Source of the DNA: an uncultured Bacilli bacterium
Lineage (GTDB): Bacteria > Bacillota_I > Bacilli_A > RF39 > UBA660
Reading direction: 5' to 3'
Assembly (NCBI GenBank): GCA_944331935.1
Contig: CALVIV010000010.1
Location: forward strand, 1 to 38,217
Length of the DNA stretch: 38,217 nucleotides
The notes under the pieces are model-generated. The model saw only the letters and a program-made list of their open reading frames with translations, had not been told where the DNA came from and ran no database searches. Shown piece by piece: positions 1 through 38,217 of this stretch; position 1 is the stretch's first letter, and each line of letters starts with the position of its first letter. The position numbers and the translations under genes are program-made.

Positions 1-162
1 ACAACTCCTTTCACAAGTGATATATATTATATCATGATGTGTAAAATTTTGTGTCCCAATATCTATACTAGCACCATTGATTCCAAGACCAGATAGCTTC
101 ATTAAATCATCTAAATTACACCATTGTTTAGAAATTAATTCTAATGTTTCTTTAGCACTCAT
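1..162 (-). CDS. Partial hypothetical protein (N-terminal 54 codons)
   Basis: Reading leftward from the ATG at 162-160, the frame stays open for 54 codons and runs off the window. The first residues (MSAKETLELISKQWCNLDDL, then MKLSGLG) look like a short helical, helix-turn-helix-type start such as small excisionase- or phage-like proteins have. That is only an impression. The start codon overlaps the stop of the gene upstream (shared bases TAATG), so the two are translationally coupled and probably part of one mobile-element operon. A purine-rich AGGAG lies near base 7 on the same strand, so another gene may begin just outside the window. Function is not recognised. Confidence 0.5.
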   Translation of the reverse strand, partial: MSAKETLELISKQWCNLDDLMKLSGLGINGASIDIGTQNFTHHDIIYITCERSC

Positions 163-611
163 TATTCATCATCCTTTCCACATATTTTATTTATCATTTC
201 TTGAATTTCTAATTGTTCTTCTTTAGTAGTAGGAATTGATTCACATCTTTTTCCATTCCATAACATAACACCATCTGTATCATAACTAATAATATTATTT
301 ATTACATCTTCATTGGTGTTAACTCCATTAATTTCTGTAACATGTATATAGTTTTGTCTGTATCCATTTTTATCTAAATAACCTTTAGGAATACCTTTTG
401 CAACAATTTCAATATTGGTATCAAGAATATATTTATTAGCAATTGTTTTAGATATTCTGGCACTAAAAAAAGATGGATAATTTTTTAACTTTCCATCCTT
501 ATCTTTAAAATATTCATCTTTTGATATATCAAACCAAATATATTTTTCATCAACATTATTCTTGATATTAATTATTTTACCATGAACTAAAATATAATCA
601 TTTATTTTCAT
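162..611 (-). CDS. OB-fold / single-strand-binding-like protein (149 aa)
   Basis: A 149-residue soluble protein with alternating beta-strand stretches: IHG-like KIINIKN at the start, FFSARISKTIANKY near residues 48-62, then EIVAKGIPKGYLDKNGYRQ and NYIHVTEI near 68-92. That order (strand, basic loop, VKG-type strand, NYIHVTEI strand) resembles SSB/OB-fold proteins encoded by phages and integrative elements. The last 50 residues are acidic (SIPTTKEEQLEIQEM), as SSB tails often are, but there is no classic DDDIPF tip. A good ribosome site (AGGAGGTTTTA on the minus strand) precedes the ATG at 611. It probably works in element replication or transfer with the genes beside it. The family assignment is an inference. 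Confidence 0.5.
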   Translation of the reverse strand: MKINDYILVHGKIINIKNNVDEKYIWFDISKDEYFKDKDGKLKNYPSFFSARISKTIANKYILDTNIEIVAKGIPKGYLDKNGYRQNYIHVTEINGVNTNEDVINNIISYDTDGVMLWNGKRCESIPTTKEEQLEIQEMINKICGKDDE

Positions 612-724
612 TAAAACCTCCTAAAGACCTCATCTTGCAAGATCTTGTAATTATATTTTTAATTTATATATTTAACTTATTTATTATGTGAGAAATATAT
701 TTCTACATATATAGAAGTTATTTT

Positions 725-994
725 CTAAGTAATTAGAGCATTATTTCTAATATAGATTTTTCGTTTAAAACTATTACCATTAACAATAGTAATATAATTG
801 TTATCTACTAAATACTTGAGTAGGTTAGTAATAGTTCTTGTAGAACAACCTAATTGTTTAGCATAATACTTGTTTGTTCCATAAGCATAACCTAATTGCA
901 TAGCATTAGAATTTAAAATACCTAGAAGTAACATCGCACTTCTAGGTATCTTCAAATTAATTAAATGTGTTGGAACCATTATAAAATTATCCAT
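725..994 (-). CDS. Small winged-helix protein, replication-initiator-like
   Basis: An 89-residue protein starting MDNFIMVPTHLINL. The segment IPRSAMLLLGILNSNAMQLG followed by NKYYAKQLGCSTRTITNLLKYLVDNNYITIV is a typical winged helix-turn-helix, with recognition helix CSTRTITNLLKYL at about residues 50-62. It matches the N-terminal domain seen in RepA-type plasmid initiators and phage replication regulators (HTH_36-like), but the rest of an initiator is missing, so it may be a stand-alone regulator. The start follows an AGAAAGGAG ribosome site. Its 5' leader holds a strong terminator hairpin (1016-1040) and a promoter flanked by an inverted repeat (1075-1104), so expression seems tightly limited. 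Function beyond DNA binding is inferred. Confidence 0.6.
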   Translation of the reverse strand: MDNFIMVPTHLINLKIPRSAMLLLGILNSNAMQLGYAYGTNKYYAKQLGCSTRTITNLLKYLVDNNYITIVNGNSFKRKIYIRNNALIT

Positions 995-1015
995 ATATTC
1001 TCCTTTCTGTAAAAC

Positions 1016-1040
1016 AAAAAAGAGAAGTCAAAAACTTCTC
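1016..1040 (-). terminator. Attenuator-like terminator in the leader of the winged-helix gene
   Basis: On the minus strand GAGAAGT pairs with ACTTCTC across a 5-base loop and is followed directly by six T. It lies between the predicted promoter (1090-1117) and the start codon at 994, so any transcript must pass it to reach the gene. That is the layout of an attenuator, as in rep genes controlled by counter-transcripts. No alternative antiterminator stem was proven. Confidence 0.65.
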
Positions 1041-1074
1041 AAAACTTGCTTTATTTCACTAAATTTTATAATTT

Positions 1075-1117
1075 TTGCTATTCTACTATATTTTAACATA
1101 GCAATTAGATAAATCAA
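1075..1117 (-). promoter_or_regulatory. Promoter with operator-like inverted repeat for the winged-helix gene
   Basis: Minus strand: TTGATT (1117-1112), 16-base spacer, TAAAAT (1095-1090). Perfect 7-base arms TTGCTAT (1075-1081) and ATAGCAA (1098-1104), 16 bases apart, flank the -10 box. A dimeric repressor binding there would block RNA polymerase. The binding protein is unknown; self-binding by the winged-helix protein is one possibility. Confidence 0.45.
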
Positions 1118-1200
1118 TAACCAAAATTATCTCATTTTATATTCTGAAAATTAGTCTAAAAATTTTCACCTTTTTTCCTATTTATTTTCAAAAATATTAA

Positions 1201-1328
1201 CAACTTTTTCCCCAATGGGGAAGAAGTTAACGATTGTTTTTATAAAATTAAGATTATTAGCAAGCAATGGAAATGTATAGCACAAAGGCCTTTGGCTACA
1301 TTTCCTATGATGGGATAGCCCAATCCCA
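1201..1328. repeat. Cluster of three strong hairpins in a gene-free spacer
   Basis: The 995-1490 spacer holds no gene. It carries three inverted repeats. The first is AACTTTTTCCCC (1202-1213) with GGGGAAGAAGTT (1217-1228), one mismatch. The second, at 1269-1305, pairs GGAAATGTA with TACATTTCC and has the 12-base palindrome CAAAGGCCTTTG at its tip. The third is TGGGAT (1311-1316) with ATCCCA (1323-1328). They sit upstream of a replication-type gene and next to the end of a divergent gene block. An origin, transfer origin or recombination site is possible; none is proven. Confidence 0.55.
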
Positions 1329-1490
1329 ATAAAAAGAAAATTATATAAATTTAACTAAATATTGAAATTTTACTTAGTAGTATATATGATTTTTTACCGT
1401 GTATATATGGTATTATTAATAATTATGTTATAATAGTAATGAAATTTGTAATAATGTGTATTTATTAATGATGAAAGTGGAAGTGAAATT

Positions 1491-4400
1491 ATGGATAAAA
1501 ATATGACAATTACTGAGCTTTTAAATAAATTAAGGGGACTATTTAGTAATGAACGAGATAAAGGAACAGCTTTTGAAAATTTAATTAAAATGTATTTAGA
1601 AAATGAACCTAAATATATGGCTATATTATCAGATGTTTGGATGTGGAAGGATTTCCCATATAGAGAAAATATTGGAGATACAGGCATAGATTTGGTCGCA
1701 AAAACTTATGATGGAGATTTTTGGGCAATTCAATGTAAATTTTATGCAGAAAATCACGAGATAACAAAAGGCGATGTTGATACGTTTCTCGCTACTTCTT
1801 CAAAGTACTTTTATGTAGATGATAAGAAAATAAATTTTAAATATAGATTGATTGCATCGACGACGGATCATTATAATCACATTGCTGAATCCACATTAGA
1901 AAACCAGAATCCTCCAGTAGGAAGAATAGGCATAAATGATTTATTAGAATCACAAATTGATTGGGAAAAATATTCATTGTTAGCTCAAAAAGTACCAATG
2001 TTGCAAAAGAAAAAACCAAGAAATTATCAGGAAGATGCTATAAAAGATGTAATAGAAGGATTTAAAACGCATGACCGTGGTAAATTAATAATGGCTTGTG
2101 GCACTGGTAAGACATATACTAGTTTAAAAATTGCTGAAAAACAATTAAACGGGAAAGGAAACATACTTTTTTTGGTACCATCAATTGCATTAGCTAGTCA
2201 AACTTTATCAGAATGGACAGCACAGTGTGAATACACATTTAATGCTTGTGTAGTTTGTAGTGATAATAAAGCATCAAAAGGAGATAATTCAACGGATTTA
2301 GGAATTCCATCTACAACAAATGTAGATAGATTGATAGAATGGTATGTTGATTCTAAAAAATTAAATAGAGATATGAATTTTATTTTTTCTACATATCAGT
2401 CCATTGATGTTGTTTCCGAATTCTCTAAGAAACTGGATATTAATTTTGATTTAATTATTTGTGATGAAGCACATAGAACAACAGGTGTTACGTTAAGCGA
2501 TGAAGATGAAAGCTCGTTTGTTAAAGTTCACGATAATGATTTTATTAAAGGGAAAAAAAGATTATACATGACTGCAACTCCAAAGATTTATGGTGACGGG
2601 GTAAAGGGAAGAGCTAATGAAGTAAATGCAGAGTTGTGTTCTATGGATGATGAAAGTATATATGGTCCAGAATTTCATAAGTTATCTTTTAGTGAAGCGG
2701 TTAAACAAGGATTATTAACTGATTATAAAGTGTTGGTATTAGCAGTAGATGAAGAATATGTAAAAATCGAATTGCAAGATTTATTAAAAGATGAAAATCA
2801 TGAATTAAAATTAGATGATTCGGTAAAAATAATGGGTTGCTGGAATGGGTTATCTAAAATTTCAACATGGGATGAAAAAGAAAATTTCTTATCTGACCCT
2901 ACACCAATGAAAAGGGCAGTTGCATTTTGCAATAGAATAATTGATTCAAAAAAATTAGTAGAAATGTTTAATTTAATTCAGGAGCACGTACGTAGTGAAT
3001 ATAGACCTGATAAAGAAAAATTAGTAAAAGTAGATATTAAACATGTAGATGGCTCTTTTAATGCATTAGAGAAAAAGGAAAGAATAAACTGGTTAAAAGA
3101 TGATATTAAAGATGGTGAATGTAGAATACTTACCAATGCAAGATGTTTATCAGAAGGTGTTGATGTTCCTGCGTTAGATGCGGTAATGTTTCTTAATCCT
3201 AGAAGTAGTATGATAGATATTATTCAATCAGTTGGAAGAGTAATGAGAAAATCTGAAGGGAAAAAATATGGATATGTAATACTTCCTATTGGTGTTTCAG
3301 CATCAGAAGGCCCGGATGAAGCATTGAATAATAACGAAAAATATAAACTTGTTTGGGAAGTTTTGCAAGCTTTAAGAGCTCACGATGACCGCTTTAATAA
3401 CACAATTAATAAAATAGATTTGAACAAGAAAAAGCCAGATCAAATAGAAGTTATTGGAATAGGTACGGCAAAAGCAGAAGAAAAAGATAATGGAACGAAG
3501 ACTATTAAAGTACAAGATGATATAAAACAAAAAGTTCAAATGACTCTTGACTTTAAAACATTTGATGAATGGAAAGACTCAATTTATGCTAAGATGGTTA
3601 AAAGAGTTGGTTCTAGAATATATTGGGAAATGTGGGCCAAAGATGTAGCAGATATTGCAACATCCCATATGAAAAAAATCAAAGAGCTATTAGCCACTAA
3701 TGACCCAAAAATAAAAAAGGCTATTACAGATTTCATCGAAGGATTACGTCAAAATTTAAATAATTCAATAACAGAAGATGATGCAATAGAAACGTTAGCA
3801 GAGCACATGATTACCAAACCAGTTTTTAATGCATTATTTGATAAATATGAATTTGTAAATAACAATCCTGTTTCTCAAACAATGCAGAAAATGATAGATA
3901 TTTTAGATAAACAATTTACAGAAGAAGAAAGAAAAAAATTAGATGAATTTTACGAAAGTATAAAAGAAAGAGCACAAGGAATTGACAATGCGGCAGGTAA
4001 GCAAAAAATAATTCTTGAATTATATGAAAAGTTTTTTAAAACGGCATTACCAAAAGAAGTTGAAAAATTAGGAATAGTATATACTCCGACAGAATGCGTC
4101 GATTTTATAATTAATAGTGTGGAATATTTAATGCAAAAAGAATTTGGTAAGAGTTTATCAGACCACGGAATACATATAATAGATGGCTTTACAGGAACGG
4201 GAACTTTTATAGTTAGATTGTTGCAAAGTGGTGTTATTAAACCACAAGATTTATTGTATAAATATACCAATGATATTCATGCTAATGAAATAGTACTATT
4301 AGCATATTATATAGCAGCTATTAATATTGAAGAAACATTTCATGAATTAAATAAAAGTCAAGAATATATTCCATTTGATGGTATTGTATTAACTGATACT

Positions 4401-6269
4401 TTTCAATTATATGAGGACAGCAATGATCATGAATGGACAAAAAATGTAAATGAATTGGCTTTACCTCAAAATAGTGAAAGAGCATTAAAGCAAAGAGAAT
4501 TGCCTATAACCGTTTGTATTGGAAACCCACCATATTCTATAGGACAGAAATCCGCTAATGATAACGCACAAAATTTATCCTATCCTAAATTAGACTCTAG
4601 AATTATGAATACGTATGCAGCAAGCTCAAAAGCTAATTTAAAAAAAGGATTATATGATTTATATATTAAAGCCTTTAGGTGGGCATCAGATAGAATTAAA
4701 AATAATGGAATAGTTGCTTTTATTACTAATGGTTCATATATTGACAATCAAGGAATGGATGGTTTCAGAAAATGTTTGTTAGATGAGTTTACTTCAATTT
4801 ATGTTTTTAATTTAAGAGGCAATGCTCGAACTTCAGGTGAACAAAGAAGAAAAGAGAAAGATAATGTTTTTGGTATTGGAACAAGGACCCCAGTCGCAAT
4901 TACATTATTAATAAAAAATAGTGAAAAAAATAATGATAAATATATACATTATTATGACATTGGAGATTATTTGTCTAGAGAACAAAAATTAAATATAATT
5001 AATAAATTTAATAACATCAATAATATCGAGTGGAAACATATTACTCCAGATGAAAATAATGACTGGATTAATAAAAGAAAACATGAATTTAAAACTTTTA
5101 TACCTTTAGCACCATCAAGAAAGCATGATATAAATTGTAAATCAGTATTTAATAATTATGCAATTGGGATAGTAAGCAGTAGAGACTGTTGGGTATATAA
5201 TTATAGTAAAAGGAAATTAGAAAATAATATCATTTCAAGTATAAATTTTTATAATCAAGAATTAAAAAGATACCAAAGTATCTCTTCTCTTAATATGGAT
5301 TCTAAAAAAATTAGCTGGTCAGCAGGATTAAAGTCTTTAATAAGAAGAAAAGAAAGTATTGTATTTAATAAAGAAAGTATTACAGATGGTATTTATAGAC
5401 CATATGTTAAAGAAAAATTATATTACAATGATAAACTTATTGAAAGACCAGGGAAAATGAAAGAATTGTTCATAAATTCTAATAAATTAATTATGACATC
5501 AGGGGTTGGATCTAATAAAGCTTTTTCAGTATATATGGTTGATTTAATTCCTAGTTTAGATACATTAGAAAAGGGACAATGCTTTCCGTTGTATTGGTAT
5601 GAAAAGAATAATGAAAATACTCTATTTAATAATAAACAAATTATAAAACATGATGCAATATCGGATTTTATAAAAAAGATAGTAACGAATCAATATAAAA
5701 AGAATATAGAAAAAGAAGAAATATTTTATTATGTTTATGGTTTACTACATTCCAAAGATTATAGCAGAGCATTTGCTTCAGACTTAAAAAAATCATTACC
5801 ACGTATTCCAATAGTAGATACATATGAAGAATTTGTAGCATTCAGTGAAGCAGGAAAAAAATTAGCAAATTTACACTTAAATTATGAACAAGTAAAGCCA
5901 TATTCTAAATGTAAAATATTTATGTATCCAGGTGCAGATTATAAGGTAACAAAAATGAAATTTGGAAAAAGTAAAAATAATAATAAGGATAAAACCATTA
6001 TTGAATATAATGACAAAATAACAATTTCTAATATACCAGAAAAAGCATATGAATATATAGTTAATGGAAAATCAGCTATTGAGTGGGTTATGGAGAGATA
6101 TGCAGTTACAATAGATAAAAAAAGTGGAATTAAGAATGATCCGAATGACTGGTGTAAAGAAGTAAATGATGAAAAATATATCTTTAATTTATTACTAAGA
6201 ATTATTAATGTTTCTATTCAAACGGTAGATATCGTTAATTCTTTACCAAAGTTAGACTTTGAAGATTAA
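1491..6269 (+). CDS. Type ISP restriction-modification enzyme (Mrr nuclease-helicase-methyltransferase, LlaGI-like)
   Basis: A 1592-residue single-chain enzyme that both methylates and cuts DNA. Domains in order: Mrr-like PD-(D/E)XK nuclease (about 1-165; D67 in GIDLVA, then Q81-C-K83); SF2 translocase (about 175-600) with MACGTGKT at 201-208, DEAH at 325-328, TAT at 361-363 and the QSVGRVMRK motif near 578-586; a helical linker; an N6-adenine methyltransferase with FTGTGTF near 900 and NPPY at 1012-1015; and a C-terminal target-recognition region from about 1150. Domain order and length match type ISP enzymes such as LlaGI and LlaBIII (about 1570-1580 aa), which recognise an asymmetric site, methylate one strand and cut after translocating head to head. 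All catalytic motifs are present, so it looks active. The start follows GGAAGTG; a TATAAT lies at 1429-1434. Target sequence cannot be read from the protein. Confidence 0.93.
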   Translation: MDKNMTITELLNKLRGLFSNERDKGTAFENLIKMYLENEPKYMAILSDVWMWKDFPYRENIGDTGIDLVAKTYDGDFWAIQCKFYAENHEITKGDVDTFLATSSKYFYVDDKKINFKYRLIASTTDHYNHIAESTLENQNPPVGRIGINDLLESQIDWEKYSLLAQKVPMLQKKKPRNYQEDAIKDVIEGFKTHDRGKLIMACGTGKTYTSLKIAEKQLNGKGNILFLVPSIALASQTLSEWTAQCEYTFNACVVCSDNKASKGDNSTDLGIPSTTNVDRLIEWYVDSKKLNRDMNFIFSTYQSIDVVSEFSKKLDINFDLIICDEAHRTTGVTLSDEDESSFVKVHDNDFIKGKKRLYMTATPKIYGDGVKGRANEVNAELCSMDDESIYGPEFHKLSFSEAVKQGLLTDYKVLVLAVDEEYVKIELQDLLKDENHELKLDDSVKIMGCWNGLSKISTWDEKENFLSDPTPMKRAVAFCNRIIDSKKLVEMFNLIQEHVRSEYRPDKEKLVKVDIKHVDGSFNALEKKERINWLKDDIKDGECRILTNARCLSEGVDVPALDAVMFLNPRSSMIDIIQSVGRVMRKSEGKKYGYVILPIGVSASEGPDEALNNNEKYKLVWEVLQALRAHDDRFNNTINKIDLNKKKPDQIEVIGIGTAKAEEKDNGTKTIKVQDDIKQKVQMTLDFKTFDEWKDSIYAKMVKRVGSRIYWEMWAKDVADIATSHMKKIKELLATNDPKIKKAITDFIEGLRQNLNNSITEDDAIETLAEHMITKPVFNALFDKYEFVNNNPVSQTMQKMIDILDKQFTEEERKKLDEFYESIKERAQGIDNAAGKQKIILELYEKFFKTALPKEVEKLGIVYTPTECVDFIINSVEYLMQKEFGKSLSDHGIHIIDGFTGTGTFIVRLLQSGVIKPQDLLYKYTNDIHANEIVLLAYYIAAINIEETFHELNKSQEYIPFDGIVLTDTFQLYEDSNDHEWTKNVNELALPQNSERALKQRELPITVCIGNPPYSIGQKSANDNAQNLSYPKLDSRIMNTYAASSKANLKKGLYDLYIKAFRWASDRIKNNGIVAFITNGSYIDNQGMDGFRKCLLDEFTSIYVFNLRGNARTSGEQRRKEKDNVFGIGTRTPVAITLLIKNSEKNNDKYIHYYDIGDYLSREQKLNIINKFNNINNIEWKHITPDENNDWINKRKHEFKTFIPLAPSRKHDINCKSVFNNYAIGIVSSRDCWVYNYSKRKLENNIISSINFYNQELKRYQSISSLNMDSKKISWSAGLKSLIRRKESIVFNKESITDGIYRPYVKEKLYYNDKLIERPGKMKELFINSNKLIMTSGVGSNKAFSVYMVDLIPSLDTLEKGQCFPLYWYEKNNENTLFNNKQIIKHDAISDFIKKIVTNQYKKNIEKEEIFYYVYGLLHSKDYSRAFASDLKKSLPRIPIVDTYEEFVAFSEAGKKLANLHLNYEQVKPYSKCKIFMYPGADYKVTKMKFGKSKNNNKDKTIIEYNDKITISNIPEKAYEYIVNGKSAIEWVMERYAVTIDKKSGIKNDPNDWCKEVNDEKYIFNLLLRIINVSIQTVDIVNSLPKLDFED

Positions 6270-6290
6270 TGTAGAAAAAATATAGCTGGT

Positions 6291-6300
6291 TTGGTATAAT
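6291..6300 (+). promoter_or_regulatory. Extended -10 promoter for the RT-OLD operon
   Basis: TGGTATAAT (TATAAT at 6295-6300 with the TG extension) lies between the restriction gene stop and the reverse transcriptase start. The -35 region is weak, as is common for extended -10 promoters. Transcription would begin near 6307, just before the hairpin at 6312. Confidence 0.45.
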
Positions 6301-6311
6301 TAAAATAGTTG

Positions 6312-6337
6312 AGATATCATTATTATGATATCTTTTT
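6312..6337 (+). terminator. Terminator after the ISP gene, or 5' hairpin of the RT transcript
   Basis: AGATATCAT (6312-6320) and ATGATATCT (6325-6333) form a perfect 9-bp stem with loop TATT, then a run of T to 6337. It would end the restriction-gene transcript. It also lies a few bases after the predicted start site of the RT operon. Confidence 0.7.
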
Positions 6338-6356
6338 GTATTGGATGGAGGTTTTT

Positions 6357-7952
6357 ATGAAAAGAAAAGAAATACGTAATGCGGTTAATCAGGCTATAGA
6401 TAATATTATATACGAAGGTTGTACAGATGTTGCAATATTTGGAAATCCATTCGAGATAAAATTACTAAATAATAAAGAAACAAGAAAGAAAATAACTGAT
6501 GATTTAGTGTTAAATCTTGATAATATTTTAAATTCAAATGGGAAATTTGATATTTTAAAATTTAATAAGATATCACATATGTTAGTTCCCAAAAAAACGT
6601 TTTATGACTTTAGAAAATGCGCATTAATAGATGTAATTGATGAAATAAAATATTTAAGTCTTGTATTATTGATTGCTAATCAAATAGAAAGAAAACGTGT
6701 TTCAAAAAGAATTGCCTTTTCATATAGATATAACCCAAATAAAAATGGGAGACTTTTTGATAAAAAGTATAATTATTCATCATTTAAACATGAATATAAA
6801 AAAATCTCATCAATGAGAAAATACAAGATAATTATAGAATGTGATATATCAAATTTTTATGATAGATTAAATCTTCATCGCTTAAATTCCACTTTATTAT
6901 CAATGGAAGATATAAATAATAAAATATCAGATACTATTGACAATTTACTTTTATTTTGGGCTAATAGAGATTCTTATGGCTTGCCTGTTGGATCTAATGC
7001 TTCAAGAATATTAGCGGAAGCATTTTTAATAGAAATAGACAATTATTTATTGTCTAATGGCATTAGATTTTGCAGGTTTGTAGATGATTATAGATTTTTT
7101 GCAACAAATGTTAGTGAAGCAAATAAAATCTTATCATGTTTTGTAGAAATATTAAACAAGCATGGATTATCTATAAATGCTAGTAAAACGAAAATGAGAG
7201 ATATAAGTGAATATCATATTAATCCATCTAAAAAGAAAAAAACTAATCAAGAAGGAATTTCAGAAATAATAAGAGGATATTCTGGTATAGTACCTTCTAA
7301 ATTTAGAAAATTAAGTAATAGTGAAATTGAAAAGCTAAAAAAAGAAGATGAATTAGAACTACTAAACAATCTTAAAACAGCAAATATTATTGAACCAGCA
7401 AATATTATAAAATGTATCAAAATATTAATAGCCAAAGAAAATTATGATGCTTTGCTAGATTTCCCTGACACATTAAGAAAATATCCACAATTTGTTCCAT
7501 ATTTTTCAGATGTCATGTTTAAAAATAAAGAACGCATATCTAACAAAATTTACAATGATATTTTAAATAGTTTTTTTGAATGGTTGAATGATGATAATAT
7601 GCAAGAATATCTACTCATAAGTATCGTAAAACTATTTGATACAAAAAATATTGAAGAAAAGAAAAAACTTTTTAATTTCTTTAAAAATTTAAAAAGAAAT
7701 TCAGGAATTTATATTGGACGTACTGTTTTAGAACAAATAGGTAATAATTTATCTAGAGGAGAACTTTTAGAATTAAAAGATTATTATTTGAGAGCTGATT
7801 GTTGGGAAAAACGGCAAATTGTAAATATGATTTTAAATGGTCTAAGTTATCCAGAAAACAGACCATTTATAAAAGACTTGAAAATTAATTGTAATGATTA
7901 TTTCATAATAAGCATGATTAATAAATATGAAATAATGCATAGAAAGAAGTGA
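6357..7952 (+). CDS. Reverse transcriptase, Abi/UG-like, with helical C-terminal domain
   Basis: The chosen start (ATG 6357) follows a perfect GGAGG and gives 531 residues; an upstream in-frame ATG at 6309 has no ribosome site and lies inside the hairpin. RT motifs: motif A ECDISNFYDRL with D163; GLPVGSNASRILAE at 208-221; FVDD at 241-244 (catalytic D243, D244); and GLSINASKTKM at 270-280. The first 150 residues and the last 200 (about 330-531) are alpha-helical, the latter resembling the HEAT-like repeats of abortive-infection RTs. The box is FVDD, not the YADD usual in retrons, and the retron NAXXH motif and an msr-msd RNA are not visible. Group II maturase domains are also absent. It is most likely a phage-defence RT of the Abi/UG assemblage. 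It is coupled, 4 bases apart, to an OLD-type ATPase. The exact subgroup was not determined. Confidence 0.85.
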   Translation: MKRKEIRNAVNQAIDNIIYEGCTDVAIFGNPFEIKLLNNKETRKKITDDLVLNLDNILNSNGKFDILKFNKISHMLVPKKTFYDFRKCALIDVIDEIKYLSLVLLIANQIERKRVSKRIAFSYRYNPNKNGRLFDKKYNYSSFKHEYKKISSMRKYKIIIECDISNFYDRLNLHRLNSTLLSMEDINNKISDTIDNLLLFWANRDSYGLPVGSNASRILAEAFLIEIDNYLLSNGIRFCRFVDDYRFFATNVSEANKILSCFVEILNKHGLSINASKTKMRDISEYHINPSKKKKTNQEGISEIIRGYSGIVPSKFRKLSNSEIEKLKKEDELELLNNLKTANIIEPANIIKCIKILIAKENYDALLDFPDTLRKYPQFVPYFSDVMFKNKERISNKIYNDILNSFFEWLNDDNMQEYLLISIVKLFDTKNIEEKKKLFNFFKNLKRNSGIYIGRTVLEQIGNNLSRGELLELKDYYLRADCWEKRQIVNMILNGLSYPENRPFIKDLKINCNDYFIISMINKYEIMHRKK

Positions 7953-7956
7953 TTAA

Positions 7957-9237
7957 ATGTTAAGCCAAATTTATATAAAAAATTTTAAAGCATTTGAAAA
8001 AGAAACAATACCAATTGAAAAACATAATATCATAATAGGAGAGAATGATGCTGGTAAGTCTACTATTTTACAAGCACTTGATATATTTTTTAATCAAGAA
8101 AAAATTGATAAGGTGTTTGTTAGAGATATTAGTCTTCCAGTAGAAATTGGGATATTATTTAATAATAAATTTTATAAAAAGATTTATAGTGGTGCATCAT
8201 ATAAATTGAGCTCGCAATCAGAAAATATATCAGACTTAGATTATTTTAGATATATTTATATTCCTGTATCGGTATATGATCCTAAAAATATATTAAATCA
8301 ATTATCAATTTCTAAAGCGTTATCTACTACACCATCAGAATTGATTGATAAATTGAAAGAAATTGTCCAAAAATCAGTTGACGATGTGATTAAAAGCATT
8401 GATTCTGAATTATTAATTATAAATGATGAAAAAACAGACATAGTTGGCAAAGAAACTTTTAAATATGATGCTGCTATAAAATATTCAATTACAAGTGATG
8501 GCATACCAGTGGAAGCGAGGGGGAGTGGATTCCAAAAAAATTTAATGTATGCTCTGTTGGTTGGTAATAGTTACGATAATGTTATTTTAGGTATTGATGA
8601 GATTGAAAATTCATTCTCGATAAATAATTGCAATAACATGATTAAAGAATTACAATCAAAAATAGGGCAAACACTAATAAGTACTCATTCTGTAACTGTT
8701 TTAGAAGTATCAAATGATTCTAATACAATCCCTTTATATACAGACAAATATGACAATATATCAAAATTATTAGATGCACTTGATAGTACAGATTCTAAAA
8801 TATACTTACTAGTAGAAGGCAAATTCGATTTGCCTTGGTATAAAAAAAGTCTTAGTTTGTTAGGAGTATTATCAAATTATATTCTATTACCAGCAGGTGG
8901 AGAAAGTAATGCAGAATCCTTAAAAAAAGCTTTAGAAGCACATGGAAAAAAGTGTATTATAATAAAAGATGGTGATACAAATGATGAATGTTCTATACAA
9001 AAAGATTGTATTGAGCTATATGTTCCATTAAGTGATCTAAATAGAATATTAAATGTTAATTTAACAAAGGTACCAAATAATAAAAAGGACTTTTTTGATC
9101 AAACTGTTATAGAAGAAGAAAGGAATGAAGATTCTGTTAAAAGAATATTGGCATCACATGTTGATGAATTTCTTAAACAAGATAATCCATTAATTACAGA
9201 AGTAGCACAATTTTTAAATATTGATGACAAGCAGTAA
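7957..9237 (+). CDS. OLD-family ATPase with TOPRIM nuclease domain
   Basis: A 426-residue protein with an ABC/SMC-type ATPase followed by TOPRIM. Visible motifs: Walker A GENDAGKS (28-35), signature-like RGSGFQ (188-193), Walker B ending in D214-E215, and the H-loop histidine in STHS (H244). TOPRIM acidic residues are E287 in LLVEGKFD and D338/D340 in IIKDGD. This is the architecture of OLD (overcoming lysogenization defect) nucleases, which act in defence alone (class 1), with a UvrD-like helicase (GajB, class 2), or in some retrons. The chain is shorter than many OLD proteins (about 550-700 aa) because the ATPase insertions are reduced. The RT gene ends 4 bases upstream, so both come from one transcript. 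The inferred role is a DNA-cutting effector controlled by, or acting with, the RT. Confidence 0.85.
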   Translation: MLSQIYIKNFKAFEKETIPIEKHNIIIGENDAGKSTILQALDIFFNQEKIDKVFVRDISLPVEIGILFNNKFYKKIYSGASYKLSSQSENISDLDYFRYIYIPVSVYDPKNILNQLSISKALSTTPSELIDKLKEIVQKSVDDVIKSIDSELLIINDEKTDIVGKETFKYDAAIKYSITSDGIPVEARGSGFQKNLMYALLVGNSYDNVILGIDEIENSFSINNCNNMIKELQSKIGQTLISTHSVTVLEVSNDSNTIPLYTDKYDNISKLLDALDSTDSKIYLLVEGKFDLPWYKKSLSLLGVLSNYILLPAGGESNAESLKKALEAHGKKCIIIKDGDTNDECSIQKDCIELYVPLSDLNRILNVNLTKVPNNKKDFFDQTVIEEERNEDSVKRILASHVDEFLKQDNPLITEVAQFLNIDDKQ

Positions 9238-9262
9238 GATATTAAAGATTAATAGTATAAAT

Positions 9263-9308
9263 TTAAACTTTATTATTATTTAGTAGTAATATGATGTTTA
9301 ATTTTTTT
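9263..9308 (+). terminator. Terminator of the RT-OLD operon
   Basis: Outer arms TTAAAC (9263-9268) and GTTTAA (9296-9301) enclose ATTATTA (9272-9278) paired with TAGTAAT (9284-9290, one G-U). A run of seven T follows at 9302-9308. The stem is AT-rich, so strength is moderate. Confidence 0.55.
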
Positions 9309-9329
9309 AATTTAATATAGTGTTATTTT

Positions 9330-9379
9330 TAGGAACCCAAAAGTTCTCACAAAAAATTAGGTACCCAGCTAGGTACCCA
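9330..9379. repeat. Three short repeats TAGG(A/T)ACCCA
   Basis: TAGGAACCCA (9330-9339), TAGGTACCCA (9358-9367) and TAGGTACCCA (9370-9379) lie in the spacer after the defence operon. The last two place two GGTACC palindromes 12 bases apart. The 9238-9572 spacer otherwise holds only two terminators and the next promoter. The repeats could be a protein-binding site or a recombination end of the accessory block. Confidence 0.5.
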
Positions 9380-9495
9380 AAGTATTAAAAATAGTCATTA
9401 TATAGTTAAAAGTGAATATTAATAAAAATCTTATTTTATAAGGAATTATACAATATTTATAAACTTGCATGACTAATTTTATTTGACCCCCTGAA

Positions 9496-9521
9496 GAGAG
9501 CCTTATGGCTCTCGCTTTTTT
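9496..9521 (+). terminator. Strong Rho-independent terminator
   Basis: GAGAGCC (9496-9502) pairs with GGCTCTC (9507-9513) over a TTAT loop, followed by GC and six T. It separates the repeats at 9330-9379 from the zeta-toxin gene. Confidence 0.85.
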
Positions 9522-9523
9522 GT

Positions 9524-9551
9524 TTGTATTTAATTAATTGTGTAGTATAAT
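9524..9551 (+). promoter_or_regulatory. Promoter of the zeta-toxin gene
   Basis: TTGTAT (9524-9529), 16-base spacer, perfect TATAAT (9546-9551), placed between the terminator at 9496-9521 and the start codon at 9573, which has an AAGGAGGG ribosome site. Confidence 0.6.
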
Positions 9552-9572
9552 ATAGTTAAATAAGGAGGGTTA

Positions 9573-10439
9573 ATGTTGGAAAACAAAACATTAAAAGATA
9601 ATATTGAAAAATATAAATTATCCGAAGAGGAGCATAGAATAGTTTTAGAACAGATTAAAGAAAAATTATTTGTAAAAAAGCCTCATCAAAATAATCCATC
9701 TATTATGTTTGTAGTTGGACAACCTGGTTGTGGTAAAACAATATTTATAGGGAGTACAAATTTTTCTAATTATATAATTATTAATTCTGATGATTATCGT
9801 AAATATCATAAGTATTCTAAAGAAATATTGGATAAATATCCAACGGATTATGCAACATTTACAAATTTTGATGCCCATTTATGGGGAGATGAACTATTTT
9901 CTTATGCTATACAAAATAATTATTCTGTGTTGCGGGAGAAAGCTCCAACTGATTATAGTTTAATAGACTTAATAAGTACTATACCTAATAATTATGATAT
10001 TGTTATAAATATAGTAGTAAGAGGAAATTTATCAAGTTTACTTGCAACAAGGGAAAGATATGAAAAAGAGATATTATCAAGTAGAACTGCAAAATTATCA
10101 AATATAGATACTCATAATAAGTGCTATGAATTATTACCTAATTTTATTTTAAAATGTCTGTTACTTGGGGTAAAAGTTAATTATATTATACCAGTAGATA
10201 GAGAGTTTAAAACTATTTCTGTAAATACTGATAATTATTTATCTTTATTGCAAGACTTAAGAGATAATAGTAATGTGAAAACTTGTCTTAATTATGATGT
10301 AAGAATAAATAATATTAAAAGTGATATGATAAATAGAGATGCTCCTAAAGAACAATTTGTTGAGCTTGAAAAGATAGAAAATGAATTTATTAAATATGCG
10401 ATAGATAATGATATAAATAAAGAAAAGAGTTTATATTAA
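9573..10439 (+). CDS. Zeta-toxin family kinase, no antitoxin seen
   Basis: A 288-residue P-loop kinase. GQPGCGKT lies at about residues 50-57, followed by INSDDYRKYHKYSKEI (a D-x-x-R-x-x-H arrangement like the substrate aspartate region of zeta/PezT), then FDAHLWGDELFSYAIQ and SVLREKAPTDYS in the place of the zeta FIEGT segment. Zeta toxins phosphorylate UDP-N-acetylglucosamine and so block cell-wall synthesis. The usual epsilon/PezA antitoxin gene is not upstream: the 335 bases before this gene hold only terminators, repeats and a promoter. It has its own TATAAT promoter and an AAGGAGGG ribosome site. The next gene, a broken NUDIX hydrolase, starts 19 bases on. It may be a harmless kinase of the same fold or a solitary toxin. 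Confidence 0.75.
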   Translation: MLENKTLKDNIEKYKLSEEEHRIVLEQIKEKLFVKKPHQNNPSIMFVVGQPGCGKTIFIGSTNFSNYIIINSDDYRKYHKYSKEILDKYPTDYATFTNFDAHLWGDELFSYAIQNNYSVLREKAPTDYSLIDLISTIPNNYDIVINIVVRGNLSSLLATRERYEKEILSSRTAKLSNIDTHNKCYELLPNFILKCLLLGVKVNYIIPVDREFKTISVNTDNYLSLLQDLRDNSNVKTCLNYDVRINNIKSDMINRDAPKEQFVELEKIENEFIKYAIDNDINKEKSLY

Positions 10440-10458
10440 ATAGAATGGTGATTATTAT

Positions 10459-10947
10459 ATGCGTGAAAGTATAAAAATTAAAACGGATGATTATAATTTT
10501 AAGTTTAGAGTATCAGGTTTAATTATAAAAGATAATAAGCTTTTGTTAGTTGATATGGATGATAGTGGATTTCTTTGTTTACCTGGAGGTTATGTAGAGT
10601 TAGGTGAAACAACAGAAGTTGCAGTTAAACGAGAATTGTTAGAAGAAGTAGGAAAAAAGTTTGATATTAGTGAATATTTAGGTGTTGTAGAAAATTATTT
10701 TATAAATAAATACTCTAAAAAAATTCATGAAATATCTTTCTATTATTTAATGACTCCTATAGAAAATATAGGGACAAATAATTTTACTATAGTATAAAAT
10801 GATAAAGGTCATAAAATAAAATTAGACTTTAAGTGGATTGATTTAAAAGAAATAAATAATTATGATATTAGACCTAGTTTTATTAAACAAATTTTAAATA
10901 AAGAAAATCTCAAATTCAATCATTTGATTTTTAATGGATTGGATTAA
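10459..10947 (+). pseudogene. NUDIX hydrolase gene interrupted by one in-frame TAA
   Basis: The NUDIX box is intact (GGYVELGETTEVAVKRELLE then EVG, about residues 42-64), so the enzyme would hydrolyse a nucleoside-diphosphate-linked substrate. The frame stops at TAA 10795-10797 after 112 residues. The same frame then continues without a shift for 49 more codons to TAA at 10945-10947. The continuation (NDKGHKIKLDFKWIDLKEI, then RPSFIKQIL) is a normal NUDIX C-terminal strand and helix. A single base change, for example GAA to TAA, explains this. The shortened protein keeps the catalytic box but loses a core strand and the last helix. It follows the zeta-like gene by 19 bases and was probably co-transcribed with it. 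Confidence 0.85.
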
Positions 10948-11017
10948 TTAGACTAATATTTATAGTAAATTTGTCTTTTTTTGTAAAATGATTTTTTCTC
11001 AAAATGTAAAATAAAAA

Positions 11018-11046
11018 TTGCTTTTTTTGTAAAATAATGATATGAT
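11018..11046 (+). promoter_or_regulatory. Promoter of the first DUF4143 ATPase gene
   Basis: TTGCTT (11018-11023), 17-base spacer, TATGAT (11041-11046), 24 bases before the ATG at 11071. The stretch CTTTTTTTGTAAAAT occurs twice, near 10976 and 11021. Confidence 0.6.
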
Positions 11047-11070
11047 TATTGTGTGAAGAGGAGGCAAAGT

Positions 11071-12330
11071 ATGGAATATTTACCAAGAGTTGTGGATAAA
11101 GAGATAGATGAACTTATGGAAATTATGGGGGCTGTATTAATAGAAGGATGTAAATGGTGTGGAAAATCTACTACAGGATTTCATCATGCAAAAAGTATAA
11201 TAGAGTTTCAAAACCCAGATAGAAAACAGGAATATGATAAGATAAAAAATACTAAACCATCTTTGTTTCTTAACGGTGAAAAACCTAGAATGTTTGATGA
11301 GTGGCAAATGTATCCTGTTGTCTGGGATTCAATTAGAACAGATGTTGATCATACAGGATTAAAAGGTCAATATATACTTACTGGTTCGGCAAAACCAAGT
11401 GAAGGAGAAACAATGCATACTGGAACAGGGAGAATATCAAGAGTATTAATGAGACCAATGAGTTTATTTGAATCAAAAGAGTCAACTGGTGAGGTTTCTT
11501 TTAGTGATATATTAGATGGGAAAGATATATCTGGTGTATCACAATTATCTTTAGAAGATTTAGCTAGTATTATTGTTAGAGGTGGTTGGCCTGCATCTAT
11601 TGAAATTAAAAGTGATGCTAAATATAGATTTGCTAAAGAATATGTGAAGTCTTTAATACATGAAGAAGTAAAAAAAGTAGATGGTGTAGAAAGAAATCCT
11701 GAAAAGATGCAAAATGTATTAAGAAGTCTTGCGAGAAATATTTCAACACAAGTTTCTAACTCTACTATAGAAGGTGATGTTAGAAATAGTTTTGATGATG
11801 ATATATCTAGGCCTACATTAACTGACTATTTAAATACATTAGAAAAACTATTTGTTATAGAAGATGTTAATGCTACTAATTTGAATTTTAGAAGTAAATA
11901 TGCCATAAGAACAAAACCTAAAAAGTATTTTGTAGATCCTTCTATTGCAACTGCCATTCTTGATATAAAGCCTAAAGATTTAATTAATGACTTAAATACA
12001 TTTGGCCTTATGTTTGAATCATTATGTATAAGAGATTTAAAAATATATACAGAAAGTTTTGGTGGAGATATAACCTTTTATCGTGATGAAAAAGACTTTG
12101 AAGTAGATGCGATTTTAAGAACAAGTAGTGGTAAATGGGGAGCGATAGAAATAAAACTTGGGGCAGGTTATATCGATGAAGCTGCAAATAACCTTTTAAA
12201 ATTTAAAGATCGAGTTGATATAAAAAAATGTGGCGAGCCATCATTCTTAATGGTGCTAACAGGGACTGATTATTCTTATAAACGTGAAGATGGTGTTTAT
12301 GTCGTATCAATTGGAACTTTAAAGAATTAA
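11071..12330 (+). CDS. AAA ATPase with C-terminal DUF4143 nuclease-like domain
   Basis: The start is ATG 11071, 8 bases after GAGGAGG; a GTG at 11053 would put the ribosome site inside the gene. The 419-residue protein has Walker A GCKWCGKS (26-33), a Walker B-like PRMFDEWQ near 75, and a sensor-like ILTGSAKP near 103-110. The C-terminal third has GLMFESLCIRDL and DFEVDAIL followed by WGAIEIKLG, the E-x-K pattern of PD-(D/E)XK folds. This is the AAA_14/DUF4143 family, abundant in gut bacteria and of unproven function. A second, shorter family member is at 27815-29017. It has its own promoter and stands alone; a long hairpin terminator follows at 12386. Confidence 0.85.
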   Translation: MEYLPRVVDKEIDELMEIMGAVLIEGCKWCGKSTTGFHHAKSIIEFQNPDRKQEYDKIKNTKPSLFLNGEKPRMFDEWQMYPVVWDSIRTDVDHTGLKGQYILTGSAKPSEGETMHTGTGRISRVLMRPMSLFESKESTGEVSFSDILDGKDISGVSQLSLEDLASIIVRGGWPASIEIKSDAKYRFAKEYVKSLIHEEVKKVDGVERNPEKMQNVLRSLARNISTQVSNSTIEGDVRNSFDDDISRPTLTDYLNTLEKLFVIEDVNATNLNFRSKYAIRTKPKKYFVDPSIATAILDIKPKDLINDLNTFGLMFESLCIRDLKIYTESFGGDITFYRDEKDFEVDAILRTSSGKWGAIEIKLGAGYIDEAANNLLKFKDRVDIKKCGEPSFLMVLTGTDYSYKREDGVYVVSIGTLKN

Positions 12331-12385
12331 TGACTTTAAATGATGATATTGATTTTGCATAGCTTTTATAGTGCTATTTATTATT

Positions 12386-12448
12386 GACATATGAATTTTA
12401 CTTTCTTTTTTGTCAAAAAGATATTATAGATTATTCATATGTCTTTTT
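12386..12448 (+). terminator. Long hairpin terminator after the DUF4143 gene
   Basis: Perfect 11-bp arms GACATATGAAT (12386-12396) and ATTCATATGTC (12433-12443) enclose an inner stem TCTTTTT (12404-12410)/AAAAAGA (12415-12421). Five T follow. It insulates the riboswitch transcript from upstream reading. Confidence 0.7.
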
Positions 12449-12498
12449 CTGTATTGAACTGTTGCACTTCAAATTTAAATTAACAATTACAAGAATCA

Positions 12499-12527
12499 TT
12501 GACAAAGGTTAATGCATATGATAATAT
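12499..12527 (+). promoter_or_regulatory. Strong promoter of the riboswitch/P-type ATPase unit
   Basis: Perfect TTGACA (12499-12504), 17-base spacer, TAATAT (12522-12527) with a TG extension at 12519-12520. Transcription would start near 12534, about 30 bases before the aptamer. Confidence 0.8.
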
Positions 12528-12565
12528 GACAATAACTCTTTGCACTGCATATATACTACAGTACA

Positions 12566-12646
12566 AACTGAACAGACCGTGATATAAATCATGGAGTCGG
12601 GTCACTTATAGTGACAGTGGAATATACACCCACGGGACAGTAGTTA
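12566..12646 (+). ncRNA. NiCo (czcD) riboswitch aptamer
   Basis: The stretch carries the conserved series of the czcD/NiCo aptamer in order: AACTGAACAG, a stem GTGAT/ATCAT, GGAGTCGGGTCAC, a small loop, GTGACAGTGG, a stem TGG/CCCAC, and CGGGACAGTAGTT. From memory, known NiCo aptamers show the same series (AACUGAGCAGG, GCCGGGCUGC, GGCAACAG, GUGGGACAGUU). The RNA binds Co2+, Ni2+ or, by later work, Fe2+ cooperatively. The 3' part of the aptamer overlaps the left arm of a terminator (12627-12673), which predicts an ON switch: metal stabilises the aptamer, the terminator cannot form, and the efflux gene is read. The 3' side of P1 has two extra bases compared with a perfect pairing. Identification is by conserved motifs, not a covariance search. 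Confidence 0.85.
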
Positions 12647-12673
12647 CTAATACTGACTAGTGGGTGTTTTTTT
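12627..12673 (+). terminator. Expression-platform terminator of the NiCo riboswitch
   Basis: CACCCAC (12627-12633) pairs with GTGGGTG (12660-12666); inside, CAGTA pairs with TACTG; seven T follow at 12667-12673. The left arm and inner stem use bases of the aptamer's GGGACAG segment, so the two folds exclude each other. Confidence 0.85.
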
Positions 12674-12727
12674 GTTCAAAATTACAAATTTAGTGGTAAA
12701 GGGTTATCTAAATTATAGGAGGTATTT

Positions 12728-15205
12728 ATGAAAGATAACAAAAAAGATTTATTAAAAAACTTTGTGGGATTAACTAGGGAAGAAGTTATTAACTCAAAAG
12801 AAAAATATGGAGTAAATAAATTAGAAGAGAAGAAAAAACAACCACTAATTTTGAAGATACTTAGTATATTTAAAGAACCAATGTTTCTTCTTCTAATTAT
12901 TGCTGCTAGTATTTATTTTATTGTTGGTGAGTATAGAGATGGAATAATTATGTTGATATTTGTATTAGCAATCTGTCTTATAGAATATATTCAAGAAACT
13001 AAAACTGATAAAGCTTTGGAAGAGTTAAATAAACTATCAGCTTTAAATGTTAAAGTAATAAGAGAAGGAAAAGAAGAAGTTATTTCTAGTGAAGAAGTTG
13101 TAGTAGGAGATATTGTTTTACTAGAAGAAGGAGATAGTGTTCCTGCAGATGGTAAGCTTTTATATACTCAGAGTTTAGGTGTTAATGAATCATCTTTAAC
13201 AGGAGAGTCTTTAGTTGTTTATAAGAATTGTAAAGAAGATAAAGATAATCATTTTAAGTTAAATATGTGTTATTCTGGGACAAATGTAACAAATGGTTTA
13301 GGAGTTATAGAAATAGTATCGGTTGGTAAAAATACTGAGTTTGGACGTATTGGAGAATCATTAAAGGAAATAGAAAAAGAAAGAACTCCTCTTGAAAAAC
13401 AGATAAATAAGTTAGTATTTATTTGTACGATAATTAGTTTTATTGTGTTTCTTTTAACTATAGTAATAAATTATATTAATCATCCAGAATTAGTTTTTTC
13501 TAAAAGAATTATTGAAGCGATTTTAGCAGGTGTTACTATTGCTATGGCAACTATTCCAGAAGAAATACCTGTAGTCTTAACTGTCTTTTTAGCGATGGGA
13601 GCTTGGGATTTGACTAAGAAAAAGACTATTACAAGAAATATGAAAACAATAGAAACTTTAGGGGCTGTAAATGTTTTATGTACTGATAAGACAGGAACAT
13701 TAACAGAAAATAAAATGAAGGTTCAAGATGTATATGAATATAGTGATACTTTTTTAGAAACTTCTTATTTATCATGTCCTCTTGTCGCTTATGATCCAAT
13801 GGAGATTGCTATAAAAGAGTATTGTAAATTAAAAAATGATATTAACTATGGTGAAAAGATTACTAAAGAATATGCTTTTACACCAGAGACTAAAATGACA
13901 GGTCAAGTATGGGATAATAAGTTATTATGTGTAAAAGGTGCATATGAAAGTGTTTTACCACTATGTAATTTAGATAAGAAAAAAAATGAAGAAATAAAAA
14001 AGAAAATAGATGAATATTCTAATGAAGGCTTTAGAGTTTTATCAGTAGCAAGAAATAATAGTTTAAAAAATATTCCTAATAGTTTGTTTGAGGTTAAATT
14101 AACTTTTGAAGGATTAATTGCTTTATATGATCCACCTCGTTTTGGTGTAAAAACATCATTAAGTGAGTGTTATTCTGCAGGAGTTAGAGTAATTATGATA
14201 ACAGGTGATAATGGTGAGACTGCTAAAGGTATTGCTAAGAAAATAAATCTTGCTAATTATGATGAAGTTATTACCGGTAATGAATTAGAAAATATGTCAG
14301 ATGAAGAATTATTTGAAAAAGCTAAGACTGTTAATATCTTTGCAAGAGTATATCCTAATCATAAGATGAGAATAGTTAATGCTTTACAAAAAGATAATAA
14401 GATTGTAGCGATGACTGGAGATGGGGTTAATGATGCTCCGGCTTTAAAGAAAGCGAATGTAGGTATTGCTATGGGAAAAAGAGGTACTAATGTTGCTAAA
14501 GAATCTGCTGATTTAATTTTATTAGATGATAATTTTAATACTATTGTTAAAGCAATTGAAAATGGTAGGACGATATATCATAATATAAGAAAAGCTATCT
14601 CTTATGTAATTGCTATTCATATACCTATAGCTTTGTTATCTTTATTTGTACCAGTATTTAAACTTCCAACTTTATTACTTCCTATTCATGTTATGTTACT
14701 TGAATTATTAATTGATCCAACTTCTTCAATTGTTTTTCAAAGAATAAAACCTTCTTCGGATATTATGCAGGAAAAGCCAAGAAATATAAACGAAGCAATT
14801 TTGAATTTAAAAAATGCTATTAGTAGTATTTCTCAAGGTCTATTAATCTTTCTAGTAGTATTTATAACTTATTTTCTTTTAATTCATAATAATATTAATA
14901 CTAATTTATCAATAACAGTTGCTTATGCAATTTTAGTATTATCTATTATGCTTATTACCTATCAGTTAAGAGGTAATGACTTTACTTTAAAAGCATTTGT
15001 TAAGAGTTTTAAAGATAAAGTATCTTTAATTGTTAATCTGGGAGTTATTATTGGCTTAACTATGTTTGTTTATGTTCCTTTCTTTAATACTGTTGCCAAT
15101 ACAATGCCATTAGAACTAAAATGGTGGCTTCTTATAATTGGTTTAGTGTTATTAGCAATATTACCTTTTGATATATTTAAAGTTATAAATAAAAGAAAGA
15201 AGTAA
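12728..15205 (+). CDS. P-type metal-efflux ATPase (P2-like), riboswitch-controlled
   Basis: An 825-residue membrane pump that moves cations out of the cell at the cost of ATP. Actuator TGES is at 158-161, PEEIP in M4 at 277-281, phosphorylation site DKTGT from D320, and hinge MTGDGVND at 562-569. About ten membrane segments are visible (pairs near 55-95 and 235-285, six after about 620). The order resembles Ca2+-type P2 ATPases, but M4 reads PEEIP rather than PEGLP, and M6 reads ELLIDPTSS. The cytosine-rich heavy-metal N-terminus and CPC motif of P1B pumps are absent. The NiCo riboswitch upstream implies Co2+, Ni2+ or Fe2+ as cargo, overriding a calcium label. The ribosome site AGGAGG is 8 bases before the ATG. 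Single-gene transcript ending at 15225-15246. Confidence 0.9.
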   Translation: MKDNKKDLLKNFVGLTREEVINSKEKYGVNKLEEKKKQPLILKILSIFKEPMFLLLIIAASIYFIVGEYRDGIIMLIFVLAICLIEYIQETKTDKALEELNKLSALNVKVIREGKEEVISSEEVVVGDIVLLEEGDSVPADGKLLYTQSLGVNESSLTGESLVVYKNCKEDKDNHFKLNMCYSGTNVTNGLGVIEIVSVGKNTEFGRIGESLKEIEKERTPLEKQINKLVFICTIISFIVFLLTIVINYINHPELVFSKRIIEAILAGVTIAMATIPEEIPVVLTVFLAMGAWDLTKKKTITRNMKTIETLGAVNVLCTDKTGTLTENKMKVQDVYEYSDTFLETSYLSCPLVAYDPMEIAIKEYCKLKNDINYGEKITKEYAFTPETKMTGQVWDNKLLCVKGAYESVLPLCNLDKKKNEEIKKKIDEYSNEGFRVLSVARNNSLKNIPNSLFEVKLTFEGLIALYDPPRFGVKTSLSECYSAGVRVIMITGDNGETAKGIAKKINLANYDEVITGNELENMSDEELFEKAKTVNIFARVYPNHKMRIVNALQKDNKIVAMTGDGVNDAPALKKANVGIAMGKRGTNVAKESADLILLDDNFNTIVKAIENGRTIYHNIRKAISYVIAIHIPIALLSLFVPVFKLPTLLLPIHVMLLELLIDPTSSIVFQRIKPSSDIMQEKPRNINEAILNLKNAISSISQGLLIFLVVFITYFLLIHNNINTNLSITVAYAILVLSIMLITYQLRGNDFTLKAFVKSFKDKVSLIVNLGVIIGLTMFVYVPFFNTVANTMPLELKWWLLIIGLVLLAILPFDIFKVINKRKK

Positions 15206-15224
15206 TTAAATAGTTTTATTTATT

Positions 15225-15246
15225 AAGAGGGCTTTAGACCCTTTTT
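15225..15246 (+). terminator. Terminator after the P-type ATPase gene
   Basis: AAGAGGG (15225-15231) pairs with CCCTTTT (15239-15245) with one G-T pair, within a T run. Confidence 0.7.
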
Positions 15247-15399
15247 CTATTTAATTAATGCTACTTAAAGGAGAAATTAATGGTAGAGCGAATGAATATA
15301 TGATAAATATAAATGCTTGTAAAAAATAATTTGATAAATTTATATATTGCTATAAAAAGGTATTATTTGTTATATTTAGTAGGAAAAAAAATTTTTTGA

Positions 15400-15408
15400 T
15401 GGTATAAT
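15400..15408 (+). promoter_or_regulatory. Extended -10 promoter of the type IIS restriction operon
   Basis: TGGTATAAT (TATAAT 15403-15408) lies 35 bases before the first methyltransferase ATG. The -35 region is poor. No controller (C) protein gene is present. Confidence 0.5.
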
Positions 15409-15442
15409 TAATTTGAAGATATATATTTTAGAAGGTGATAAT

Positions 15443-16525
15443 ATGTTAAGAGTTTTTGAAGCATTTTCTGGTGTTGGTGCACAACGTATGGCATTAAGAA
15501 ATTTAAAAGAAGACTATAGAATAGTTGCAACTTGCGATATTGACGAAACTGCTATTCTTGCATATTATTATACTCATGGTAATAATAAGAAAAGTAGAAA
15601 AAAATATGATGATCCAAAGAAGAGAAAATTTATAATTGATAGGGGAATTGGAAATAAAAATAAAATTTTAAAAATGGGATCTGATTCTTTGGATGTATTA
15701 TTTAATGCAGTGGATGTATGCAATAATTTAGGAGATATTACTAAGTTAGATGTAAATAAAATACCGGATCATGATTTATTTACATATTCATTTCCTTGCC
15801 AGGATATATCATCAGTTGGTACTAAGAAAGGTTTAGATGCTGGAAGTGGCACTAGAAGTTCTTTACTATGGGAATGTCAAAAAATTATAGAAAGTAAAAA
15901 ACCAAAATATTTATTGTTGGAAAACGTAAAAAATTTAACTACTGGGAAAAATAAGAAAAACTTTCATGATTGGCTTGATTATTTAGATGACCAAGGATAT
16001 ACTAATTATTGGAAAATTTTTGATGCTAAAGATTATGGAATCCCACAACGAAGACCACGTGTTATTGTTGTATCAAAATATGGAGAATGCAATACTAATT
16101 TAGTGAAAGATAATGATGTGTTAGTTAGCAAAAATATAGAGGATATTATAGATTTTAATGAAAAGGATTGGAAAAAATTTGTACCAAAATCTAAAGTTAG
16201 AGGATCTGTTAAGAATAAACATTATGCTTTTTTAGATGATCGTGATTGGAAATTAAATGGTGTGATGATTGGAAAATATTGTTCAACACAAAGAGCTGGA
16301 AGAACAGGATTAAAGATAATAAAAAATGAAAATGGTCAACTATTTGAAAGAAAATTAAATGCATTAGAATGCTGTAGATTAATGGGATATGATGATTCTG
16401 ATTATTATAATATGAAGAACGGTAATTTAACTGATGGGCAAATAATGAAAATATGTGGTAATTCTATAGTTGTTAATGTCTTAATGAATGTTTTTAAAAA
16501 CATATATGAGGAGGAGAACTTATGA
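15443..16525 (+). CDS. DNA (cytosine-5) methyltransferase 1 of a type IIS system
   Basis: The ATG at 15443 follows AGAAGGTGAT and begins directly with motif I (FEAFSGVGAQ, residues 5-14); a TTG 30 bases upstream lacks a ribosome site. The 360-residue enzyme has the catalytic PCQ (C119), the ENV motif (160-162), QRRPR (motif VIII) near 199 and a C-terminal GNSIVVNVL (motif X). It transfers methyl from S-adenosylmethionine to C5 of cytosine. Between motif I and PCQ it carries an unusually lysine-rich insertion (about 47-75). Its TGA overlaps the ATG of the second methyltransferase (ATGA, 16522-16525). Two different m5C enzymes beside one nuclease suggest each protects one strand of an asymmetric site. 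Confidence 0.92.
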   Translation: MLRVFEAFSGVGAQRMALRNLKEDYRIVATCDIDETAILAYYYTHGNNKKSRKKYDDPKKRKFIIDRGIGNKNKILKMGSDSLDVLFNAVDVCNNLGDITKLDVNKIPDHDLFTYSFPCQDISSVGTKKGLDAGSGTRSSLLWECQKIIESKKPKYLLLENVKNLTTGKNKKNFHDWLDYLDDQGYTNYWKIFDAKDYGIPQRRPRVIVVSKYGECNTNLVKDNDVLVSKNIEDIIDFNEKDWKKFVPKSKVRGSVKNKHYAFLDDRDWKLNGVMIGKYCSTQRAGRTGLKIIKNENGQLFERKLNALECCRLMGYDDSDYYNMKNGNLTDGQIMKICGNSIVVNVLMNVFKNIYEEENL

Positions 16526-17625
16526 TAAATGGATTATCCCTTTTTTCAAATGTCGGAATAGGAGAATTATTTCTGAATGATTGTGGTATTAATATTGTTG
16601 TTGCAAATGAGCTTGAGGATGATAGAGTAAAATTTTATAAAAATGTTTATCCCAATTGTGAAATGATAAGTGGTGATATTAACAAGCATTATGATGAAAT
16701 AATAGAGAAAGCTAAGAAAAAAAAATGTAAATTTTTAATGGCTACACCACCTTGTCAAGGAATGAGTGTTGCAGGCAAAAGAGATTATTCTGATAGTAGA
16801 AATACTTTAATTATTCCTGTTCTTAATGCAATAAGGGATCTTGATCCTGATTATGTTTTGATTGAGAATGTGCCTCAATTATTAAAGTTAAGAATTAATT
16901 ATAATGGTAAATACGATACAGTTGAGAAAATTATTGAAAATGAGTTTGGTGATATTTATCATATTAATAAAAACAAAATAATAAATGCACAAGATTATGG
17001 TGTTCCTCAAAATAGAAAAAGAGCGATTATACTATTGAATAAAAAAAATAAATGGGAGTTTCCAAAGAAAAATGATAAAATTATTACGGTCAGGGATACA
17101 ATAGGAGATTTGCCAAGTGTCGAGGCTATAATTGATGGTAATACTAATTATTTTGAGGGTAATGATAAAAAAATCGAAGAGTGTAAAAAAATTCATAAAT
17201 GGCATGTTCCAAAAGAACATTCGATTAGACATGTTGAAATTATGCAACATACTCCTACTGGACATTCGGCATTTGAAAATGAATTTTACTATCCTAAAAA
17301 GATGGATGGTACTCGTGTAAAAGGATATAATACAACTTATAAAAGAATGGAATGGGATAAACCTGCCCCAACAATTACTATGGCAAATGGTGTTATTTCT
17401 TCTCAATGTAATGTACATCCTGGAAGAAAAAAGAAAGATGGTACTTATAGTGATGCTAGAGTTTTAACAATTTATGAGATTATGAGATTATTTACTATAC
17501 CTGATGATTGGAAAATACCTGATTGGGCAACGGATAATTTTATAAGAAAAGTTATTGGAGAAGGAGTTCCTCCATTGTTAATATATAAAATAGTTAGTAA
17601 TTTGGATGGTGATAATAATGAATAA
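16522..17625 (+). CDS. DNA (cytosine-5) methyltransferase 2 of a type IIS system
   Basis: A 367-residue m5C methyltransferase starting in a 4-base overlap with the first and preceded by GAGGAGGAG. Motif I is LSLFSNVGIGE (5-15), the catalytic P77-C78-Q79, ENV at 115-117, and QNRKR near 163. A target-recognition region rich in H, T and Y lies between about 215 and 310, and motif X is reduced near KVIGEGVPP at the end. The sequence is clearly different from the neighbour's, so the pair did not come from a recent duplication. The stop (17623-17625) lies inside the endonuclease gene, giving tight coupling: modification enzymes first, nuclease last. Confidence 0.92.
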   Translation: MINGLSLFSNVGIGELFLNDCGINIVVANELEDDRVKFYKNVYPNCEMISGDINKHYDEIIEKAKKKKCKFLMATPPCQGMSVAGKRDYSDSRNTLIIPVLNAIRDLDPDYVLIENVPQLLKLRINYNGKYDTVEKIIENEFGDIYHINKNKIINAQDYGVPQNRKRAIILLNKKNKWEFPKKNDKIITVRDTIGDLPSVEAIIDGNTNYFEGNDKKIEECKKIHKWHVPKEHSIRHVEIMQHTPTGHSAFENEFYYPKKMDGTRVKGYNTTYKRMEWDKPAPTITMANGVISSQCNVHPGRKKKDGTYSDARVLTIYEIMRLFTIPDDWKIPDWATDNFIRKVIGEGVPPLLIYKIVSNLDGDNNE

Positions 17626-19048
17626 AGATGTATGGTTATTTCCACAAAATTCATGTAATATTAAACAGTTTTTTATTACTTTAAATGTATTTGGTAAACT
17701 TAATGGTATTAGTAGAAATGAAAATGTTCAACAATTACTTATGGAACAGCACTCAAAAATGGGAGTATATAATCCTTATGTTAAAAAGAATTATTATGAT
17801 TTTTCTTCAGCAAACCATAAAATTGATGAACCACGTTTTTATGGAGCAATATATGAAACTGCAAATAGAAAAATTCATGTTAGTTCTTATGGTGAATTGT
17901 TATTGAAGTATGAAAATGAAGAAGTAAAAAGAAATAAAGTTTTTATTGGTATGTTATTTAATATTCAGTTTGATAATCCTTATAAAAAAATGAAAGATTT
18001 CGATATTTATCCTTTAAGATTAATATTTAAACTGTTAACTGATAAGAGACTAGACTGTAAGCTTACTAATATAGAAGTATCTGAAATATTATATTATGTA
18101 AAAACAGTTAAAAATAATAAACAATATGATGATATAGTTAATAGAATTATAAAATTTAGAAATGATAGCACTCAAATAGAAACAAAAATGTTAATAAGTG
18201 ATGTTACTCAATTTATTAAAAATTATGTTAGTTGCAATTATTTATTCAATATTTTGTTCAGCCTTAATATTATTATTCAAGAAAAAGAAAAAAATCGTTT
18301 TCTTTTACAATCTAAGGTTAGGAAAAATCCAACTGTGATTACACCAAGAATAATAGAATTATCTTCTAATTATTTTGATTTTGTAAATAAATATTTATCT
18401 CAAATTACTTTATATGAAAAAATTAAAAAGCCTTGTGGTCTTAGAAGCGATTGGATAAGGGATATATATAATAGTGTGCCGGAGTTATTATTACAAGAAA
18501 TAGGAGAAAGTGAGGATATTTATACAAAGTATCTTCAAATCCCAAAATTACTTGTTGAAACCTCTACTGATTCTAGTAAGTGGTCAAAGTTTGAACAATA
18601 TATAACAAAAAGTTTTAATTTATTTGAGGATGTTAATGCAGAAACAATAGGTGGTCCTGGGCAACCTGATTCTTTATGTCATTACTTAAAAGATGATATT
18701 GTGTTTTGTGCTGATGGTAAATCAACACATAAAAAATTATCAAGTATAAATGATGGCAGATTAAAACAACATAGAACATTATACAATGCTAAATATACAA
18801 TAATTGTAACTCCGGGATATGTTCCAAGTGCAGTTGAAGATATAAAAGGAACAAATACTTGTATTATTACATCATATTGTTTTGCAGATTTAATTACGAA
18901 GTATATATTTAAACTATATAGAAATCATGAAGAATGTAGTTATGAGATATTTAATAATTTAATACTAAATAATTTAGGCACCGATTTAAGTGAAAAGATT
19001 TATTCAATAATTGATGATAGACTTGGTATTGCAATGGATAATTTATAA
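17618..19048 (+). CDS. Type IIS-like restriction endonuclease, FokI/AlwI-type cleavage domain
   Basis: The start is ATG 17618 (after GGTGATAAT), overlapping the methyltransferase by 8 bases, and gives 476 residues. The N-terminal two thirds (MNKDVWLFPQNSCN onward) would bind DNA. The last third has ETIGGPGQPDSL, then FCADGKST, then RLKQHR and KYTIIVTPGY. D351, D366 and K368 form a PD-(D/E)XK site, and the layout (GG-x-PD, D-x-K, a strand ending in a G-containing turn) parallels the FokI cleavage domain. AlwI-, MlyI- and PleI-type enzymes have the same plan. A type IIS enzyme cutting outside an asymmetric site fits with two methyltransferases. Recognition sequence is unknown. The family name is inferred; the nuclease call is firmer. 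Confidence 0.8.
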   Translation: MNKDVWLFPQNSCNIKQFFITLNVFGKLNGISRNENVQQLLMEQHSKMGVYNPYVKKNYYDFSSANHKIDEPRFYGAIYETANRKIHVSSYGELLLKYENEEVKRNKVFIGMLFNIQFDNPYKKMKDFDIYPLRLIFKLLTDKRLDCKLTNIEVSEILYYVKTVKNNKQYDDIVNRIIKFRNDSTQIETKMLISDVTQFIKNYVSCNYLFNILFSLNIIIQEKEKNRFLLQSKVRKNPTVITPRIIELSSNYFDFVNKYLSQITLYEKIKKPCGLRSDWIRDIYNSVPELLLQEIGESEDIYTKYLQIPKLLVETSTDSSKWSKFEQYITKSFNLFEDVNAETIGGPGQPDSLCHYLKDDIVFCADGKSTHKKLSSINDGRLKQHRTLYNAKYTIIVTPGYVPSAVEDIKGTNTCIITSYCFADLITKYIFKLYRNHEECSYEIFNNLILNNLGTDLSEKIYSIIDDRLGIAMDNL

Positions 19049-19097
19049 TAAATTTTAATTTTTATGTTTATAAAGTGTTTCTGAAGGAGAGATTTAA

Positions 19098-19616
19098 ATG
19101 ATTTATACTGCACATTATAAATCTTCTATTGGAGATATTTTACTAGCTTCTAAAAACAATAAACTAATAGGCTTATGGCTAGAAGGACAGAAGTATTATC
19201 TTTCTAACATAAAAGAAGAAATGATAGAAGAAGATACAGAAATATTAGTTAAGACTAAAAAATGGTTAGATAGATATTTTAAGGGAGAAAAGCCTAGTAT
19301 AAATGAACTTGATTTAAGTCCTATAGGAAGTGATTTTAGAAAAAAAGTATGGAAAATACTTTGTGGAATACCTTATGGAGAAGTTATTACTTATAAAGAT
19401 ATTGCTAATATGGTTACAAAGGAAAAAATGTCTTGTCAAGCGATAGGTAATGCAGTTAGTCATAATCCTATTTCCATAATTATACCGTGTCATAGAGTAG
19501 TGGGATCGAATGGTAGTTTAACAGGTTATGCCGGTGGTATTGATAAGAAAGTTTATTTATTAAAGCATGAAAATGTTAATATGGAAAAATTATTTATTCC
19601 AAAGAAAGGTAAATAA
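19098..19616 (+). CDS. ogt: Methylated-DNA-protein-cysteine methyltransferase
   Basis: A 172-residue O6-alkylguanine-DNA alkyltransferase, which removes alkyl groups from O6-guanine or O4-thymine onto its own cysteine. The acceptor site IIPCHRVVG is present (C131), with the preceding helix (QAIGNAVSHNP) and the helix-turn-helix region VITYKDIANMV near 96-106, all diagnostic of the Ogt/MGMT C-terminal domain. GSNGSLTGYAGG follows as usual. The N-terminal 75 residues are the variable domain. There is no Ada-type regulatory part. AGGAGAG precedes the ATG. One base separates its stop from tag, so both alkylation-repair genes share a transcript. Confidence 0.95.
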   Translation: MIYTAHYKSSIGDILLASKNNKLIGLWLEGQKYYLSNIKEEMIEEDTEILVKTKKWLDRYFKGEKPSINELDLSPIGSDFRKKVWKILCGIPYGEVITYKDIANMVTKEKMSCQAIGNAVSHNPISIIIPCHRVVGSNGSLTGYAGGIDKKVYLLKHENVNMEKLFIPKKGK

Positions 19617-19617
19617 T

Positions 19618-20163
19618 ATGATTAAAAGATGTAAATGGTGTAATTTAGATAATCCAATATACATTAAATATCATGATGAAGAGTGGGGTGTTCCGAATTT
19701 TGATGATAAATATTTATTTGAAATGTTAATATTAGAATCATTTCAAGCCGGATTATCTTGGGAATGTGTTTTAAATAAAAGAGAGAGTTTTAGGAAAGCT
19801 TATGATAATTTTGATTTAGATAAAGTTTGTAATTATGATGATGAAAAGATTAATGAGTTGTTAAATAATAAAGATATTATTAGAAATAGATTAAAGATAA
19901 AAGCTAGTATAAGTAATGCTAATATTTTTAGAAATATAAAGAATGAATATGGAAGCTTTTATAATTATTTAAAATTATTTACTAAAGGAAAAACTATTTA
20001 TGAAACAGATAGGACTACTAATGAGTTATCTGATGCTATATCAAAAGACTTAAAGAAAAGAGGAATGAAGTTTGTAGGTAGTACTATTATTTATTCTTAT
20101 TTACAGGCGATAGGTGTAATTAATTCCCACGATAAAGAATGTTCTTTTTATAAGAATCATTAG
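19618..20163 (+). CDS. tag: DNA-3-methyladenine glycosylase I
   Basis: The ATG at 19618 starts one base after the ogt stop and gives MIKRCKWCNLDNPIYIKYHD, aligning with the start of E. coli Tag; an in-frame ATG at 19567 lies inside ogt and is rejected. The 181-residue enzyme removes 3-methyladenine. Zinc ligands are visible: C5 and H19 at the start, H171 and C175 in NSHDKEC at the end. EEWGVP, ESFQAGLSWECVLNKRESF and the helical core near 85-130 are family hallmarks. The length is normal. With ogt it makes a small alkylation-repair operon; an AlkD-like glycosylase is 4 kb downstream. Confidence 0.95.
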   Translation: MIKRCKWCNLDNPIYIKYHDEEWGVPNFDDKYLFEMLILESFQAGLSWECVLNKRESFRKAYDNFDLDKVCNYDDEKINELLNNKDIIRNRLKIKASISNANIFRNIKNEYGSFYNYLKLFTKGKTIYETDRTTNELSDAISKDLKKRGMKFVGSTIIYSYLQAIGVINSHDKECSFYKNH

Positions 20164-20233
20164 CTTTATCAAGGCATAAAATAATATTTTGCATATATTA
20201 TAAGGAGTAATATTTTAATAGGTAGTGATACTT

Positions 20234-20530
20234 ATGGAAAGAATAGTTTTTAATGTTGGTCCTTATAGTTTTACAACATCTGCTTTTTTAATTGGTCTTT
20301 TATTAGTACAAGAATTATCTATAGAAGAGCAAGATAGTATTGGTAACTGGTTACAATTAGTTGGTCTTACGATGCAAACTTATGCTTCGCAAAAGGTTAC
20401 ACTTGATGTAAATAATATTACTAATGAAGATAATACTAATAAAAGTGATGATGTAACTAATATCGATGCTTTAAAAAAGACAATAAAGAATATAGAAGAT
20501 AAGTTAGATGAACTTTATAATAATAAATAA
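20234..20530 (+). CDS. Small hypothetical protein with coiled-coil end
   Basis: A 98-residue protein beginning MERIVFNVGPYSFTTSAF. Residues 10-45 (SAFLIGLLLVQELSIEEQDS and NWLQLVGLTMQTYASQK) are hydrophobic but broken by polar residues, so perhaps a membrane-associated hairpin. The end (ALKKTIKNIEDKLDELYNN) is a short coiled coil. The middle is Asn/Asp-rich and probably disordered. A GTG 9 bases upstream is an alternative start. It lies between tag and a bidirectional terminator. The length and layout recall small helper proteins in low-GC Firmicutes, but no family was recognised. Confidence 0.65.
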   Translation: MERIVFNVGPYSFTTSAFLIGLLLVQELSIEEQDSIGNWLQLVGLTMQTYASQKVTLDVNNITNEDNTNKSDDVTNIDALKKTIKNIEDKLDELYNNK

Positions 20531-20563
20531 GAATATCATTTCTAGAGGTTGATATTCTTATTT
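20530..20563. terminator. Bidirectional terminator between convergent genes
   Basis: AGAATATCA (20530-20538) and TGATATTCT (20550-20558) form a 9-bp stem; T-rich tails lie on both strands. It ends the + strand gene at 20530 and the minus-strand TetR gene, whose stop codon (20544-20542) is in the loop. Confidence 0.7.
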
Positions 20564-21076
20564 TTATATTCATCTTTTAAAATCTTATCTATTTCTTCAG
20601 GGCTTTCAATACAGCCGTTATTTAGCCATTTTTTAATAATAGCATTAAGTCCTGCCATAAAGAATTCTATATGATAATCAATATATTTATCATTATAAAA
20701 ATATTTAGCAAGATTAGTATCATATTCTCTTATAATAAAATGTTTATCTCTATTTAATTTAAAATAGGTCTTATAAAATATTTGGTTCTCTTTTATATGT
20801 CTAAAGAGCTTTAAAAAGTCATTTGTATTGCGCTTAGTTACTCTTTCTTCTTCGTATAGATGGTAAACATTACTTTCAATTTTTGCAACTATTTTATCTG
20901 TTAAGTCATAGACGTCTAAATAATTAGCATAGAAAGTTGATCTATTAATTCTTGCTTCCTTACATATTTCTGTTACTGTTATTTCATTAATCTCTTTACT
21001 TTGAATAAGATTTAAAAATACTTTTTCTATTTTTTGAATTGATTCTTTTTTTTCTTTTATTATTTGGTTTATTCAT
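20542..21076 (-). pseudogene. TetR/AcrR-family regulator with a +1 frameshift in an A8 tract
   Basis: From ATG 21076 (ribosome site AAGGAG) the frame reads MNKPNNKRKK and then stops after 26 codons. Removing one A from the run of eight at 21053-21046 joins it to a long second frame: ESIQKIEKVFLNLIQSKEI, then ITVTEICKEARINRSTFYAN (the TetR helix-turn-helix), YLDVYDLTDKI, and a helical ligand-binding part to the TAG at 20544-20542. The repaired protein would be 177 aa, normal for the small-molecule-sensing TetR group. The second frame has no usable start codon of its own, so as read the gene gives no DNA-binding protein. A slippage-prone tract, a true mutation or an assembly error are all possible. 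It faces the 21195 operon, whose operator-like palindrome it probably controls. Confidence 0.85.
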
Positions 21077-21116
21077 AAAAACTCCTTTATTCCAACAAAT
21101 GTCCTTTAATTGATGA

Positions 21117-21175
21117 TTGTTTTCAATATTTATAAATATTATACTTGAATTGTAAAAAAACAACAAGTGTTGTTT
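21117..21175 (+). promoter_or_regulatory. Promoter and TetR-type operator of the 21195 operon
   Basis: TTGTTT (21117-21122), 17-base spacer, TATACT (21140-21145). Starting a few bases after the expected transcription start is the palindrome AAACAACA-AG-TGTTGTTT (21158-21175), with perfect 8-base arms. Position and symmetry suit a TetR dimer blocking transcription. Confidence 0.65.
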
Positions 21176-21194
21176 AAAAGGAAGGAGAATTGTT

Positions 21195-21446
21195 ATGGCT
21201 AAGTCAAAATTAGTTAAAGTTAATGAAAAAATTGCTGAAGGAGTTACAACTGGTTTTAAGAAAATGAGCGATGGAGTTACAACTGGATTCAAAAAGATGA
21301 GTGATGGTGTTGTTGAAGGTTACACTAAAATAGAAGATAAATTCGTTGAAGAGTTTCTAACTAAAGATGGAGAAACAGTTAGTGATGCGAAAGCTAGATT
21401 AAAAGAAGAGGAAGAATCTAGAAGAGGCAATAACATTAAGAAGTAG
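21195..21446 (+). CDS. Small protein with 11-residue repeats
   Basis: An 83-residue, highly charged protein. After MAKSKLVKVNEKIAE come three 11-residue repeats: GVTTGFKKMSD (16-26), GVTTGFKKMSD (27-37) and GVVEGYTKIED (38-48). The first two are identical in protein and near-identical in DNA. The rest (KFVEEFLTKDGETVSDAKAR) is helical. Eleven-residue repeats with alternating G-V, F/Y and K-K positions make an amphipathic helix of the 11/3 type, which in other families lies on membranes. No function is proven. It is first in an operon with two membrane proteins, opposite the TetR gene, and has a GGAAGGAG ribosome site. Relatives with this repeat are, as far as I recall, common beside TetR genes in Firmicutes. 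Confidence 0.8.
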   Translation: MAKSKLVKVNEKIAEGVTTGFKKMSDGVTTGFKKMSDGVVEGYTKIEDKFVEEFLTKDGETVSDAKARLKEEEESRRGNNIKK

Positions 21447-21456
21447 GAGGTAAATG

Positions 21457-21852
21457 ATGAAGAAAGATACATTATTAGAAATTATTTTAGGTACTATTGG
21501 CGGATTAATCTTTGCTGTTGGTATGTGTATGTGCTTAATACCAGAATGGGATTTATTTAATGTAGGTGTTGTTGTTAGTATTTTAGGTTTTATTGTTTTA
21601 CTTTGTATAATTCCTGTTTATAGGAATTCTCATCCTAAAAAAGTACATGATAAAATAAACTGGGGAATAGTTTTTACTTGGATAATTGGGGTAGTAGGCG
21701 CCTTAGTTATGGGCTTTGGCATGAGTAGAGTTATGGTAGATAATCCTAAAGGAACTGATATGTTAATTGGTATAGTAGTAGGTGTAATAGGACTATTGAT
21801 TTGTGTTTTTAATTATCCAGTCTATTCTTATTTAAAAGGTAGTAAGAATTAA
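21457..21852 (+). CDS. Four-helix membrane protein
   Basis: A 131-residue integral membrane protein with hydrophobic segments near residues 6-28, 35-56, 69-90 and 101-122. Loops are short and positive (YRNSHPKKVHDK; end YLKGSKN), which puts the middle loop and C-terminus in the cytoplasm. Starts: ATGATG at 21454/21457; the second gives better spacing from TAGGAGG. It begins 10 bases after the repeat protein, so both are translated from one message under the operator at 21158-21175. No catalytic motif is visible. The substrate or partner is unknown; it may anchor the repeat protein at the membrane. Confidence 0.75.
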   Translation: MKKDTLLEIILGTIGGLIFAVGMCMCLIPEWDLFNVGVVVSILGFIVLLCIIPVYRNSHPKKVHDKINWGIVFTWIIGVVGALVMGFGMSRVMVDNPKGTDMLIGIVVGVIGLLICVFNYPVYSYLKGSKN

Positions 21853-21898
21853 GATATGAGGAGATTAAGGTCTCTTTTTATTTAAAGAGGTGTTATAG

Positions 21899-22744
21899 AT
21901 GAAAGATGTTATTAAGAAAATATTTTTTCCGAGTAAAGTAGTTGGTTTTCTTTTATTTAATATGAGTTTTGGCCTTCTTATATATGTTTTTCTTAATTCT
22001 TTAGAAGATACTTTTATTGCTTATATTTCTTATCTTTTATCTACTTATGCTTTAATTATCTTTATCTGTTGGTTTATAAAGGTATGTAAATTTAGTAATA
22101 ATTTTATAAAGAAAAGTAGAGTTTATAATCTTTATCAAGATAACTTCTTTTTAGTTACAAAAACAAAACTTTTAATATCTACAATATTAAATATTTTCTA
22201 TGCTTTATTTAATCTTATTGTAGGAATTTATTATAAATCGTTTTGGTTTATTACTTTTGCTATTTATTATTTTCTTTTATGGATAATGAGATTTTCTTTA
22301 TTATATAAAGTAAAATCCTTTAACTCTTATGGAATAAAAGAATATAAGAAGTTAAAATACTGTGGTATTGTTTTAATGTTATTAAATATTGTTTTGGCAG
22401 GAATGATTGTTTTAATGCTACATACTAATCAAAGTATAAGTTATGCTGGTTATGTTATTTATATAGTTGCCTTATATGATTTTATTTTAATAGGTACTGC
22501 TATTACTAATGCTTTAAAATATAGAAAAAGTAATAATCCTATTTTACTTGCTAGTAAGTTTATTAATTTAACAGTAGCGATGATTTCCATGTTGTCTTTA
22601 GAAGTTGCCATGATTAATAGATTTGAAAGTGATATGAATCTAAAGACATCTATGACGGGTAGTATGGGTATTGTTATTTGTCTTATAAACTTTATAATGG
22701 CAATTTATATGATAGTTAAATCAAGGAGAAAATTAGTGGTTTAA
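21899..22744 (+). CDS. Polytopic membrane protein of unknown function
   Basis: A 281-residue membrane protein with about seven to eight hydrophobic segments (near 12-33, 40-60, 88-108, 112-133, 151-172, 181-202, 221-240, 248-268). Sequences such as RKSNNPILLASKFINLTVAMISML and the closing KSRRKLVV are found in uncharacterised Firmicute membrane proteins. There is no transporter motif, nucleotide-binding site or cysteine pair. It starts after AAAGAGGTG, 46 bases downstream of the previous gene; a weak hairpin GAGA/TCTC with five T in between (21861-21880) may partly separate it from the TetR operon. Confidence 0.7.
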   Translation: MKDVIKKIFFPSKVVGFLLFNMSFGLLIYVFLNSLEDTFIAYISYLLSTYALIIFICWFIKVCKFSNNFIKKSRVYNLYQDNFFLVTKTKLLISTILNIFYALFNLIVGIYYKSFWFITFAIYYFLLWIMRFSLLYKVKSFNSYGIKEYKKLKYCGIVLMLLNIVLAGMIVLMLHTNQSISYAGYVIYIVALYDFILIGTAITNALKYRKSNNPILLASKFINLTVAMISMLSLEVAMINRFESDMNLKTSMTGSMGIVICLINFIMAIYMIVKSRRKLVV

Positions 22745-22799
22745 TACTACTATTTTGTTTTTGAAAGAAGTGATATACTTAGAGTAGGAGGAATTTTAT

Positions 22800-23321
22800 A
22801 TGAATGAAGTTATTAAAAATATAGTTGAAAGAAGAAGTATTAGAAAATATAAAAGTGATATGGTTCCAAGCGAGTTAATAGATGAAATTTTAAAAGCAGG
22901 AACATATGCTCCAACAGGGATGAATAGTCAGTCACCAATTATAATTGCAATTACTAATAAAGAGACTAGAGATAAACTATCTAAATTAAATGCTAAGATT
23001 ATGGAAGTTGACACTGATCCATTTTATGGAGCGCCTGTTGTTATTGTTGTTCTAGTTGATAAGACTGTTCCTACACATATTTATGATGGTAGCCTAGTTA
23101 TGGAAAATATGATGTTAGCAGCACACTCTTTAGGTCTTGGAAGCTGTTGGATACATCGTGCGAAAGAGGAGTTTGAAACTGAAGAAGGAAAAGAGATATT
23201 AAAATCTTTAGGAATTACTGGAGAATACGTTGGAATAGGTCACTGTATATTAGGTTATCCTGATTGTGAGAAGATAGAAGCTAAACCTAGAAAAGACAAT
23301 TATATTTATAAGATAGATTAG
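22800..23321 (+). CDS. Nitroreductase family protein
   Basis: A 173-residue flavoenzyme of the NfsB/FMN reductase fold. RRSIRKYKSDMVP (12-24) is the FMN phosphate-binding start, followed by AGTYAPTGMNSQSP (33-46) and, later, LGLGSCWIHRAK (110-121), all typical. Such enzymes reduce nitroaromatics or quinones with NAD(P)H; the physiological substrate is not readable. The family's C-terminal strand ends GIGHCILGYPD. It has its own TAGGAGG ribosome site and likely a promoter with TATACT near 22770. The VOC gene follows 10 bases later, so the two form an operon. Confidence 0.92.
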   Translation: MNEVIKNIVERRSIRKYKSDMVPSELIDEILKAGTYAPTGMNSQSPIIIAITNKETRDKLSKLNAKIMEVDTDPFYGAPVVIVVLVDKTVPTHIYDGSLVMENMMLAAHSLGLGSCWIHRAKEEFETEEGKEILKSLGITGEYVGIGHCILGYPDCEKIEAKPRKDNYIYKID

Positions 23322-23331
23322 GAGAAACACT

Positions 23332-23703
23332 ATGAAAATAGATAATTTTTACTTCGTGGTAGAAGATATAACTAAATCAATAAGATTTTATTCAAAACTG
23401 TTTGAAGAAGAGCCTACTAATATAACTGAAAATAGATGGGCTGACTGGCAAAATGAAGATAATAAAATATATTTTGGTATTATTTCTATTGAGGCGACTG
23501 GAGATAAAAGGAGTGTTGGGAATAATGGGGTTCTTGGATTATATACTAATGATATAGATAAAGCATTTAATAAGTGTAAAGAAATTGGTGCAAAAATATT
23601 ATATGAACCTGAAAAAGTTCCTAATAGTTTAGATAATTATACTTGTTTTGCTATTGAAGATTTAGATGGAAATAAAATAGAAATTTCATATTATGATAAG
23701 TAG
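23332..23703 (+). CDS. VOC (glyoxalase/bleomycin-resistance) family protein
   Basis: A 123-residue protein with the paired beta-alpha-beta-beta-beta units of the vicinal-oxygen-chelate fold: IDNFYFVVEDITKSIRFYSKLF (opening strand and helix) and, in the second half, LGLYTNDIDKAFNKCKEIGA followed by FAIEDLDGNKIEISYYD. The closing DLDGNKIEI is the usual metal-side strand. The first metal ligand position is not histidine (N3/F4 region), so it may bind ligand without metal. It lies 10 bases after the nitroreductase in the same transcript and before a terminator. The reaction is unknown; stress or detoxification is a guess from the neighbour. Confidence 0.85.
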   Translation: MKIDNFYFVVEDITKSIRFYSKLFEEEPTNITENRWADWQNEDNKIYFGIISIEATGDKRSVGNNGVLGLYTNDIDKAFNKCKEIGAKILYEPEKVPNSLDNYTCFAIEDLDGNKIEISYYDK

Positions 23704-23719
23704 AAATATCTAGTTTTAT

Positions 23720-23754
23720 AAAAAAGCTAGCATATAAGCCCTTCTAGTTTTTTT
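23720..23754 (+). terminator. Terminator after the nitroreductase-VOC operon
   Basis: AAAAAAGCTAG (23720-23730) pairs with CTAGTTTTTTT (23744-23754) with one G-T pair; loop of 13 bases. Confidence 0.6.
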
Positions 23755-23857
23755 GTATTACTGCTTTTCTTTTAGTAAAGGTGATATAATTAATTTAGAA
23801 TTTCAACTATATATATTTAATAATTATTTGAAATGTATATTAAAAAGTGAGGTCATT

Positions 23858-24517
23858 ATGGACAAGTATTTAGAAATAAAAAAACTATTTGAACAAAATG
23901 AAGACAAAGAAAATGCTATAGCAATGGCAAAATATATGCGAAACTTATTTGAGTTTTATGGGCTTGCTACTCCTAAAAGAAAAAAGTTATATAAAGATTT
24001 TCTTAAAGAAGAAAAGAAGAATAAAAAAGTTGATTGGAATTTTCTTGATAAATGTTACCTTGATTCTCATAGAGAATTTCAATATTTAGTATCTGATTAT
24101 CTAATTACTATGAATGACTATTTAACTTATGATGATATACCTAAAATAAAAAAGTATGTAAAAACAAAGCAGTGGTGGGATACAATTGACTTTTTAGATA
24201 GAGTTATTGGTGAGATAGGACTAAAAGATAATAGAGTCAATGATTTAATGCTAGAGTGGTCTTGTGATAATGACTTTTGGGTAAGAAGAATAGCGATAGA
24301 CCATCAATTGTGTAGAAAAGAAAAAACTAATACAGAATTATTAGAGAAAATATTAGTTAATAATTTTGGTAGTGATGAGTTCTTTATTAATAAAGCGATA
24401 GGCTGGGCTTTAAGAGATTATTCTAAAACTAATCCTTTATGGGTAAGAGAGTTTTTAAGTAAATATAAAGATAAAATGAGTAATTTAAGTATAAAGGAAG
24501 CAAGTAAATTTATTTAA
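23858..24517 (+). CDS. DNA alkylation repair glycosylase, AlkD-like
   Basis: The ATG at 23858 (after GTGAGGTC) gives 219 residues, normal for AlkD; an in-frame ATG 105 bases upstream would add a hydrophobic tail and lacks a ribosome site. The protein is made of HEAT-like helical repeats. Key residues of AlkD line up: WWDTIDFLD (tryptophan and aspartate), DFWVRRIAI (arginine) and INKAIGWALRDYSKTNP (tryptophan). These enzymes excise positively charged bulky N3/N7-alkylated purines without flipping the base. A promoter with extended -10 TGATATAAT ends at 23790. With ogt and tag it is the third alkylation-repair gene in the window. Confidence 0.92.
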   Translation: MDKYLEIKKLFEQNEDKENAIAMAKYMRNLFEFYGLATPKRKKLYKDFLKEEKKNKKVDWNFLDKCYLDSHREFQYLVSDYLITMNDYLTYDDIPKIKKYVKTKQWWDTIDFLDRVIGEIGLKDNRVNDLMLEWSCDNDFWVRRIAIDHQLCRKEKTNTELLEKILVNNFGSDEFFINKAIGWALRDYSKTNPLWVREFLSKYKDKMSNLSIKEASKFI

Positions 24518-24596
24518 TAAATAGTAAAACTCTAGGAATATTTCCTGTTAAAAATAACTTTTACATTATATGATGTTAATGTGAAAGGAGAAAAAT

Positions 24597-25307
24597 ATGG
24601 ATCAAGAAAAAATTGGAAAGTTTATTGCTAAATGTCGGAAACAAAGAAAAATGACACAAGCTGAACTTGGAGAAAAGTTAGGTGTAACTGAAAAATCTAT
24701 TAGTAACTGGGAAAATGGGAGAAATATGCCTGACTTATCATTGTTTAAGCCTTTGTGTAATGAGCTTAATATTACAATTAATGAATTATTAAGCGGAGAA
24801 AAAATAGGTATGGATAAATATCAAGAAAAATTTGAAGAGAATATTGTTAATACTATTGATTATTCTACAAAAAGAATAAATAAATATAGTAAATTTATTT
24901 CTTTAAGTTTAATTATTTTTGGACTTTTTATTTCATTATCAGCAATTATGATTTTTCCTAGCGAAAGTAGTTGGGGCTCTATTTATTCTTTATTTGGAAT
25001 AATCGTATTTATGATAGGAATTGCTAGAGTAATAAATGTAGTTAAATGGTATATAAAATTATTGTTAATTATTATGATATTTGTAGGTGCAATGATAATT
25101 TTATTATTTACTGATTATCTTAATGTTAAAATGAATGATGAAGCTCCAATGTTTAGATTAAAAACAACAACTACTGGTAATGTTATATATTATGATACTT
25201 TATTTTATGATGTATATAGATGTAATTTTGATGAAGATAATGAGTATTGGGTTATTGAAAAAAATAGTAATCCTACTATTGAGGAATTAATAAATTATTG
25301 TAAATAA
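24597..25307 (+). CDS. XRE-family regulator with membrane and extracytoplasmic domains
   Basis: A 236-residue protein starting after AAAGGAG. Residues 5-60 are a Cro/CI helix-turn-helix (KCRKQRKMTQAELGEKLGVT, then KSISNWENGRNMPDL). Three hydrophobic helices follow (about 101-120, 127-147, 152-172), then a 65-residue tail outside the membrane with TTTTGNVIYYDTLFYDVYRC. This plan, HTH plus membrane sensor, is widespread in gut Firmicutes; the tail may sense an envelope signal. It is transcribed alone before rarA. A second HTH-membrane protein with one helix is at 27063. Confidence 0.88.
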   Translation: MDQEKIGKFIAKCRKQRKMTQAELGEKLGVTEKSISNWENGRNMPDLSLFKPLCNELNITINELLSGEKIGMDKYQEKFEENIVNTIDYSTKRINKYSKFISLSLIIFGLFISLSAIMIFPSESSWGSIYSLFGIIVFMIGIARVINVVKWYIKLLLIIMIFVGAMIILLFTDYLNVKMNDEAPMFRLKTTTTGNVIYYDTLFYDVYRCNFDEDNEYWVIEKNSNPTIEELINYCK

Positions 25308-25373
25308 TACGAATTAAGTTTTATTGTAAAATAAATCACACTAAAGTATAATAATTCTAGAAGAGGTGATTAG

Positions 25374-26696
25374 ATGGAACAGACTAGTATTTTTGAAAAT
25401 CCTTTAAATGAACCTTTAGCTTCTAGAATGAGACCTGTTAATTTAGATGAATTTGTAGGTCAAGAACATCTAATAGGTAAAGATAAATTACTTAGAAAAA
25501 TAATTGAAAGTGATAATGTTTCTTCAATGATTTTCTGGGGCCCACCAGGTGTTGGTAAAACTACTCTTGCTAAAATAATCGCTAATGAGACTAAGTCAGA
25601 ATTTATTACTTTTTCTGCTGTTACATCGGGAATTAAAGAGATAAAAAAAGTAATGGAAGAATCAGAAGCTAATAAAAGATTAGGAGTTAAGACTATTGTT
25701 TTTGTTGATGAAATACACCGGTTTAATAAAGCTCAACAAGATGCTTTCTTACCATTTGTTGAAAAGGGCTCTATTGTTTTAATTGGAGCGACTACAGAAA
25801 ATCCTTCTTTTGAAATTAATAACGCTTTACTTTCAAGATGTAGAGTGTTTGTGTTAAAAGAATTAACTAGTGATGATATTTTAGTTATTTTAAAAAGAGC
25901 GATTACTGATGATAGAGGCTTTGGTAAAGAAAAAGTTATTATAGAAGATAATCTTTTAAACATCATTGCTAGTTATGCTAATGGTGATGCTAGGAGTGCT
26001 CTTAGTGCTTTAGATATGATTGTAACTAATTCTAATGTTTTAGATGATGGCTCTATTAAAGTTACTAAAGAGATAATCGAAGAATGTTTAACTAAAAAGA
26101 CTTTGTTATATGATAAGAATGGGGAAGAACATTATAATATTATTTCTGCTTTACATAAATCAATGCGAAATAGTGATCCTGATGCTGCTATTTACTGGCT
26201 TGCAAGAATGATAGAAGCAGGAGAAGATCCGTTATATATTGCAAGAAGAATCACAAGATTTGCCTCAGAAGATATAGGACTTGCTGATACTAATGCTTTA
26301 AATGTAGCGATTAATGTTTATCATGCTTGTCACTTTATTGGTTATCCCGAATGTAATGTCCATTTAACAGAAGCGGTTATCTATATGTCTTTAGCACCTA
26401 AATCTAATGCTTGTTACACTGCTTATATGAAAGCAAGCGTTGATGCTAAAAAGATGTTAGCAGAACCGGTTCCTTTAAATATTAGAAATGCTCCTACTAA
26501 ACTAATGAAAGATTTACATTATGGTGAAGGTTATCAGTATGCTCATGATAGTAAAGATAAACTAACTACTATGGAGTGTCTTCCTCTTTCTTTAAAAGGA
26601 AAAGTCTATTATGAACCTACTACGGAAGGTAAAGAGGTTAGATTTAAAGAACGATTAGAACAGATAAAAGAATGGAAGAAGAAACACAGTTCATAA
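25374..26696 (+). CDS. rarA: Replication-associated recombination protein A
   Basis: A 440-residue AAA+ ATPase of the RarA/MgsA/WRNIP1 family, which acts at stalled replication forks. Start MEQTSIFENPLNEPLASRMR with LDEFVGQEHLIG is diagnostic. Walker A GPPGVGKT is at 56-63, Walker B DEIH at 112-115, sensor 1 GATTENPSFE near 140, and the arginine finger in LLSRCRVF near 155. The C-terminal tetramerisation part includes DPDAAIYWLARMIEAGEDPL and the closing YYEPTTEGKEVRFKERL. The length is usual. It begins after GAAGAGGTGAT. The small gene at 26721 follows by 24 bases and is probably co-transcribed. Confidence 0.96.
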   Translation: MEQTSIFENPLNEPLASRMRPVNLDEFVGQEHLIGKDKLLRKIIESDNVSSMIFWGPPGVGKTTLAKIIANETKSEFITFSAVTSGIKEIKKVMEESEANKRLGVKTIVFVDEIHRFNKAQQDAFLPFVEKGSIVLIGATTENPSFEINNALLSRCRVFVLKELTSDDILVILKRAITDDRGFGKEKVIIEDNLLNIIASYANGDARSALSALDMIVTNSNVLDDGSIKVTKEIIEECLTKKTLLYDKNGEEHYNIISALHKSMRNSDPDAAIYWLARMIEAGEDPLYIARRITRFASEDIGLADTNALNVAINVYHACHFIGYPECNVHLTEAVIYMSLAPKSNACYTAYMKASVDAKKMLAEPVPLNIRNAPTKLMKDLHYGEGYQYAHDSKDKLTTMECLPLSLKGKVYYEPTTEGKEVRFKERLEQIKEWKKKHSS

Positions 26697-26720
26697 CATT
26701 GTTAATAAAAGGAGAATAAT

Positions 26721-26969
26721 ATGCGAGATATTGAGAATATTATAAAAGATACTAATGAGGATAATCAAAATAAAGTAAATTGGACTAAGGCTTGGAGTAG
26801 TAAATACCCTGTGTTAGCAACTTATCAAAAAGAAGTAGATGTAGAAAAGTATGCTAAAGAGATTAGAAAAATATTAAGTGATTTACAAAAGACTTATAAT
26901 TATAGTAAACTTGATGCCATGTTAGTTTTAAAAGATATTTTATATCATGAGTGGAAAGATAAAAGTTAA
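26721..26969 (+). CDS. Small hypothetical protein downstream of rarA
   Basis: An 82-residue charged, helical protein (MRDIENIIKDTNEDNQNKVN; DVEKYAKEIRKILSDLQKTY; AMLVLKDILYHEW). It is preceded by AAAGGAG. No membrane segment or cysteine. It is likely a helical bundle; its position 24 bases after rarA suggests the same transcript, but a link to fork repair is not shown. No family was recognised. Confidence 0.7.
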   Translation: MRDIENIIKDTNEDNQNKVNWTKAWSSKYPVLATYQKEVDVEKYAKEIRKILSDLQKTYNYSKLDAMLVLKDILYHEWKDKS

Positions 26970-27062
26970 TTACAATGTTAAGAAAAATGGCGGAAGTTCC
27001 ATTAGATATTGGTAGATTAGAATAATTTAATTTTATATACTTTTTACTGAGGTGAGAAAAAT

Positions 27063-27626
27063 ATGGAAATAGGAAATAAAATATCAGAATTAAGAAAGAA
27101 AAATAATCTTTCTCAAGAAGCATTAGCAGAAAAAATAGGAGTTACTAGACAGACAATATCTAAATGGGAATTAGGTGAGACATCTCCTGATATTAAACAG
27201 GCTAAAGAATTATCGAAAGTATTTAATGTTAGTTTAGATGAATTAACTGATAATGATATTAAAAATGTTTTAGAAGCTAAAGTCAGTAACACAGAAAAGT
27301 TAGCAGGTATAATAATAAAAATACTAAAAGTACTTGGAGTTTTAGGAATAATTTATGTAATATTATTTGTCATTGCTTTAGTTTTATTTACTGCTTTTCC
27401 AAATGAACAAAAGACGACTACAGAGATGGTATCAGCTGATTTAAATTGTTCTATTGGCGATAATAATTATTTGATTACAATAGGAGAAGATAATTATTTT
27501 GAATGTAAAGAGTGTAATAAAGATATGAAAATTTATTTAAAAGATATTACAGATTATGCTAATATAGAGCACAGTGTAGAAAATATAGAAAAGTATTTTG
27601 AAGATAATGGAGGAAGCTGTGAGTAA
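27063..27626 (+). CDS. XRE-family regulator with one membrane helix
   Basis: A 187-residue protein. Residues 4-60 are a Cro/CI HTH of the kind MEIGNKISELRKKNNLSQEA with GVTRQTISKWELGETSPDI, the most common Firmicute version. A membrane helix lies near 93-115 (VLGVLGIIYVILFVIALVLF), and about 70 residues outside follow with two cysteines in FECKECNKD and one near the end. The paired CxxC could bind metal or form a disulfide. A ribosome site GAGGTGAG precedes the ATG. It is probably a self-contained membrane-linked regulator; target unknown. Confidence 0.87.
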   Translation: MEIGNKISELRKKNNLSQEALAEKIGVTRQTISKWELGETSPDIKQAKELSKVFNVSLDELTDNDIKNVLEAKVSNTEKLAGIIIKILKVLGVLGIIYVILFVIALVLFTAFPNEQKTTTEMVSADLNCSIGDNNYLITIGEDNYFECKECNKDMKIYLKDITDYANIEHSVENIEKYFEDNGGSCE

Positions 27627-27717
27627 ATATGAAAGTAGTACTAAAAGTGAAATAGAGTAGGTTAAGTCTTTAAATAAAGAAATTATTTATTTGATATTAA
27701 TTAGATGAATTCACAAA

Positions 27718-27795
27718 TTCCAAAAGATGATAAAATATAAAAGTTTTGGAATATTTTTTCCAAAACTTGACTTTGCATATATTTTGATGTATACT
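27718..27795 (+). promoter_or_regulatory. Promoter overlapped by TTCCAAAA half-sites
   Basis: Promoter: TTGACT (27767-27772), 17-base spacer, TATACT (27790-27795). Upstream are TTCCAAAA (27718-27725), TTTTGGAA (27744-27751) and TTCCAAAA (27758-27765). The last two form a perfect inverted repeat with 11-base arms (27741-27751 and 27758-27768), whose right arm runs into the -35 box. It looks like an operator; a weak terminator is the alternative. Confidence 0.6.
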
Positions 27796-27814
27796 CATAG
27801 TAGAGGTGAAAGCT

Positions 27815-29017
27815 ATGATAGAAAGGACACAATATCTTGAAGAATTAAAAAGATGGAAAGATAAAGATTTAATAAAAGTTATTACTGGTATAAGAAGATG
27901 TGGTAAATCTACTTTATTTCAATTATTTATAGATTATTTAAAGAGTACTGGTATTAGTGATGAACAAATAATATCTATAAATTTAGAAGATGCTGATTAT
28001 AATTTTGAAGACTATAAACAACTATATGATTATATAAAAGAGAAAATGGATTCTAAAAAGCAATATTATGTCTTTTTGGATGAAGTTCAAAATGTACCTA
28101 TGTTTCAAAAAGCTGTTGATAGTTTATATATAAAGAAAAATGTAGATGTATATATTACTGGTTCTAATGCTTATTTATTATCAGGGGAACTTGCGACTTT
28201 ATTATCAGGTAGATATATAGAAATTAAAATGTTACCATTATCATTTAAAGAGTATGTATCTGCTTTTGATGATAATAATTATCAACAATTATTTTTAAAT
28301 TATATGAAAAATGGTGGTATGCCAGGTAATATTAGTATTTTAAAATCTAATCCTAATGATTTAGATAAATATTTAGATGGAATTTTTTCTACTATTGTTT
28401 ATAAAGATATTATGGCTAGAAATAATATTAATGATAAAATGCTTTTAGAAAGTATTTTAAAATTTATTTTTGATAGTATTGGTAGTCCTATATCAACTAA
28501 AAAAATAAGTGATACTTTAACTAGTAAAGGGATGAGTACTAGTAATCATACTGTTGAAAAGTATATAACTGCTTTTGTAGAGAGCTTTTTAATATATAAA
28601 GCTGAAAGGTTTGATGTTAAAGGTAAAAACTTACTAGCTAGAGATTATAAATATTATGTAGTAGATCAAGGATTAAGAAGCTATTTACTAGGAAAGAAAG
28701 CAGATAGTGATATGGGACATATTCTTGAAAATATAGTATATCTTGAATTGTTAAGAAGAGGTTATAGAGTATATGTTGGTAAAGTTGATGATTTAGAAGT
28801 TGATTTTGTCGCTGAATCTCGTGATGGTTTAAAATATTTTCAAGTAGCTTTAACAGTTCGGGATGAGAAAGTATTACAAAGAGAACTACGATCATTACAA
28901 AAGACTGGTGATCATTATCCTAAATATTTATTAACTTTGGATATGGATTTAGAGTCAGATTATGATGGAATAACTAAAATAAATGTAGTAGATTGGCTTT
29001 TACAAGATAATAAATAA
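27815..29017 (+). CDS. AAA ATPase with DUF4143 domain (second copy)
   Basis: The ATG at 27815 follows AGAGGTGAAAG and gives 400 residues. It is the typical form of this family: MIERTQYLEELKRWKDKDLI, then Walker A GIRRCGKS near residues 27-34, VFLDEVQNV (Walker B) near 88-96, and ITGSNAYLL (sensor 1). The DUF4143 part has KYYVVDQGLRSYLLG, then LENIVYLELLRRGY and DLEVDFVAE, with FQVALTVRDE in place of the usual Q-V-x-Y end of the PD-(D/E)XK-like fold. Members are abundant in anaerobic gut bacteria and of unknown role. Only distantly similar to the gene at 11071. The promoter has a probable operator, which is unusual for this family. Confidence 0.9.
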   Translation: MIERTQYLEELKRWKDKDLIKVITGIRRCGKSTLFQLFIDYLKSTGISDEQIISINLEDADYNFEDYKQLYDYIKEKMDSKKQYYVFLDEVQNVPMFQKAVDSLYIKKNVDVYITGSNAYLLSGELATLLSGRYIEIKMLPLSFKEYVSAFDDNNYQQLFLNYMKNGGMPGNISILKSNPNDLDKYLDGIFSTIVYKDIMARNNINDKMLLESILKFIFDSIGSPISTKKISDTLTSKGMSTSNHTVEKYITAFVESFLIYKAERFDVKGKNLLARDYKYYVVDQGLRSYLLGKKADSDMGHILENIVYLELLRRGYRVYVGKVDDLEVDFVAESRDGLKYFQVALTVRDEKVLQRELRSLQKTGDHYPKYLLTLDMDLESDYDGITKINVVDWLLQDNK

Positions 29018-29099
29018 TGGTGAAAATAATAACAACATATAGTAGTTTCAAATTTTAAAAAGAAATTATGTATTATACAGATTTGAAGGAGGAATAAAG

Positions 29100-29393
29100 A
29101 TGAGTTTAACAATAAATATATATTATACAGGTAAAAATGGTAGTGCTAGAGCTTTTGCAAAAGAAATGGTAGAAAGTGGTCTTGTAGAAAGAGTAAGAAA
29201 TGAAGAAGGCAATTTAAAATATGAATATTTCTTTCCTATGGATGATGAAGAGACTGTTCTATTAATTGATAGATGGGAAAATGAAGAAGCTTTAGATAGA
29301 CACCATAAAACAGAAATGATGGAAGAAATTGCTAAGTTAAGAGATAAGTATAATCTTCATATGAGAGTTGAACAATTTGTTTTTAAAAAATAG
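29100..29393 (+). CDS. Antibiotic biosynthesis monooxygenase (ABM) domain protein
   Basis: A 97-residue dimeric alpha-beta barrel of the ABM/quinol monooxygenase type. SLTINIYYTGKNGSARAFAKEMVESGLV opens it; LKYEYFFPMDDEETVLLIDRWENEEALDRHH, with W and the closing HH, is the family signature. Members act as cofactor-free monooxygenases or small-molecule binders. The ribosome site GAAGGAGG is well placed. It stands alone before a terminator. Function in the cell is not known. Confidence 0.88.
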   Translation: MSLTINIYYTGKNGSARAFAKEMVESGLVERVRNEEGNLKYEYFFPMDDEETVLLIDRWENEEALDRHHKTEMMEEIAKLRDKYNLHMRVEQFVFKK

Positions 29394-29399
29394 GTTAAT

Positions 29400-29431
29400 A
29401 AAGGTCTAGGTTTTACTTAGAACCTTTTTGT
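29400..29431 (+). terminator. Terminator after the ABM gene
   Basis: AAGGT-CTA pairs with TAG-A-ACCTT (one bulge), then five T. It separates the ABM gene from the GTG-started gene at 29462. Confidence 0.6.
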
Positions 29432-29461
29432 TATATAATAGTTTTATTAGGAGGAGCTATT

Positions 29462-30484
29462 GTGTTAGAAGATGAAGTCTTTAAAAAGAGAAAATTAGAT
29501 AAAAACAAATTAATTACTTATGGCTTTGTTAAAGAAAATAATACTTATAAGTATTCTAAGTTAATTATGGATAATAGTTTTAGAGTCGATATTACTATTG
29601 ATAGTAAGGGTAAAGTTGAAGGTAGAGTTTTTGACCTTGATGGAGATTATGAATATACTAACTTTCGACTTGAAAATATCAAAGGAGACTTTGTTAATAG
29701 AGTAAAAGAGGAATTTCTTAAAGTGTTAGAAGATATCGCTTATAATTGTTTTACTAAAGAATATTTTATTTATCAACAGTCTAATGAAGTTAGTAATTTA
29801 ATTAAAAAAAAATATAATGTTTTACCTGAATTCTTGTGGGAAGATAGTCCTAATTTTGGTGTTTTTAGAAATGAAAATAGTAATAAATGGTTCGGCCTTA
29901 TTATGAATATTGATAAAAGTAAGCTTAATTCTAAAGAAAATGGAGAAGTAGAAGTTATAAATGTAAAGTTAGATGATTTAGTAGATACTTATTTGAAAAA
30001 AGATGGTATTTATCCTGCATATCATATGAGTAAGAAAAGTTGGGTTAGTGTTATTTTAGATGGTACTTTATCTAATGAAGAGGTTATAAGTCTTATAGAT
30101 ATTAGTTATGAGTTATCTAATCGAAAAAAAGAATGGCTTATTCCTGCTAATCCTAAATATTATGATATTGTTAATTCTTTTAATGAGACTGATACTATTA
30201 TTTGGAAACAGTCTAGTAATATTTTAGTAGGAGATACCATCTATTTATATATAGCAGAACCTTATTCGTGTATTATGTTTAAATGTAGTGTAACCCGAGT
30301 TAATATACCTTATCCATATGCTGATAAGAACGTATCAATGAAAAAAGTTATGAAAATAAAATTACTAAAAAGATATAATGATGATGAATTTACTTTTAAG
30401 AAGTTAAATACTTATGGTGTTAGAGCCATAAGAGGGCCAAGAAGTGTTCCTAGTAAATTAAGTGAAGATTTAAATAAGAGTTAG
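29462..30484 (+). CDS. YjbR/MmcQ-like domain fused to a PUA/EVE-like domain
   Basis: A 340-residue protein starting at GTG (no in-frame ATG nearby), after AGGAGGAG at good spacing. Residues 1-90 repeat the strand pattern of YjbR proteins (KVEGRVFDLDGDYEYTNFRL); residues about 115-215 are a clear MmcQ/YjbR DNA-binding-like domain (PEFLWEDSPNFGVFRN, KWFGLIMNID, AYHMSKKSWVSVIL). Residues 220-340 (EWLIPANPKYYDIVNSF, then WKQSSNILVGDTIYLYIAEP) look like an EVE/PUA domain, which reads modified bases. The combination suggests a nucleic-acid-binding protein. The PUA-like assignment is by pattern only. Confidence 0.75.
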   Translation: MLEDEVFKKRKLDKNKLITYGFVKENNTYKYSKLIMDNSFRVDITIDSKGKVEGRVFDLDGDYEYTNFRLENIKGDFVNRVKEEFLKVLEDIAYNCFTKEYFIYQQSNEVSNLIKKKYNVLPEFLWEDSPNFGVFRNENSNKWFGLIMNIDKSKLNSKENGEVEVINVKLDDLVDTYLKKDGIYPAYHMSKKSWVSVILDGTLSNEEVISLIDISYELSNRKKEWLIPANPKYYDIVNSFNETDTIIWKQSSNILVGDTIYLYIAEPYSCIMFKCSVTRVNIPYPYADKNVSMKKVMKIKLLKRYNDDEFTFKKLNTYGVRAIRGPRSVPSKLSEDLNKS

Positions 30485-30521
30485 TGTGTTATAATAGTTA
30501 TAAATATGAAAGGCAAATATT

Positions 30522-30905
30522 ATGAAGAAAAAGCTAGTGATTTTAATTATATTTATTGTAATTGTTATTATAATATTAAGTGTTTATATATTTAATAATA
30601 CTAAAGAAAAAGAAAGATATAATGAGATAAAAGAAGCATTTGAAAAAGCTGTAATATGGGAATTGGATGCTACTGGTAACAGTAAAAAGCACTGCGAAGA
30701 GAATATTACTAAAGAAATTACTATAACAGCTGATAACTTAATTTCTAATGGATACTTAAAAAAAGAAGATATGTTAGATATAGATGGAAAATCTTATTGT
30801 GATGGGTATGCTAAAACATTTGCAGCGGATGATTGTGGTATAGATTATAAAATATATATAAAATGTAATGATTATAAAACAAACGGATATAAAGATTATA
30901 AGTGA
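30522..30905 (+). CDS. Single-pass membrane protein with cysteine-rich outer domain
   Basis: A 127-residue protein. The start, MKKKLVILIIFIVIVIIIL, is a signal-anchor helix (about 4-25) without a lipobox cysteine, so it stays membrane-bound with the rest outside. The outer part is charged and holds four cysteines (HCEEN, SYCDGY, DDCGID, IKCNDY), enough for two disulfides, and a coiled-coil-like linker after the helix. No domain was recognised. It starts after AAAGGC with poor spacing; the ATG at 30522 is the only choice. It is a lone gene between the YjbR fusion and the Fic gene. Confidence 0.7.
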   Translation: MKKKLVILIIFIVIVIIILSVYIFNNTKEKERYNEIKEAFEKAVIWELDATGNSKKHCEENITKEITITADNLISNGYLKKEDMLDIDGKSYCDGYAKTFAADDCGIDYKIYIKCNDYKTNGYKDYK

Positions 30906-31048
30906 AATGATATAATATAAGGAAAACTATAGAAACTATTAGAAGGATAAATTTTAAAAGATTAATTTAATTACTAGAATTAAAGACTTTTCTTTATAAA
31001 TTTGATAAAATATAACTATAAATAGTGAAGTGTTTAGGAGGTTTATTT

Positions 31049-31786
31049 ATGCAGGTAAGTGATGTTAAAAAAGCTTTAATAGAACAGAGAAAAATAAATT
31101 TGAAAGGTAATTTATATCATAAAACACAAATTGATTTTGCATATAATACTAATCATATGGAGGGCTCTACTATAACTCCTGATGAGACTGCAAGTATTTT
31201 TGATACTGGAACGATTTTAGCGAGTAATGATAAAGTAATTGTTTTAAAAGATGCTACAGAAACTAAAAATCATTTTACATTATTTAAATATATGCTAGAT
31301 ACATTAGATAATCCTCTTGATGAAGATATGATTAAGAAATATCATTTTATTTTGAAAGATGGAACTTTAACTGATAGTGAAAAAGAATGGTTTAATGTAG
31401 GTGAATATAAGAAGAAAAAGAATTTTGTTGGTAGTATTACAACAAGCTTACCAAAAGATGTTAGTAAAGATATGAAAGCTTTGTTAGAGTGGTATAATAA
31501 TATAGAAAATAAAAAGTTAGAAGACATAATAGAATTTCATGTTAAGTTTGAACATATTCATCCTTTCCAAGATGGTAATGGTAGAGTCGGTAGAATGATT
31601 ATGTTTAGAGAATGTCTATATAATGATATAATGCCGTTTTATATTGAAGATAGAAATAAAGACTTTTATATAAGAGGTATTAAAGAGTATCAACTTCATA
31701 ATGAAAAAGGTTATTTGATAGATACTTGTTTAAATAGTCAAGATAATTATGAAAGAATGGCTAAATATTTTTTAGAAGATAATTAG
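31049..31786 (+). CDS. Fic family protein (class II, self-inhibited AMP transferase)
   Basis: The ATG at 31049 follows TTTAGGAGG, giving 245 residues; an in-frame ATG 24 bases upstream lacks a ribosome site. The Fic motif HPFQDGNGRVGR (171-182) is complete, with catalytic H171, so the enzyme should transfer AMP from ATP to a hydroxyl of a target protein. The inhibitory helix motif T34-N-H-M-E38-G39, matching (S/T)xxxE(G/N), is N-terminal, which defines class II: E38 blocks the ATP gamma-phosphate until relieved. Because inhibition is in the same chain, no antitoxin is needed. The target is unknown. Confidence 0.94.
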   Translation: MQVSDVKKALIEQRKINLKGNLYHKTQIDFAYNTNHMEGSTITPDETASIFDTGTILASNDKVIVLKDATETKNHFTLFKYMLDTLDNPLDEDMIKKYHFILKDGTLTDSEKEWFNVGEYKKKKNFVGSITTSLPKDVSKDMKALLEWYNNIENKKLEDIIEFHVKFEHIHPFQDGNGRVGRMIMFRECLYNDIMPFYIEDRNKDFYIRGIKEYQLHNEKGYLIDTCLNSQDNYERMAKYFLEDN

Positions 31787-31805
31787 TCTTTATGATGGAG
31801 GAAAT

Positions 31806-32327
31806 ATGATATTAAATAGTCAGGAAAATTATAAAGATAAGAAAAGTATAATTATTTATTTTAGTAGAGCCAATGAAAATTATGCTGTAGGTTATATCGA
31901 TAAAGGTAATACAGAGGTAATTGCAGAATATATTAGAGATTTAACAGGCGCAGAACTTTTTAAAGTAGAACCTAAAGATAAATATGCACGTGACTATAAA
32001 ACTTGTGTAAGAGAAGCAGTTGAAAGAATTAGAAGTCATAATGCTCCTATTGTAAAAGAGCTTCCTGATTTATCAAGTTATGAAGTTATTTATATAGGTT
32101 CACCTGTATATTGTGGTAAGATGCCTGAAGAAATGGTAACTGCTCTAAAAGATAGAGATTTTACAGGTAAGATAATTAGACCATTTGTAACGCATGAAGG
32201 CTCAGGACTTGCTAATATTCCTAAAGAGATTAAAGAAGTTTGTAAAGGTGCGACAGTTTTAGATGGTCTTGAAGTTAAAGGTTCAACTGTAAATAGTGCA
32301 AGAAATAGGGTAGAGGACTGGATTTAA
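31806..32327 (+). CDS. Flavodoxin family protein
   Basis: A 173-residue protein with a flavodoxin fold. KSIIIYFSRANENYAVGYIDKG at 13-34 is the FMN-phosphate loop of the long-insert (YSRxxN) type common in anaerobes; GNTEVIAEYIRDLTGAELFKV follows; YEVIYIGSPVYCGKMPEEM near 90-108 is the second FMN loop, and PFVTHEGSGLANIP near 125-138 the third. Electron carrier or quinone reductase. It lies 20 bases after the Fic gene and shares TAATG with the next gene, so it is co-translated with it. Confidence 0.92.
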   Translation: MILNSQENYKDKKSIIIYFSRANENYAVGYIDKGNTEVIAEYIRDLTGAELFKVEPKDKYARDYKTCVREAVERIRSHNAPIVKELPDLSSYEVIYIGSPVYCGKMPEEMVTALKDRDFTGKIIRPFVTHEGSGLANIPKEIKEVCKGATVLDGLEVKGSTVNSARNRVEDWI

Positions 32328-32683
32328 TGAGATTTAAAATAACAATTGATGGTAAAGTATTTCATGCTAATATGGTAGATAATGACATTACAAAAGAGAT
32401 AGAAAAACATCTTCCTTTCAAAGCAATTTACTATCGCTATACAGAACATGAATACTTTACAAGATTACCATTTAAAACTAGTGATAAAAATTGTAAAAAA
32501 GAAACATTCGCTCGTAAAAATGAGATATGGTACTTTGGAGGTTGGAATACTTTTACTATTCTTTTTGGAGATTGTGATACATCACCTTTTGAAGTAGTAA
32601 AATTAGGTGAACTTGAAGAAGATGTAGTAGATAATCTAAAGAACAATAAAGAAGAAATAGAGATATTAGTAGAGAAAGGGTAG
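32327..32683 (+). CDS. Cyclophilin-like domain protein
   Basis: A 118-residue protein whose start overlaps the flavodoxin stop (TAATG). KITIDGKVFHANMVDN opens a beta-barrel; EIWYFGGWNTFTILFGDC near 65-83 and FEVVKLGELEED near 87-98 are the signature of the cyclophilin-like (DUF3830/Cyclophil_like2) group, which binds small molecules and has lost isomerase residues. These genes commonly sit beside flavodoxins and oxidoreductases. Function unknown; a role with the flavodoxin is inferred from coupling. Confidence 0.8.
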   Translation: MRFKITIDGKVFHANMVDNDITKEIEKHLPFKAIYYRYTEHEYFTRLPFKTSDKNCKKETFARKNEIWYFGGWNTFTILFGDCDTSPFEVVKLGELEEDVVDNLKNNKEEIEILVEKG

Positions 32684-32768
32684 GCTTGCAATAGTTTATT
32701 CTTTTTTTGCAAATTAAATATTTTATAATAGAAAAGCTGTATGTTATAATAAACTTACAGGTGGTTTT

Positions 32769-33779
32769 ATGAATGAATATTTGCAATTATTTATTGATGA
32801 AGAATATCCTTATTTTATAGATAAGTATTTAGATACTAAAACCTTAAATAGATTAAAATATGTAACACAATTTTGTGGTTGCGATTATACTGATTTATAT
32901 TCTCCATTATTTTTATATACAAGATATGACCATAGTTTAGTAGTAGCACATATGACTTGGCATTTTACTCATAATAAAAAAGAAACAATAGCAGCACTTT
33001 TACACGATGTTGGTACGCCTTGTTTTGCCCATTGTATAGATTATGTATTTGGTGATTATTTAAAACAAGAAACTTCTGAAAAGAAAATTACTGATATTAT
33101 AAAACAAGATAAAGATTTATTAATGTATTTGGAAGAAGATAATGTTTTTTTAGAAGACTTAGAAAGCTTAAAAAATTATCCTATATTAGAGAATAAATCA
33201 CCAAAACTTTGCACAGATAGATTAGATGGTGTTCTTCATACTTGTTATATTTGGTTACATACTAATTCTCTAGAAGAAATAATGAAAATATATAATAATA
33301 TTGGTGTTTTAATAAATGAATGGGGAGATAAAGAAATAGGTTTTAACAATTTAAAAGTAGCAGAAGAATTTGTATCATTAGTTTATACTTATGCTAAAGA
33401 ATTGCAAGGCAATACTGATAAATATGTTATGAAATATATTTCAGAAATAGTTAAACTATCATTTGAAAAAAGACTTCTGTCTTTAGAAGATTTATATACT
33501 AAAAAAGAATCAGATTTAGTTAAAACTTTTTCTAATAATTTTTCTTCTTGGGAATATTTTAATAAAGCAAGCAATGTAATTGGAGTAACAGAGCAACCTG
33601 ATAATTTTTATATTTCTTTTAATACTAAAAAGAGAAATACAATTCCCCTTGTAAATACAAGTGATAGCATTGCTAGAATTATAAATGTTTCTAACTATTC
33701 AAGAAAAATTTATTCTGAATTAGAAAATTATCAAGATACTGAATTTGCTTATGTTAAAACAATAAAAAGACTATATTGA
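32769..33779 (+). CDS. HD-domain phosphohydrolase
   Basis: A 336-residue HD-superfamily enzyme. Metal ligands are visible: H55 in RYDHSLVVAHM and H79-D80 in AALLHDVGTPCFAH, followed by a long helical part. The pattern HS...HD..H..FAH resembles dNTPase- and SAMHD1-like enzymes that cut nucleotides, though the substrate cannot be told. The ribosome site AGGTGG is 5 bases before the ATG, with TATAAT at about 32750. Downstream of the stop is the original terminator hairpin that the IS has split (33801-33816 with 35417-35442). Confidence 0.85.
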   Translation: MNEYLQLFIDEEYPYFIDKYLDTKTLNRLKYVTQFCGCDYTDLYSPLFLYTRYDHSLVVAHMTWHFTHNKKETIAALLHDVGTPCFAHCIDYVFGDYLKQETSEKKITDIIKQDKDLLMYLEEDNVFLEDLESLKNYPILENKSPKLCTDRLDGVLHTCYIWLHTNSLEEIMKIYNNIGVLINEWGDKEIGFNNLKVAEEFVSLVYTYAKELQGNTDKYVMKYISEIVKLSFEKRLLSLEDLYTKKESDLVKTFSNNFSSWEYFNKASNVIGVTEQPDNFYISFNTKKRNTIPLVNTSDSIARIINVSNYSRKIYSELENYQDTEFAYVKTIKRLY

Positions 33780-33854
33780 TTAATTAGATAATTTATTTAA
33801 TGTTGCATTTTAGTATCTATATTTGAGTTTAGGTAAAAATAAAACTTGACAAAG

Positions 33855-33891
33855 AAAAAGTGAAAATGTGTTATCCACAGATTCACTTTTT
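33855..33891 (+). terminator. Inward-blocking terminator in the IS left end, with DnaA box in the loop
   Basis: AAAAAGTGAA (33855-33864) pairs perfectly with TTCACTTTTT (33882-33891), ending in T. It stops incoming transcription. The 17-base loop contains TTATCCACA (33871-33879), a perfect DnaA box. Confidence 0.8.
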
Positions 33892-33983
33892 TAAACATAA
33901 AATAAGGAAATAACTTCCGATTTTTGTTATAATTTAATTGGTAAAATATATCATTACTAAACAAAAATAAGGAGGTTGTTTCC

Positions 33984-35249
33984 ATGAATAATTTTACTAC
34001 AAATACATATGAAATGAAAAGAGAAATTGTAAATTTTTCAAAAAAAATTTCTTTAGGATTAAATAAACCAACTAGTAAATTTGTGTTAGATATGCAATAT
34101 GGTCTATCTAAAGGCGGTAGTTGTTTAATATCAGAAATAGCAAGGTCATTAGATGAAGATATAAAATTAAATTATACAATAGAAAGACTATGTGATAATT
34201 TAAATAATCTATATGAAGAAGAAAAAGAAACGATTTGGAATAATTATATAAAAGAAGTAAGTAAAGTATTAGATAAAGATGATGCTATTGTCTTATTTGA
34301 TGATAGTGATATTAATAAAGAATATAGTAAAAAATTAGAAGACTTAGATAGAGTAATAGATGCATCAAGCAAAGATAAAAAAACAGTAAATGGATATCAT
34401 GTGTGTGAAGCGACTGCATTAACTAAAAATGAAAAACAACCATTAAGTATATATAGCAAGATCTATTCCTGTAAAAGTAAAGATTTTGTAAGTAAAAATG
34501 AGTATACAAAGAAAAGCATAGAAGCAGCAGAAGATATATTTGGAGAAGATTTTACAGGAATATTTGATAGAGGTTATGATAATAATAAAATATTTGATTA
34601 TATGAGTAAAAGACATCATAAGTTTGTTGTTAGATTAGATGATGTAAGAACTCTTTTATTTAAAGGAAAAAGAAGAAGTGTTTTAGAAGTAGCAAATTCA
34701 AGAAAATGAAAGATAGTAATGAAAGTTTTATTTGATGATAATGAAGAACAAGAGTTATTATTATCATATACAAAAGCAGTACTACCATATAATAATGAAG
34801 AATATACACTAGTAATAGTATATGGATTAAGTGATGAGAAACCAATGAAATTACTAACTAATATAGATATAAATGATAAAGATGATGTAATAAAAGTTGC
34901 AAGATTATATTTATCGAGATGGAGAATAGAAGAACACTTTAGAGGAAAGGAACAAGAATATGATTTTGAAAATATGAGAGTAAGAACGTTAGAAAGCATG
35001 AATAATTTAAATATGATGTTAACAATACACTTAGGACATGTAGCGATATTAGCAGATAATATAGATAGAAAATTATTAACAATAAAGATAATATATGCAA
35101 GTAAATCATTAAAGGAAAAATCAATAGTATGGTTAAGTCAGATATCAAGAGGTATAAAGAGAATATTATCTTATGCACATACTGGAATAAAAGAGTGGAT
35201 GGATATTGAAGTAAGGGAGAAATATAAACAGTTAGAGTTAAAACTTTAA
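33984..35249 (+). pseudogene. IS4-like transposase split by an in-frame TGA
   Basis: The gene starts after AAGGAGG. It reads 241 codons to TGA at 34707-34709 and continues in the same frame to TAA at 35249, total 421 codons. DDE residues: D in VLFDDSDI, D in TGIFDRGYDNNKIF, and E in the YLSRWRIEEHFRGK segment, which carries the YREK-type signature of IS4 transposases (after the stop). As read, the product loses the last catalytic acidic residue, so it should be inactive. A GGA-to-TGA change is enough. Suppression or an RNA-level restart (ATG 34719) is possible but would not give a full DDE protein. Confidence 0.88.
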
Positions 35250-35476
35250 AATATTGTTAACTTATAAAGTATCTAAAAAAGAACATAGAACATGTTCTCC
35301 TTTTGAATGTATGAAATAGGTTAACTAACTATACAGTTTGATACATTGCTATAAATTGATATAAAGTGGTGGTGTTTTTATAACTTTTTTCGTAAAAAAC
35401 CTAAACTCAAAAATAGTTAGTATGGAAATGCTAACTATTTTATGTTAAAATCATTTTATCTAAAGAAGGTGAGTCT

Positions 35477-37099
35477 ATGAAAGGACAAAATATGTATCTA
35501 TCATTTGGTAGTGAAGTCATCTATGATGATGCTTCCTTTTTAATTGAGGATAATGATAAAGTAGGAGTAGTTGGTGTTAATGGAGCAGGGAAGACTACTT
35601 TATTTAAGATTATCTTAAAAGAGGAATCTTTAGATGCTGGTAAGATTACAGTAAATAATAAAAAAATCGGTTATCTTCCGCAAGAAATTAATTTTACTGA
35701 TAAAGAGAAAAATGTCTTAGATTATTTATATAGTGGAAGACCTATTGAAAAGCTAGAAAAAGAGTTAAATAAAATTTATGAGAAATTAAGTAATGCTAGC
35801 GAGCTTGAACAAAATAAACTTTTAAGACAAGCCGAAAAGATTCAAAGTGAACTTGATAGTTTAAATCAATATACGGCTGAGGATGAATTATTATCATTAA
35901 TTGAAAACATGAAGATAGATAGTGACTTGTTAGAGATGAAAGTAGGAGATTTATCAGGAGGACAAAAGTCTAAAATTGCCTTTGCAAGACTTCTTTTTTC
36001 AAACTCTGATATCTTGCTTTTAGATGAACCTACTAACCATTTAGATGCTAAGACTAAAGACTTTGTTATTAATTATTTAAAGAATTATCATGGTATGATT
36101 TTAGTTATTAGTCATGATATAGACTTTTTAAATGAAGTAGTTACTAAGACCATGTTTATTAATAAAGTCACTCATAAAATAAAAGTATATAAGGGTAATT
36201 ATAAAGAATTTAAAAGACTTTATGCTAATGAGATGATAGAAAAAGAGCTAAGAATAAAAGAACAAGAACGTGAAATAAAGAAACTTGAAGAAGTTGTTAA
36301 AAGAGCAGAGTCGGCATCTCGTACTAATCATAATTTAAAAAGATTAGGTCAGTCTAGAAAGAAGATGTTAGAGAAAAAATTAGATGAATTAGAAGTGAGA
36401 GAAGAAAAATATAAGAGAGTTACGATGAAAGTAGAGCCAAAAGAGGTCAGTGGTAAAATACCTTTAGAAGTTAAACATTTAACTTTTCATTATCCTGGTA
36501 AGAGTGATTTATATTATAATTTATCATTTCAGATGGCAAGAGGAGAGAAGTTTTTAATAGTTGGGGAAAATGGTGTTGGTAAGTCAACTTTATTAAAACT
36601 AATTGTTGGTAAATTAAAACCTATTAAAGGAGAAATAGATTATGGTTATCATGCAACTATAGCTTATTATGCCCAGGAGTTAGAGATATTAGATGAAGAT
36701 AAAACTATTTTAGAAAATGTAGATAATCCTAATTATAGTGATAATGAGTTAAGGAACTTTTTAGGTAATTTTCTGTTTTCTAATAATGATGTCTTTAAGA
36801 AAGTAAAAGTATTATCACCTGGAGAGAAAGCACGAGTTGCCTTATGTAAAATACTTATTCAAAGAACTAATATCATTATATTAGATGAACCTACTAATCA
36901 CTTTGACCCAGAGACTCAAGCAATTATTGGTGAAAACTTTAAAAATTATACCGGTACTTTAATTATTGTTAGTCATAATCCATCTTTTGTAGAACAAATT
37001 GGAGTTACTAGGATGTTAGTCTTACCAGAAGGTAAAATTGTGGAATATAAAAAAGAATTACTACATTACTATTATTACTTAAATACTGAATTGGTGTAG
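35477..37099 (+). CDS. ABC-F family ATPase
   Basis: A 540-residue soluble protein with two ABC domains and no membrane segments. First: Walker A GVNGAGKT (33-40), LSGGQ, LLLDEPTNHLD. Second: GENGVGKST, LSPGEK, LDEPTNHFD. The linker (about 245-320) is charged and helical, as in translation-factor members such as EttA, and the C-terminus is short. ABC-F proteins act at the ribosomal E site; some give antibiotic resistance, others are housekeeping. The subgroup cannot be told from motifs. The ATG follows GAAGGTGAG. It is the first gene after the IS, about 60 bases from its right end. Confidence 0.93.
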   Translation: MKGQNMYLSFGSEVIYDDASFLIEDNDKVGVVGVNGAGKTTLFKIILKEESLDAGKITVNNKKIGYLPQEINFTDKEKNVLDYLYSGRPIEKLEKELNKIYEKLSNASELEQNKLLRQAEKIQSELDSLNQYTAEDELLSLIENMKIDSDLLEMKVGDLSGGQKSKIAFARLLFSNSDILLLDEPTNHLDAKTKDFVINYLKNYHGMILVISHDIDFLNEVVTKTMFINKVTHKIKVYKGNYKEFKRLYANEMIEKELRIKEQEREIKKLEEVVKRAESASRTNHNLKRLGQSRKKMLEKKLDELEVREEKYKRVTMKVEPKEVSGKIPLEVKHLTFHYPGKSDLYYNLSFQMARGEKFLIVGENGVGKSTLLKLIVGKLKPIKGEIDYGYHATIAYYAQELEILDEDKTILENVDNPNYSDNELRNFLGNFLFSNNDVFKKVKVLSPGEKARVALCKILIQRTNIIILDEPTNHFDPETQAIIGENFKNYTGTLIIVSHNPSFVEQIGVTRMLVLPEGKIVEYKKELLHYYYYLNTELV

Positions 37100-37150
37100 T
37101 ATTGAATAAATAAATATTCAGTTTTATAATGATAGTAGGAGATGATAAAA

Positions 37151-37723
37151 ATGGCTAAAAAAGATTTAGGTGTAAAACCTTATTTATTTCCAATGCCTGT
37201 TTTAATGATTGCAACATACTGTGAAGATGGTAGTGTTGATGTTATGAACATGGCTTGGGGAGGTATTTGTGATAACAATAAAGTAGCTTTAAATATTACA
37301 GAGTCTCATAAGACTTCACAAAATATTAAAGAAAGAGGGGCTTTTACAATTAGTGTTGCTGATATTCCTCATTTGAGAGAATCAGACTTCTTTGGCACAG
37401 CATCAGGTAATAGAATGAAAGATAAGTTTGAACGAAGTGGAATGCATGCAGTTAAAAGTGAAAGAGTAGATGCTCCAATAATTGAAGAGTATCCAATTAC
37501 TTTAGAATGTAAAGTTGATAAGATTCAAAAAGATGAAGATGGCTTTAGAGTAGTTGGAGAAATAGTTAATGTTTTAGCAGATGAATCTGTCCTTGATGAT
37601 AATGGTAAAGTTGACCCTACTAAATTAAATGCTTTTGTCTTTGACCAATTCCAAAATGGATATTATGCAATAGGAGAAAAAGTAGGAGAAGCTTGGAAAA
37701 GTGGAAATAAGTATATGAAGTAG
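37151..37723 (+). CDS. Flavin reductase family protein
   Basis: The ATG at 37151 is 9 bases after AGGAG; the ATG at 37142 abuts it and is rejected. The 190-residue protein has a split-barrel FMN-binding fold: KPYLFPMPVLMIATYCEDG at the start, then VMNMAWGGIC, ALNITESHKTSQNI, and AFTISVAD, the family core. The usual closing GxAF-type segment is replaced by YYAIGEKVGEAW. It should bind FMN and reduce flavin or a related acceptor with NAD(P)H. It stands alone before the convergent RNA locus. Confidence 0.93.
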   Translation: MAKKDLGVKPYLFPMPVLMIATYCEDGSVDVMNMAWGGICDNNKVALNITESHKTSQNIKERGAFTISVADIPHLRESDFFGTASGNRMKDKFERSGMHAVKSERVDAPIIEEYPITLECKVDKIQKDEDGFRVVGEIVNVLADESVLDDNGKVDPTKLNAFVFDQFQNGYYAIGEKVGEAWKSGNKYMK

Positions 37724-37734
37724 GTTTTAACTAC

Positions 37735-37763
37735 TTGAAAATATTATATATTTATGATACTAT
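37735..37763 (+). promoter_or_regulatory. Promoter of the + strand small RNA (putative antitoxin)
   Basis: TTGAAA (37735-37740), 17-base spacer, TACTAT (37758-37763) with a TG extension. The box TATGATACTAT also occurs in the opposing promoter. Confidence 0.65.
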
Positions 37764-37769
37764 GAATAT

Positions 37770-37887
37770 GTAAAAGAGATTTACATACAATAAAAAAAGA
37801 GGAATACCTAGTTTTGCAGATGGGTGTTACCTCTAAAGTGTTTTAGAAGTAAAAACCCTATTCACAAAGATGTAATAGGGTGTTTTA
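37770..37887 (+). ncRNA. Small RNA converging on the peptide mRNA (putative antitoxin)
   Basis: From the start near 37770 to the terminator at 37887, about 118 bases, no credible open frame. A 5' hairpin TGTAAA/TTTACA (37769-37785) is followed by a stem AGAGG (37798-37802)/CCTCT (37830-37834) enclosing GAATACCTAG and GGGTGTT. The 3' end overlaps and is complementary to the last part of the peptide mRNA through the shared terminator and the stop region. This is the layout of RatA and SR4, antisense RNAs of type I toxins. Confidence 0.5.
37851..37887. terminator. Bidirectional terminator shared by the convergent RNAs
   Basis: CCCTATT (37856-37862) pairs with AATAGGG (37874-37880). On the minus strand five T follow; on the + strand TGTTTTA. 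Both transcripts would end here, with overlapping 3' ends. Confidence 0.75.
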
Positions 37888-37938
37888 CTATCTATAAATA
37901 ATTAGTAATATTACAATTAAGAAATCCTTCTTACTCAT
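37888..37938 (-). CDS. 16-residue hydrophobic peptide (putative type I toxin)
   Basis: ATG 37938-37936 to TAG 37890-37888 encodes MSKKDFLIVILLIIYR: a basic N-terminus, a hydrophobic helix and a terminal arginine. The ribosome site AAAGGGG is 8 bases upstream of this ATG; an ATG two codons earlier has poor spacing. The length is like the 18-19 residue Ibs peptides of E. coli and shorter than Fst (about 33) or TxpA. Such peptides insert in the membrane and depolarise it. The mRNA (start near 38011) has a 9-base 5' segment AGGGTGTTT (37997-37989) complementary to AAACACCCT at its 3' end (37885-37877), as in toxin mRNAs kept silent by end-to-end pairing. Chance is possible for so short a frame; the context raises confidence. 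Confidence 0.55.
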   Translation of the reverse strand: MSKKDFLIVILLIIYR

Positions 37939-38017
37939 AAACATTTCCCCTTTCTAACCCCCTGAAGTCAAGAGATATAGAAAGAGGCAAACACCCTTAC
38001 TAAGTATTCCTGCAAAT

Positions 38018-38046
38018 ATAGTATCATACTTTTATTTATAAAACAA
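38018..38046 (-). promoter_or_regulatory. Promoter of the peptide mRNA
   Basis: Minus strand: TTGTTT (38046-38041), 17-base spacer, TACTAT (38023-38018) with a TG extension. It opposes the promoter at 37735-37763, about 250 bases away. Confidence 0.65.
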
Positions 38047-38098
38047 TCGAACAAGATACATTTTTTTAATAGAAAATTTGTTTCGTATATTTTAATCT

Positions 38099-38131
38099 AA
38101 CTAGAAGAATAGAAAGTTATTCTAGTTTTGT
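38099..38131 (+). terminator. Hairpin near the window end
   Basis: AACTAGAA (38099-38106) pairs with TTCTAGTT (38120-38127), followed by TTG and more T. It could terminate a transcript from either side. Sequence 38132-38217 shows no gene. Confidence 0.5.
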
Positions 38132-38154
38132 TGTTTAGGATTGTGATTTATTTT

Positions 38155-38202
38155 TTAAAATGTCCTATTTTTTTAAGCGCATTTTTAAGTTAAAATGTCC
38201 TA
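38155..38202. repeat. 13-bp direct repeat TTAAAATGTCCTA
   Basis: TTAAAATGTCCTA occurs at 38155-38167 and 38190-38202, 35 bases apart. Repeated sites of this kind are seen at the ends of some insertion sequences. Here only the two copies are visible before the window stops. Confidence 0.5.
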
Positions 38203-38217
38203 ATATAATATTCTGAT

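Follow-up and report, generated by a model that had tools for sequence, protein, structure and literature searches.

What is expelled by a P-type ATPase that resembles calcium pumps in its fold, when its gene is led by an RNA of the NiCo (czcD) riboswitch class? This question is raised by a locus in the window, i.e. the whole stretch of 38,217 nucleotides from an uncultured Bacilli bacterium that was analysed. The first-pass annotation of this DNA had proposed that the leader re-labels a calcium-type pump as a transition-metal exporter. The answer favoured here is that a NiCo ON-switch probably controls a transition-metal exporter, and that this exporter belongs to a little-known P2 subfamily. 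That the pump exports a transition metal is itself quite likely, and its most likely substrate range is Co2+/Ni2+/Zn2+, perhaps with Fe2+. Table 1 lists the features of the locus.

Table 1. Features of the leader and pump locus, with their positions in the window.
Feature	Position	Strand	Basis
Leader-plus-pump unit, 97–98% DNA identity with L006, L007 and L011	12480..15251	+	blastn, border alignments
Sigma-70-type promoter, putative	12499..12527	+	TTGACA, 17 nt, TAATAT; 10/12
P0 hairpin, UUG-C-ACUG / CAGU-A-CAA, largely 5′ of the Rfam model	12540..12566	+	RNAalifold
NiCo (czcD) riboswitch aptamer	12558..12642	+	RF02683, 68.6 bits, E = 5.8e-14
Overlapping intrinsic terminator, competes with P1 and P4	12627..12673	+	CACCCAC...GTGGGTG, T7, folding
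AGGAGG ribosome-binding site, 5 nt 5′ of ATG	12717..12722	+	by eye
P2-type cation ATPase, 825 aa	12728..15205	+	P2-type domains; predicted ion-site residues E278, E279 (M4), H631 (M5), E659, D663 (M6); phosphorylated Asp D320

A covariance search of the 38-kb window gave a match to the NiCo family (RF02683) whose score is to be compared with a cut-off of 37 bits. The match spans the full model (positions 1–96), and no other Rfam family was over its cut-off in the window. By covariance model the leader is thus a NiCo riboswitch, which confirms the call made in the first-pass annotation. A yybP-ykoY manganese riboswitch was also considered as the leader and was dropped, since NiCo alone exceeds the Rfam cut-off. 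Only this copy of NiCo was found in the 1.48-Mb genome, and none was found in 14 control genomes. The two GGG stretches, UCGGGU and ACGGGACAG, are both matched by motif in the leader; CGGG and GGGAC are invariant across nine aligned NiCo leaders. Conserved guanines bind the metal in this class, according to a passage of PMC7689651.

The terminator overlaps the 3′ part of the aptamer, as had been noted before. Its stem consists of CACCCAC (12627–12633) and GTGGGTG (12660–12666) and is followed by seven T residues; CAGTA (12638–12642) and TACTG (12651–12655) form an inner stem, and the fold energy is −16.8 kcal/mol (z = −2.7). The terminator shares nucleotides 12630–12633 with the 3′ strand of P4 and 12638–12641 with the 3′ strand of P1. 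Through these nucleotides the expression platform competes with the aptamer, and the two structures are mutually exclusive. A consensus terminator scanner did not list this terminator, probably on account of its interrupted stem and long loop. When the metal-free leader is folded freely, the terminator fold is obtained at −41.8 kcal/mol, as against −28.1 kcal/mol when P1 and P4 are forced. This suggests that the metal-free default is OFF and that metal must bind before the terminator strand is made. ON switching through a terminator has been reported for the NiCo class (excerpts of PMC7689651 and PMC7917058).

The locus may then operate as follows. Without surplus metal, the nascent leader would form the terminator and transcription would end before the pump gene. 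If the four-way junction of the NiCo RNA is occupied by a divalent transition metal while transcription is under way, P1 and P4 would be held together; the terminator would then be blocked and the ATPase made. The ATPase would expel the metal via a site formed by Glu278/Glu279, His631, Glu659 and Asp663, and not via the Asn-containing site of Ca2+ pumps.

A consensus promoter had also been proposed. The putative promoter (−10 type element at 12522–12527) is well placed and agrees with the consensus as given in Table 1, but such sites are no more frequent than expected by chance, with three found in the stretch and 3.4 expected from shuffles. The promoter call therefore rests on position and on the layout in L008, a related locus whose pump is 82% identical to that of the window and where a promoter-like sequence, the aptamer and the terminator are all present. 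By eye, a layout like that of the window promoter is seen in L006, L007 and L011 as well as in L008.

Leaders in this group may contain an additional 5′ hairpin, P0. The sequence TTGCACTGCA is found upstream of the aptamer in 10 of 24 leaders and an AA variant in two (L019 and L021); neither is present in the other 12 (L022–L033). In leaders with one or the other, this strand forms pairs with the conserved bases that come first in RF02683, CA(G/U)U-A-CAA. The Rfam model contains only the 3′ strand of P0, and P0 may be the explanation for the conserved unpaired ACAGUACAA at the start of the model. The alignment used for P0 included nine of the 12 motif-bearing leaders, the near copies L006, L007 and L011 being left out, and RNAalifold predicted the hairpin unprompted in these nine leaders selected for the 5′ motif. 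Six of its seven pairs are unvarying, and in one both bases change, from C-G to A-U, in two of nine rows; since the rows were selected for the motif, support for P0 is modest. P0 is also found in L008, L002, L003, L017, L018, L019, L020 and L021, ahead of CDF, P2-type and one ABC gene. The extra hairpin of the window leader is shared by some CDF leaders.

The window pump has PEEIP in M4 (residues 277–281), HIPIA in M5 and LELLIDP in M6, and Pfam reported no HMA domain in it; the earlier description, a PEEIP form of M4 without heavy-metal-binding domains, is borne out. No CPx motif was found before DKTG. The pump is not of the P1B type, since it reaches only 256.4 of 346.25 bits with TIGR01525 and has no HMA domain by Pfam. 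The predicted ion-site residues were placed by alignment. All five (E278, E279, H631, E659 and D663) show no variation among 16 aligned pumps, i.e. the window pump and 15 relatives of 43%–82% identity.

The Ca2+-ATPase equivalog models of NCBIfam (PMR1, SERCA and PMCA types) are all below cut-off, at 506.6 of 798.3, 423.5 of 703.4 and 362 of 507.05 bits. LMCA1 (lmo0841, PDB 6zhf/9evc), a Ca2+-ATPase with about 32% identity, is alike in P2A fold and domain order. The alignment with LMCA1 however shows PEEI for PEAL in M4, His for Asn in M5 and Glu for Asn in M6, the M6 Asp (D663) being kept. The pump thus has the M6 Asp expected of P2A Ca2+-ATPases but PEEIP where PEGL or PEAL is expected in M4. 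PEGL is given as the characteristic motif of Ca2+ efflux pumps in a passage of PMC10654040. The structure model of the pump is of moderate confidence (mean pLDDT 79.8), and its nearest folds are SPCA1 (Z = 35.9, rmsd 6.9 over 777), LMCA1 and SERCA; such a model shows the predicted fold, not the substrate. The earlier view, a calcium-type pump relabelled by its leader, needs correction: the predicted ion site is unlike that of Ca2+-ATPases and there are separate PEGLP-type pumps in the genome. A NiCo leader together with an ion site unlike those of calcium pumps suggests that the pump probably ejects surplus transition metal and not calcium.

Two other families were considered and dropped. P6/CtpE-type Ca2+ uptake pumps keep PEGL and are without the M6 Asp, the reverse of the window pump (excerpt of PMC10654040), and ZccE of S. 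mutans is described as a P1B-type pump with an SPC motif (excerpt of PMC9387928).

The genome encodes seven P-type ATPases including the window pump. The other six display PEGLP (contigs C32 and C51), PEGL (C67), TPSMLP (C42) and CPC (two on C57); the TPSMLP pump is presumably MgtA-like. A CDF exporter was searched for in this genome, which is 92% complete, and gave no match. A FeoB_N search gave 10 matches, largely resembling other GTPases. CbiM is absent, which has no bearing on the choice of metal.

NiCo RNAs are found in 3 of 288 genomes of the order and, at E ≤ 0.001, in 18 of 395 genomes of the class (15 of these over the cut-off). In the 18 class genomes NiCo is followed by a CDF exporter in 14 (12 called by Pfam; L026 and L028 by eye), a PEE-type pump in two (G000 and G547), an ABC transporter in one (L019) and an unassigned gene in one (L024). 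The remaining two order genomes with NiCo (G120 and G186) also have PEEFP pumps; NiCo leaders precede both PEEFP and PEEIP pumps. In L019 (G431:C3), NiCo scores 58.6 bits and stands ahead of an ABC transporter ATPase and a permease-like open reading frame. In L024/L071 (G338:C149), a NiCo match of 50.3 bits has no recognisable exporter downstream up to the contig end. The NiCo-led PEEFP pump of L067 (G547) is broken by a frame change near its start, which may point to gene decay or to an error of assembly.

Within the genus, a homologue of the window pump is present in 29 of 35 genomes at E ≤ 1e-100, but this is mostly a calcium-type paralogue. The window-type pump occurs at 98%–100% identity in four genomes (G000, G779, G780 and G782), all four with NiCo, and at 60%–62% in G762 and G770, neither of which has NiCo. 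A search for the PEE motif matched 7 of 395 class genomes, four of the matches being P-type pumps, and 13 of 319 family genomes, where the loci were read as P-type pumps. The matches listed for the phylum sample all lie within class-sample genomes and were counted once. Most of the named close relatives carry the label uncultured Tenericutes.

In total, 23 PEE[FIL]P pump loci were compared. A NiCo leader is present in eight (the window, L004, L005, L006, L007, L008, L011, and L067 with 31.9 bits, below the cut-off) and an ArsR gene is directly upstream in three; 12 have neither (L009, L010, L016, L092, L094, L095, L096, L098, L099, L102, L103 and L104). In L098 an ArsR gene is found some 2.7 kb upstream, separated from the pump by a permease-like gene, and this was not counted. 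The three ArsR/SmtB genes (L093, L100 and L101) end 8–21 nt before the pump. Their proteins all pass the NCBIfam ArsR/SmtB model NF033788 (85.6, 90.4 and 87.8 bits; cut-off 55), and for the one set against solved structures CzrA is the closest, followed by SmtB. All three display the ending D-x-H-x10-H-x-x-E, which we take to be the alpha-5 metal site as in SmtB. ArsR sensors with the alpha-5 pattern answer Zn, Co and Ni and are not known to answer Fe2+.

The genus-wide calcium-type paralogue was used as a control; it has IPEGLP in 24 of 25 loci (the exception is L062) and NLVTD in 23 of 25. No ArsR gene was found at the 25 paralogue loci, and no NiCo at the 21 control loci scanned (20 of the 25, and L064); one control locus, L044, has only 74 nt of upstream sequence. 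A sensor is thus present at 11 of 23 PEE loci and at 0 of 25 paralogue loci (Fisher 6e-5). The pooled set is biased, which slightly lowers the odds of the favoured reading: G186 entered only via NiCo, and the window is closely related to L006, L007 and L011. If the count is confined to the 14 pumps that came from the motif search, three have NiCo, two have ArsR and nine have neither, and the difference from the paralogues persists (5/14 vs. 0/25, Fisher 0.0035). The pump loci with neither sensor count against the favoured reading. Since the loci are related, there may be three or four independent events. In the tree, NiCo leaders are found in two clades, a PEEFP clade with G120, G186 and G547 (which also holds E. 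gilvus and G215) and the PEEIP clade to which the window pump belongs; a starred branch parts these clades, and the ArsR pumps are on the PEEIP side. When sensorless rows are ignored, one label change suffices (support 61/61), so one ancestral NiCo followed by losses is as open as two gains.

The choice of metal has to be weighed against ferrous iron. It is possible, although unlikely, that the leader senses Fe2+ and that the pump is a P2-type ferrous iron exporter, with the role that PfeT/PmtA-type P1B4 pumps have elsewhere. An ion site of oxygen and nitrogen ligands suits Fe2+ and was counted for this alternative, whereas the D-x-H-x10-H-x-x-E ArsR proteins beside three related pumps, with their Zn, Co and Ni range, speak against it. 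The ligand of the NiCo class is itself disputed (excerpts of PMC7689651 and PMC9294342). In passages of PMC7689651, cellular metal availabilities are held to favour Fe2+ or Mn2+ as the ligand, and a Listeria P1B-ATPase under a czcD riboswitch confers Fe2+ resistance in B. subtilis; an excerpt of PMC11477304 lists the class as an Fe2+ riboswitch. On the other hand, three NiCo RNA sensors that were tested in E. coli with several metals, among them Fe2+, are reported to be very specific for Co2+ (excerpt of PMC7917058), and binding by the Eba czcD RNA in vitro is given as 61 nM for Ni, 93 nM for Zn, 120 nM for Co, 400 nM for Fe and 11 uM for Mn (excerpt of PMC7689651). These in vitro and E. coli data overlap with the alpha-5 ArsR range in Co, Ni and Zn. 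Thus, of the earlier proposal that Co2+, Ni2+ or Fe2+ is exported, transition-metal export remains the best reading, in agreement with the ArsR/SmtB genes upstream of three related pumps and of none of 25 paralogues, but the ArsR partners favour Co/Ni/Zn over Fe.

That the pump exports Ca2+ (or Mn2+/Ca2+) and is merely induced by a transition metal appears improbable. Ca2+-ATPases do provide the top NCBIfam model as well as the closest solved sequences and folds (LMCA1, and SPCA1, which has also been solved with Mn), but the best equivalog score falls well below its cut-off, PEGL is replaced by PEEI and the M5 and M6 Asn residues of LMCA1 by His and Glu, and other pumps of the PEGLP type are available in the same genome. 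A comparable arrangement is MgtA of S. pneumoniae, which exports Mn2+ and is controlled by a yybP-ykoY riboswitch that senses Mn/Ca (excerpts of PMC11434433 and PMC9331361). A P2 pump may transport Mn as well as Ca; MgtA is titled a Mn2+/Ca2+ ATPase in the reference list of PMC11434433, although a passage of its text says P1B-type. Finally, the leader could be non-functional, a NiCo relic that has decayed or is coincidental. The sister pumps L009 and L010 (73%–74% identity) give no NiCo match, which suggests that the leader is dispensable, but the score of 68.6 bits over the full model and the retention of the promoter-like sequence, aptamer and terminator in L008 make a relic very improbable.

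There is also a slight preference for a wider proposal. Pumps with PEE[FI]P / HIPIA / LEL(L/I)IDP may form a separate, uncharacterised P2-type transition-metal exporter subfamily with a carboxylate-plus-histidine site, replacing CDF exporters in small Tenericutes-like bacteria and moving as self-contained units with a NiCo RNA or an ArsR/SmtB sensor. If this is true, a branch of P-type ATPases that is automatically annotated beside calcium pumps needs re-annotation, and riboswitch and repressor context would be a route to assigning the metal of a pump. The same pump family under a NiCo RNA or beside ArsR would allow the ligand ranges of both sensors to be compared against one substrate, which bears on what NiCo RNAs sense.

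Taken singly, the elements are already known: NiCo RNAs, P2-type ATPases, and P-type ATPases led by metal riboswitches. The NiCo-led CDF exporters have the aptamer, overlapping terminator, ON architecture and downstream exporter in common with the window, but the window gene is a P2-type ATPase, while CDF genes account for 14 of 18 in the class sample. LMO3448 of Listeria, under a czcD riboswitch, is likewise a metal-exporting P-type ATPase behind a NiCo RNA, but it is a P1B pump and a PfeT relative (excerpt of PMC7689651), unlike the P2-type window pump with PEEIP and no CPx. The yybP-ykoY RNAs before MgtA (S. pneumoniae) and YoaB (L. lactis) also combine a metal riboswitch with a P-type ATPase exporter, with another RNA class and another metal (excerpts of PMC11434433 and PMC11477304). 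No report of a NiCo RNA before a P2-type pump was met in the literature searched; the primary NiCo papers lie outside its scope, and absence from print is not shown by this. The literature search gave no relevant paper on PEEFP/PEEIP pump motifs.

The leader-plus-pump unit begins a little upstream of the promoter and ends a little after the stop codon. Its flanks differ among the window, L006, L007 and L011: the left neighbour of L006 corresponds to window positions 10447–11026, and the flanks of L007 and L011 show short matches only, to distant places in the window. The unit is surrounded by defence genes; its neighbours encode a restriction enzyme of type ISP, a reverse transcriptase of Drt8-like kind together with an ATPase, a zeta-toxin-like protein, and an AlwI-like restriction enzyme with two methylases. 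The unit appears to be accessory cargo of a variable region. A plasmid origin was dropped, the best among the matches listed being 46.9% (Enterococcus gilvus, without NiCo), as was a phage origin, with all 133 phage records below 60%.

Several of these neighbours may be described briefly. Positions 1491–6269 encode a type ISP single-chain restriction-modification enzyme of 1592 aa. At 6309–9237 there is a probable defence RT system, in which the Drt8-like reverse transcriptase (E = 2e-120) precedes an AAA ATPase with AriA/Old-like matches. Directly after the pump, at 15413–19048, two cytosine methyltransferases and the AlwI-like restriction enzyme are encoded in a row.
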